Shown: positions 1 through 50,893 of the stretch, one piece after another
How positions within the stretch are numbered: position 1 is the stretch's first letter
How the letters are laid out: each line of letters starts with the position of its first letter
Assembly: GCA_028223895.1 (NCBI GenBank)
Contig: JAOIVE010000007.1
Coordinates: 1-50,893, forward strand
Direction of reading: 5' to 3'
Source of the DNA: Rickettsiales bacterium
GTDB lineage: Bacteria > Pseudomonadota > Alphaproteobacteria > Rickettsiales > UBA6187
DNA length: 50,893 nucleotides
Translations under genes and position numbers: made by a program
Notes under the pieces: model-generated
The model's database searches: none
What the model saw: the letters and a program-made list of their open reading frames with translations, nothing else
What the model was told of the DNA's origin: nothing

Positions 1-38
1 TCGTAGTCAAATGCTCTATCCAGCTGAGCTAAGGGTGC
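1..38 (-). tRNA. tRNA-Arg (anticodon ACG), 5' half, cut by window edge
   Basis: Read on the minus strand from position 38, the sequence has a 7-nt acceptor strand GCACCCT, then TA, a D-stem GCTC/GAGC closed around the loop AGCTGGATA, and an anticodon stem TTTGA followed by loop bases CTACGA. Placing C32-T33 before the triplet gives anticodon ACG, read as ICG by Arg tRNAs. The 3' half (anticodon stem 3' strand, variable loop, T-arm, acceptor 3' strand) lies outside the window, so folding of the whole molecule cannot be checked. Confidence 0.85.
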
Positions 39-114
39 ACAAAATATTATAGAAGGACATCTAAATAAGGGTTTATTATAATAAATACAAGGGTTTTATT
101 GTAATAATCAATTT

Positions 115-681
115 TTATTCAGAAATATTTTCAATAGCCTCTACTGATTTTACCTCAGGAATATAATATTGCAGCATATTTTCAATACCACTCTTAAGCG
201 TTAAAGAAGAACTTGGGCAACCAGAGCACGCGCCATGCATTTCAAGTTTTACAACTCCATCTTCAAAACCATGGAATATAATATCACCTCCATCCTGAGC
301 AACCGCAGGGCGAACACGGGTTTCTATCAATTCCTTAATTTCGGTTATTATGGGGTCTTCTTTATCATCGCTATCAGAAGAATTTTCTTCTTCTTTTTTT
401 TCATTTATAATAGGCTTACCAGCAACATAATGATCCATTATGGTTGTTAAAACTTCGGTTTTCAGAATATCCCAGCTTGCATCATCACTTTTTGTAACTG
501 ATATAAAATCACTACCTAAAAATACAGACTTAACTTTCTCCAATTTAAAAAGAGAGTCTGCCAAAGGAGAAATTGTCGATTTCTCAGTTCTGTTAAGATG
601 AATATTTTTACCAGATACATCTTCCCCAGGAATAAATTTAATAGTATTTGGATTTGGAGTATCTTCAGTTTGAATAAACAT
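115..681 (-). CDS. NifU-like (Nfu) iron-sulfur cluster carrier protein
   Basis: This is an Nfu-type scaffold or carrier that holds an Fe-S cluster and passes it to client enzymes in the cytoplasm. The 188-residue protein has an N-terminal Nfu_N domain (about residues 1-90, opening MFIQTEDTPNPNTIKF, typical of mitochondrial/alphaproteobacterial NFU1). A short acidic linker rich in Glu, Ser and Asp follows, then a C-terminal NifU domain with the cluster-binding Cys-x-x-Cys at C152 and C155 (CSGCPSS). The ATG at 681 follows a GGAAG ribosome site. The next gene upstream on this strand is a universal stress protein; that pairing is common in alphaproteobacteria. Length and architecture are normal. 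Confidence 0.93.
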   Translation of the reverse strand: MFIQTEDTPNPNTIKFIPGEDVSGKNIHLNRTEKSTISPLADSLFKLEKVKSVFLGSDFISVTKSDDASWDILKTEVLTTIMDHYVAGKPIINEKKEEENSSDSDDKEDPIITEIKELIETRVRPAVAQDGGDIIFHGFEDGVVKLEMHGACSGCPSSSLTLKSGIENMLQYYIPEVKSVEAIENISE

Positions 682-754
682 TTTTTGCTTCCCATTTTTA
701 CTTATGCTTTTTATACCTTACTAATAAAGTCGGGAATCTATATATTTATCAATA

Positions 755-1243
755 TTATGTCAATGAATCTATTTGCTGATCGGTAAGATTACCAGGAACA
801 ATAAGCATAGGAATGAGCAATTTATTGCCGATTTGAGTAACAAGAGGTGGCAGAACCTTACTTTTTACTGAAGATTCCGTTGCTGTTCCAACTATTATCA
901 TGCGGATCATAGGATCTTCTTCAACGACATTTATAATTTCTTCTTCGATTCTGCCTTCTTTTACTATCAAAATCGGAACATTACCTCCATCGGAGGTAAT
1001 TTCATCAGACATTTGCTGAAACAATTCTTCAGTCTCTTTACGCATTTCTTCTTGCATCTTATCTGCAACGGCACCAAAACTCTGATAGTCGGAAGGCTCA
1101 ATAACATTTAATAAGGTTATGCGGCCATTATTTCTTTTTGCTAATTTATACGCGAAGGAAACCGCTACTTTGGAGTATTCCTCTTTATTTATGCAAACCA
1201 GATAAGTTATTTCTTCATTTATTATTTTTTTCTTCTTAGGCAT
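755..1243 (-). CDS. universal stress protein (UspA family)
   Basis: A 162-residue cytoplasmic protein of the Usp fold. It opens with the first beta strand (ITYLVCINKEEYSKVAVSFA), has the helix-strand alternation of the family, and ends with the strand LLIPMLIVPGN. The canonical nucleotide-binding signature Gly-x2-Gly-x9-Gly-Ser/Thr is not obvious: the segment reads GTATESSVKSKVLPPLVTQIG. ATP binding is therefore uncertain. It lies between the Nfu gene and the TIGR02186/TSUP pair on the same strand, with only 18 bp to the TIGR02186 gene, so it is probably co-transcribed with that pair. The exact role is not predictable. Confidence 0.85.
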   Translation of the reverse strand: MPKKKKIINEEITYLVCINKEEYSKVAVSFAYKLAKRNNGRITLLNVIEPSDYQSFGAVADKMQEEMRKETEELFQQMSDEITSDGGNVPILIVKEGRIEEEIINVVEEDPMIRMIIVGTATESSVKSKVLPPLVTQIGNKLLIPMLIVPGNLTDQQIDSLT

Positions 1244-1261
1244 TTTACTTCAACCAATTAT

Positions 1262-2002
1262 TTATGAAACTTTTCTAAAAATCAAACCAGCTGCCCACCC
1301 ACCTGCAAGAGCCAGTAATATAGCAGATAAGCCATATAAAGCAGGAGAATTATGCGCAAAATCAAAAACCCAGGCGTCAAATCCCGTTTTATATACTAAA
1401 AGGGGAGTTGTTTGCATTCCTATAAGCTGACCATCACTAAACAGATAAACTTCGGCAGAATATGTCCCTCTTTGTATATTTTCAGGAAAATTTATAATAG
1501 CTCTAAATAATGTTTCTCCGGTGAATTTTACCTCTTCTATAGTTGGATTGTACAGTTTCTTGTTTTTTTTATCATCTAGCAAGGCTTTTTTAAAAGGCTC
1601 TACATCTAAATTACCGGCATTTTTGTTTATAAGAGATACGTTTTCATAGCCAATTTCCAATGACTCCAATAATTGACTGTTTTTTAAGTCTTTTAACGGG
1701 CGATTTGATGCAACAGTATAAAAACCCTGAACGTCATTAAACGTAACCTGCTTGCTATTGACCCATATTCCTGCAAGTTTTTCTTTTTTTCGCACGATAT
1801 AGGGCCTCTTTGGACCTCTTACAACAACTACCACATCGCCAGCATCATTGCGCGCGCCAAATAATAATATATCTGTGCCGGTAAAACCTGAATCTATGGA
1901 AATTTTTCTCAATGATAAATCAGCAATTAATGGACGGGCAAAGCTTTGGCTATTAAATGTGAATAATAAAATTACTGTTAGTAATATGCTGATTTTTTTC
2001 AT
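1262..2002 (-). CDS. TIGR02186 family membrane-anchored protein
   Basis: Recognised as the alphaproteobacterial TIGR02186 family of unknown biochemical function, which habitually accompanies a TauE/SafE-like permease, as it does here: the stop of the upstream permease gene is adjacent. The 246-residue protein begins with a cleavable-looking signal sequence (MKKISILLTVILLFTFNSQSFA). It has a long beta-rich extracytoplasmic part and finishes with one transmembrane helix (about residues 220-241) and a short basic tail RKVS. The topology suggests a periplasmic domain tethered to the inner membrane. By context it may be an accessory subunit of the sulfur-compound or anion permease; that is inference. 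Confidence 0.85.
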   Translation of the reverse strand: MKKISILLTVILLFTFNSQSFARPLIADLSLRKISIDSGFTGTDILLFGARNDAGDVVVVVRGPKRPYIVRKKEKLAGIWVNSKQVTFNDVQGFYTVASNRPLKDLKNSQLLESLEIGYENVSLINKNAGNLDVEPFKKALLDDKKNKKLYNPTIEEVKFTGETLFRAIINFPENIQRGTYSAEVYLFSDGQLIGMQTTPLLVYKTGFDAWVFDFAHNSPALYGLSAILLALAGGWAAGLIFRKVS

Positions 2003-2003
2003 A

Positions 2004-2924
2004 TTACTGCCCCAGCATTATTATATTATATGGATTATCTGGCGTAATGAATAAGCTAAGAGCCAGTTTGAAAACTACACCAAGAACCATTAGTGACAAA
2101 ATAGCTCGTAACTGTTCTGAGGGTAATTTCAGGCCTATTCTTGTGCCAAATTGAGCGCCAATTACTGAGCTTATAAGCATTAAAAATGCCAGCACAACAT
2201 CAACAGTGTGAGTGTTTATAGATTGCAGGAAAGTAACATTTGCAGTTACGAAAACAATTTGAAATAAGGATGTTCCAATAACAACAGATGTTGGCATGCC
2301 AAGTATATATATCATGGCTGGAATCATCACAAATCCACCACCAATACCCATTAACGAAACTAATATTCCTGTAAACATTCCTATTGCTATAGGAAGTATA
2401 ATGCTGACATTAATATCGGATTTAGGAAATTCCATTTTTAAAGGCAGAGGAATTCTTCTTAGCCAGTTTTCCTTTTCATTTTTAGCTATTGGAATACCTT
2501 TTTTCTTTGCAAGTATTATTTTTATACTTTCAAAGGCCATCATCGAGCCGATAGCACCCAGAAAAATTACGTAACATAAAGATATAACCAGATCAATATG
2601 GCCCAGATCCTGCAGCCAGGCAAAAATAGAAACGCCAATGGACGAGCCAATGAAGCCTCCTATTATAATTACAATTCCTATTTTTATATCAACATTTGAT
2701 CTGCGTAAATGTGCTAAAAATCCTGAAAATGATGCAGCAATAATCTGATTGGATGAGCTTGCCACAGCAACCGCCGGTGATATTCCCATAAATATCAGAA
2801 ATGGGGTCATTAGAAAGCCCCCGCCTACCCCAAACATGCCCGAAAGCACCCCTGTAATCCCTCCTAAAGATAAAATAAGGAAGATATTAACGGGCATTTC
2901 AGCGATCGGTAAATAAATATACAT
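2004..2924 (-). CDS. TSUP (TauE/SafE) family permease
   Basis: A polytopic inner-membrane protein of 306 residues with about eight hydrophobic helices in two repeated halves. Each half starts with the family signature: SGMFGVGGGFLMTPFLIF near residue 28 and SLMGIGGGFVMIPAMIY near residue 190. TSUP proteins move sulfite, sulfoacetate or other organosulfonates, but the substrate cannot be read from sequence. A cytoplasmic loop of about 45 residues separates the halves. The ATG at 2924 follows a GGGAC-type ribosome site; an in-frame ATG at 2897 is a possible alternative. It is translationally adjacent to the TIGR02186 gene downstream (1-bp gap). Confidence 0.9.
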   Translation of the reverse strand: MYIYLPIAEMPVNIFLILSLGGITGVLSGMFGVGGGFLMTPFLIFMGISPAVAVASSSNQIIAASFSGFLAHLRRSNVDIKIGIVIIIGGFIGSSIGVSIFAWLQDLGHIDLVISLCYVIFLGAIGSMMAFESIKIILAKKKGIPIAKNEKENWLRRIPLPLKMEFPKSDINVSIILPIAIGMFTGILVSLMGIGGGFVMIPAMIYILGMPTSVVIGTSLFQIVFVTANVTFLQSINTHTVDVVLAFLMLISSVIGAQFGTRIGLKLPSEQLRAILSLMVLGVVFKLALSLFITPDNPYNIIMLGQ

Positions 2925-2983
2925 AATTTGCGTCCCTACATGGTCGCGCTTTTAAGAAATTACTATAAGCTATAGCTATAATA

Positions 2984-3511
2984 CTACGATTTAGGAGCTA
3001 TAACCATTATAATCTGACGCCCTTCAAATTTTGCGTCAAATTCAATTTTTGCTATCTCTTCTGTGTCGGCCTTAACCCTATCCATAAGTTCCATGCCGAT
3101 TTCTTTATGGGCAATTTCGCGTCCCCTGAAACGAAGAGAAAACTTAACTTTATCTCCGGCCTTAAGAAATTTAGCAACGCTTCTCATTTTAACCTGATAA
3201 TCGTGCTCATCAATTGTCGGACGAAGTTTTATTTCTTTTACATGAACAACTCGCTGCTTCTTGCGCTGATCATGCATTTTACGTTGCTGTGCAAATTTAT
3301 GCCTACCAAAATCAAGTATTTTACAAACAGGAGGCTCGGCATTTGGTGATATCTCAACAAGATCTAAACCAGCCTCTCTAGCCTTTTCTAATGCTACACT
3401 AATTGGTACTATGCCTATCATTTCCCCATCTTGATTAACAAGCCTTACTTCCGAAGCCTCTATATCTGAATTTGCTCTGGGAAGCTTGTCCGATTTTGAA
3501 TTGTACGCTAT
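2984..3511 (-). CDS. infC: translation initiation factor IF-3, start codon AUA
   Basis: IF-3 binds the 30S subunit, keeps subunits apart and proofreads the start codon. The first ATG in this frame (3421) would remove the beginning of the N-terminal domain. The frame stays open upstream through residues matching IF-3 N-termini (RANSDIEASEVRLVNQDGE) to an ATA at 3509-3511. A strong AAAGGG ribosome site lies seven bases before it, and a stop codon is a few codons further upstream. This start gives 175 residues against about 180 in E. coli. Rare starts (AUU in E. coli) are a known feature of infC and allow autorepression, because IF-3 rejects non-canonical starts. It follows thrS as in many bacteria. 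Confidence 0.93.
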   Translation of the reverse strand: MAYNSKSDKLPRANSDIEASEVRLVNQDGEMIGIVPISVALEKAREAGLDLVEISPNAEPPVCKILDFGRHKFAQQRKMHDQRKKQRVVHVKEIKLRPTIDEHDYQVKMRSVAKFLKAGDKVKFSLRFRGREIAHKEIGMELMDRVKADTEEIAKIEFDAKFEGRQIIMVIAPKS

Positions 3512-3564
3512 GAATTTACCCTTTATTTAGTTAAAACCTTAAACACGGAAATACCCCTTCGTTA

Positions 3565-5502
3565 TTACAAAGGAGCCGCCGCTTCTTCTTCTATTTTATC
3601 TAGTAATGAATTTAAAGCAAGTATTTCTTGATTCTTAGAGCCTAAACGTCTTACTGACACTGTCCTTTGCTCAACTTCTCTTGCTCCAACTGCAATTATA
3701 ATTGGAACTTTATTTACAGAATGCTGGCGAATTTTATAGCTTATTTTTTCATTTTCTAAATTTAATTCTGCCCTGATACCGCGAGCCTGAAGTTCAGCAA
3801 CAATTTCTTTTGCATAATCATCAGCTTCGCTAATAACCGTTGCCACTGCAACCTGAACAGGAGATAGCCATAAAGGAAATTTACCCTCATATTGCTCAAT
3901 TAATATACCAATAAAGCGCTCAAAAGAGCCTAATATTGCTCTGTGAAGCATAACAGGGCGATGTTTATTACTATCAGCACCAATATAAGTTGCATCAAGT
4001 CTTTCAGGAAGAACAAAGTCAACCTGTATAGTACCACATTGCCAGTCACGGCCAATGGCATCGGTTAGTACAAATTCCAGTTTAGGGCCGTAAAAAGCAC
4101 CTTCTCCAGGATTTAATGTATATTCCAGCCCAGTTGCCTCAACCGCTTCTTTTAAGGAGTTTTCTGCTTTATCCCATATTGCATCATCGCCAGCGCGGAC
4201 TTCCGGACGGTCAGAAAATTTAACTCTAACCTCTTCAAAACCTAAATCTTTATATACACTAAGCAGAAGATCGCAGAATGCTTTGGTTTCAGAAGTTATC
4301 TGGTCTTCTGTGCAGAAAATATGTGCGTCATCCTGAGTAAAGCCGCGCACACGCATAAGGCCGTGCAAAGCGCCGGATGGTTCATTGCGATGGCATGAGC
4401 CAAATTCTGCCATGCGCAAAGGCAGGTCGCGATAGCTTTTAAGGCCCTGATTAAATATCTGTACGTGACAAGGGCAGTTCATCGGTTTTATCGCAAGAGT
4501 TTTGTCTTCTGAATCACTTGTGAACATATTTTCACGGAATTTATCCCAATGCCCTGATTTTTCCCATAAAATCCTGTCTACCAATATAGGAGTTTTAACT
4601 TCCTTATAATTGGCTTTTTGTAGTTTGTTGCGAATATATTGCTCGAGCAGACGATATAAAGTCCACCCTTTCTCATGCCAGAAAACCTGACCAACAGCCT
4701 CTTCTTGTATATGGAATAACTCCAGACTTTTGCCTAATTTGCGATGATCGCGTTTTTCTGCTTCTTCAAGCATATTTAGATATTTCTTAAGCTCTTTTTC
4801 TGTATTCCAGGCAGTTCCATAAATACGCTGTAACATCTCATTGCGAGAATCACCTCGCCAATATGCGCCTGCAACCTTCATGAGTTTAAACGCTTTTGGA
4901 CTAGCCGTATTTGGAGCATGTGGCCCACGGCATAAATCAATAAAATCACCCTGTCTATAAAGGCTTATAGTTTCTCCCTGAGGAATTGCTTCGATCAGCT
5001 CAGCCTTGTATTTTTCGCCCATATCACTGAAAAATTTTATAGCATCTTCACGCTTCATAGTTTCACGAGTAATAGGCTCTGCGCGTTTTACAATCTCTTG
5101 CATTTTTGCTTCGATATTTTCAAGATCGTCAGTAGAAAAAGGCTCTTTGCGTGCAAAATCATAATAAAAACCATTTTCAATTGAAGGGCCGATTGTAACT
5201 TGTGTATCCGGGTATAGTTCCTTCACAGCTTCTGCTAATATGTGAGCTGTGTCGTGACGTATAATCTCCAGCCCTTCTTCATTTTTACCTGTTATTATAC
5301 GAATATCGGCATCTTCTTTTATGGGTCTTGAAAGATCAAGCAGCTCTGAATTTACCTCTATACATATAGCAACTTTTGCCAAACCTGCACCAATATCAGA
5401 GGCAATATCAAAACCGGTTATGCCAGCTTGGTATTCTCTTACATTTCCATCGGGTAGTTTTATAGATATATTTTTAGAAGCTATTTCTGCCACTTGTGTC
5501 AT
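3565..5502 (-). CDS. thrS: threonyl-tRNA synthetase
   Basis: Class II synthetase charging tRNA-Thr; 645 residues from the ATG at 5502, close to the 642 of E. coli. Domain order: N-terminal TGS domain (opening [16 protein letters not shown]), editing domain with the [11 protein letters not shown] motif, the catalytic core with class II motif 2 (region [11 protein letters not shown]) and zinc ligands (NCPCHVQ and downstream His residues), motif 3 ([15 protein letters not shown]), and a C-terminal anticodon-binding domain. An upstream in-frame TTG at 5517 would add five residues; the ATG is preferred. The gene is 53 bp before infC, the classic thrS-infC order. Its leader holds a hairpin-forming repeat listed separately. 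Confidence 0.97.
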
Positions 5503-5523
5503 CTCACATTCACTCAATTTTTA

Positions 5524-5590
5524 GTATCTTTCATTTTCCTTTATAGTTCGTCAGTTGCTGACAGCCATATAATTGGCAGAACATTAAAGG
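5524..5590. repeat. diverged copy of the palindromic repeat found at 26686-26963, in the thrS leader
   Basis: The first 33 bases (5524-5556) match the start of the tandem repeat array (beginning AGTATCTTTCATTT, including its flank at 26678) with about three substitutions. The rest diverges but keeps a palindromic layout: outer arms CCTTTA (5538-5543) and TAAAGG (5585-5590), and a perfect inner hairpin GTCAG-TTG-CTGAC at 5550-5562. It lies between the glycosyltransferase stop (5605) and thrS start (5502), so it would be in the thrS 5' leader if the two are co-transcribed. Confidence 0.55.
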
Positions 5591-5604
5591 CTTTATAGTT
5601 TCTG

Positions 5605-6423
5605 TCAATTGTTTTTGCCATCTGAAGCCAGTTTTGCTTTATATAATTCTCTGGCCTTTGCAAGGCGTAATGTGCGGGCAAAAACATAAATAATGCTTTC
5701 AATAAAACCATCTATACCTAATAAAAAATAACGACGCAGAAAATATGCCTTAAAAAATGTGAAAAATGGTTCAACTATAATGCGCAAAGATGATGGTATT
5801 TTTTTGCGCTTTACTAAATCTTCGGCCTGCATTGTTGTATAGAAATTTATTTTGTTAACAGCATGTGAAAATGAACGAAAACAGCGATGAGCCACAATAT
5901 TTTTTAATATACCGGCTTTTGCCTTTGGATCATTTAAGGTTACAGAATCATGGACGGTGCTATCCTTAAATCCGGCATGGTTTTTGTTATATAGGCGTAT
6001 AGGTTCGTTGTCGGGCGCAAATCTGCCCGGCTTATCAGCAAATCTGCCTTGAATTTTTATGCGCAATCTATAAGCGTGATATTTTATTAATTCAGGCTCT
6101 TCAAAAAGTTCAAAAAGTTCATCCCTTAGCTTTTCACTTACAGATTCATCAGCGTCAAGATTAAGTAGCCAGTCTTCAGAGCATAGGGTTTCTCCATAGA
6201 TCTTTTGAGGGCCATATCCTTTCCACTCATGAAAAACTACCTTTGCGCCAAGTTCATCACTGATTTTTACCGTTTTGTCATCGCTTCCACTATCTATAAC
6301 AATAACTTCCTGCGCCCAGTCTTTAACGCTGTTTATGGTGTGGATAATGCGATCTTCTTCATTTTTTGCAATTATAAAGACAGAGATTGGTAATTTGCTC
6401 TTACTTTGCATTTTCTTTCTCAT
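5605..6423 (-). CDS. family 2 glycosyltransferase, WaaE/KdtX-like
   Basis: A 272-residue GT-A fold glycosyltransferase resembling the LPS-core beta-1,4-glucosyltransferase WaaE/KdtX group. The N-terminus has the nucleotide-sugar fold (ISVFIIAKNEEDRI, then VIVIDSGSDDKT), and the metal-binding Asp-x-Asp is at residues 90-92 (NLDADE). The C-terminal third contains amphipathic or hydrophobic segments near FFKAYFLRRYFLLGIDGF that suggest inner-membrane association. The start overlaps the end of the upstream GT4 gene by 23 bp; an ATG four codons later would shorten this to 11 bp. Together the two genes look like a small envelope-polysaccharide or LPS-core operon. Donor and acceptor sugars are not predictable. 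Confidence 0.88.
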   Translation of the reverse strand: MRKKMQSKSKLPISVFIIAKNEEDRIIHTINSVKDWAQEVIVIDSGSDDKTVKISDELGAKVVFHEWKGYGPQKIYGETLCSEDWLLNLDADESVSEKLRDELFELFEEPELIKYHAYRLRIKIQGRFADKPGRFAPDNEPIRLYNKNHAGFKDSTVHDSVTLNDPKAKAGILKNIVAHRCFRSFSHAVNKINFYTTMQAEDLVKRKKIPSSLRIIVEPFFTFFKAYFLRRYFLLGIDGFIESIIYVFARTLRLAKARELYKAKLASDGKNN

Positions 6424-7648
6424 TTTGAGCTATTTTTTTGCTCTTGGATTTCTTTTCAGGTTCTTTGGAAGGCTTTTCTTCTGCCAGCAGGCTATCGTAA
6501 ACATCGATTGTTTTCTTACTCATTTTTTCAAGGGAAAAATTTTCATAAACATGCTTCTTAGCATTGCTGGCCATAGATTTTCTGGTTCTTCCCTGTATGT
6601 TTAGCGCTTTGTTGATTGCATTTGCAAGCTGATCGACATTTCCGGGTTCTACAAGCCATCCGGTTTCTCCATCAATGACTGTTTCGCAAGATCCGCCATG
6701 ATTTGTAGCAATGAGCATGCGACCCATGGCCTGAGCCTCAATTGCAACTCTGCCAAATGCTTCTGGTTCTAAAGATGCTGAAACAACAAGATCCACCATA
6801 CTGTATAATGTTGGCATGTCAGATACATTACCAGCTATACGAACATAGCGCTCCATATTATATTCTTTTATTTTATTGCGTAAATCATTGCAATAATTGG
6901 GGTGTTTTTCGTGGTCTCCAACAAAAAGACACAGAAACTTGCTACTCTTATTGTTTTTGCGAATTTTATATAAGGCATCCAGTAGAAATTCATGCCCCTT
7001 CCAGCGAGTGATTCTCCCTGGCAGCAATATGACAAAACGATCATGCTCAATGCCAATCTTCTTGGCAACTTCAATCATGCGCTGCTCTGTAACCTTATCC
7101 ATATCAAACTGTTCAGTGTCCACACCTCTTTGGATAACAGTTATATTCCTTTCATCCAAAAGATAATTATCAGTGATATGTTTTTTAATAAAATTTGACA
7201 CGGCGATTATTTTTTCGCCCTTAGCCATTATGGAATTATATTTTTTCTTTAAATTATTAGCAAATTTATGTGTGCCATGAAAAGTAGTCATAAAATGACA
7301 TGGAATATCCTTACAGGCAAAATATGCACTCCACGCAGGTGCTCTTGAGCGGGCATGTACAATATCAATATCATATTCTTTTATGATTTTTTTTATTCTT
7401 TTTATATTTCTGAACATGGTTATAGGGTTTTTAGATGCCAGAGGCAGCTCAATATGTATGGCCTTAATATTATTTAAATATGCCGCCATAGGGCCGCCAG
7501 ATGAAGCAACTATTGCCCGATAATTGTTCCTTACCAAAGCTCTTGCTATCTCAATTGTGCCGCGCTCAACACCACCTGATTTTAACTCAGGCAATATCTG
7601 TAATATACAGGGCTGTTTTTTTTCTTTATTATCTTTTTCTGCGACCAT
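6401..7648 (-). CDS. family 4 glycosyltransferase
   Basis: A 415-residue GT-B fold enzyme. The N-terminal half has the acceptor-binding start (ILQILPELKSGGVERGTIEIA), and the C-terminal half has the donor-binding motif Glu-x7-Glu (EPEAFGRVAIEAQ) and the GRITRWKGHEFLLDAL segment typical of GT4. The final 25 or so residues form a Lys/Glu-rich tail not needed for the fold. It is first of a two-gene unit with the WaaE-like enzyme and is divergent from the hydrolase at 7697. A role in lipopolysaccharide core or surface glycan synthesis is inferred from this pairing. Confidence 0.9.
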   Translation of the reverse strand: MVAEKDNKEKKQPCILQILPELKSGGVERGTIEIARALVRNNYRAIVASSGGPMAAYLNNIKAIHIELPLASKNPITMFRNIKRIKKIIKEYDIDIVHARSRAPAWSAYFACKDIPCHFMTTFHGTHKFANNLKKKYNSIMAKGEKIIAVSNFIKKHITDNYLLDERNITVIQRGVDTEQFDMDKVTEQRMIEVAKKIGIEHDRFVILLPGRITRWKGHEFLLDALYKIRKNNKSSKFLCLFVGDHEKHPNYCNDLRNKIKEYNMERYVRIAGNVSDMPTLYSMVDLVVSASLEPEAFGRVAIEAQAMGRMLIATNHGGSCETVIDGETGWLVEPGNVDQLANAINKALNIQGRTRKSMASNAKKHVYENFSLEKMSKKTIDVYDSLLAEEKPSKEPEKKSKSKKIAQNEKENAK

Positions 7649-7696
7649 TTGCTCAAAAAATATAGTTTATAATTTATCGTATAGAGGTGTAAATTA

Positions 7697-8455
7697 ATGT
7701 CCGAAGAAATAAAAAAACTCCATCTAAGTGATGATAAATTTATCGCTTATCACCATATAGAAGGCAAGGAAAATAAACCAGCTATATTATTTTTAAGTGG
7801 ATTTATGTCAGATATGAATGGCTTAAAAGCAACAGCTTTGGAAGATTTTTGCAGAAAAAAAGGATATTCTTATACGCGCTTTGACTATTTTGGTCATGGT
7901 CAGTCAAGTGGTGAATTTAATGATGGAACAATAGGTCAGTGGAAGCAAAATGCTTTGGATATTCTTGATAAAGTTACAAAAGGGCCTCAAATATTAGTTG
8001 GCTCAAGCATGGGTGGGTGGATTGCTCTTTTAATTGCTTTGCAAAGGGCTGATAGAATTGCAGGGCTGGTAGGAATAGCCGCCGCTCCTGACTTTACAGA
8101 GTCACTTATTTGGGAAAAATTATCACCAGAAGATAAGAAAAAAATAAAATCAGATGGCGTGATATATCAGGATTGCGACTATGGAGATGATCCATATCCA
8201 ATAACTATGAATCTGATAGAGGAGGGCAGAAATCATTTGCTGCTTGATAAGGATAAGTTGGATATAAACGTGCCTGTAAGATTGCTTCATGGAGCTTTGG
8301 ATCAGGATGTTCCATATAATTATTCTGTCAATATAGGTGAGCTGGTTACAAGCGATAATATGTGTGTAAATATCGTTTTTGACGGCGACCACAGAATGTC
8401 AGAGCCGAAACATATTGAGCTAATATGCAATACTATTGATGAGTTAATTAAGTAG
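7697..8455 (+). CDS. alpha/beta hydrolase, ABHD10-like
   Basis: A 252-residue single-domain alpha/beta hydrolase. The oxyanion region is ILFLSGFMSDMNG, the nucleophile elbow is Gly-x-Ser-x-Gly at residues 102-106 (Ser104 in VGSSMGG), and the catalytic acid and base are seen in LHGALDQDVP and FDGDHRMSEP. The compact form and RFDYFGHGQSSG segment resemble alphaproteobacterial relatives of mitochondrial ABHD10 (thioesterase/carboxylesterase). Substrate unknown. The start is supported by AGAGGTG nine bases upstream. It is a single gene, divergent from the glycosyltransferases and followed by a 350-bp non-coding stretch. Confidence 0.88.
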   Translation: MSEEIKKLHLSDDKFIAYHHIEGKENKPAILFLSGFMSDMNGLKATALEDFCRKKGYSYTRFDYFGHGQSSGEFNDGTIGQWKQNALDILDKVTKGPQILVGSSMGGWIALLIALQRADRIAGLVGIAAAPDFTESLIWEKLSPEDKKKIKSDGVIYQDCDYGDDPYPITMNLIEEGRNHLLLDKDKLDINVPVRLLHGALDQDVPYNYSVNIGELVTSDNMCVNIVFDGDHRMSEPKHIELICNTIDELIK

Positions 8456-8499
8456 CAAAATTAAAGAGTGCCTAAGGCTTATGTAAGTCGCGTTAGCAA

Positions 8500-8639
8500 A
8501 AAGCCCTCATCCTAACCTTCTTCCAAAGGGAGAAGGAACTTTAAGGAGCACAACATAACAACCCTCTCCCTTGTGGGAGAGGCAAGATTTCTTAAGTTTT
8601 GCTATGAGGAAAACTTTTTAGAAATCTGGTGAGGGCTTT
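8500..8639. repeat. 140-bp MITE-like palindromic element with three internal hairpins
   Basis: Terminal inverted repeats bound the element: AAAGCCCTCATC at 8500-8511 and its complement at 8628-8639 (GGTGAGGGCTTT, one mismatch). Inside are three hairpins: 8516-8536 (CCTTCTTCC/GGGAGAAGG, loop AAA), 8563-8582 (perfect CCTCTCCC/GGGAGAGG, loop TTGT), and 8585-8627 (AGATTTCT/AGAAATCT plus AAGTTTT/AAAACTT). It resembles the dispersed CCCTCA...CTCTCCC...GAGGG elements of many bacterial genomes. No ORF is inside. It fills most of the 350-bp stretch between the hydrolase and serC; the remainder (8640-8805) is AT-rich and carries the serC promoter candidate. Confidence 0.75.
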
Positions 8640-8732
8640 ATTTATTGTGCTAAATTAAATATATAATTTGTTAATAGTGCCTGCGTAAATCTATCTATTT
8701 ATGATAGCTTCTTCCGATTTTGTATTTATTGC

Positions 8733-8761
8733 TTGCAAAAATAGTGTTTTATCCCTATTAC
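8733..8761 (+). promoter_or_regulatory. candidate promoter of serC
   Basis: A TTGCAA -35 (8733-8738), a 17-bp spacer and a TATTAC -10 (8756-8761) lie 45 bp before the serC ATG. If used, this excludes the longer in-frame reading that begins at 8701. Match to the sigma-70 consensus is moderate and AT-rich sequence gives chance hits. Confidence 0.35.
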
Positions 8762-8805
8762 GTTTGCAAAACGGATATGTAGAATTTAGGAAAGGAAGAT
8801 ACTCT

Positions 8806-9966
8806 ATGAAGCCGAACACCAAGACAGTAAACCCATTTTTTTCATCTGGCCCATGTGCAAAACGTCCGGGTTGGAGCTTGCAGGCTCTTGAGGATGCAGC
8901 ATTATCACGATCTCATCGTGCGCAGCCAGGAAAAACAAAGTTAAAGAAGATAATTGAAGATTCAAGAAGCATTCTTGGAATCCCAGATGATTATAAAGTT
9001 GCAATTGTTCCGGCATCTGATACTGGTGCTGTAGAAATGGCTATGTGGAATGTTTTAGGCCAGCGTGGTGTTGATATGTTTGCCTGGGAAAGTTTTGGTG
9101 CCGGCTGGGTAACAGACGCTCAGAAGCAGTTAAAGATCGAAGATCTGAACGTTTTCAGTGCTGATTATGGTAAATTGCCTGATTTATCACAAAGTTCTCC
9201 TGATAGAGATATTGTTTTTACCTATAATGGTACAACATCAGGCGTTAAAGTTCCAAATTTAGATTGGATAGCAGATGACAGGCAGGGTTTAACAATTTGC
9301 GATGCAACATCAGCAGCCTTTGCTATGGATCTTGACTGGACTAAGCTTGATATAACTACATGGTCATGGCAAAAAGTTATGGGCGGAGAGGCCGCACATG
9401 GTATGCTGGTATTATCACCAAGAGCTGTTGAGCGTCTTGAAACATATTCTGCGCCACGTCCATTACCAAAAATTTTCCGCCTGACTAAAGGTGGAAAGCT
9501 TATAGATGATATATTTGAGGGTTTAACTATAAATACTCCTTCAATGTTATGTGCTGAAGATGCGCTTGACGGCTTGAAGTGGGCACAGTCAATTGGTGGC
9601 CTTACTGCTTTAATACAACGCTCAGAGGATAACCTTGCTGTAGTTAAGGATTGGGTTGCTAAAAGTCAGTGGGCAGATTTTCTTGCCGCCGATGAAGCTA
9701 CTATTTCCAACACATCAATATGTTTAAAAATTGTTGATGAGTGGTATTTATCTTTGGATGAAAAAGAGCAGGCAACTAAAGCTAAAGAAATAGCAAAGTT
9801 GTTGGAAAATGAAGGCATTGCTTTTGATATAGGTGCTTATCGTGATGCTCCTGCAGGTTTAAGAGTCTGGGGTGGGGCTACAATAGATAAATATGATATG
9901 GAAGCTTTAATGCCTTGGCTTGACTGGGCTTTTGCTCAAGTAAAAGAAACGGCTCAAGCCGCGTAG
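8806..9966 (+). CDS. serC: phosphoserine aminotransferase
   Basis: PLP enzyme converting 3-phosphohydroxypyruvate and glutamate to phosphoserine in serine synthesis. The 386-residue protein is the alphaproteobacterial/Methanosarcina-type SerC, opening [15 protein letters not shown]. The PLP lysine is K190 in [17 protein letters not shown], preceded by the cofactor-binding [12 protein letters not shown]. The reading frame is open back to 8701, but the extra residues ([13 protein letters not shown]...) do not belong to the family. The ATG at 8806 has AGGAAAGGAAG upstream, so the shorter form is chosen. serA follows 91 bp downstream, giving two consecutive steps of one pathway. Confidence 0.96.
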
Positions 9967-10011
9967 ATTTATGATTTTTCCAAATCTTTAAATAATTAAA
10001 ATAATAATACA

Positions 10012-10029
10012 GGCCGCTTTTATGCGGCC
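10012..10029 (+). terminator. GC-rich hairpin between serC and serA
   Basis: A perfect 6-bp stem GGCCGC/GCGGCC with loop TTTTAT stands out in AT-rich sequence, 29 bp before the serA ATG. It is followed by A residues, not a T tract, on the coding strand, so it is not a standard intrinsic terminator. It could stabilise the serC mRNA end, weaken read-through to serA, or be a processing site. Confidence 0.4.
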
Positions 10030-10057
10030 GCTAAAAAAATAATAAAAGGAATAAAAA

Positions 10058-11635
10058 ATGCCAAAAGTACTTATATCAGATAAAATGAGTCCAAAAGCAG
10101 TAGAGATTTTTGAGAAAAACAAAGTTGATGTTGATGTAAAAACAGGTCTTTCTGAAGATGAATTATGTAAAATTATAGGTGACTATGATGGTTTAGCTGT
10201 GCGTTCAGCAACTACAGTTACAGAAAAAATATTCAAAGCTGCAAAAAACCTTAAAGTTGTTGGCCGTGCAGGTATTGGAACTGATAATGTGGATCGTGAT
10301 GCTGCAACTGCCAATGGTGTTATAGTTATGAATACGCCGTTTGGAAATTCTATTACTACTGCTGAACACACTATTTCGATGATGCTATCTGTTGCAAGAA
10401 GAATTCCGGCTGCATCTGCATCTACTCATGCTGGAAAATGGGAAAAATCAAAATTTATGGGCGTAGAAGTTTGTAATAAAGTTTTAGGTCTTATTGGTTG
10501 CGGTAATATTGGATCGATCGTTGCTGATCGTGCACAAGGGTTAAAAATGAAAGTCATTGGTTTTGATCCTTATTTAACTGAAGAAAGAGCAAAAGAATCT
10601 AATATTGAGAAAGTTGAGTTGGATGAACTTCTGGCAAGAGCTGATTTTATCTCTCTTCATACTCCTTTAAATGATGCAACAAGAGGAATTTTAGACGCAA
10701 AAGCTCTGGCTAAAACTAAAAAAGGCGTAAGAATAATAAATTGCGCTCGTGGCGGTTTGATAGTGGAACCAGATTTGAAAAAAGCTATAGAGTCTGGTCA
10801 TGTTGCAGGAGCAGCTTTAGATGTATTTGAAGTAGAGCCGGCAACTGATAATATCCTTTTTGGTATGGAAGAGGTTGTTTGTACACCACATTTGGGTGCG
10901 TCAACTGCTGAGGCTCAGGAAAATGTTGCCATACAGGTTGCAGAGCAAATGGCAGATTATTTAAATAATGGCACAGTAACAAATGCTCTTAATATTCCTT
11001 CAGTATCGGCAGAAGATGCAGCTAAGTTAAAGCCATATTTAAAATTAGGTGGAGATTTAGGGCGCTTTGCAAGTCAGTTAGTTGATAGTGGAATAAAATC
11101 TGTAAAAATTGAATATGAAGGCGAGGTTGCTAAGTTAAATGTTAAACCAATAACATCTGTATTATTACAAGGTGTGCTTTCAACTCTTACTGATTCTGTT
11201 AATATGGTAAATGCGCCTGTCGTTGCAAAAGAGCGTGGCATAGAAATAAGCGCTGTGACTAATGATCGCAGGGGTGATTATCCAAATTTAATAAAACTAA
11301 CCGTTAAAACTGACAAAGGTGAGCAGCATGTTGCCGGAACTGTGTTTAGTGGTGATCGTCCACGCATAGTTGGTGTTGGAACTGTAACATTAGAGGCGAG
11401 CATAGGTAAAAATATGCTTTATATTAATAATCAGGACAAGCCTGGTTTAATAGGAAGCTTGGGTCAATTGTTAGGTGATGCGTCAATAAATATAGCTAAT
11501 TTTCATCTTGGGCGTGGAGAGAAAAGTTCAGATGCGATTGCTTTGTTGCAGGTAGATGATGTTCCTAGCGAGGATTTACTTGAAAAAGTAAACAAATTGC
11601 CTAGTGTAATATATGCAAAGCTAATGAGCTTTTAA
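10058..11635 (+). CDS. serA: D-3-phosphoglycerate dehydrogenase
   Basis: NAD-dependent first enzyme of serine synthesis. The 525 residues match the long type with an extra intervening domain: substrate and NAD-binding domains (residues 1-315 or so), the nucleotide fold GLIGCGNIGSIVADRA, and catalytic Arg, Glu and His in NCARGGLIVEP, ALDVFEVEP and CTPHLGAST. The allosteric substrate-binding domain and a C-terminal ACT domain (from about residue 450, LYINNQDKPGLIGSLGQLL) follow. The ACT domain is where serine feedback usually acts. AAAAGGA precedes the ATG. It lies downstream of serC with a hairpin between them. Confidence 0.97.
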   Translation: MPKVLISDKMSPKAVEIFEKNKVDVDVKTGLSEDELCKIIGDYDGLAVRSATTVTEKIFKAAKNLKVVGRAGIGTDNVDRDAATANGVIVMNTPFGNSITTAEHTISMMLSVARRIPAASASTHAGKWEKSKFMGVEVCNKVLGLIGCGNIGSIVADRAQGLKMKVIGFDPYLTEERAKESNIEKVELDELLARADFISLHTPLNDATRGILDAKALAKTKKGVRIINCARGGLIVEPDLKKAIESGHVAGAALDVFEVEPATDNILFGMEEVVCTPHLGASTAEAQENVAIQVAEQMADYLNNGTVTNALNIPSVSAEDAAKLKPYLKLGGDLGRFASQLVDSGIKSVKIEYEGEVAKLNVKPITSVLLQGVLSTLTDSVNMVNAPVVAKERGIEISAVTNDRRGDYPNLIKLTVKTDKGEQHVAGTVFSGDRPRIVGVGTVTLEASIGKNMLYINNQDKPGLIGSLGQLLGDASINIANFHLGRGEKSSDAIALLQVDDVPSEDLLEKVNKLPSVIYAKLMSF

Positions 11636-11680
11636 TGTTCTAATTTATTTTAGAATAATCAAAAGAGGAAATGTAGATAT

Positions 11681-12028
11681 ATGACTATAGGCACTAAAAT
11701 TTTTACTTTTTTTCATGGCAGGCATGTTGGCGATGATCAATTTGGTAATCGTTATTTTGAATCAAAACGTGCAGGCCGTGATGGTAAAATTAAGCGTTGG
11801 GTTATGTATAACGGCAAGGCTGAGGCATCAAAAATACCCCCTGAATGGCATTTATGGATACATTATACATCAGATAATGTTCCATCGAAGAAATATAAGT
11901 GGCAAAAAGATCACGTTCCTAATTTAACAGGTACTAAATTTGCCTATATGCCACCTGGACATATCTTAAATGGACAAAAAGATATAAAAACTACAAGTGA
12001 TTATGAATCATGGAATCCAGATAACTAG
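11681..12028 (+). CDS. NDUFA12-family complex I accessory subunit
   Basis: A 115-residue homologue of the mitochondrial 17.2-kDa NADH:ubiquinone oxidoreductase subunit (NDUFA12/B17.2), found in bacteria mainly among alphaproteobacteria. It shows the expected core: FGNRYFES, RWVMYNGKAEASKIPPEWH and the WIHYTSDNVPSK segment. No signal peptide or membrane helix. A purine-rich AGAGGAAA lies upstream of the ATG. It is followed closely by mlaD and DUF2155, an order often seen in this class. It would bind the peripheral arm of complex I; none of the nuo genes is in this window. Confidence 0.93.
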   Translation: MTIGTKIFTFFHGRHVGDDQFGNRYFESKRAGRDGKIKRWVMYNGKAEASKIPPEWHLWIHYTSDNVPSKKYKWQKDHVPNLTGTKFAYMPPGHILNGQKDIKTTSDYESWNPDN

Positions 12029-12036
12029 GGGAAAAT

Positions 12037-12513
12037 ATGGTGCGTAGAAATGTTGTTGAAACACTTATGGGTGCTTTTGTGTTGCTGGTTGCAGCTATGT
12101 TTACTTTTATTTCTTATAAAAGTGGAAATATAGCTCCGACCTCTAGTGGCTATCAGATTATAGCGAAGTTCAACGAAATAGGCAGCTTAAGTGTTGGTAG
12201 CGATGTTAGAGTAGGTGGCATAAAAGTTGGTGCAGTGACCAAGCAGTTTCTTGATCCTGACAACTATATGGCGGTTGTGCAAATAACTATTGATGATAGC
12301 ATAAGATTGCCAAGAGATAGTTCTGCAACCATAATTGGCGATGGTTTACTGGGCGGAAAATATATAGCCATAGAAGCTGGTGGCGATGATAAATCTCTAA
12401 AAGAAGGCGATGAGATAAAATATACGCAAGATGCTGTAAGTCTTGAGCAGTTAATTGGCAAATTTGCTTTTGGTGGGGTAGCTGGTGGCGAAGACGCGCA
12501 AAAAACTGAGTAA
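12037..12513 (+). CDS. mlaD: MlaD-type MCE-domain phospholipid transport protein
   Basis: A 158-residue inner-membrane-anchored periplasmic protein with one N-terminal helix (about residues 8-27, TLMGAFVLLVAAMFTFISY) and a single MCE domain (residues 38-120, including GSLSVGSDVRVGGIKVGAV and GDGLLGGKYIAIEAGG). In the Mla system an MlaD hexamer with MlaFEB moves phospholipids between outer and inner membranes. MlaE and MlaF are not adjacent here, as is common in alphaproteobacteria where mlaD sits with NDUFA12. AGGGGAAAAT provides the ribosome site. Length is near the small MlaD type of E. coli. Confidence 0.92.
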   Translation: MVRRNVVETLMGAFVLLVAAMFTFISYKSGNIAPTSSGYQIIAKFNEIGSLSVGSDVRVGGIKVGAVTKQFLDPDNYMAVVQITIDDSIRLPRDSSATIIGDGLLGGKYIAIEAGGDDKSLKEGDEIKYTQDAVSLEQLIGKFAFGGVAGGEDAQKTE

Positions 12514-12931
12514 AAATGTTTGTATGTCTTTGAGTATTTTTGGCAAATATCTGGCCTTTTTTGCCTTATTCATATTCTGGCAAAACTCTTATGCACAAAA
12601 TTTAGATAATGATAACTTATCTAAAAACTATACTAAAGGTGTGAAGCTTCACGGTCTTAATAAAATAACAACGGAAGTTATTACTCTTGATGTTAATGTT
12701 GATGAGCATGTTAAATTTGGTAATTTAGAGGTTGCAACCCATAAATGCTGGCGCTCGTCGCCTGAAGAGGAGCCTGAAAACAAGGCTTTGCTAAGTATAT
12801 GGGAGCATATTCCAGGTGAAGAAAAAAAGAGGGTATTTTATGGCTGGATGTTCTCATCAACGCCCGGAATTTCAGCGTTAGAGCATCCTGTATATGACAT
12901 ATCGCTGCTTGAATGTCATAACAAGTTATAG
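12485..12931 (+). CDS. DUF2155 domain secreted protein
   Basis: A 148-residue exported protein of the DUF2155 family, conserved beside NDUFA12 in alphaproteobacteria; function unknown. The GTG start at 12485, inside the mlaD end, is preferred. It gives a signal peptide with a basic n-region (MAKTRKKLSK), a hydrophobic core (YLAFFALFIFW) and a cleavage site near SYA-Q. It also has GGTGGGG upstream. An ATG at 12524 would leave a signal with little positive charge. The mature part has the conserved features KCWRSSPEEEPENKA, FYGWMFSSTPG and a C-terminal VYDISLLEC. The two cysteines could form a disulfide in the periplasm. Confidence 0.85.
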   Translation: MAKTRKKLSKNVCMSLSIFGKYLAFFALFIFWQNSYAQNLDNDNLSKNYTKGVKLHGLNKITTEVITLDVNVDEHVKFGNLEVATHKCWRSSPEEEPENKALLSIWEHIPGEEKKRVFYGWMFSSTPGISALEHPVYDISLLECHNKL

Positions 12932-12969
12932 ATTCTGCTTAATTTCTAAGTTAGAAATCATCAATATAT

Positions 12970-14154
12970 TTAAGTTCTGTAATAAGCATTAATGGTAAGG
13001 TCGTCGTATATATTTTCAAACTTTCTAACAAACTCCTTGTTGATGCTTTCTACCAGTGATTCAGGATAATTCGGCTTTTTTGATTCATCTTTTAAAAACT
13101 TACATATATTTTTTTCATCAATTACTTCACTGCTTCTTTTCATTTCACTTTCTATTAGGGCATCGCTATATAAGAACAGCAAGTCCCCCTTGTTAAATTG
13201 AGTTTTAAAATTCTTATATTCATCATATCCTTTGACGCCCACAGGAAAACCTTCATTGTTTAAAGTTTCAATTGAGCCATCTTTTCTTACTATAATAGGT
13301 GTTGTTGTTGCAGCAGAAGTATATTGCAATATGTTTTTATCTGTATCAACTACGGCATAAAACATTGTAGCATATTGCTCAGTTGGAATTATTTTTGATA
13401 ATTTGCTCGATATGTTATGTATATATTTTTCAGGATTATTACTATAACTTTCGTTCTGCATTAGAGTGTGCAGGCGAAAAGTATTTAATGCAGAAGTTAC
13501 GCCATGGCCTGAAAAGTCAGTAATATACATAGCACATTTAGTTTTAGAGATTGGCTTTATGCCCCATATATCTCCTCCAAGTTCATCAGATGGATTAAAA
13601 ATAGTAAATACTTTCAATCCATATATAGAGAAAAAGTCTGATATTTCTCTTTTTGAAGGCATAAGCATATTTTGCATCTGACGAGATGTTTTAAGGTCTT
13701 CTTCTGTGCGTGATTTATATTTTTCCAAATCAATTAATAAGTTTCTTCTATCAAGATGTAAAATGCAACGAGCTATAAGTTCTATTTCATCGACAGGCTT
13801 GGTGATATAGTCAGTTGCTCCACTGCCAAAGATATTTCCCTTTTCTTCAGGCGTGCTAACTGAGGTTTGAAGCAAAATAGGCAAGTTATTATATTTGGGA
13901 TTATTGCGTATTAATTTACAAACTTCGATTCCGCCAATCTTTGGCATCAATGTATCTAATATTACAATATCTGGTTGGAAAGATTCAATTTTACCGATTG
14001 TTTCATGTCCGTCATATGCAAAGTCAATATTGCTAAATCCATTTGATTCAAAAATATTTTTGACTGTTTGAAGGTTAAATTCGGCATCGTCAACTATAAG
14101 TACTTTTGCATCTTTTATAGGGTCTGATATTATTGATTTATTGCGATCAGCCAT
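12970..14154 (-). CDS. response regulator with SpoIIE-type PP2C phosphatase output (RsbU-like)
   Basis: A 394-residue two-domain protein: an N-terminal receiver (residues 15-135, acidic pair DD at 22-23, phosphoacceptor D67 in VILDTLMP, KP in YITKPVD), a short helical linker, and a C-terminal PP2C/SpoIIE domain. The phosphatase signatures are SDELGGDIWG, TDFSGHGVTSAL and LLFLYSDALIES; their Asp residues bind the metals. Such proteins dephosphorylate a phospho-STAS partner, here most likely the STAS protein encoded immediately upstream (1-bp gap). Last gene of the chemotaxis operon, convergent with the DUF2155 gene. Phosphorylation by CheA is a reasonable inference but not shown. Confidence 0.92.
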   Translation of the reverse strand: MADRNKSIISDPIKDAKVLIVDDAEFNLQTVKNIFESNGFSNIDFAYDGHETIGKIESFQPDIVILDTLMPKIGGIEVCKLIRNNPKYNNLPILLQTSVSTPEEKGNIFGSGATDYITKPVDEIELIARCILHLDRRNLLIDLEKYKSRTEEDLKTSRQMQNMLMPSKREISDFFSIYGLKVFTIFNPSDELGGDIWGIKPISKTKCAMYITDFSGHGVTSALNTFRLHTLMQNESYSNNPEKYIHNISSKLSKIIPTEQYATMFYAVVDTDKNILQYTSAATTTPIIVRKDGSIETLNNEGFPVGVKGYDEYKNFKTQFNKGDLLFLYSDALIESEMKRSSEVIDEKNICKFLKDESKKPNYPESLVESINKEFVRKFENIYDDLTINAYYRT

Positions 14155-14155
14155 T

Positions 14156-14458
14156 TTATTCTATGATATTAAATAATTCATAAAATCTGGAAACTTCGAA
14201 CATCTTTTTTACTTGCCCATCAGGATAGCTAAGAGACATAGAAAAATTATCACCTGTTTTATCTTTTAATAATAAAAGTAGACCGAGACCGGCAGAATCT
14301 ATAAAAGTGAGCTCTGAAAGATTAATTTCTAACTCACTCACATCACCACTATCTACATTTTCGATAACTTCTTTGAATTTGGAGTGATCTGCAAATGTAA
14401 ATTCTCCTTTTAAAGATAATTTTAATGTAGAGCCGCTAGATGATTTGGAATATTCCAT
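14156..14458 (-). CDS. STAS-domain anti-sigma factor antagonist-like protein
   Basis: A 100-residue STAS protein. The conserved phosphoacceptor segment reads TFIDSAGLGLLLLL, with Ser55 in the position phosphorylated in SpoIIAA/RsbV proteins. Translation should be strong: TTAGGAGGAAAG lies directly before the ATG. It sits between the receptor gene and the receiver-PP2C phosphatase, its probable dephosphorylating partner. No RsbW-like kinase is encoded in the window, so whether it controls a sigma factor, a kinase, or signalling output by another route is unknown. Confidence 0.9.
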   Translation of the reverse strand: MEYSKSSSGSTLKLSLKGEFTFADHSKFKEVIENVDSGDVSELEINLSELTFIDSAGLGLLLLLKDKTGDNFSMSLSYPDGQVKKMFEVSRFYELFNIIE

Positions 14459-14467
14459 TCTTTCCTC

Positions 14468-16114
14468 CTAAAATAATTCTATTTCTTCATCATCGGAATC
14501 GCTCGATGAATCATTATTCTGATCACTGTCACTATCGCTATCGCTATATCCAAACTCGGATGCGTTATTTACGTATTTTTCTTTTACAAGATACATAACA
14601 AGCTCTTTTTTGAGCTGACTTAAAGTTAGCGAATGTACCATCTTGTTGACGACATCCCTGTCAATGGTTTCATTTGAAATTTTTAAATTCAGATTACCCA
14701 TTGCGTTATTTTGATGGCTGTGAGTTTCTGACATTAATATTTCCAAAACTGAAACCAGATTATTTATATATTGCGATGCTTTGTCAGAAAACTGCATTTG
14801 CATTGTCATGCCAGATATATTTTGTGCTGCATCTTTTGCAGATGCCGCATTATCATGCATTACCCTTGATGCATCTTCATTTTGAACCAAAATCGATTTC
14901 ATTATTGCATCAATTTTTTCTTTTACCAGTATGTTGTCTGACATATCAACTGTTGCAACGTCATTTAATATTTTATAGCTTTCATCAACACTGCCAACTA
15001 CATCTCTGATCTTTGTCCTCATCTCAACTGATAATGTTGAAATTTCTTTTGATAGATCTTTTACTTCATCGGCTACAACTTCAAACCCTTTTCCTGCATC
15101 TCCGGCTCTTGCTGCTTCTATTGTTGCATTTAATGCTAAAAGATTTGTTTGTTTTGTAATTTTCTGAATTCTTCCAATAAATGATTCTGTTGCTGAAAGA
15201 TTGTTCATCGCATCTTCAAGGCCGTATACCATAGACATTGCCTTTTTAGATACAAAAAGGATTTTATCGGTTGCATCATCAATCGCGCGATTAATAAGCT
15301 GTAAAGAGTCACCTATGGTTATTTGCTCTCCATCAACGATTAATGTATTAGAAACGCTGGCTATTTTTTCAATATTATCTGCCTGTTGGTTAATTACTGA
15401 AGCAAGTTGTTTAAATTTATCGTTAAGTGATTGTGTTCCTTCTTCTACCTCGTTGGCAACAGATTTTAGCTCTTTATTGATTAAATCCATTGTTCCAAGC
15501 TGCAATTGAGAGAACTTCACCCATTCAGTTATCTGTTCTTCTTTATTTTGTGCAGGCTTACGATTTGCTGGAGCTTCCTGAATATCCGGCTCAGGCTCTT
15601 TTGGCTGTGGTTGCTGTATAGTTTCTTTATATTGTGTAAATTCACTAATATTATCTTGTGTTTCTTCTGTAAAATCAGGAGATATTGCAGGATCTTCTAT
15701 TATCTCTTCATGCTCTTCAGATATATTAACAGGCGTTTGTTCTTCAATGTTGATTTCCTCAGAGGCCTGTATCTCTTCTTCTATATTTTCAGGTGTAATT
15801 TCTTCTATTATTTCTTCTGGTGGATTCGGATCTTCCTGATTTGTTTCAGGTGTAATTTCTTCCTGCTCTATTATATCTGCAGGTTCCTGTGGAGCTTCCT
15901 GTTCAGTATCAGGTGTAGTTTCAGGCTCTTCATATTCTGGAGGGACAATCATTTCCTGAATATCAATATTATCACCAGAATCATCATTTGCACCTTGTTC
16001 CACATGCTGTATGCCTTCATTTAGTATATTCTGCAAGCTGCTCGCCTGCTTTTCTTCCTGAGCATCTTCTTGTGCTTCGTCCTCTACTTCTACTTCTATC
16101 TCAGAATCTTTCAT
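14468..16114 (-). CDS. soluble methyl-accepting chemotaxis protein with long acidic N-terminal segment
   Basis: A 548-residue receptor lacking any transmembrane helix. Residues 1-195 are low-complexity and very acidic, rich in Glu and Pro, with repeats around EITPE; they look disordered. Residues 200-490 are the coiled-coil signalling domain, whose tip (residues 316-355: [20 protein letters not shown], then [14 protein letters not shown]) is the canonical CheA/CheW-binding hairpin. The C-terminus is a Ser-Asp run ending EEIELF; the usual NWETF CheR tether is absent. No sensor domain (PAS, CZB, globin) was recognised, so the input is unknown; it may be cytoplasmic or act as a scaffold. It lies between cheB and the STAS/phosphatase pair. 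Confidence 0.9.
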
Positions 16115-16123
16115 ATTCTTTCC

Positions 16124-17170
16124 TTATTCAGTACAGTATTTGATGATTTTTGATGCAATATTTTGTAATGATACCTGTTCATTTACAGCGCCATTCTCAA
16201 AAGCTTCTTTTGGCATTCCATATACAACACAACTTTGCTGATCCTGGCCAATATTATAAGCTCCTGCTTTTCTCATTTTTAGCATTCCTCTGGCTCCGTC
16301 TTTTCCCATTCCGGTAAGTATTACGCCAAGAGACCGATCTGAAAATATTTCTGCAACAGACTCAAATAAAACATCAACAGAAGGGCAGTGGCCTGATACT
16401 TTTTCTTCTCCTGCAGCTACGCATTGATAATTACTACCGGATTTTTTTATTTTAAGATGTTTATCTCCTTTTGCAATATATACACAGCCATGTTCCAAAA
16501 TTTGTTTATCATGTGCTTCATAGGTAGACATTTTGCATATTGTGTTGAGCCTGTCAGCAAATGATTTAGTAAAATTTACTGGCATATGCTGAACTATAAC
16601 AATAGGCGGTAATCCAGCTGGAAGGTTGGTTAATACTTCTTTTAATGCCTCTACGCCTCCTGTAGATGAACCAATAGCGATAATTTCTTTGGTAAGCTTA
16701 TGCTTAGGAATGGCAATTAAGTTATTATTTTTTTTGGTAGCTGATGAATTACTATTGCCGCGTATATTTGATTTTGCTGCGGTTTTAACCTTGCTGATTA
16801 GTTCATCCTTTAAAACAGAAATTGTCTGGCGAGTCTGGCTGGAGGTCGGTTTACTAACATATTCAACTGCGCCCAACTCAAGGGCTTTAATGGTTTCCTG
16901 TGCGCCTTTTTGTGTTAGGGTAGAGACCATAACAACGGGCATAGGACGCAATTTCATTACCTTCTCAAGAAATGCAATTCCATCCATTTTTGGCATTTCT
17001 ATATCAAGTGTAATAACATCAGGATTAAGTTGCTTTATTTTCTCTCTGGCATCATAAGGATCTATGGCTGTGCCAATCACATTAATATCCGGGTCAGAGG
17101 ATAGTAGCTCTGTAAATAAATTTCTTATCAGAGCTGAATCATCAATAATAAGAACCGAAATTTTTGCCAT
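16124..17170 (-). CDS. cheB: chemotaxis protein-glutamate methylesterase/deamidase
   Basis: CheB removes methyl groups from receptor glutamates. 348 residues: receiver domain (1-120; D56 phosphoacceptor in TLDIEMPKMDG, KP at YVSKPTS), a Ser/Asn-rich linker (130-155), and a catalytic methylesterase domain with Ser169 in IGSSTGGVEAL, His195 in VQHMP, and Asp in GMGKDGA. All three catalytic residues are present. Near-normal length (E. coli 349). It is followed 9 bp later by the receptor gene and preceded by cheD, so adaptation enzymes are clustered. Confidence 0.97.
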   Translation of the reverse strand: MAKISVLIIDDSALIRNLFTELLSSDPDINVIGTAIDPYDAREKIKQLNPDVITLDIEMPKMDGIAFLEKVMKLRPMPVVMVSTLTQKGAQETIKALELGAVEYVSKPTSSQTRQTISVLKDELISKVKTAAKSNIRGNSNSSATKKNNNLIAIPKHKLTKEIIAIGSSTGGVEALKEVLTNLPAGLPPIVIVQHMPVNFTKSFADRLNTICKMSTYEAHDKQILEHGCVYIAKGDKHLKIKKSGSNYQCVAAGEEKVSGHCPSVDVLFESVAEIFSDRSLGVILTGMGKDGARGMLKMRKAGAYNIGQDQQSCVVYGMPKEAFENGAVNEQVSLQNIASKIIKYCTE

Positions 17171-17189
17171 TATAACCTTGTTGCCTTAA

Positions 17190-17837
17190 TTAAAATAGTT
17201 CCACATCGCTGGTTTTATCAGTTTTTGTTTTTGCATCTACATTATGCTTATATTCCAACTCTTCTTTCTTAACATTTTCATAATCATCTTCTCTGCGTAA
17301 TGCCCTCATCATAACTTTACCAGTATCGGAATAATAATGAACCCTTCTTGGAGTAGTGCCGCCAAGGTGCTCCATTGCTATTGGAATACCTTCATCCTTT
17401 AAATATTTGCGTATGAAAGTAATATTTTTTGTTCCAATTAAAGCCGAGCTTTTCATAACATTACCGCCACCAAAAACTTTAACTTCCAGCCTTTCTTTTT
17501 TACCGCCTTTTTTTAATATGCCATTTATCAGCTCCTCCATAGCATAAGCACCATAGCGAGTTGAAGCACCTTCATGTCCGCTGCTATCGGGAAGAAGAAA
17601 ATGATTCATGCCCCCAACTTTTGCAATTGGATCGCGGATACAAGCTGCAATGCATGAGCCTAAAACCGTAACCATCATTTCGCCGGGCTTGTCAGAAACA
17701 TAGCAATCTCCAGAGAATACTTTTACTACAGTAACCTCGGCAATCTGGTCGTAATATCTGTCGTCTCCTTTGAAATAGTCGCCAACTTGTACTTTCTCAC
17801 TTTCTGTACGACGTTCATATGGCTTATTTTCTGTCAT
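17190..17837 (-). CDS. cheD: chemoreceptor glutamine deamidase CheD
   Basis: CheD deamidates receptor glutamines. The 215-residue protein holds the catalytic Cys62 in VTVLGSCIAACIRDP and His79 in GGMNHFLLP, plus conserved RYGAYAMEELIN, KVFGGGNVM and HLGGTTPRRVHYYSDTGKV. Compared with the typical length of about 160-200, it has a hydrophilic C-terminal tail ending SDVELF; the receptor in the same operon ends EEIELF. The ATG overlaps the cheR stop by one base (TAATG), suggesting translational coupling. Confidence 0.96.
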   Translation of the reverse strand: MTENKPYERRTESEKVQVGDYFKGDDRYYDQIAEVTVVKVFSGDCYVSDKPGEMMVTVLGSCIAACIRDPIAKVGGMNHFLLPDSSGHEGASTRYGAYAMEELINGILKKGGKKERLEVKVFGGGNVMKSSALIGTKNITFIRKYLKDEGIPIAMEHLGGTTPRRVHYYSDTGKVMMRALRREDDYENVKKEELEYKHNVDAKTKTDKTSDVELF

Positions 17838-18667
17838 TAAATCCTCTGATATATCGTTCTGCCTTTAAGCTCAAACTTGTCATTCACCCCAAACAGGCTT
17901 TCAGAATGACCAAGATATAATATTCCACCTGGTTTTAATATTTCATACATGCGTTCAAATAATGCTTTTTGCGTTGGTTTATCAAAATATATTATGACGT
18001 TTCGGCAGAAAATTACATCAAACATGCCTTTCATCGGCCATGGACCAAGTAAATTAAGATTCTTAAATGTAATTATTTTTTTTAATTTATCCGACATTTG
18101 AATTTGTTCATTTCCAATGTCAGATATATATTTGCCTTTATATTCGGCAGGTATTTTTTCTAACTCGAGTTTAGGATAAATTCCCTCTTTGCACTTATTA
18201 ATCATGTTTGTGTCAATGTCTGTTGCAAGGATTTTAAGATCAAGGCTTGCGATTTTTGGCAATGCCTTATGCGCTGTCATCGCTATGCTATAAGGTTCCT
18301 GCCCTGATGAGCTTGCAGATGACCATATTCTTATTTTTCTATCGCCGGAGAGATTCTTGGCAACCATTCTTAAATGTTCTTCAAGATGATCAAAGTGATG
18401 ACCTTCCCTGAAAAAGCCGGTAAGATTTGTTGTAAGGGCATTTACAAAGTTAACAAGCTCGTTGCCGCCATTATTACCTTCCAGCAAGTTGCAATATTCT
18501 TTAAATGTTCTGAATTTAAGCTCTCTTAATCTGCGGGCAAGGCGACTATATACCATATTGCGTTTATGGTCGGCTATTACTATACCTGTATGTTCATTAA
18601 TCAGCTTGGCAACAAATTTAAAGTCGTTATCGCTGAAATGAAACTCATTACCGTCTGGAACGCCCAT
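17837..18667 (-). CDS. cheR: chemotaxis protein methyltransferase CheR
   Basis: SAM-dependent methylation of receptor glutamates. The 276 residues comprise the N-terminal helical domain (FKFVAKLINEHTGIVIADHK to about 75) and the methyltransferase domain: WSSASSSGQEPYSIAM (SAM loop), ILATDIDTNMI, and FDVIFCRNVIIYFDKPTQ. The closing segment PGGILYLGHSESLFG is also typical. Standard length. Between cheW (8-bp gap) and cheD (1-bp overlap). Confidence 0.97.
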   Translation of the reverse strand: MGVPDGNEFHFSDNDFKFVAKLINEHTGIVIADHKRNMVYSRLARRLRELKFRTFKEYCNLLEGNNGGNELVNFVNALTTNLTGFFREGHHFDHLEEHLRMVAKNLSGDRKIRIWSSASSSGQEPYSIAMTAHKALPKIASLDLKILATDIDTNMINKCKEGIYPKLELEKIPAEYKGKYISDIGNEQIQMSDKLKKIITFKNLNLLGPWPMKGMFDVIFCRNVIIYFDKPTQKALFERMYEILKPGGILYLGHSESLFGVNDKFELKGRTIYQRI

Positions 18668-18675
18668 GAATATAC

Positions 18676-19224
18676 CTAACCTTTTTCACCCAAAGCTTTT
18701 GTAACATCTTGCATGGTTTCTGCATCAAAAAGATTGTTAACATTAAGCAGAACAACCATTTTGTCTTTAATGGAAATTAACCCATCTATAAATTCAACAT
18801 CAAGATCTGTTTCTATCTGGGGGGCGGGACGAATATCATTGCTATCAACACTCAATATATCCGACACAGTATCTACCAAAACGCCAACAAGACGCTCTTC
18901 CAAAGCTATTATTATTACTACATTTTTTTCAGTTGGCTCAGTTGTTCCCATACTAAAGCGACCTCTTAAGTCAAATATAGGTATAACTAAGCCTCGTAAG
19001 TTTATAACCCCTTTCATAAAAGAAGGAGAGTTTGGCAGGCGAGTTGTCTCTGCCCATCCTTTTATTTCACGAATTTTAGTAATTTCGACACCATATTCTT
19101 CACCTCCAACAGTGAATGTAAGAAATTGTTGCGTGATGCCGTGATCATCCATTCTGTGATGGTCTATTTTATTTTGGCTTGAATTTTCAACATCATTTTG
19201 AGTAGTTACTTCTTCTTCACTCAT
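18676..19224 (-). CDS. cheW: chemotaxis coupling protein CheW
   Basis: CheW links receptors to CheA. A 182-residue single-domain protein: after a hydrophilic 28-residue start, the SH3-like CheW fold runs from FLTFTVGGEEYGVEITKI through RLPNSPSFMKGVINLRGLVIPIFDLRGRF and VGVLVDTVSDILSV to the KMVVLLNVNNLF strand. All expected landmarks are present. It follows cheA by 14 bp. Together with the CheW-like domain of CheA it would build receptor arrays with the soluble receptor or others elsewhere. Confidence 0.96.
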   Translation of the reverse strand: MSEEEVTTQNDVENSSQNKIDHHRMDDHGITQQFLTFTVGGEEYGVEITKIREIKGWAETTRLPNSPSFMKGVINLRGLVIPIFDLRGRFSMGTTEPTEKNVVIIIALEERLVGVLVDTVSDILSVDSNDIRPAPQIETDLDVEFIDGLISIKDKMVVLLNVNNLFDAETMQDVTKALGEKG

Positions 19225-19238
19225 TATAACCTCCGAAA

Positions 19239-21305
19239 TTATACGCAGTTTTCGACAGCTGTGTCTTTATATTCTGCCCTGTATTTTTTACCCATATTCC
19301 ACAGTCCTAATATATCAAGAATAAGTGATACTTTACCGTCACCTAAAATTGTCGCCGCTGAAATACCTGGTATTGAATTTGAGTTTTCTTCAAGACTTTT
19401 TATAACCACTTGTTGCTGTCCAACAAGTTCATCTACAACAAGGCCAAATTTATCGTTGCCATTTTCTACAAGCACAATTAAAGCATTGCTTGCATCTTCA
19501 ATGGCTCCATTAACATTAAAAAGATTGTGAAGATATAATACAGATACAAATTCCCCGCGGACATTTATAGTGTCATTCTTATTTGCAATTTTATTTATAT
19601 CAGTGGCGGTAGGACGAAGAGTTTCAACTATGTTGCCAATAGGAATAATATAAAGCTCTTTTCCTACTCGCACAATCATACCATCTAAAATAGCAAGAGT
19701 AAGAGGCAGGGTAACCTCAAAAGTTGTTCCTACGCCAAACTTGCTATATACAACGACAGATCCACCCAGACCTTCTATATTTCTCCTTACAACATCCATC
19801 CCTACGCCACGCCCAGATATATCAGATACAACATTTGCTGTGGAAAATCCTGGCATGAAGATCAGGTTGTCAGCCTCTTCATCGCTTAAAGTTGCATCTG
19901 GTGATATTAAACCTTTATCACGCGCCTTTTGGATTAGTTTGTCTCTATTAAGACCGGCTCCATCATCAGAAATTTCGATAACTATTTTTCCTCCTCTATG
20001 ACAAGCCTCAAGAGTAATTGACCCTTGTGCAGGTTTGCCTGCATCGATACGATCCTGAACATTATTTTCAATTCCATGATCCACAGAGTTGCGAATCATA
20101 TGAGTTAGGGGATCCGATAACTGCTCAATAACTGTCTTATCAAGTTCAGTATTTTCACCAATCATATCAAGCTTGATATCTTTATTTAGCTGCTTTGAAA
20201 GGTCTCTCACTAGTCTTGGCATTCTTGAGAATACAGATTTTACAGGTTGCATCCTTACAGACATTACTGCTTCTTGCAGTCCAACTGTGTGCTGCCCTAG
20301 CTCTTCTATTCCATTTAAAAGATCTATGAATTCTTCAGTTTGCAAAGAGCTTGCCTGTGATGCAATCATTGCTTGAGTTATCACCAATTCTCCGACCAGA
20401 TTAACCAGCCTGTCTACTTTATCAATATCAACTCTTATAGATGATACAGCAGGCGCTGACGCATGCTCTTCATTAGCTGCGGGCGGTGTTGGAGGAGGAG
20501 TTTTTTGCGTCGATTTTTCCTCTTGTGCAAGCGCTTGTGGTTGCTCCTGTGGAACATCAGATTGTTCTGACGGCCCTTTAGAAAAACCAGCTATTTTATC
20601 AATTGAAACATCGCAATCATCCTCAACAAATTCAAAAACTTCCTTCACATCGTCAGCAGATTTTTCTGTTTCAAGTGTGATGTTCCATTTTAAATAACAG
20701 CTATCAGCTTTTAATTTGTCTAATGTAGGTATTTTTGAAGAGTCAACATACACCATGCAAGTGCCAAGAGATTCAAGCTCTCGCAATATTAACAATGGTT
20801 CATTGCCGGATAAAAATATATTTTCATACGGAGTAAAAGCTATATCAAATATACTTATTTCATCTTCGTCATTATTGCTTTCAGCGCTTGATGAAGCTGT
20901 GTCATCACTACTGGTGTTTTCATTGCCTGCAACAGCGTTTAACTGTTCAACAACATTATCCTCTATGCCTGGAGTTGCCTCTGTTCCTGCTTGAGCAGCG
21001 GCAACCATTTGTTTTAATATGTCAGCAGAAGAAAGTAATATATCAATATTATCATGTGTAGTGGGTATTTTAAACTCACGCATTGAGTCAAGTAATCCTT
21101 CAAGTATATGAGTGAAATGGGCGATTCTGTCGAGACTAAATGCTCCAGCACCTCCTTTAATTGAGTGAGCGCATCTAAAAATGGCGTTTAGATCCTCAAG
21201 GTCAGGGTTACTTTCGTCAATTCCCAATAGTTTGGATTCCATATCCTCAAGAAGCTCATAGCATTCAGTGATATATGTATCCTTAAATTGCTGCATGTCG
21301 TTCAT
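19239..21305 (-). CDS. cheA: chemotaxis histidine kinase CheA
   Basis: CheA autophosphorylates and passes phosphate to CheY and CheB. 688 residues in the usual order: P1/Hpt with phospho-His47 in FRCAHSIKGGAGAF; a Ser/Asp-rich linker; a central beta-alpha domain (about 150-240) in place of P2; a Pro/Gln-rich linker; P3 dimerisation from about residue 290; P4 ATPase with N-box DPLTHMIRNSVDHGIE and G-boxes SDDGAGLN, GRGVGMDVV; and a P5 CheW-like domain at the C-terminus (from about residue 555). All catalytic motifs are intact. It follows cheY directly. Confidence 0.97.
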   Translation of the reverse strand: MNDMQQFKDTYITECYELLEDMESKLLGIDESNPDLEDLNAIFRCAHSIKGGAGAFSLDRIAHFTHILEGLLDSMREFKIPTTHDNIDILLSSADILKQMVAAAQAGTEATPGIEDNVVEQLNAVAGNENTSSDDTASSSAESNNDEDEISIFDIAFTPYENIFLSGNEPLLILRELESLGTCMVYVDSSKIPTLDKLKADSCYLKWNITLETEKSADDVKEVFEFVEDDCDVSIDKIAGFSKGPSEQSDVPQEQPQALAQEEKSTQKTPPPTPPAANEEHASAPAVSSIRVDIDKVDRLVNLVGELVITQAMIASQASSLQTEEFIDLLNGIEELGQHTVGLQEAVMSVRMQPVKSVFSRMPRLVRDLSKQLNKDIKLDMIGENTELDKTVIEQLSDPLTHMIRNSVDHGIENNVQDRIDAGKPAQGSITLEACHRGGKIVIEISDDGAGLNRDKLIQKARDKGLISPDATLSDEEADNLIFMPGFSTANVVSDISGRGVGMDVVRRNIEGLGGSVVVYSKFGVGTTFEVTLPLTLAILDGMIVRVGKELYIIPIGNIVETLRPTATDINKIANKNDTINVRGEFVSVLYLHNLFNVNGAIEDASNALIVLVENGNDKFGLVVDELVGQQQVVIKSLEENSNSIPGISAATILGDGKVSLILDILGLWNMGKKYRAEYKDTAVENCV

Positions 21306-21315
21306 TATTCATTAC

Positions 21316-21681
21316 CTATGCAATAACTTTACTTACAACCTGAACTAATTTTTCCGGATTAAAGGGTTTTACTATCCACCCGGTTGCACCGGCTTCTTTG
21401 CCTTCATTCTTTTTGGATGCATCCCCTTCAGTGGTTAGCATCAATATTGGCGTAAATTTAAAATTAGGGTCTGAGCGAAGTGCGCGGATAAGTTCTATGC
21501 CATTCATATTTGGCATATTTAAATCTGTTATTATCACATTAACCGTTTTGCCTTGTAATACCTCCAATGCATGCTTTCCATCTTCGGCTTCGATAACTTC
21601 AAAGCCCGAATTTTTCAATGTGAATGAAACCATCTCTCTTATGGTTTTTGAATCATCCACAGTTAGCGCTACCATGCCCAT
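21316..21681 (-). CDS. cheY: chemotaxis response regulator CheY
   Basis: A single receiver domain of 121 residues. The acidic pocket is D9-D10 (TVDDSKT), the phosphoacceptor D53 (IITDLNMPNMNG), with Thr at LTTEGDA and Lys at GWIVKPFNPEK. The reading frame opens at 21696, but the ATG at 21681 is chosen: it sits five bases after GGGAGAAG, which lies at the end of the upstream STAS gene, and gives the usual CheY N-terminus. In flagellated cells CheY-P binds the motor switch; no motor genes are in this window, so its output target here is inferred. Confidence 0.95.
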   Translation of the reverse strand: MGMVALTVDDSKTIREMVSFTLKNSGFEVIEAEDGKHALEVLQGKTVNVIITDLNMPNMNGIELIRALRSDPNFKFTPILMLTTEGDASKKNEGKEAGATGWIVKPFNPEKLVQVVSKVIA

Positions 21682-21683
21682 AT

Positions 21684-22046
21684 TTACTTCTCCCATTCCT
21701 TGAGTTTTTCAGAAAATCCTAAATTATTTAAACTACTTGTAAAAATATCAGAGGGGTTTTCTATAGAAAAAGATCCTTTATTATTTTGCATAGAAAGATC
21801 AGCTGAAATTATAAGCTGTACTCCGGGGGTGGTTATTTTTTCTACTTTACTTGCATCAAGGGAAATATCTCCAGCTTTCTTTAGCTGTTCAAGAATCGAC
21901 TCGGCAGTTGAAATATCCATAACTTCAGGAAGGGTGATAGATATTTTCTCTTTCTTTGAATTTTTAGCCGATGAGCCAGCAGACTTCTTCTTCGCAGAAG
22001 GCGAGCTTTTAGCTGGCTTTTTCACGCTATCTTTTTTGACCCCCAT
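21684..22046 (-). CDS. STAS-domain protein, first gene of the chemotaxis operon
   Basis: A 120-residue protein. The first 33 residues are Lys/Ser-rich and look disordered; residues 34-120 form a STAS domain. At the usual phosphoacceptor site it reads EKITTPGVQLII, with Thr (T73) instead of Ser. STAS genes before cheY are common in alphaproteobacterial che operons, but their role is not established. The ATG at 22046 follows AAGGGG by five bases. The stop is just before the cheY start, so translation is coupled. About 200 bp of non-coding sequence upstream should hold the operon promoter. Confidence 0.87.
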   Translation of the reverse strand: MGVKKDSVKKPAKSSPSAKKKSAGSSAKNSKKEKISITLPEVMDISTAESILEQLKKAGDISLDASKVEKITTPGVQLIISADLSMQNNKGSFSIENPSDIFTSSLNNLGFSEKLKEWEK

Positions 22047-22128
22047 ATGAACCCCTTAAATAATTACTGCACTTAAAAAAATATATATTTTTTAATAAAT
22101 AAGCAGCATTCCCCTTCATACAAGGTTA

Positions 22129-22146
22129 TTACATTTAGGGTTGTAA
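22129..22146. promoter_or_regulatory. dyad-symmetric candidate operator upstream of chemotaxis operon
   Basis: TTACA-N8-TGTAA forms a perfect 5-bp inverted repeat about 85-100 bp before the first gene of the operon, in the 203-bp gap between parE and the STAS gene. The arms match a typical regulator half-site spacing, but no known family motif was recognised. AT-rich composition makes chance dyads frequent. No convincing sigma-28 or sigma-54 promoter was found. Confidence 0.25.
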
Positions 22147-22249
22147 CGCAATAGATAAAATTTAACTAATAGATGATTGCAAGCAAATATATCTTGATTG
22201 CTACATCTTTAAGTTGATATTTTTCTTCAAAATAGCCTTGATATTATAT

Positions 22250-24259
22250 TTATACGTCAAGTTGCTGAGATATTTTTTCTTTAATTTCTTGGCTTTGCTC
22301 TGTAATGAATTTGAAGCGTAGCTCGGGTTTTTTCCCCATTAGCTCATCGACGCGATTTTTAGCATTATCCTGATTTTCATCAGAAATTTCTACTCTTAAC
22401 AATGTTCTGTTTTTAGTGTTCATTGTTGTTTCTTTTAGTTGAGACGGCATCATTTCGCCCAGACCCTTAAAGCGGCTGATTTCTATATTACCTTTATTTT
22501 TTGATAATTGGCTGACAATCTTGTCTTTATCCTTATCACTATTTGCATAATATGATTTGCTGCCTTGCTTTATACGAAATAGTGGCGGCTGAGCTAAGTA
22601 AAGATGGCCGTTTTTAATTAGTTTTGGCATGAAGCTATAAAAATATGTCATCAGCAATGATGCAATATGAGCGCCATCAACATCAGCATCTGTCATTATT
22701 ATAATTTTTTCATAACGTAAGTCAGATTCGTTATATTGATCGCCAGTGCCACATCCAAGAGCAAGGTTTAAGTCATTAATTTCCTGATTTGCCCTAACCT
22801 TTTCTTTTGAGGCGCTGGCAACATTAAGAATTTTACCGCGTAGTGGTAATATGGCTTGAGTTTCACGATTGCGCGCCATTTTTGCAGAGCCGCCAGCAGA
22901 ATCTCCCTCAACAAGGAATAATTCAGTTCCTCCTGGAGTTTGCTTGGTGCAGTCAGTAAGTTTTCCTGGCAATCTTAATCTCTGAGCCGGCGCTTTTCTG
23001 GTTATTTCCTTGCTTAAGCGACGGTTAAGGCGCTCTTCTGAACGCTCAATTATAAAATTGAGCAGGTCATTAGCTTCAGCCTTATTCTTGCTAAGCCAAA
23101 GGTCAAACCGATCCTTGATTGCATTTTCTACCAATTTTATAACATAACGATTCGATAATTTATCTTTTGTCTGCCCCTGAAATTGTGGATCTTTTATAAA
23201 TAATGATAAAATTCCATGTATTGTAGAATAGACATCATCAGCTATTATATTTGATGTTTTTTTGTTTCCGGTTAACTCTCCAAATTCTTTTATGGCTTTT
23301 AACAGAGCGTTTTTAAGGCCGGTTTCATGGCTTCCACCTTGAGGAGTAGGAACTGTGTTACAATAATAGCTGGTTTTTACGTCGCGCAAATAAGCCCAGT
23401 GTATTGCCCATTCAACCCTTCCTGCGCCTTCAGGAAAAGTTGCTTCGCCAGAAAATGGATTGGATGTAACAGTATTTTCCGGTTTTATTGTTGCACTTAG
23501 ATAATCAACCAATCCGTTTGGAAAGTGAATTATATCAGATGATGGTGTTTTATTCTTATCATTAATAAGAGATTCCGCACAATTCCAGCGTATTTCTACC
23601 CCTTTAAACAGATATGCTTTTGATCGCGCCTGTTTATAAAGTACTGAAGGTCTAAAGCGAGCTTCTTTATCAAATATATCGTGGTCAGGATAAAATGTTA
23701 TTTTTGTTCCATGCTCATTCTTTTTAGCAGTGCCAATTTTTTCAAGAGGAGTTTCAATATGCCCCTTTGAATAATGTTGCTGCCATACTTCCTGATTGCG
23801 GGTAACAGTTACAGTCATTTTTTCAGATAGTGCATTTACTACAGAAATTCCAACTCCGTGCAGTCCGCCAGATGTCTGATAAACCTTATTATCAAATTTA
23901 CCACCGGAATGCAAAGTAGTCATAATAACTTCCAGAGCAGACTTACCCGGAAATTTAGGATGCGGATCAACAGGAATGCCGCGCCCATTATCAGAAATAG
24001 TTATTCCTCCATCTTCTTGTACATATATTTCTATATATGTTGCAAAGCCAGCAACGGCCTCATCCATAGAGTTATCAAATATCTCTGATACCAGATGATG
24101 CAAGGCAGTTTCGTCAGTTCCTCCAATATACATTCCCGGACGATGGCGAACTGGTTCCAGACCTTCTAATACTTCAATATCATGGGCAGTATATTGTTTT
24201 TCTGGAATATTTTTTATATTTTTTTGAGTTGTTGCTGTATTGCTAAATAGATCCGACAT
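22250..24259 (-). CDS. parE: DNA topoisomerase IV subunit B
   Basis: ATPase subunit of topoisomerase IV, which decatenates daughter chromosomes. 669 residues: GHKL ATPase (EIFDNSMDEAVAG, SDNGRGIPVD, TSGGLHGVGISVVNAL), transducer domain, and TOPRIM with EGDSAGGSAK and DADVDGAHI. The length and the compact C-terminus fit ParE, not the longer GyrB with insert. Its partner parC is at 44053 in this window, so the subunits are not in one operon. Divergent from the small gene at 24378. Confidence 0.95.
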   Translation of the reverse strand: MSDLFSNTATTQKNIKNIPEKQYTAHDIEVLEGLEPVRHRPGMYIGGTDETALHHLVSEIFDNSMDEAVAGFATYIEIYVQEDGGITISDNGRGIPVDPHPKFPGKSALEVIMTTLHSGGKFDNKVYQTSGGLHGVGISVVNALSEKMTVTVTRNQEVWQQHYSKGHIETPLEKIGTAKKNEHGTKITFYPDHDIFDKEARFRPSVLYKQARSKAYLFKGVEIRWNCAESLINDKNKTPSSDIIHFPNGLVDYLSATIKPENTVTSNPFSGEATFPEGAGRVEWAIHWAYLRDVKTSYYCNTVPTPQGGSHETGLKNALLKAIKEFGELTGNKKTSNIIADDVYSTIHGILSLFIKDPQFQGQTKDKLSNRYVIKLVENAIKDRFDLWLSKNKAEANDLLNFIIERSEERLNRRLSKEITRKAPAQRLRLPGKLTDCTKQTPGGTELFLVEGDSAGGSAKMARNRETQAILPLRGKILNVASASKEKVRANQEINDLNLALGCGTGDQYNESDLRYEKIIIMTDADVDGAHIASLLMTYFYSFMPKLIKNGHLYLAQPPLFRIKQGSKSYYANSDKDKDKIVSQLSKNKGNIEISRFKGLGEMMPSQLKETTMNTKNRTLLRVEISDENQDNAKNRVDELMGKKPELRFKFITEQSQEIKEKISQQLDV

Positions 24260-24313
24260 AAAAGTTTCTATATCCTGGCAAATATTTGAGAATGTTGACT
24301 ATACACTGATTAT

Positions 24314-24342
24314 TTGTTATTAACAGTAATTTGTAGTATAAT
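24314..24342 (+). promoter_or_regulatory. sigma-70 type promoter for the small-gene operon
   Basis: TTGTTA (24314-24319), 17-bp spacer, and perfect TATAAT (24337-24342), 35 bp before the ATG at 24378. A second overlapping pair, TTGACT (24295-24300) with TATTAA (24318-24323) at 17-bp spacing, is also present. These lie in the 118-bp region shared with divergent parE. Confidence 0.6.
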
Positions 24343-24377
24343 GCTTACGGTAGTTTTATTTATTTAGATGATATTAT

Positions 24378-24698
24378 ATGAACGAGCCCGATACAACAGA
24401 AAAACACGAAAAGACCTATAATGCTATCGTAAAATTTTATGATTTTGCAGAAGCGTTGGTCGATAGTGTTGAGCATGAAGCTATAGAAGATCCTTTATCG
24501 CAGTTGGAATTTATAGAACCTTTAGTTGATGATATAGAGGAATCTACTGACATTCTAACTGAAGAATACCGTAATTTTGTAAGAACTGGCAAAAAGCCGG
24601 GTATGTTTGCCAGAAAGCGCATAGAAAAATCCTTAGGGAAAATCTATGCGGCTATTAACTTATGTAAAAAGCAAAAACAATTATCTTCTGAGGATTAA
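24378..24698 (+). CDS. small protein of unknown function, acidic helical
   Basis: A 106-residue protein with no family I recognise. It is predicted to be mostly helical and hydrophilic, very acidic in residues 1-75, then basic (KKPGMFARKRIEKSLGKIYAAINLCKKQKQ). No signal peptide or membrane segment; one Cys near the end. Reality as a gene is supported by a good promoter, codon use like its neighbours, and tight linkage (4-bp gap) to a second small gene followed by a terminator. Ribosome site is weak. Function is not assigned. Confidence 0.75.
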   Translation: MNEPDTTEKHEKTYNAIVKFYDFAEALVDSVEHEAIEDPLSQLEFIEPLVDDIEESTDILTEEYRNFVRTGKKPGMFARKRIEKSLGKIYAAINLCKKQKQLSSED

Positions 24699-24702
24699 GG
24701 TT

Positions 24703-24897
24703 ATGGTTTCAAATGCACCATTGAGTGATATTATAGATACTTCTGAGGTAGATCAAAACATCTCGTTTATTATTAGCAGCTTTGCAGAAAATCAAATAAT
24801 TGACGCTGCCCGTATTCCTTTCATAGCAGAAGATTGGGAAAGGCAAATGGCTTTGCGGGGGGCTTCTAACAATAATAAGAACGGAATACAGCTTTAG
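24703..24897 (+). CDS. small protein of unknown function, second gene of a two-gene unit
   Basis: A 64-residue protein starting at the ATG at 24703, which is preceded by AGGATTAAGG. The frame is open further upstream, but that part lies inside the preceding gene. The sequence runs from a hydrophobic-amphipathic start (VSNAPLSDIIDTSEV) through FIISSFAENQIIDAARIPFIAEDWERQMA to an Asn-rich tail. No homologue recognised. It is probably co-expressed and perhaps co-functional with the 106-residue protein. Its stop codon lies inside the loop of the terminator hairpin. Confidence 0.7.
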   Translation: MVSNAPLSDIIDTSEVDQNISFIISSFAENQIIDAARIPFIAEDWERQMALRGASNNNKNGIQL

Positions 24898-24907
24898 GCT
24901 ATATTCC
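24883..24907 (+). terminator. intrinsic terminator of the small-gene unit
   Basis: Stem GGAATA-C-AGC / GCT-A-TATTCC closed by a 5-nt loop (TTTAG), followed by TCTTTATT on the plus strand. The stop codon of the second small gene is within the loop and stem. Convergent trxB ends at 24911, so it may also act in that direction. Confidence 0.55.
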
Positions 24908-24910
24908 TCT

Positions 24911-25876
<966 letters not shown>

Positions 25877-25913
25877 TCAATCGCTGCTTAATTTATGCCT
25901 TATTATAATAATA

Positions 25914-25943
25914 AAGTGCGAGAAATACTAATCTCCCGCACTT
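25914..25943 (-). terminator. hairpin between peroxiredoxin gene and trxB
   Basis: On the minus strand AAGTGC-GG-GAGA pairs with TCTC-GCACTT (10 bp with a 2-nt bulge), followed by TATTATTATAA. It lies 34 bp after the peroxiredoxin stop. The tail is T-rich but broken, so termination may be partial. Confidence 0.5.
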
Positions 25944-25976
25944 AATATTACAATAAAATTTGTGAAATAATTTTAT

Positions 25977-26582
25977 CTAAAGTTTTTCACCATGCTTGGC
26001 AAGATAAGATGCTACTCCTTCAGGAGATGCATTCATTGCTTCATCACCTTGATTCCAGCCTGCGGGGCAAACCTCACCATGCTCTTCATGGAAAATTAAG
26101 GTATCAACCATGCGCAAAGCTTCATCAATATTACGACCCAAAGGAAGATCGTTAACAAGCTGGTGACGAACAATGCCATCTTTATCAATAACAAATGTAC
26201 CGCGTAATGCAACACCTGCATCTTCAATCAGTACATCATAGTCTCTTGCTATAGATTTTGTTAAATCAGCAACTAGTGGATATTGAACATTACCAATACC
26301 GCCATTTTTTATTTCAGTATTTTTCCATGCCAGATGACTGAAATGTGAATCAACACTGACACCAATAACCTCAGCCCCACGCTTCTGAAAAGCCTTTAGA
26401 CGACTGTTAAAAGCTAAAAGCTCTGAAGGACAAACAAACGTGAAATCAAGAGGATAGAAAAATATAACGCCAATCTTGCCACTTAAATATCCTTTAAGGT
26501 TAAACTTATCGTTTATTTCGTTATTTGGCATTACAGCAGATGCCGTAAAATCAGGTGCTGACTTACCTACAAGTACGCTCAT
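25977..26582 (-). CDS. 2-Cys peroxiredoxin (AhpC/Prx1 type)
   Basis: Thiol peroxidase that reduces hydrogen peroxide and organic peroxides. From the ATG at 26582 it has 201 residues with peroxidatic Cys51 in DFTFVCPSELLAF and resolving Cys172 in GEVCPAGWNQGD, typical of the Prx1/AhpC subfamily. The frame opens 16 codons earlier (26630), but those residues do not fit the family; MSVLVGKSAPDF is the normal start and has AAGAGAGA upstream. Thioredoxin (reduced by the adjacent trxB product) is the likely electron donor. Upstream, 26583-26685 has no gene and 26686-26963 is a repeat array. Confidence 0.96.
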   Translation of the reverse strand: MSVLVGKSAPDFTASAVMPNNEINDKFNLKGYLSGKIGVIFFYPLDFTFVCPSELLAFNSRLKAFQKRGAEVIGVSVDSHFSHLAWKNTEIKNGGIGNVQYPLVADLTKSIARDYDVLIEDAGVALRGTFVIDKDGIVRHQLVNDLPLGRNIDEALRMVDTLIFHEEHGEVCPAGWNQGDEAMNASPEGVASYLAKHGEKL

Positions 26583-26685
26583 AATAGTCTCTCTTAAATA
26601 TAAATGATAATAACTTACTAAATTAGTCATGATTTATGCGTTGCAATAAGCATAATGTCAACCCCAATTTTACTATAGTATCTTT

Positions 26686-26963
26686 CATTTGCATTTATAC
26701 TTCGTCAGTCTTCAGCTCATGTAGTTTATCTACATGTCGCTTCGACCTCCTATTATAAAAGCAAAGCAAAGACACTATATGTTTTTAAGGCATTTGCATT
26801 TATACTTCGTCGATCGGCAGATCATGTGGTTCCCTACGCGTCGCTTCGACCTCCTATTATAAAAGCAAAGCAAAGACACTATATGTTTTTAAGGCATTTG
26901 CATTTATACTTCACCAGCCATCAGCTTGTGTAGTTTCGTTTGCGCGTCGCGATAAAAGCAAAG
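26686..26963. repeat. tandem array of three palindromic units (105, 104 and about 69 bp)
   Basis: Units start at 26686, 26791 and 26895, each with CATTTGCATTTATACTTC. The first two share identical ends (from GTCGCTTCGACCTCC to GTTTTTAAGG) and differ in the middle; the third lacks about 35 bp. Each unit is itself palindromic. In unit 1, TTTGCATTTATA (26688-26699) pairs with TATAAAAGCAAA (26754-26765) at 11 of 12 positions, and CATGTAG (26718-26724) pairs perfectly with CTACATG (26730-26736). No ORF lies within. It occupies most of the 386-bp gap between the GNAT-like gene and the peroxiredoxin gene. Confidence 0.9.
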
Positions 26964-26968
26964 ATTAT

Positions 26969-27667
26969 CTATATTTCCTGATTTGGCGAAACCACAAGCA
27001 GTTCTGTTGATATGCTTTTATATAAATGGTCATTTTGTATCAAAGAAGATTTGCATTTGTTGATCTTTATGCCTGCGCGATCAAAAAAGCTCTCATAATG
27101 TTTGATCTGTTTACCTGTTCCATAAATCAATAGTAAGTTGGAATTTGTTTGCAGGAAGCTTTTATAAAGCCCTTTTAATATATTAATAGGGCACTGGCTT
27201 TCACGCAGTTCAGGGCGTACTATTAATCCTCTAAATTCAATTATGCGAGCTGGGTCGGGCAAAGACATGATATTATTTCTTTTTAAAGCCTCCTGAATAT
27301 ATTTTGAATCTTCATCACTAGGTGATATAAGCTGACCACCGCCAACAACCTGCTGGCCTCGCAACGATAAAAGTATCTTGGATTTTTTTGAACCAATATA
27401 GCTAAATGCGTCAAGCCCGTAGTCAATTTGATAGCAGCTTGAAACAAGGGCTGTATATTGCTGGATTAAAAATGGCTCAGTAGCCCATTTATATGATATT
27501 TGATTGATTGAAATGTGAGATCTTATGTCGTCTAATATCTTGTTTTTAGCATTGCTCGTCTTGTTTAGAAGCTTATTCGCAGATAAGAAATTTATATCAT
27601 TTTTAAGTTCTTCAGCAGAAACAGATTTATTTAATTCATTTATGATTACCTGATCGTTACCTATCAT
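26969..27667 (-). CDS. GNAT-fold protein, autoinducer-synthase/FeeM-like
   Basis: A 232-residue protein resembling the GNAT superfamily, in the LuxI/FeeM-like group of N-acyl-amino-acid or acyl-homoserine lactone synthases. Cues are CYQIDYGLDAFSYIG (position of the LuxI substrate-loop Asp), RGQQVVGGGQLISPSDED, and ARIIEFRGLIVRPELRESQCP, where an acidic residue and Arg precede the acyl-CoA/ACP-binding loop. About 70 N-terminal residues are hydrophilic and not recognised. Similarity is by eye only; an ordinary acetyltransferase is equally possible. GGGGTAAGTC precedes the ATG. It is a single gene between hisZ and the repeat array. A TTAA-N7-TTAA site lies about 100 bp upstream. Confidence 0.55.
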   Translation of the reverse strand: MIGNDQVIINELNKSVSAEELKNDINFLSANKLLNKTSNAKNKILDDIRSHISINQISYKWATEPFLIQQYTALVSSCYQIDYGLDAFSYIGSKKSKILLSLRGQQVVGGGQLISPSDEDSKYIQEALKRNNIMSLPDPARIIEFRGLIVRPELRESQCPINILKGLYKSFLQTNSNLLLIYGTGKQIKHYESFFDRAGIKINKCKSSLIQNDHLYKSISTELLVVSPNQEI

Positions 27668-27765
27668 GACTTACCCCGCATTATTATGTTTTGGCAGTGA
27701 TGAAATTCTTATCGAAAAAGACCAATTTCATATGTTGCCGTTAAGTGCAGATTAGTGAAGATTTC

Positions 27766-27780
27766 TTAAAGAATAGTTAA
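27766..27780. promoter_or_regulatory. TTAA-N7-TTAA site (CtrA-box-like)
   Basis: TTAAAGAATAGTTAA followed by C matches the full CtrA consensus TTAA-N7-TTAA(C) of alphaproteobacteria and lies about 100 bp upstream of the GNAT-like gene. The core of eight fixed A/T bases is expected several times by chance in a 50-kb AT-rich window, so position is the only support. The rest of this 205-bp gap (27668-27872) shows only AT-rich hairpins. Confidence 0.25.
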
Positions 27781-27872
27781 CAAAATAGACCCTAAATGTA
27801 AGGTAAAAATAACCATTATTTTGCGTGAAATAATTACCTGTAAAAATCAGTCGGTTAGATGTTTTTGTTAAT

Positions 27873-28991
27873 CTAAATTTTTTTTATTTTTTTTGAAAAA
27901 TAAATGAAATTACATTTTAGATTTTTGGCCTCTGGCTCTAAATCACCCGAAAATGACGTTATCGTTACATATCCATCATCTTGCAGCTTATTGATTTCAT
28001 TTTGAGATGTGTCTGCTGGAACAAGTATTTTGTTTTCGGTTTTTTCATATGATAATATAGAAAATAATGAGTCAGTATAAAGTGTTATTCCAACCGCATC
28101 TATGCTCTTATCTTCCTCTGATTCTATGAGATAGCGTCCACCGCGTGCAATTTTATAATTTATGCCGCGCGCATATATAGAAAAAGTTATGTCTTTGTGA
28201 TAGCTATATTCTTTTTCTACAGGTGTTATAGAAATATTTATGCCTTCAATCCTTGACTCAATGCATTTTATTACCGCTTCCAGGCGATCAAGAGTTGACT
28301 GCATTGAAGATAATATTTTAAATTCACGTAAATGTTCAATCTTCAGGCCAGGGGATATTAATTTATTTATAAATTCAGATTGCTCAGGAATTATCTGTGC
28401 AATTTTTATTGCATCTTTATGATAAAGAGCAAGGCGCAAATCCTCATGGTCGCTTTGGGGTATGGATAGTTTATCTATTATTAAATCAACAATATTACTA
28501 AAATTAAAATCAACACATATATCTCTTACGCCAAATTTAATAAGCGCCGATAATGTTATAATTAATATTTCAGCATCTGCTATTGGGCTGTCTGACCCTA
28601 TAAGCTCTATACCGGCCTGTACCTGCTGGCGGTGGGTATTTAAAACTCCGTCAGATGAAACTCTAAATACCTGCCCGGCATATGAAAGGCGCAAAGGAAG
28701 AGGGTCTCTATCAAGGCGTGACGAGGCAATGCGAGCAACTTGCGCTGTAATATCAGGGCGAATTGCCATCATTTTATGAGAATTTGGATCCATAAGGCGA
28801 AAGGAGTTATCTTCAAGGTCACGACTCATTCCGGCAAACAGACTATCTTCAAATTCAATAAATGGAGGCTCCACCAATTGATAGCCAAATTTTCGTACAT
28901 GCTGTAAAAGCTCATGTATAGTTTGTTCCTGAATTTCTGATTCAGGAAATAGCAAATCATGAAAGCCTGATGGTAAGACGGTTTTTTCCAT
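27873..28991 (-). CDS. hisZ: ATP phosphoribosyltransferase regulatory subunit-like protein (HisZ)
   Basis: A 372-residue paralogue of histidyl-tRNA synthetase that lacks the anticodon-binding domain; HisZ forms an octamer with short HisG in histidine synthesis. The class II core is visible: LPSGFHDLLFPES, motif 2 region MMAIRPDITAQVARIAS, LRLSYAGQVFRVS, and the product-recognition loop HRQQVQAGIELIGSDS. The motif 3 region GINYKIARGGRYLIE is also seen. ATG at 28991 is preferred over an upstream TTG at 29027, as the family starts directly before LPSGF. No hisG is adjacent. The start of this gene is 148 bp from the divergent RND operon. Confidence 0.85.
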   Translation of the reverse strand: MEKTVLPSGFHDLLFPESEIQEQTIHELLQHVRKFGYQLVEPPFIEFEDSLFAGMSRDLEDNSFRLMDPNSHKMMAIRPDITAQVARIASSRLDRDPLPLRLSYAGQVFRVSSDGVLNTHRQQVQAGIELIGSDSPIADAEILIITLSALIKFGVRDICVDFNFSNIVDLIIDKLSIPQSDHEDLRLALYHKDAIKIAQIIPEQSEFINKLISPGLKIEHLREFKILSSMQSTLDRLEAVIKCIESRIEGINISITPVEKEYSYHKDITFSIYARGINYKIARGGRYLIESEEDKSIDAVGITLYTDSLFSILSYEKTENKILVPADTSQNEINKLQDDGYVTITSFSGDLEPEAKNLKCNFIYFSKKIKKI

Positions 28992-29138
28992 TTTAAAATT
29001 ATTTCTCAAACTGCAATGTGACTGCAAAACATATGCAAAAAGCTAAGTTATGTCTATAGCAAGTTTTGTTTTTAGTTTTGCAAAGATATGTGATAGATAT
29101 GCTTTATATTTTTTTTATATCAGATTAGTATTTATATA

Positions 29139-30242
29139 ATGCCCCAATATAACGATAAATCAAATGAAATTGACAAAGGGCAGGGGGGCTCTTTTTCAAA
29201 AAAGATCTTAATTCTGGCAGTAATTATAGTAATTTCTGTAATGTTTATTTCTTTGACTAAATCTGAATCAGTTGAGACTAATATTGATGCAGTAAATTCA
29301 ACTCCTATCGTTGATATAGTTGACTCCTACGCAAAAGAAATAACCCAGGATGTTATTATGTTCGGTGAGATTGAGGCTGTAAGAAAAGTAGATATATTTG
29401 CCCAAACAAGCGCAAAAGTAGAAACTATACATAAGATTGAAGGGCAAAAAATATATAAAGGTGAGTTAATAGCAGAGCTTGACTTGCAAAGGCGTGAATA
29501 TCGTTTATCTGAGGCTAAAGCTGTTTTAAAGCAAAGAAAACTTGAATATGAAGTTGCTAAATCTCTTGCAAAAATGGGTCATCAGTCAGATACAAAGCTG
29601 GCAGCTGCCTTATCAGCCCTAAAGGAAGCCGAAGCTAAAAATCAGGAAATAAATCAGGAAATAGAAAGAACAAAAATTATTGCCCCATTTGATGGTGTGT
29701 TGAATAAATTATACATAGAAGAAGGTAGTCTGGTTAGTGCCAATACAACAATGATAGCAACAATTTTTGACGAATCGTCATTTATTGCCACAGGTGATGT
29801 TGCTGAAGGATATATGGGATATATGAAAGAGGGCAATATCGCATATGTAAGATTATTGTCAGGCCAAAAGATGCCGGCGGCTATAAAATATGTTGGGCGT
29901 GCTGCAGATGAAAATACAAGAACATTTAAGCTGGAAGTTGATATAGATAATTCTGATGAAATTAACATTGCTCACGGCATGACAGCTGAAATTAAAATTC
30001 CTTTTAGAAGGGTTAAGGCTCACTTTATTTCGCCATCAGTTTTTTCTCTTAATCAGGCCGGTGATATAGGGGTAAAAATTTTGGAAGATCAAAATAAAGT
30101 CAGATTTAAACCAATAGATATTATTAAAGAAGATGGCGATGGAATGTGGGTATCTGGTTTGCCCGATTCAATAAGGCTTATAACTTTGGGTCAGGCATTC
30201 TTAAAAGATGGAGATACGGCATTAACTAAAGGAGACAGATGA
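29139..30242 (+). CDS. RND efflux periplasmic adaptor (membrane fusion protein)
   Basis: A 367-residue HlyD/AcrA-like adaptor. An N-terminal hydrophobic anchor (residues 23-42) is followed by a beta-barrel/lipoyl region (VDIFAQTSAKVETIHKIEGQ), a short helical hairpin (residues 115-175), the second lipoyl half (TKIIAPFDGVLNKLYIEEGSLV) and a membrane-proximal barrel. It bridges the pump to an outer-membrane channel; no TolC-like gene is nearby. No clear ribosome site precedes the ATG at 29139, and a TATAAT-like sequence overlaps it, so the start is less certain. Its stop overlaps the pump start (ATGA). Confidence 0.92.
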   Translation: MPQYNDKSNEIDKGQGGSFSKKILILAVIIVISVMFISLTKSESVETNIDAVNSTPIVDIVDSYAKEITQDVIMFGEIEAVRKVDIFAQTSAKVETIHKIEGQKIYKGELIAELDLQRREYRLSEAKAVLKQRKLEYEVAKSLAKMGHQSDTKLAAALSALKEAEAKNQEINQEIERTKIIAPFDGVLNKLYIEEGSLVSANTTMIATIFDESSFIATGDVAEGYMGYMKEGNIAYVRLLSGQKMPAAIKYVGRAADENTRTFKLEVDIDNSDEINIAHGMTAEIKIPFRRVKAHFISPSVFSLNQAGDIGVKILEDQNKVRFKPIDIIKEDGDGMWVSGLPDSIRLITLGQAFLKDGDTALTKGDR

Positions 30243-33200
30243 TGGACTCCTTTATTGAGCTATGTGTTCATCGCTCCAGAGTAATTATAATGCTGCTGAT
30301 ATTGATATTTATATCAGGTGTATATGCATATGTAAAAATCCCAAAAGAGCGCAACCCTGATGTGCAGATTCCAATTATTTATGTTGTAATGACCCATGAG
30401 GGTATATCTCCAGAAGATGCTGAGCGCTTGCTTGTTCGACCTATGGAAACAGAGCTTAGAACTATTGAGGGAATAAAGCAAATGACCTCGCGCGCATCAG
30501 AAGGTAGTGCTTCTGTAACTTTAGAATTTCACGCAGGGTTAGAGATAGAAAAAGCGCTTCAGGATGTAAGAGAAAAGGTTGATATTGCAAAAGCTGAGCT
30601 TCCGGCAGATACCGATGAGCCAACTGTTAATGAAGTTAATTTAAGTCTGTTTCCGGTTCTAAATGTAACGATTAATGGTAATGTTCCAGAAAGAACACTA
30701 ATCTCAATTGCAAGAAAGCTAAGAGATAATATTGAGGCTATACCAAATATTCTAAATGTTGAAATAGCAGGCGACAGAGAAGATGCAGTAGAAATTATTA
30801 TAGACCCTCTGGCAGTTGAAGGTTATGGGATAACTTTAGATGCCATAAAAAGATCTTCAGAAGGATTCAATAAACTTATTGCCGCAGGAGCAATAAATAC
30901 TAAAGGCGGTAGATATAATATAAAAGTTCCCGGACTATTGGAAAATTTAAATGATATATTGCAATTGCCAATAAAAGTTAATGGCAATGCCGTTGTAACA
31001 GTTGGCGATGTAGCAAAAATCAAAAAAACATTTAAAGATGCAGCAGGCTATGCGCGTACAAATGGCGAGCCTTCAATAGTGCTCGAAGTTTCAAAACGTA
31101 CCGGCACTAACATAATAGAAACCGTGAAGCAGGTGAGGGCTGTTGTGGGTCAATTTCAAAAATCTTTGCCGCCGCATGTTAAAATAACCTATTCGCAAGA
31201 TATATCTTCTAAAATATTAGAAATGTTAAGCGATTTACAAAATAATATCATTTTAGCTATTATCCTTGTGATGGCTGTTATTATTGCAGTTATTGGATGG
31301 CGATCGGCCACACTTATTACCATAGCGATTCCCGGAGCATTCTTAATGGGAGTTATGTTTCTGTATTTAACAGGGCTGACGATGAATGTTGTCGTCCTTT
31401 TCTCGCTTATATTGTCAATTGGAATGTTGGTTGATTCTGCAATAGTGATTTGTGAGATGGCAGACCGAAAAATGATGGAAAAAGTCCCGCATTGGCGAGC
31501 ATATCTGGAAGCGTCTAAATATATGAAGTGGCCGATTATTGCTTCAACTGCAACCACTCTTGTAGTTTTTATGCCGTTATTATTCTGGCCAGGCATAGTT
31601 GGGCAATTTATGCAATATATGCCAGTTACATTAATTGCAACTCTCAGTGCTTCAATGGTTATGGCGATAATATTTATACCAACATTAGGAGCGATTTTTG
31701 GCCGTCCGGCAAATATATCGCAAAAAGCTCAAGAAGATCTTATTTGTGCGGAGTCTGGAGATTTAAATAAATTAACAGGAATTGTTGGCTGGTATTATCG
31801 GGCGCTAAAAGCAGTTATATCAAGGGCGAAATTATTTGCTCTTAGCATATTTGCAACTTTGTTTGCTGTTTATATTTATTATGGATTTTTTGGAACGGGA
31901 GTGGAGTTTTTTCCTAATATGGAGCCTGAACAGATTGTTGCGCAAGTAAGAGCAAGAGGTAATTTATCAGTTGAAGAAAAAGATAAGATACTAAAAGAAG
32001 TTGAGCAAAGAATCTATGGCATGAAAGATGAAATAAGAGTGATCTATGGGCGCTCTGGCGCTGCAAAGGGTAGTAGTAAAAATCAAATCAGCGCAGCAGA
32101 TACTATAGGATCTATACAGATGGAATATGTTGATTGGGATAAAAGGCGAAAATCAGAAAAGATTATTGAGGAAATAAGACAAAGAACTAAAGACATACCA
32201 GGGATAATGCTTGATATAAGCGCTCCTGAAGCCGGGCCAAAAAGTAATAAACCAATAGAGCTTGAGATTGGCTCTCATTATCCGCAAATATTGCCCGGCG
32301 CCGTGGAAAGAATCTTAAATATAATGGATGAGATAGGAGGTTTTGTCGATATTGAAGATAGCAGACCAGTTCCTGCAATTGAATGGAAGATGCAGTTAAA
32401 TAGAGAACTTGCTGCAAGATTTGGTGTCGATGTTAATATGGTAGGTTCATTTATAAAATTGGTGACGAATGGCTTGAGGGTGACATCATATCGTCCTGAT
32501 GATTCTGAAGATGAGGTTGATATAATTGCAAGATTCCCTCAGGAATACAGAAATATCAATATGCTTGATACATTAAGAGTAGTTACTCAAGATGGTTCTG
32601 TTCCTATAAGTTATTTTGTTGAGCGTAAGGCAAGGCCTCAATTAAGTTCAATAGAGCGCAGTGATGGATATAGGGTAATTAAAATAAAATCTAATATCCA
32701 AAAAGATAAGCAAGTATATTTGCAATTAGCAGAACTGAAAAAGAAACTTTATGAAGAAGAGTTTGATCCAAATATAATTATAAATTTTAAAGGCGATCAG
32801 GAAAATCAAAAGGAGTCAGGAGATTTCCTAAGAAATGCCTTTATATTAGCATTATTCTTTATGGCGCTTATTCTTGTTGCTCAGTTTAATAGCATATATG
32901 CTATGTTTATAATATTAAGCGCTGTTTTATTATCTACCGTTGGTGTTCTGATTGGCTTAATCGTAACAAATCAGCCATTTGGTATAGTTATGTGTGGAGT
33001 GGGTATTATTTCGCTTTCGGGAATAGTGGTAAATAATAATATAATATTTATCGATACTTATCAGAAATTACTAAAAACAGGCATGGAGCCAATAGAGGCA
33101 ATATTGCGCACCGGTATGCAGCGCATAAGGCCTATATTGCTTACTGCAGGTACAACAGTTTTAGGCTTGTTGCCAATGGTATTTGGTATGAATATAGATT

Positions 33201-33355
33201 TTATTGACATGAATATAACATTTGGTGCACCTTCCGGGCAGTGGTGGAAGCAATTATCTACAACTATTGCCGGAGGTTTAACCTTTGCTACAATATTAAC
33301 ATTGTTTTTTACGCCAAGTCTGCTAGTAATCGGCTCCAATTTTCGTAGGAAATAA
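30239..33355 (+). CDS. RND family efflux pump, inner-membrane transporter
   Basis: 1038 residues with the full two-fold RND layout: helix 1 at residues 12-31, a large periplasmic loop, helices 2-6 (about 335-490), helix 7, a second periplasmic loop, and helices 8-12 (from 862). The proton-relay segment is seen in TM4 (LILSIGMLVDSAIVICEM). Family landmarks include KIPKERNPDVQIPI near the start and NQPFGIVMCGVGIISLSGIVVNN and ILRTGMQRIRPILLTAGTTV near the end. It groups by eye with HAE-1-like multidrug/solute pumps. Substrate not predictable. Translationally coupled to the adaptor; the SemiSWEET gene follows within 3 bp. Confidence 0.95.
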   Translation: MMDSFIELCVHRSRVIIMLLILIFISGVYAYVKIPKERNPDVQIPIIYVVMTHEGISPEDAERLLVRPMETELRTIEGIKQMTSRASEGSASVTLEFHAGLEIEKALQDVREKVDIAKAELPADTDEPTVNEVNLSLFPVLNVTINGNVPERTLISIARKLRDNIEAIPNILNVEIAGDREDAVEIIIDPLAVEGYGITLDAIKRSSEGFNKLIAAGAINTKGGRYNIKVPGLLENLNDILQLPIKVNGNAVVTVGDVAKIKKTFKDAAGYARTNGEPSIVLEVSKRTGTNIIETVKQVRAVVGQFQKSLPPHVKITYSQDISSKILEMLSDLQNNIILAIILVMAVIIAVIGWRSATLITIAIPGAFLMGVMFLYLTGLTMNVVVLFSLILSIGMLVDSAIVICEMADRKMMEKVPHWRAYLEASKYMKWPIIASTATTLVVFMPLLFWPGIVGQFMQYMPVTLIATLSASMVMAIIFIPTLGAIFGRPANISQKAQEDLICAESGDLNKLTGIVGWYYRALKAVISRAKLFALSIFATLFAVYIYYGFFGTGVEFFPNMEPEQIVAQVRARGNLSVEEKDKILKEVEQRIYGMKDEIRVIYGRSGAAKGSSKNQISAADTIGSIQMEYVDWDKRRKSEKIIEEIRQRTKDIPGIMLDISAPEAGPKSNKPIELEIGSHYPQILPGAVERILNIMDEIGGFVDIEDSRPVPAIEWKMQLNRELAARFGVDVNMVGSFIKLVTNGLRVTSYRPDDSEDEVDIIARFPQEYRNINMLDTLRVVTQDGSVPISYFVERKARPQLSSIERSDGYRVIKIKSNIQKDKQVYLQLAELKKKLYEEEFDPNIIINFKGDQENQKESGDFLRNAFILALFFMALILVAQFNSIYAMFIILSAVLLSTVGVLIGLIVTNQPFGIVMCGVGIISLSGIVVNNNIIFIDTYQKLLKTGMEPIEAILRTGMQRIRPILLTAGTTVLGLLPMVFGMNIDFIDMNITFGAPSGQWWKQLSTTIAGGLTFATILTLFFTPSLLVIGSNFRRK

Positions 33356-33357
33356 AA

Positions 33358-33612
33358 ATGTTACTTGAGCAAATTATAGGATTCACCGCAGCTACCCTAA
33401 CAACATTAGCTTTTGTTCCCCAAGCCATACAAACATTACGCACCCGCGATACAAAAAGTCTTTCACTTCCCACCTATATACTAATAACCACAGGCGTAGG
33501 CTTCTGGTTCATATATGGCCTAATGCTTAACAGCTATCCAATGATTATAGCTAATATTATTACCCTGTTTTTGTCGGCAATTATACTATATTTGAAAATC
33601 AAAGAAGACTAA
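33358..33612 (+). CDS. SemiSWEET family transporter (PQ-loop)
   Basis: An 84-residue protein with three transmembrane helices, the half-unit of SWEET sugar transporters that works as a dimer. The PQ-loop is present in TLAFVPQAIQTLRTRDTKSL, and the second helix has the conserved LITTGVGFWFIYGLML. AGGAAA just before the ATG lies in the last codons of the RND pump gene, so the two are probably co-transcribed although no functional link is known. Sugar specificity cannot be read. Confidence 0.9.
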   Translation: MLLEQIIGFTAATLTTLAFVPQAIQTLRTRDTKSLSLPTYILITTGVGFWFIYGLMLNSYPMIIANIITLFLSAIILYLKIKED

Positions 33613-33670
33613 AATAACTTTCTAATTTGATACTATGTCGTTGTTCTAAAGTTTTCTAAATTATAACTTG

Positions 33671-34462
33671 CTAAGTCTTTGCGCCTTTTAAGCGATAATA
33701 TTGAGCAATAGTAAATGGTATCGTAAGCAGATAAAGAACTCCGACTATAGGCAGAGTTATCCATGGATCTACTATAAGACAAATTACTATTATTCCTGAA
33801 AGGGCAAGGGCAAAAGATGCATGTTTGCGACGGATTTTCATTTTCTTAATAGAAAGAGTAGGGACGCGGCTGACCATCAAAGCTGCTATTATCGCCATAA
33901 AAATAATTACCGATAAAGGATGTATTGAAAAAGGCGGTTCGATAAATTTTTCATATAATAAAAATTCAATCATCATTGGAGCAACACTTAAAGATGCGCC
34001 CATAGGAGCTGATATTCCGGTGAAAAATTTTTCATTAAGCAGCTTACTATCCTCGTCCTCTTCATCATCTTCATCCATCCCGGCAGCATTAAACCGGGCA
34101 AGGCGCAATGCCTGACTAATAATAAAAAATAAAGCAATAGCCCATCCCAACCCCTTTATTTCGTGAATTTTCCACATATAAAGTATCATGGCCGGGGCAA
34201 TGCCAAAATTTAGAAAATCAGCAAATGAATCTAATTGCGCGCCAAAATTACTAGAGGCATTTAGCATCCTTGCCAAACGGCCATCTATTCCATCAATGAC
34301 AGCGGCAATTATTATAAAGGTAACCGCCATTTCCCAGCGTTCAAGCATGGCATATTTTATAGCAAACATGCCAAAGCATAAGCCTATTATGGTTACTATG
34401 TTAGGAAATAGTCTCACCAAAGGCAGAGAAGTTGCATTTTTACCATTTTTATTGTTAGACAT
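33671..34462 (-). CDS. pssA: CDP-diacylglycerol-serine O-phosphatidyltransferase
   Basis: Makes phosphatidylserine from CDP-diacylglycerol and serine. A 263-residue polytopic membrane enzyme with the CDP-alcohol phosphotransferase motif Asp-Gly-x2-Ala-Arg-x8-Gly-x3-Asp-x3-Asp seen as DGIDGRLARM, then SNFGAQLDSFADFLNFG. Several hydrophobic helices surround it, with an acidic loop DEDDEEDEDSK near residue 130. Its ATG immediately follows the psd stop (TAAATG), so the two steps of phosphatidylethanolamine synthesis are co-translated. Confidence 0.95.
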   Translation of the reverse strand: MSNNKNGKNATSLPLVRLFPNIVTIIGLCFGMFAIKYAMLERWEMAVTFIIIAAVIDGIDGRLARMLNASSNFGAQLDSFADFLNFGIAPAMILYMWKIHEIKGLGWAIALFFIISQALRLARFNAAGMDEDDEEDEDSKLLNEKFFTGISAPMGASLSVAPMMIEFLLYEKFIEPPFSIHPLSVIIFMAIIAALMVSRVPTLSIKKMKIRRKHASFALALSGIIVICLIVDPWITLPIVGVLYLLTIPFTIAQYYRLKGAKT

Positions 34463-35176
34463 TTAGCGTGCCTCGCCCTTACGCGCTGCATGTTTGCCTT
34501 TTAAATCGGCAAGCACTGTCTCGCCACCAATAGCCGTCTGTCCGGCAATAACTAATGGATTAACTCCTTCTGGAAGATATATGTCAGCGCGACTACCAAA
34601 GCGAATTAAGCCATAGCGTTCACCAGTTTTTACTTCCTGACCTTCTTTTAGATCACATATGATGCGGCGTGCAATTTGGCCGGCAATTTGTACACATATA
34701 ACCTCTTTTCCATCTTCAGTTTTTATAACAACAGATTGACGCTCATTAACATCGCTTGCTTTATCTAAATTAGCGCTCAAAAATTGACCTGGATGATAAT
34801 TCAATGTCGTAATTTCTCCTGCTACAGGAATACGATTAATATGAACATTAAATACATTTAAGAAAATAGTTATACGATTAACTTTTTTATCTCCCATTCC
34901 TAACTCTTCAGGAGGTGAAACTTTTTCTATTTTCTGTATATAGCCATCGGCCGGGCTAATTACAAAGCCATCATTAACAGGAGTGATGCGTTCAGGATCG
35001 CGGAAGAAATAAGCACACCATAATGTCAATATAGTTCCAACCCACCCCAGACTATCAGAAAAAGAGCCTAAAAATATTGTAACGGCAGCAAAAATAAATA
35101 TAAAAATATGGCCTTCCTTGTGGATAGGAGGAATAGTTTCTCTTATCACGTTAAACATATCTTTTAATTTATCCAT
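34463..35176 (-). CDS. psd: phosphatidylserine decarboxylase
   Basis: Pyruvoyl enzyme converting phosphatidylserine to phosphatidylethanolamine. 237 residues, the short alphaproteobacterial/archaetidylserine-decarboxylase-like form. The self-cleavage site that generates the pyruvoyl group is seen as LIRFGSRADIYLP (Gly-Ser). Two N-terminal hydrophobic helices (about residues 24-60) anchor it in the inner membrane. VNRITIFLNVFNVHINRIPVAG is the conserved substrate-domain segment. First gene of the psd-pssA unit; its upstream region is shared with the divergent LOG-family gene. Confidence 0.95.
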   Translation of the reverse strand: MDKLKDMFNVIRETIPPIHKEGHIFIFIFAAVTIFLGSFSDSLGWVGTILTLWCAYFFRDPERITPVNDGFVISPADGYIQKIEKVSPPEELGMGDKKVNRITIFLNVFNVHINRIPVAGEITTLNYHPGQFLSANLDKASDVNERQSVVIKTEDGKEVICVQIAGQIARRIICDLKEGQEVKTGERYGLIRFGSRADIYLPEGVNPLVIAGQTAIGGETVLADLKGKHAARKGEAR

Positions 35177-35221
35177 AATATATTCCTTTAAATCAAAATC
35201 ATATATGACCAGAGTGTTTGT

Positions 35222-35298
35222 ACCCTATTTATCTTTGAAAAGAAATAAAAATAAGTTGCTCAATAGGGTGGTTTTAATATATCAACCATATTGATATA
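35222..35298. promoter_or_regulatory. psd/LOG divergent region with two inverted repeats
   Basis: Two dyads are present. ACCCTATT (35222-35229) is complementary to AATAGGGT (35262-35269). TATATCAA (35278-35285) is perfectly complementary to TTGATATA (35291-35298) across CCATA. A weak promoter for the plus strand (TTGCTC at 35256, TATATC at 35278) would place its -10 inside the second dyad, as expected of an operator. No known binding motif was recognised; AT-rich sequence weakens the case. Confidence 0.3.
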
Positions 35299-35324
35299 AA
35301 AAACCTAAGGAAAGTTCGGTTATT

Positions 35325-35864
35325 ATGAGTGATATAAAATCAGTATGTGTTTTTTGTGGTGCCAGCAATAATGTTGCAAAAGAATTTCTTGATGAAGGCA
35401 GAGAGCTTGGAAGAATGATAGCAGAACGTGGTATGAACATGGTTTTTGGCGCTGGTGATTGTGGGGTTATGGGAGCAACTGCCAATGGGGCCTTAGATGC
35501 AGGCGGTACAGTTACCGGTGTTTTTCCTCGCGTTCTTGATGGGCTTGAAGAAGAGCATAAATCGCTGACAGAAACTATCATTGTTGATGATATGCATACA
35601 CGCAAAATGAATATGTTTCATAAATCAGATGCTTTTATAATATTGCCTGGCGGTTTTGGAACAATGGATGAAACTTTTGAAGTTATAACATGGAAGCAAT
35701 TGCATACTCATAATAAACCGATAATTTTTTATAATTATAATGGCTATTGGGATAAATGGGTAGAAATGACCAATCATTTTATTGATAATGGCTTTGCATC
35801 TCAACAAACCAGAACGCTTTATGATGTTGTAGATAGTTTAGAAGAGGTTTTTGAAAAACTATAA
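35325..35864 (+). CDS. LOG family protein (TIGR00730)
   Basis: A 179-residue Rossmann-fold protein of the Lonely Guy family: nucleoside 5'-monophosphate phosphoribohydrolases, of which some make active cytokinins and most bacterial ones probably hydrolyse AMP or other nucleotides. The signature Pro-Gly-Gly-x-Gly-Thr-x2-Glu is at residues 108-116 (PGGFGTMDE), preceded by the conserved MHTRKMNMFHKSDAFI. VCVFCGASNN at the N-terminus is also typical. AAGGAAAG precedes the ATG. It is followed 23 bp later by the isocitrate dehydrogenase gene, possibly in one transcript. Confidence 0.92.
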   Translation: MSDIKSVCVFCGASNNVAKEFLDEGRELGRMIAERGMNMVFGAGDCGVMGATANGALDAGGTVTGVFPRVLDGLEEEHKSLTETIIVDDMHTRKMNMFHKSDAFIILPGGFGTMDETFEVITWKQLHTHNKPIIFYNYNGYWDKWVEMTNHFIDNGFASQQTRTLYDVVDSLEEVFEKL

Positions 35865-35887
35865 TCTAAAAAAATAATGTAGTGATA

Positions 35888-37363
35888 ATGTCGTCAGATT
35901 CTGAGAATATTCAAATAACAGTAGCATATGGCAATGGTGTTGGCCCTTATGTTATGGAGGCGGCTCTTGCTGTTCTTAGATATACACATGTTCCTGTTCA
36001 TATAGAAACCGTTGAAATTGGTGAATTATTTTATCAAAGAGGTTATGAATCAGGTATGAGTCTGGAGGCCTGGGAGACCATACGCCGTAATAATATTTTT
36101 CTAAAAGCGCCAATTACAGTTCCCGATGATAAAAATTATAAGAGCCTTAATGTAATGCTAAGAAAAACTCTTGGGCTTTACGCAAATGTAAGAAAATTTA
36201 CCTCTTATGCGCCATATATTGGGCAAAAATATCCAGATATGGATATGGTGGTTATTCGTGAAAATGTTGAAGGCATTTATGCTGGCACTGAGCATCATCA
36301 AACTCATGACGCCTATCAGAGTTTGCGGCTTACAACCGCTACTGGAACCAGAAAAATTATATCATATGCTTTTGATTATGCTGCAAGATATGGCTATAAA
36401 AAAATTACCTGTATGACCAAGGATAGTCTGATGCCTATGGTTGACGGTTTGTTCTGCCAGATATTTGATGAGTACGCAAAACATTACCCTGATATTAAAG
36501 CCGAGCATATGTCTATCGATGAAGGAGCCGCAAAGATTGCATCTACTCCAGAAGAATTTGGAGTTGTTGTCACAGGAAATTTATATGGCGATATAATTTC
36601 ACAGATAGCTACAGAAATTTGCGGATTTGGTAATATTCTGGCAACACAGAATATTGGTGATAAATACTCTCTTTTCGAGCCAGTACACGGCTCAAGGGCT
36701 GAAATTGAAGATGATCAAACTGCTGACCCTTCGGCAATGATCCATGCAATGACTATGATGTTGGTGCATCTTGGTCATTATAGAAAAGCAGATATGGTGA
36801 ATAATGCCTGGCTTAAAACCATCGAAGATGGAATCCATACGGCAGATATATTTACAAAAGGTGTTAGTAAGGAAAAAGTAAACACTATTGAGTTTACAAG
36901 AGCCTTGATAGAAAGAATGACAAAATTGCCCAAAAAATTACCGCCTTCAGAATTTGTGCAGAGCAGCAATTACCAATCTCAGCCTATTAATATAAAAAGT
37001 GATAAGTCTGAAAAAGAAAAAAAACTGATAGGTGTCGATGTATTTTTTGACTTTGAAGATGGTGGTCTTGAGTCTTTGGTTGATAATTTACATAAAGCTA
37101 CAGAAAAAACTGCTCTTAAATTGCAGATGGTAGGTACTCGAGGTTTGAAAGTCTGGCCGGATTCAAGAATATTTATCTGGCAGGATGGCGATTATTGGCG
37201 AGGAAGATTTTTACCAGAAGGCGATGAAAAAAAAGCAACTCACAATGATATATGCCAGCTTTTAGAGTCTTTGAATAAATTAAATATGGATTTTATAAAA
37301 ACTGAAAATCTATATATGTTTGGTAAAGAAGAGGCTGGATTTTCTTTGGTATATGGAGAGTAA
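35888..37363 (+). CDS. icd: isocitrate dehydrogenase, Rickettsia-like long form
   Basis: TCA-cycle enzyme converting isocitrate to 2-oxoglutarate. 491 residues from the ATG (a GTG two codons earlier is possible). Residues 1-335 form the isopropylmalate/isocitrate dehydrogenase fold with VIRENVEGIYAGTEH, the catalytic lysine region, GNLYGDIISQIATEICG and the NAD(P)-binding FEPVHGSRAEIED. Residues 370-491 add a C-terminal domain (GVDVFFDFEDGGLESLVDNL) known from rickettsial and related alphaproteobacterial enzymes. Cofactor preference is not certain from the residues seen. It ends 12 bp from convergent purN. Confidence 0.93.
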   Translation: MSSDSENIQITVAYGNGVGPYVMEAALAVLRYTHVPVHIETVEIGELFYQRGYESGMSLEAWETIRRNNIFLKAPITVPDDKNYKSLNVMLRKTLGLYANVRKFTSYAPYIGQKYPDMDMVVIRENVEGIYAGTEHHQTHDAYQSLRLTTATGTRKIISYAFDYAARYGYKKITCMTKDSLMPMVDGLFCQIFDEYAKHYPDIKAEHMSIDEGAAKIASTPEEFGVVVTGNLYGDIISQIATEICGFGNILATQNIGDKYSLFEPVHGSRAEIEDDQTADPSAMIHAMTMMLVHLGHYRKADMVNNAWLKTIEDGIHTADIFTKGVSKEKVNTIEFTRALIERMTKLPKKLPPSEFVQSSNYQSQPINIKSDKSEKEKKLIGVDVFFDFEDGGLESLVDNLHKATEKTALKLQMVGTRGLKVWPDSRIFIWQDGDYWRGRFLPEGDEKKATHNDICQLLESLNKLNMDFIKTENLYMFGKEEAGFSLVYGE

Positions 37364-37375
37364 CTTTAACGCTTC

Positions 37376-37963
37376 CTAATCTATAATAAATTTTCCACTT
37401 GCAACTAAAGCTAATGCTTCAGGATATGCTTTATGCTCTTCAATTAATACTCGCTTTGCCAACTCTTCTGCAGTTTCGTTTTTATTTATCTTTATTGAGC
37501 GCTGAACTATTATTGGGCCTTCATCCATCTCCTTGCGTGCAAGATGAACGGTGCATCCGGTTTCAGTTTCTCCCTCATCTAATGCCCTTTGGTGGGTATT
37601 AAGACCTTTGAATTTTGGTAATAAAGAAGGGTGGATATTAATTAACTTATTAAACCATTCATTGACAAACCACCCTGATAAAAGGCGCATAAAGCCTGCC
37701 ATGCATATCAATTCTGCGCCATATTCTTTAATTTTTTTATCCATTGCTTTGTCAAAAGTTTCGCGATCTTCAAAATCCTTATGGCTAATAATTTCGGTTG
37801 GAATATTTGCAATATGTGCGCGCTCAATTCCATAAGCGCCAGCTTTATTTGATAATACCAGCACAATTTCTGCCGGATAATTTTCATCTTTGCAGGCATC
37901 TATTAAGGCCTGAAGGTTACTGCCATTGCCAGAAATTAATACTGCGATTTTCTTTTTAAGCAC
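37376..37963 (-). CDS. purN: phosphoribosylglycinamide formyltransferase
   Basis: Uses 10-formyl-THF to formylate GAR, the third step of purine synthesis. 195 residues with the GAR-binding loop [22 protein letters not shown], and the catalytic region [21 protein letters not shown] (Asn-x-His; later Asp of the [13 protein letters not shown] segment). The start is GTG at 37963, inside the end of purM (overlap 8 bp), with the expected [10 protein letters not shown] directly following. Translational coupling to purM is likely. Confidence 0.96.
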
Positions 37964-39008
37964 TTATGGACTCAATATTATTAAATATTACGTTATCTTT
38001 TTGTTTTTCAGTGACTGTTCCAATTTGGAAAACTTTTTCACCATTTTCTTTTAAAACATTAATTATGCTATCTTTTTGCGCCTCAGATACTATAACTACC
38101 ATACCAATCCCACAGTTAAATGTGCGTAACATTTCGCTTGCTGGAAGTTGGCTTTGGCCTTGTATCCATTTAAAAACAGGTAAATATTCCCAGCTTTCGC
38201 AGTTTATTTCTACGCTTTTATCATTAGGTAAAATACGAGGAATATTTTCTGTAAAGCCGCCGCCAGTAATATGTGCTAAAGCTTTTATGCCGCCAGATTT
38301 TATGGCTTTTAAGCATGATTTAACATATATGCGTGTTGGTTCTAGTAATGATTCGCCAAGGGATTTTCCATCCATAAAAGGTGAGTTGTCATTGTAAGAA
38401 AGCCCTGATTTTTCAACCAATTTTCTTACCAGAGAAAAGCCGTTTGAGTGTACGCCATTTGATGCAATTCCTAAGACTATATCGCCTTTATCAATATTTT
38501 TTGCAGGAAGTAATTGGTCGCGTTCTGCAGCACCAACACAAAATCCGGCAAGATCATAATGGCCTTGCTGATACATTCCTGGCATTTCTGCAGTTTCTCC
38601 GCCAATTAATGCCGCGCCAGATTGCTTGCAGCCTTCTGCAATTCCTTTTATAACCTCAAATGCAACATTTTCTTCAAGTCCGCCAGTTGCGAAATAATCC
38701 AGAAAAAATAAAGGTTCTGCACCTTGAACAACAAGATCGTTAACGCACATCGCCACCAAATCGATACCTACGCTATCATGCTTATTTGCAGCAAAAGCAA
38801 CTTTTAATTTTGTGCCAACACCATCATTGGCAGAAACAAGAACAGGATCTTTAAATTTGCAGGCAGCTAAATCAAAAAGACCACCAAATCCCCCAAGGTC
38901 ACAATCTGATCCTGTGCGTTTAGTGGCCGATACTAAAGGTTTTATACGTTCTACAAGATTATTGCCTGCATCAATATCTACTCCGGCGTCTTTATAAGAA
39001 ATGCTCAT
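37956..39008 (-). CDS. purM: phosphoribosylformylglycinamidine cyclo-ligase (AIR synthetase)
   Basis: ATP-dependent ring closure giving aminoimidazole ribotide. 350 residues from the ATG at 39008, the usual length, opening [20 protein letters not shown]. The frame is open 19 codons further upstream but that segment is not part of the family. Landmarks are [54 protein letters not shown] and [17 protein letters not shown]. In one unit with purN; divergent from the DUF2066 gene, 89 bp apart. Confidence 0.96.
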
Positions 39009-39097
39009 AATAAGGGAACCTTTATGTTGGAAAAGCGCAAAATTTGGTGTATCTATATAACGCAATCTTGCTTAATACTCAATTATAATTTGGTTTT

Positions 39098-40279
39098 ATG
39101 GCTGATATTCATAAGGTTTTTTCTAGGTTTTTGGCAATTATACTGACATTTATGGTGATTATGCCCAGTCAGGCGGCAGATATATTCGTTGTTAAAGACA
39201 TATCTATAAGCGGAGAAGGCAAAAGTGCAACTCAGGCAAGAGAGGCTGCAATTTCAGAAGGTGAGGTTAAGGCGTATGATGAGTTAATTAAAAAACTTAC
39301 GCCATCTTATATGCATCATTCGCTTCCAGAGGCTGAGCCTGAAGTTATTTCCTCATTGGTTCAGGGTATGGAGATAAATACTGAAAAAGTTACGTCAAAT
39401 CACTATGAGGCTGTAGTTAATATATCTTTTAACCCTGTTTTAATAAAGGCGCATCTAAATAATCAGGGAATAGCAATGGTTGCCAGTAAAGAAAAACCTA
39501 TATTAGTTATTCCGGTTATGGAAGATGAGCAGGGAGTTCCGGTAATTGGAAGTACAAGCATTTGGCAGCAATCATGGGGGGAGTCGGTAAGCAATACTCC
39601 GATCGTTGATTTTCTTCTTCCAAAATGGAATAAAGAAGATGCTTCTTTGATTGATTTTGAGGCGATAACTGCGAGTGGTTATTTTATGTTGGTGAATGAT
39701 CCTTTGTATAGATTGCGTAAAAAATATGGTGCCGATGAGGTTCTATTGGCATATATGAGTAAAAAAATATCAGATATTGATTCGTCAGCTTATGAGATTA
39801 GTGTAAAGCTAATTACGTATGATGATGAGGATACAAAACGCAAATCCCTGGTCTTTAAATCAAGGGGTGAGGAATCGCTGAATGATCTTATAAAGCGAGC
39901 TTCTGATAATATTGTAAGTATGATAGAAAATAGCTGGAAGTTAGAAAGCGAAAATAAAAATATTGAAAAAGCAAAAATCAGAGCTTTGGTACCGATTAAT
40001 GGACAGGCTTACTGGCATTTTATAAAAACCAGACTGCAAATGCTAAATTTTATAGATAATTTTCAAGTGGCCAGCATCTCTGTGGGAAATGTTGTTATTG
40101 ATATAGATTTTCATAGCTCTTTTTCTGATCTGGTAAAGTCAATGGCCGAGTATGGTCTTTATTTGCAGAATAATAATAGCAATATATTGCTTACATATGC
40201 TGAGTCTCCTCCTGAATGGTATATTCAGCAATATCAAATGGATATAGAATATAACGGGATGGTTGGTGATGGCTATTAG
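39098..40279 (+). CDS. DUF2066 domain exported protein
   Basis: A 393-residue secreted or periplasmic protein with an N-terminal signal (basic start, hydrophobic FLAIILTFMVIMPSQA, cleavage near AA-D). It is assigned to DUF2066 by overall pattern and by location: in alphaproteobacteria this gene stands divergent to purM and before an AI-2E permease and hda, as here. Conserved-looking features include SGEGKSATQAREAAISEG, LVIPVMEDEQG and the C-terminal LQMLNFIDNFQVASIS. Biochemical function is unknown. Its end overlaps the permease start by 11 bp. Confidence 0.85.
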   Translation: MADIHKVFSRFLAIILTFMVIMPSQAADIFVVKDISISGEGKSATQAREAAISEGEVKAYDELIKKLTPSYMHHSLPEAEPEVISSLVQGMEINTEKVTSNHYEAVVNISFNPVLIKAHLNNQGIAMVASKEKPILVIPVMEDEQGVPVIGSTSIWQQSWGESVSNTPIVDFLLPKWNKEDASLIDFEAITASGYFMLVNDPLYRLRKKYGADEVLLAYMSKKISDIDSSAYEISVKLITYDDEDTKRKSLVFKSRGEESLNDLIKRASDNIVSMIENSWKLESENKNIEKAKIRALVPINGQAYWHFIKTRLQMLNFIDNFQVASISVGNVVIDIDFHSSFSDLVKSMAEYGLYLQNNNSNILLTYAESPPEWYIQQYQMDIEYNGMVGDGY

Positions 40280-41330
40280 GCAGCAATTGCTTGTTTGGGG
40301 AATAATAATTGGTGTTCTGGGCACATTTATATATCTGGTCAGCGATATATTATTGCCTTTTATAGTAGCTATGATTGCGGCGTATTTTCTTGATCCTGCA
40401 GCAGATAAAATTGAGAGCTGGGGGCTGTCGAGAACTTTATCAACGGCAATTATAATAATCGTATTTTTTGTAATTATGGCGATAATTGGTATTGCTTTAG
40501 TGCCGATATTATATGATCAGCTACTTTCTTTCATACAAAACTTTCCTAAATATATGCAGGTTATTAATGAAAAAATTATTCCTTCATTTACCGAATTTGC
40601 ACAAGGTATAGACCCTAAAGCGGTAGAAAAGATTAAAGATGTAGAAAATGGAATAGCTGCAAATTTATTGCAAATAATAAGTGAGTTTGCTTTGAGCGCG
40701 TGGAATTCAGGAGTGGCAGTTATAAATCTTTTATCCTTGGTTTTTATAACTCCTGTAGTAACATTTTATGTTCTTAGGGACTGGGATCGCATGATTAAAA
40801 AGTTAGATAAAATGCTGCCAAAGGCATATGCTCCAGTCATTGAAAAACAAATGAAAAAAATTGATGATACATTGGCCGGATATATAAGAGGGCAGATAAA
40901 TGTGTGTATTATTTTAGGAATATTTTATAGTGTTGGCCTTGGCATTATAGGTCTTAATTTTGCACTGTTGATAGGCATGATTGCCGGAATTTTATCATTT
41001 ATTCCTTATGCTGGAGTTGCATTTGGAGTTTTGGCAAGTTTGATAGTTGCCTATTTGCAATTTGGTGATATCACACAATTATTTTTTGTAGGAATATTAT
41101 TTGTTATTGCCCAAACTTTAGAAGGAGCATTTTTATCGCCAAAACTAGTTGGTGACAAGGTTGGCTTGCACCCTGTCTGGTTGATTTTTGGCCTGTTTTG
41201 TGGCGGTGCATTATTTGGTTTTGTAGGTGTTCTGGTCGCAGTTCCGGTCACTGCTATAATTGGCGTGTTGGTTAAGTTCACAATAGAGCAATATCTGGCC
41301 AGCTCACTGTATAAAGCTGCTAAAAAGTAA
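40269..41330 (+). CDS. AI-2E family transporter (PerM-like)
   Basis: A 353-residue polytopic inner-membrane protein of the AI-2E/PerM family. It has N-terminal paired helices (about residues 8-85), a central amphipathic segment with ENGIAANLLQIISEFALSAWNSG, and the conserved C-terminal cluster LIGMIAGILSFIPYAGVAFG, AQTLEGAFLSPKLVGDKVGLHPVWLIFGLFCGG. Members of this family include exporters and ion antiporters; the substrate here is unknown. The ATG at 40269 is chosen over upstream TTG/GTG codons. hda follows in 5 bp. Confidence 0.9.
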   Translation: MAIRQQLLVWGIIIGVLGTFIYLVSDILLPFIVAMIAAYFLDPAADKIESWGLSRTLSTAIIIIVFFVIMAIIGIALVPILYDQLLSFIQNFPKYMQVINEKIIPSFTEFAQGIDPKAVEKIKDVENGIAANLLQIISEFALSAWNSGVAVINLLSLVFITPVVTFYVLRDWDRMIKKLDKMLPKAYAPVIEKQMKKIDDTLAGYIRGQINVCIILGIFYSVGLGIIGLNFALLIGMIAGILSFIPYAGVAFGVLASLIVAYLQFGDITQLFFVGILFVIAQTLEGAFLSPKLVGDKVGLHPVWLIFGLFCGGALFGFVGVLVAVPVTAIIGVLVKFTIEQYLASSLYKAAKK

Positions 41331-41335
41331 TTAAT

Positions 41336-41998
41336 ATGGCAAAGCAAAATATATTTAATTTTTCTTTTGATGAATCATTTTCAGAGCATGATTTTATAGT
41401 TTCATCCTGCAATGAGGATGCTTTTAATTTTATTAATTCATGGCCAAACTGGCAAACTAATGCTGCTCTTATATATGGAGATAAAGCAAGCGGAAAAACT
41501 CATCTTGCAAATATATGGCAGGGCAAAAATAGTGCAAAATTTGTAAATCTGGCTGATATTGATAATTTAGAGGCAATTGGTTTAATTACTGAATCTAATG
41601 ATTGCATAATTTTAGAAGATATAGATAAGGCTAATAATGAAATAGCCTTATTTCACCTTATGAATCATGCAAAAGAGCAGGGATGCTCAGTTTTATTTAC
41701 AGCATCGTGCCATCCTTCAATGATGAATATCAGGTTGCCTGATTTACGTTCAAGGCTACATGCTATTAATTGTATAAAGCTTGATATTCCTGATGAATTT
41801 ATGATGAAAATTCTGCTTACCAAGGGATTTATAAATAAGCAGATAAAAATATCCGAAGATGTGGTAGATTTTATTGTGACAAGGATGGAAAGATCATTTG
41901 TTCAGATTAAGGAAGTGGTAGAAAAAATAGATCAATCTTCTCTTGAAGAAAAACGCAATATAACAATTCCGTTCATACGCAGTATATTTAATATATAG
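41336..41998 (+). CDS. hda: DnaA-related regulatory ATPase (Hda/HdaA)
   Basis: A 220-residue protein similar to the AAA+ region of DnaA without the DNA-binding domain. It has a P-loop GDKASGKTHLA, a Walker B IILEDIDKAN, sensor-like PDLRSRLHAINCIKL, and the DnaA-like NIFNFSFDESFSEHDFIVSSCNEDAF start. HdaA in alphaproteobacteria, with the beta clamp, triggers ATP hydrolysis by DnaA to prevent over-initiation. The N-terminal clamp-binding peptide is probably KQNIFNF. Its place after DUF2066 and the permease is conserved. Confidence 0.92.
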   Translation: MAKQNIFNFSFDESFSEHDFIVSSCNEDAFNFINSWPNWQTNAALIYGDKASGKTHLANIWQGKNSAKFVNLADIDNLEAIGLITESNDCIILEDIDKANNEIALFHLMNHAKEQGCSVLFTASCHPSMMNIRLPDLRSRLHAINCIKLDIPDEFMMKILLTKGFINKQIKISEDVVDFIVTRMERSFVQIKEVVEKIDQSSLEEKRNITIPFIRSIFNI

Positions 41999-42011
41999 TT
42001 ATTCTCCAAAT

Positions 42012-42040
42012 TTGTATATATGGCATATTTATGTTATAAT
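42012..42040 (+). promoter_or_regulatory. sigma-70 type promoter of the FlgC-like gene
   Basis: TTGTAT (42012-42017), a 17-bp spacer and a perfect TATAAT (42035-42040). Transcription from it would begin near 42047, downstream of the first in-frame ATG at 42012, so translation must start later, which fits the GTG at 42069. It indicates independent expression from hda. Confidence 0.6.
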
Positions 42041-42068
42041 GGGGCAAGAGAGCTTTGGGGGATTAACT

Positions 42069-42479
42069 GTGACGTCTATAAGCAACGGTCCTATGAATAT
42101 TGCGCTTAGCGGCTTAAGAGCGGCTGAAAAAAGATTGCAGGTTAGCGCCAATAATGTTGCTAATTCACGCAGTACTGTTACTACGGACGCAAATGGCAAT
42201 CAGATTTTGAAGCCATATCAGCCTCAAGAGGTTGTTCTTAGTTCTCAGGAAAGAGGCGGGGTTCTATCGCAAGTAAAAGATACTGATAAAGAGGCCGTAC
42301 AAACATATGAGCCTGGTAATCCTGATGCGGATGCTAATGGTATAATTTCAATTCCAAATGTTGATTTAGCCGAAGAATTGGTAAAACAATTTGGCGCATC
42401 TGTTGATTATAAAGCAAATATAAAGGTTATAGAAAGACAGCAGGTGATGCTGGGAGCTTTAATTGACAGGCTTGCCTGA
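42069..42479 (+). CDS. orphan FlgC-like flagellar rod protein
   Basis: A 136-residue protein resembling the flagellar proximal-rod protein FlgC. The N-terminal rod helix is MNIALSGLRAAEKRLQVSANNVAN, and the C-terminal part has YEPGNPDADANGIISIPNVDLAEELV with the helix SVDYKANIKVIERQQVMLGALIDRL. The GTG at 42069, seven bases after GGGG, is chosen because the promoter at 42012-42040 excludes the earlier ATG; an ATG at 42093 lacks a ribosome site. No other flagellar gene is adjacent. It could serve the rod, or be a divergent orphan paralogue with another role. Confidence 0.8.
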   Translation: MTSISNGPMNIALSGLRAAEKRLQVSANNVANSRSTVTTDANGNQILKPYQPQEVVLSSQERGGVLSQVKDTDKEAVQTYEPGNPDADANGIISIPNVDLAEELVKQFGASVDYKANIKVIERQQVMLGALIDRLA

Positions 42480-43253
42480 TTAATTTCCTTTTACGAAAAA
42501 CTGGCCATTTAAAAGACCATCTTTGCCATATTTTAAGTCTTCGCCTTCGCGAGTAATTACAGCGCCGCTGGCAGCATTTACAATTGCATGACCTGCTGCA
42601 GTATCCCACTCCATAGTTGGGCTAAATCTTGGATATAAATCTGCTACGCCTTCTGCAACCATGCAAAATTTTAAAGAGCTGTGGGCTGCTATTACATCAG
42701 TAATATTTTGGCCGATTTGCTCTATATATTTTTCAGTATTAACATGTATATGTGCCTTGCTAGTTGTAACTATTATTCCTTCATCAGGTTTTTGACGAGT
42801 TGATATATGTTCAATATTATTATCTAAATATTGCTTACATGCCCGATTACTTTCATCGGTAAAATAATTTATATTTTGAGCTGGAAGATAGACCACTCCT
42901 CCAATTGGGTTATTGTTATAAATAAGGGCGATATTGACTGTAAATTCATCGCTACCTTTTATAAATCCTTTGGTTCCATCAATCGGGTCAATTATCCAAT
43001 ATAATTTTTGTTTAGCTATTTGTTCATTTAAATCCTGATTTTGTTCTTCTGAGACTACAGGTATATCAGGTGATATATTATTAAGAGCAGTAATAATATA
43101 ATTATGTGCTGCCATATCAGCTTCTGTTACCGGGCTGCCATCATTTTTTTGCTCTATATCAATAGAATTATTATGATAGGGCATAATAATTTCCCCAGCT
43201 TTTTTAGCTAATAGAGCTATTTCTTTTGCATATTTACTATATTGTGATGTCAT
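42480..43253 (-). CDS. cysQ: 3'(2'),5'-bisphosphate nucleotidase CysQ
   Basis: A 257-residue inositol-monophosphatase-fold enzyme that removes the 3' phosphate from PAP/PAPS. Metal-binding motifs are complete: VSEEQNQ, the signature WIIDPIDGTKGFIKG, and EWDTAAGHAIVNAASGAV. The DGTKGF form points to CysQ more than to inositol monophosphatase. It ends directly beside the convergent FlgC-like gene (no gap) and is divergent from recO. A related phosphatase function on other sugar phosphates cannot be excluded. Confidence 0.92.
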   Translation of the reverse strand: MTSQYSKYAKEIALLAKKAGEIIMPYHNNSIDIEQKNDGSPVTEADMAAHNYIITALNNISPDIPVVSEEQNQDLNEQIAKQKLYWIIDPIDGTKGFIKGSDEFTVNIALIYNNNPIGGVVYLPAQNINYFTDESNRACKQYLDNNIEHISTRQKPDEGIIVTTSKAHIHVNTEKYIEQIGQNITDVIAAHSSLKFCMVAEGVADLYPRFSPTMEWDTAAGHAIVNAASGAVITREGEDLKYGKDGLLNGQFFVKGN

Positions 43254-43321
43254 AAAACAGATTATACTTCACAATATCAGCCTTTCATATAGGTTTTTAT
43301 AATTTAAAAGGGAATTGTTAA

Positions 43322-44056
43322 ATGCAGTGGAATGATAATGCCTTTGTTTTAACTAATAGAATTCATGGTGAAAATTCCAGCATAGTGTCTATATTCACAA
43401 GAAATCATGGCGTATTTAACGGTTTGGTAAGGGGGGCAAAGAATAAGAAGAACAGGGCTTTATATCAGCCGGGAAACTTTCTGCAGGCTCAGTGGAAGGC
43501 AAGGCTTTCTGAGCAATTAGGATCAATTACTGCTGAACCTATAAAAAGCTTCTCAACTCATATTATGCAAGATCCGTTAAAGCTTGTTGCCTTGCAATCT
43601 GCTAGTATATTAACTTATTTAATGGTTCCTGAAAGAGATCCGCACGCGCATTTATATGATATGTTTGAAAATTTAATAGAAGAGATGGTATTAGATGGCA
43701 AATGGCAATCTATATATATTTTTTATGAAATGGAATTATTAAGCCAGGCCGGCTTTGGTCTTGATTTAAGCTGTTGCGCAGCAACCGGGTCTTTAGAAGA
43801 TTTATTTTATATTTCACCAAAAACTGGCAGGGCGGTTAGTAAAAATGCTGGTAAACCATATCATGATAAGCTAATTTTACTGCCGGAATTTATATTAAAT
43901 AAACAAATAAAGGATCTTTGCGCAGAAGAAATTAATAAGGGACTTGCTCTTTGCGGCTATTTCCTGAATAAATACATCTTCAAGATGCAGGATAAAAAAA
44001 TGCCTGATGTGCGATTGAGATTAGCAGAAATTATGCCAAGTGAAGAATTAGTATGA
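43322..44056 (+). CDS. recO: DNA repair protein RecO
   Basis: RecO helps RecR load RecA on SSB-coated single strands. 244 residues: N-terminal OB-fold ([39 protein letters not shown]), central helical region ([20 protein letters not shown]), and a C-terminal helical domain. The cysteines at about 158-159 lie where some RecO proteins bind zinc, but the full zinc motif is not seen. AAAAGGGAA precedes the ATG. Its TGA overlaps the parC ATG (ATGA), a conserved alphaproteobacterial pair. Confidence 0.94.
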
Positions 44057-46269
44057 CTAAAGAAAATGAAGATAATATAGTTTCAGTAGATTTTAGCGAT
44101 GCTTTAGGTGAGCGTTATTTATCATATGCGCTTTCTACAATTATGTCGCGTTCGCTCCCTGATGTGCGTGATGGATTAAAGCCTGTTCATCGCAGATTAT
44201 TATATGCAATGCTGCAATTAAAACTCGATCCAAAGTCAGGCTTCAAGAAATGTGCGCGTGTGGTTGGTGATGTAATTGGTAAATATCACCCGCACGGTGA
44301 TACGGCAGTATATGATACAATGGTACGTTTGGCGCAAGGATTTGCGGTTAGATATCCTTTGGTAGAAGGGCAGGGAAATTTTGGTTCTGTTGATGGCGAT
44401 AATGCAGCGGCAATGCGTTATACAGAAGCAAGGCTGACTGATGTTGCTTTGGCGATAATGGCTGATATTACTCAAAATACGGTTGAATTCAGACCTACAT
44501 ATGATGGCTCAGAAAGTGAGCCTGTAGTTATGCCCGGAGCTTTTCCTAATTTATTAGCCAATGGTTCTGAAGGAATTGCAGTTGGTATGGCAACAAGTAT
44601 ACCTCCTCACAATGCCGGAGAAATATGCGATGCTTTGCTATATTTAATTAAACATCCTTCAGCCAGTATCGAAAAGCTGGTGGAATTTGTAGCAGGGCCA
44701 GATTTTCCTACAGGTGGAACTATTATAGAGCCAAAAGATAGTATTATACGCTCTTATGAAACAGGAAAGGGGTCTTTTCGCTTAAGAGCAAAATGGGAAA
44801 AAGAAGAATTAAGTCGTGGATTATATCAGATTGTAATAACAGAAATTCCCTATCAGGTTCAAAAATCAAAATTAATAGAAAAAATTGCTGAATTATATAG
44901 AGATAAGAAGTTATCTCTTTTAGGCAATATAAGGGATGAATCAGCTGAAGATATACGCATAATACTAGATCCAAAATCGCGTATGGTTGATGCTCAAATG
45001 TTAATGGAATCTTTATTTAAGCTTACTGACCTTGAAAGCAGGGTAAGTCTGAATATGAATGTTCTAAATAAAGAATGTACTCCTGGCGTAATGAATTTAA
45101 GGGAGGTTTTGCAATCATTCTTGGATCACAGGCATGAGGTTCTGGTTCGCAGATCTCAATATAGGCTTGATAATATTGAACGTCGTCTTGAAATATTGGC
45201 AGGGCTGCTGGTTGCTTATTTAAATATTGATGAGGTAATCAGAATTATTCGTGAGGAAGATCATCCAAAAGAAGTTATGCAGAAAAAATGGGGTTTAACT
45301 GATATTCAGGTTGAAGCTATTTTAAATATGCGCCTCCGGTCTTTAAGGAAGTTAGAAGAAATTTCAATTCGCAAAGAACATGATGAATTATCTTTGGAAA
45401 AAGCAGGTTTAGAAGCTCTTCTTGCAGATGAAAAATTGCGCTGGAAAGAAATATCTTCTGAGATAAAAGATATTAAGAAGCGTTTTGGGCAAGATACTGA
45501 ACTTGGCGCAAGGCGTACTGATTTTGCCGATGCTCCAACTAATAATGTAGTGTCTATAGAGGCCTTTGTAGAAAAAGAGCCAATTACGATTTTATGTTCA
45601 AAAATGGGTTGGGTGCGTGCGCTTAAAGGTCATAATCAGGATGTGTCTTCGATAAAATATAAAGAAGGTGATGCTGAGCGCTTTGTATTAAATGGCTACA
45701 CAACAGATAAGCTGGTTGTATTTGCCAGTGACGGTAAGTTTTTTACTATCGGCTGTAATACATTAGCAGGTGGTAAAGGGCATGGAGAGCCTTTGAATTT
45801 ACTGGTTGATATGGATCAGGATAGTTCTGTGGTGAATTTATTTATATATGCAGAAGGGCAAAAATTAATTCTGGCATCAGATAAAGGCAAAGGCTTTATT
45901 GTTGAGTCTGCTGATATATTGGCACAAACTAAAAACGGCAAGCAGATACTCAATCTGCCATCTGGTTCTAAGGCTTTGTTATGTGAAATCGCAAATGGTG
46001 ATACTATAGCTGTTATTGGGCATAACAGGCGTATGTTGATGTTTTCAATTGATGAGCTTCCAGTTATGAAACGTGGTCAGGGTGTAATGTTGCAGCGCTA
46101 TAAACATGGCGGATTGTCTGATTTGAAATCTTTTAAGTTAGAAGAAGGTTTAAGCTGGAATTGGGGAAATAGAGTTCGTACTGAAGAAAATTTAACACCT
46201 TGGCTTGGTAAGAGGGGTTCGGTTGGTAGATTGCCGCCTTCTGGTTTCCCGCGTAATAATAAATTTTAA
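44053..46269 (+). CDS. parC: DNA topoisomerase IV subunit A
   Basis: Breakage-reunion subunit of topoisomerase IV, partner of ParE (22250). 738 residues with the active-site Tyr123 in [11 protein letters not shown], the quinolone-resistance region [10 protein letters not shown] (Thr84 at the position of E. coli Ser80, Asp88 at that of Glu84), the coiled tower, and a short C-terminal beta-pinwheel domain (from about residue 500). The short C-terminus and position after recO favour ParC over GyrA. Natural Thr at the Ser position occurs in some species and need not mean drug resistance. Confidence 0.95.
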
Positions 46270-46281
46270 GTGGCTTAAAAT

Positions 46282-46794
46282 ATGAGTTTGGAATCAGTAG
46301 CTGCAAAAATTGATTGTTTAAACAATAATATTGGTCGTTATATGTCCTGGCTGGCGCTGCTAATGGTTATAGTTATGTGCTTTAACGTTATTAGCAGATA
46401 TGTTTTAAACACCACGCTTGTTTGGCAGCAGGAGCTGGTAGGTTATATGCATGCTATATTATTTTTAAGTACGGCAGGATATACATTGCTTGGTGATGGG
46501 CATGTAAGAGTTGATGTATTTTATCAAAATTTTTCAGAAAAAAGAAAAGCTTTGGTTAATCTTTTAGGTACATTATTTTTCCTTATTCCTGTTTGTTTGT
46601 GCATAGCAATATATTCTGGCGATTTTATATTAAACTCCTGGGACATATTGGAAGGTTCTTCTGAATATGATGGTTTGCCGGGACTTTTTATTCTTAAAAG
46701 TTTTATATGGTTTTTTTGTGCATCTATGGTTTTACAAGGGGTTTCAGTTATTTGCCGTTCTTTTGATATTTTAAATAAATCAGGGCGAGTTTAA
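46282..46794 (+). CDS. TRAP transporter small permease (DctQ family)
   Basis: A 170-residue inner-membrane protein with four transmembrane helices (about 19-40, 53-70, 92-115, 132-155) and the family landmark LNTTLVWQQELVGYMHAILFLSTAGYTL. It is the small subunit of a sodium-driven TRAP transporter. Its stop overlaps the large-permease start (TAATG). The periplasmic solute-binding protein gene (dctP) is not next to it, so the substrate, often a mono- or dicarboxylate, is unknown. Confidence 0.92.
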   Translation: MSLESVAAKIDCLNNNIGRYMSWLALLMVIVMCFNVISRYVLNTTLVWQQELVGYMHAILFLSTAGYTLLGDGHVRVDVFYQNFSEKRKALVNLLGTLFFLIPVCLCIAIYSGDFILNSWDILEGSSEYDGLPGLFILKSFIWFFCASMVLQGVSVICRSFDILNKSGRV

Positions 46795-48218
46795 TGGGCG
46801 AGATATTATTGTCATTAATGATTATCAGCCTGTTATTTGGGCTTTTATCGGGTTTCCCTGTTGCTTTTGTGTTGTCGGGTATATCTCTTATTTTTGCAGC
46901 TATCGGGTCGTTTCTTGGTGTTTTTGATTTAAGCTATGTTTCGGCATTGCCAAATAGAATTTTTGGAATAATGAGTAATGATTTGCTTGTAGCTGTGCCT
47001 TTATTTGTATTTATGGGAGTTATGCTAGAAAGAGCAAAGATCGCCGAAGAATTGCTAGAGGCGATGGCTATATCTTTGGGAAAAATGCGGTCAGGGCTTG
47101 GCGTATCTGTTATGATTGTTGGTGCAATATTGGCCGCATCAACTGGTATTGTTGGTGCAACGGTTGTGACGATGGGTTTAATATCTCTGCCAACCATGTT
47201 AAAGGCAGGATATAGCCCAAGAATTGCAACTGGCTCGATATGTGCTGCCGGAACTTTAGGGCAAATAATACCGCCCTCAATTGTACTTATTTTGCTGGGT
47301 GATCAGATTTCCAATGCATATCAAAAAGCACAAATGGAAATGGGAAATTTATCGCCAAATCCTGTATCTATAGCTGATTTGTTTGTTGGGGCAATTATAC
47401 CGGGAATTTGTCTGGTTTTGATGTATATATTATGGCTATTTATTTATAGCAAAATCTGTCCTGAAGGTGTGCCGCCTGCTAAAGGGCGTAAAGAGATGTC
47501 TTTTGTCCAGCTTTTAAAGCGTCTTTTGCCGCCATTAACATTAATAGTTGTGGTTTTGGGGTCGATTTTAGGAGGCTTTGCAACGGCTACTGAGTCAGCA
47601 TCAGTTGGGGCGGTTGGAGCAATGATTCTGGCATTTACTCATAAGCAATTAAACCGTGAAAATATAACTTATGTAGTTCGTGAAACTGCAAAAATGTCAT
47701 CAATGGTTTTTACTATACTGATCGGCGCAACTATTTTTACATTGGTATTTAGGGGATATAGCGGTGACGATATCATTCATGAATTTCTAACTAATATTCC
47801 CGGTGGTTTTATAACTGTTATGATAATAACTATGGCAGTTATGTTCTTCTTAGGATTTTTTCTTGATTTTATAGAGATAATATTTGTTGTAGTTCCTATA
47901 GTTGCGCCTATTTTATTAAAAATGGGAGCCGATCCTATCTGGCTTGCAGTGATGATAGCGATTAATTTGCAGACATCTTTCTTAACGCCTCCATTTGGTT
48001 TTGCTCTGTTTTATTTAAGAGGAGTTGCACCCAAATCAGTTCTAAGTTCAGACATATATAAAGGAGTCATACCGTTTGTGGCAATTCAGATAATTATGCT
48101 AATAATGCTGGCATTATTGCCATCACTTGCAACAAAACTTCCTTCTATAGTTTATGATAAGAAGGAAGTTGTGCATATAGTAGAGCCTGATGATGATTTT
48201 GGCGATGTAGATTTTTAA
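46794..48218 (+). CDS. TRAP transporter large permease (DctM family)
   Basis: A 474-residue membrane protein with about twelve helices. Typical segments: LLSGFPVAFVLSGISLIFA, LVAVPLFVFMGVMLERAKIAEELLEAM, GAILAASTGIVGATVVTMGLISLPTML, GTLGQIIPPSIVLILLGDQ and MAINLQTSFLTPPFGFALFYL. A loop between helices carries a QKAQMEMGNLSPNP insertion. The C-terminus ends in acidic residues EPDDDFGDVDF. With DctQ it would form the Na+-coupled import channel. It ends 16 bp from convergent alaS with no evident terminator hairpin. Confidence 0.95.
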   Translation: MGEILLSLMIISLLFGLLSGFPVAFVLSGISLIFAAIGSFLGVFDLSYVSALPNRIFGIMSNDLLVAVPLFVFMGVMLERAKIAEELLEAMAISLGKMRSGLGVSVMIVGAILAASTGIVGATVVTMGLISLPTMLKAGYSPRIATGSICAAGTLGQIIPPSIVLILLGDQISNAYQKAQMEMGNLSPNPVSIADLFVGAIIPGICLVLMYILWLFIYSKICPEGVPPAKGRKEMSFVQLLKRLLPPLTLIVVVLGSILGGFATATESASVGAVGAMILAFTHKQLNRENITYVVRETAKMSSMVFTILIGATIFTLVFRGYSGDDIIHEFLTNIPGGFITVMIITMAVMFFLGFFLDFIEIIFVVVPIVAPILLKMGADPIWLAVMIAINLQTSFLTPPFGFALFYLRGVAPKSVLSSDIYKGVIPFVAIQIIMLIMLALLPSLATKLPSIVYDKKEVVHIVEPDDDFGDVDF

Positions 48219-48234
48219 AAATCTTGTAAATAAA

Positions 48235-50868
48235 TTAAGCTGCCAGCTCTTCTTTTATCACGCTGATTGCTTTTGCTGTTCCTTCTATATTATCACCGCC
48301 TGTCTGAGCATAATTTGGCTTTCCGCCTCCACCTTTTGCACCAAGATGAGTTGCAGCTTTACGTATCAAATCAACTGCGTTAATTTTTGCGGTAACATCA
48401 TCTGTTACAGCGATAATTAAAGATGCCTTACCTTCAAATGATGAAGTAAGTGCTATTACGCCTGATCCAAGTTGGTTTTTCATATCGCCAACAAGATTAC
48501 GTAAGTCTTTTGGTGGCATATCATCAAAATGCTGGCCAATGAAACCAATGCCATTAATTTCTTCTTTAGAAAATGAATTACTTCCACCCATAGCTGCTGC
48601 TTTTTTAGCTTCTGCTAATTCTTTTTCCAGATTTTTGCGTTCTTGCAAAAGCAGGTTAATGCGCTCAACAACTTCATCTTTTGAGGTTTTTAGTAATAAA
48701 GCTGCCTCTTTTAACCCGGCTTCCTGATTTTGTGCATATTTTATTGCCGCTTCCCCTGTTAATGCCTCAATGCGCCTTATTCCAGAGGCAAGTGCTTCTT
48801 CTAAAATAATTTTAAAAGCTCCAATATCGCCTGTGCGTTTAACATGCGTTCCGCCGCATAACTCCACTGAAAAATCATGTCCGTTTTCATCAAATCCCAT
48901 ATTTAATACGCGAACTTCATCTCCATATTTTTCACCAAATAGTGCCATAGCGCCGGCTGCTGTTGCGTCTTCAGGCTTCATAAGGCGAGTGCCAACGGGG
49001 CTATTTTGACGTATCAGGTCATTAACCATATCCTCTACCTGAATAATTTCCTCGGTAGTTAAAGCCTTTGGATGGCTTATATCAAAACGAAATCTGTCTT
49101 CTGCAACTAATGAGCCTTTCTGGGTTATGTGATCGCCGATAGATTTACGTAAAACTGCATGCAATAAGTGAGTTGCTGAGTGATTGGCACGAATTTTATT
49201 GCGGCGCACAATGTCTATGGATGCTGAAACAACATCGCCTGTTTTTATAGTTCCTAATTTTACTTTACCTGTATGTATATGCAAGTCGCCAAGGACTTTT
49301 CCGGTTGAGCTTATATCTATATGAGCATGGTCGTTATATATGCTTCCACTATCGCCTTCCTGCCCTCCGGATTCTCCATAAAAAGGAGTTTGGTTTAAGA
49401 TAATATTAACCTCATCGCCTTCTTTAGCATCAGAAATAATATTTCCATCTTTAACAATAGCAATAATTTTAGCTTGCGCATTATCTGCGTCATATCCTAA
49501 AAATTCTGTTGCTCCATGATCCTGCTTTATCTCGAACCATATTTCATCAGTTGCCTTTGCGCCCGATCCTTTCCAGGCTGCGCGGGCTCGTTCTTTTTGT
49601 TCTTGCATGGATTTATTGAAAGCTTCTTCATCAACAGAAATATCTTTGTTGCGTAATATATCTATTGTTAAATCCAGTGGAAATCCATAAGTATCATAAA
49701 GTTTAAACGCAGTTTCACCTGAAAGTTTATCACCAGATTTTAATTTTGATGATTCCTCCTCAAGCAACTTAAGACCGCGATCTAATGTTTCGCCAAAACG
49801 TTCTTCTTCTAATTTTATTATTTCTGTTATAAGGCCTTGTGCGCGGATAAGCTCAGGATAGGCGTTGCCCATCTCCTTTATTAGCGTAGGCACAAGCTGA
49901 TAAATTACTGGTTTTTTGCATCCAAGCTGACGAGCATGGCGCATCGCTCTTCTCATGATGCGGCGCAGCACATATCCCCTGCCTTCATTGGAAGGCATGA
50001 CTCCATCTGCTAATAAAAACGCCATTGAGCGTAAATGGTCAGCAATTACGCGGTGTGAAACTATATGAGAATCATCACTATTTTTTGTAATTTCTTTAGA
50101 TGCAGCAATTATATTTTCAAATAAATCAATATTATAGTTATTATGTACATTTTGTAAAATAGCAGCAATTCTTTCCAGACCCATTCCGGTATCTATTGAT
50201 GGCGCAGGCAGGTCAATTTGCTCGCCAGACTCAAGAGTTTCATATTGCATGAACACCAAATTCCAGATTTCAATAAAGCGGTCGCCATCTTCATCAGGTG
50301 ACCCTGGAGGCCCTCCTGCAACTTCAGGGCCGTGATCGTAGAATATTTCAGAGCATGGTCCGCAAGGGCCGGTATTGCCCATAGACCAGAAATTATCATT
50401 GGTGGAAATGCGTATTATTTTATTATCGGGAAGATTAGAAACATCTTTCCATATTTGATATGCCTCATCATCAGTATGATATATTGTAACCAATAGGCGA
50501 TCGGCAGGCAAATTAACCACTTCGGTTAAAAATTCCCATGCATATTTTATTGCATTTTCTTTAAAATAATCACCAAATGAGAAATTCCCCAACATCTCAA
50601 AGAATGTATGGTGACGTGCGGTATAGCCTACATTATCAAGATCATTATGCTTGCCGCCTGCTCTTACGCATTTTTGCGAGCTGGTGGCAGTTTTATATGG
50701 ACGAGTTTCATTCTGCGTAAAAACATCTTTAAACGGAACCATGCCAGCGTTAGTAAACATTAATGTTGGATCGTTGTGAGGAACTAAAGGCGATGATTGT
50801 ACAACTTCATGCCCTTTGCTCTTAAAGAATTCTAAAAATTTACTTCTAATCTCGTTTACTGTTTGCAT
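48235..50868 (-). CDS. alaS: alanyl-tRNA synthetase
   Basis: Charges tRNA-Ala and edits mischarged Ser/Gly. 877 residues (E. coli 875): catalytic domain opening [36 protein letters not shown], class II motifs with [19 protein letters not shown] and [12 protein letters not shown]; a tRNA-recognition domain ([17 protein letters not shown]); an editing domain with zinc ligands in [13 protein letters not shown] and [14 protein letters not shown]; and a C-terminal domain with [16 protein letters not shown]. All expected motifs are present. Start ATG at 50868; upstream only 25 bases remain in the window. Confidence 0.97.
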
Positions 50869-50893
50869 CTGGTATGACCCATTAGTAATTATA

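Follow-up and report, generated by a model that had tools for sequence, protein, structure and literature searches.

The tandem array found in the window (the whole 50,893-nucleotide stretch of a Rickettsiales contig that was analysed) most probably represents a non-autonomous palindromic element of the MITE type, present in one complete copy and two partial ones and belonging to a superfamily that extends over the Pseudomonadota and includes RPE-2, ERIC and probably RPE-1. A reading made earlier from the sequence alone had proposed a structured, mobile element at this place. Dispersed copies, covarying stems, and one orthologous site that is occupied or empty depending on the species bore this proposal out.

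Structure of the array

Three units lie head to tail between a gene and an ORF of the minus strand, spaced by 105 and 104 bases (Table 1), as the sequence-only reading had described; Tandem Repeats Finder gave the array a score of 377 at a period of 104. The limits had been set at 26686 and 26963, and both needed correction. Position 26686 reflects the phase of the tandem repeat, whereas the palindrome itself begins 12 bases before, at 26674, as shown by the pairing of the left outer arm TATAGTATCTTT (26674-26685) with AAAGACACTATA (26768-26779); these two segments are the start and the end of the complete element. Unit 3 extends to about 26973, and has an internal deletion. The 12-bp outer stem formerly attributed to every unit exists in unit 1, but not in units 2 and 3, where TGTTTTTAAGG occupies the position of the left outer arm. 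The 7-bp apical stem CATGTAG/CTACATG is perfect in unit 1 and degraded to CATGTGG/CTACGCG in unit 2, in line with the earlier description of an inner stem partly kept in the second unit. Finally, the right end of unit 3, which reads TATAG on the minus strand, provides the TAG stop codon of the ORF 26969-27667.

Three covariance models were used, for all of which E-values are rough: R1, made with 16 copies found in the order, R2, made with 91 copies, and R3, a model of a 126-bp subtype built from relatives in the order and the class. Unit 1 scored 116 bits with R1 (E 1.2e-20) in the plus orientation of the model, against 39 bits on the other strand. With R3, which was built without copies from the source genome, it scored 78.9 bits (E 1.1e-15).

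Table 1. Features of the window, in order of position.
Feature	Position	Strand	Basis
Left-half copy, between ORFs 3565-5517 and 5605-6423	5521..5556	.	91% over 34 bases, E 2.7e-7
AhpC/TSA peroxiredoxin gene, downstream of the array, same strand	25977..26630	-	PF00578, E 1.8e-38
Unit 1, complete 106-bp palindrome TATAG...CTATA	26674..26779	- (predicted folding strand, RPE-2 coding orientation)	R1 match
Left outer arm TATAGTATCTTT of unit 1	26674..26685	.	Sequence and fold; outside the limits first proposed
Apical stem-loop CATGTAG-TTTAT-CTACATG of unit 1	26718..26736	.	Sequence and fold
Junction TGTTTTTAAGG of units 1 and 2, replacing the left outer arm	26780..26790	.	Sequence, array comparison
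Unit 2, partial (without left outer arm), apical stem degraded	26791..26883	-	R1, 75.2 bits, E 6.1e-12
Unit 3, partial, internal deletion (~15 bases)	26895..26973	-	Sequence, ORF list, repeat and genome comparison
232-aa ORF without Pfam match; the array starts at its stop codon	26969..27667	-	ORF list, Pfam scan

Copies in the source genome and in the phylum

The proposal of a mobile element had been staked beforehand on finding further copies, and these were present in the source genome (1.45 Mb in 93 contigs, 68% complete) as arrays, solo copies and half copies. The whole array matched at E 3e-143, the other copies at E 3e-68 to 3e-4. Contig C8 carries a five-unit array with the same 104-base period, contig C56 a two-unit array and contig C6 a copy and a stub, while solo copies are found on contigs C4, C10, C14 and C16. 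A half copy of the window (Table 1) lies between ORFs which, by eye, resemble a threonyl-tRNA synthetase (3565-5517) and a glycosyltransferase (5605-6423). A sequence pattern that proved too strict gave no match in genome contigs, and a plasmid search with a GC-rich relative yielded nothing useful.

In the order, R1 gave matches at E≤0.01 in 54 of 344 genomes, when about 3 are expected by chance, and in the class at E≤0.001 in 20 of 385, with less than one false genome expected. The phylum was scanned with R2, and 57 of 398 genomes had matches at E≤0.001 (again, less than one false genome expected). Although few candidates were scored in this last scan, many genomes had at least 5 to 9 copies among them. 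MAGs make up most of the genomes, and the wide scans give minimum copy numbers.

One member of the family (L084:2489-2589) belongs to Candidatus Thiodiazotropha endolucinida, a gammaproteobacterial symbiont. Loci L081 and L085 are near-identical contigs filed under two MAGs from one pond sample; therefore one of them is probably misbinned, or the species are close.

Covariation of the stems and folding strand

Covariation among copies, the other check on which the earlier proposal depended, was very strong. It was first measured on a MAFFT alignment that was not fitted to the structure, with pairs taken from one relative: 82.5% of the cells were paired, compared to 34-46% with the partner slid, and both sides had changed in 79 cells versus 24 in shuffles. 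With 90 distinct copies, in an alignment that leans to the model, 84.2% were paired and both sides had changed in 715 cells versus 213 in shuffles. Arms can be wholly different between lineages and yet paired, as in TTTTCAATAATGA/TCATTATTGAAAA and TTTATTTACGC/GCGTAAATAAA, and the apical stem covaries as well (GTAG/CTAC, GTAT/ATAC, GTGC/GCAC). The conserved core reads, in order, CGTY, a short covarying helix, GCTCAYGTA, a loop, TACRCTYCGC, the helix partner and CCT.

Mismatches at the paired positions differ between strands. On the plus strand, A.C was counted 244 times versus 73 for G.T, in copies that are related, so that the counts are not independent; after leaving out the four pairs where mismatches concentrate, the counts were 107 and 58. 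A.C on the plus strand corresponds to G.U pairs on the minus strand, and the likeliest interpretation is that the minus strand must fold. The RPE-2 peptides are read from the same strand.

Rfam had no match in the window, and the only one over the element, there or in relatives, was Phe_leader at E 0.8, far below threshold. Near two elements of UBA6187, a sub-threshold match to Rfam sRNA-Xcc1 was noticed (L025:1899-1985, minus strand, 40.5 bits for a gathering value of 53, E 3e-4).

Relation to RPE-2 and RPE-1

Protein HMMs run on six-frame translations gave only weak RPE2 signals, which prompted a test of RPE-2 at the DNA level. R1, built without any Rickettsia copy, found 16 of the 23 RPE-2 loci tested end to end and at their exact coordinates (E 1.8e-5 to 0.06, for 84 kb of sequence). 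RPE-2 (NCBIfam TIGR03774) is 105-107 bp long, ends in TATAGT...ACTATA, and has the same fold, core and relative strand as the element studied here. It differs in being often translated inside Rickettsia ORFs, whereas the present copies are intergenic and partly tandem, and their peptide is not conserved: the RPE-2 peptide had no match in the source genome (G000) or in G002. G000 belongs to another family of the order than g16, the genus with dozens of RPE-1 and RPE-2 copies.

RPE-1 (TIGR01045) has a CGTC..TCACGTA-loop-TACGC..CCT core with the same strand sense, but it is longer (~146 bp) and its match with R3 was weak (E 0.06). Two of its four copies scored above all shape-preserving shuffles, and the other two near the top. 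In the source genome, nothing above cut-off was found for RPE-1.

Relation to ERIC and other repeats

All 8 ERIC loci (from Escherichia, Klebsiella, Pantoea and Rahnella) were found by R3 at their exact ends, and on one strand only, the sense one. This run was done with filters off; the best E was 5.3e-7 and the weakest 0.16, and one locus is counted twice among the eight, from two strains. The 106-bp models R1 and R2 gave no match on ERIC with default filters. Since such a model might favour any similarly shaped palindrome, a simplified covariance scorer was written, and each ERIC was compared to shuffles keeping its fold. The ERIC scores were reached by 3 of 1050 shuffles, and the antisense strand scored 33-48 units lower. 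YPAL, RU-3 and strong unrelated hairpins had negative scores with the same scorer. ERIC was not found by a sequence-only HMM and local profile alignment, which had no power here, as the window copy was barely found either. The link to ERIC and RPE-1 comes from profiles that include structure.

ERIC/IRU/RU-1 elements, found in Enterobacterales and Vibrio, are also imperfect palindromes with TA ends. With the 126-bp subtype they have in common a CGTT..GCCT frame and an apical TCA/CTCC internal loop (GAG/UGA on the other strand). They differ by their arms and by their length, 127 bp, the tip being ~20 bases longer than in the 106-bp window copy; such a long tip is present in relatives of the same order.

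We consider it rather unlikely that the likeness to ERIC and RPE-1 results from convergence among mobile hairpins of ~100-130 bases, a situation that would leave the kinship of the window family with RPE-2 untouched. The arms without common sequence, the failure of sequence-only profiles and the E of 0.06 of RPE-1 with R3 speak for convergence. It is opposed by an ERIC match that is strand-specific in 8 of 8 loci and stands above shape-preserving shuffles, and by the negative scores of YPAL, RU-3 and strong hairpins.

Compared by description, the CGTC-tagged REP repeats (PMC3733652; RPE-4 and RPE-6 are among them) are likewise palindromes of proteobacteria, frequent in alphaproteobacteria and tagged with CGTC, but they measure 20-40 bp and bear the tag at one end, whereas CGTY lies inside the palindrome here. 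ERIC and RPE are given as separate families in PMC2229807, PMC10969869 and PMC2267715, and a search for the two together, with subscription papers outside its range, returned no work joining them.

Ends and insertion sites

In G002, copies with nearly identical arms are found at unrelated sites, and their flanks diverge at TATAG...CTATA. TA was present at the left end of 58 of 91 copies, at the right end of 60 and at both ends of 45, for a background of 7%. An orthologous site was occupied in G046 and empty in G258 and G259; these sites are strongly diverged, and a TA duplication is not readable in them. Terminal inverted repeats and dispersed copies are thus both present, as in MITEs, for which no coding capacity is needed. 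Transposases of the IS630 type are the usual TA-targeting kind. DDE_3 of this type, the only transposase sought, was absent from 4 of 6 copy-bearing genomes (G000, G027, G453 and G814, with many copies each), and it was rejected as a partner on account of this inconsistent presence.

About nine tenths of the copies lie between genes, in many cases at a gene's 3′ end (median distance 20 bases). Their orientation relative to co-directional genes is even (28:27), gene calls being simple ORFs in both cases. Copies also occur between divergent and between convergent genes. A cis-acting RNA element under selection in the transcript and not mobile, such as a 3′ end hairpin, a determinant of mRNA stability or an attenuator, would account for the frequent position just past stop codons, and ERIC hairpins do alter mRNA stability in Yersinia in an orientation-dependent manner (PMC2229807). 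The even orientation, the copies between divergent or convergent genes and the near-identical copies at non-orthologous sites argue against it, and we hold this explanation to be improbable. The proximity of stop codons is probably a side effect of where insertions are tolerated.

Two observations concern particular sites. Copies or arrays directly adjoin tRNA genes at L118, L101, L072 and L149. At L253 (G027:C6:69500-70300), the site occupied in G046, an unrelated insertion with a repeated AAAATGGACAAGCTCGG(T/G)ATGAC unit was found; it is perhaps a shared insertion hot spot.

A possible mode of spread

ERIC serves for strain typing all over the world, and RPEs are textbook selfish DNA inside bacterial genes. 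To our knowledge, the two families are usually treated as unrelated, and we know of no mechanism of movement for either. For a mobile palindrome of the kind described above, the following steps can be proposed. The element has a tip with a constant core, and two pairs of arms that may vary in sequence provided that both sides still pair. One strand, the minus one here, would fold, as RNA or as single-stranded DNA, and a cellular factor would recognise the core, including the conserved G.A/A.G internal loop beside the apical stem. The target of a new copy would be a TA, in most cases intergenic and frequently directly at a gene's 3′ end. Local tandem duplication with breakpoints in the left arm and the right flank would afterwards generate head-to-tail units, which would then decay. 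Recognition of a folded strand fits arms that change freely better than a transposase reading fixed end sequences does. The element may also affect neighbouring mRNAs, as ERIC does (PMC2229807), but this would be secondary. Counting against a mobile element related to ERIC and RPE-1 are the lack of an accompanying transposase in the IS630-type search, empty sites too diverged to prove a TA duplication, the even orientation, and a link that depends on structure-including profiles.

A broader idea, which we put forward tentatively and judge slightly less probable than its contrary, is that RPE-1, RPE-2, ERIC and many unnamed repeats of alpha- and gammaproteobacteria form one ancient superfamily of mobile hairpins, with a fixed core and arms evolving by paired changes, and that a widely conserved cellular factor moves them by recognising their folded single strand. 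If this were true, the search for the mobilising factor would become comparative: which gene is common to all genomes with fresh copies?

Origin of the tandem units

In all five arrays examined (those of the window, C8, C6, C56, and G168, from another family), the whole palindrome is present only in the first unit, in plus orientation, and other sequence replaces the left outer arm in the later ones. In C56, what replaces it is flank sequence, which is found again after the last unit. The missing left arm fits a local duplication with breakpoints inside the left arm and in the right flank, and the polarity, seen in these few arrays, is suggestive of the same process. The window and C8 arrays have similar junctions, which suggests a shared descent. 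As for the tandem arrangement, it resembles the outcome of local duplication.

The diverging centres had been taken as a sign of mobility by the sequence-only reading. This argument needs qualifying: because only the first unit of each array is a complete palindrome, the centres and the tandem layout are best understood as the result of a local duplication after which units 2 and 3 decayed. Simple slippage, discarded in that same reading, was considered as plain slippage of ordinary sequence and again rejected. An ordinary tandem duplication without wider meaning is very improbable for the array as a whole. The explanation holds for units 2 and 3 alone, which indeed have the appearance of local duplicates joined through foreign sequence, but unit 1 is a member of a dispersed family whose stems covary. 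Least probable of all, an integron attC or CRISPR-like array would match the head-to-tail spacing, conserved outer parts and variable centres, but was rejected in view of the absence of cassettes and spacers, a repeat that is itself the entire palindrome, and mostly solo copies, in addition to the lack of an Rfam match in the window.

Another arrangement was seen in gammaproteobacterial members (L270, L274 and L276), which are inverted pairs ~8 bases apart with a CCGAAGG-like centre, unlike the head-to-tail arrays described here.
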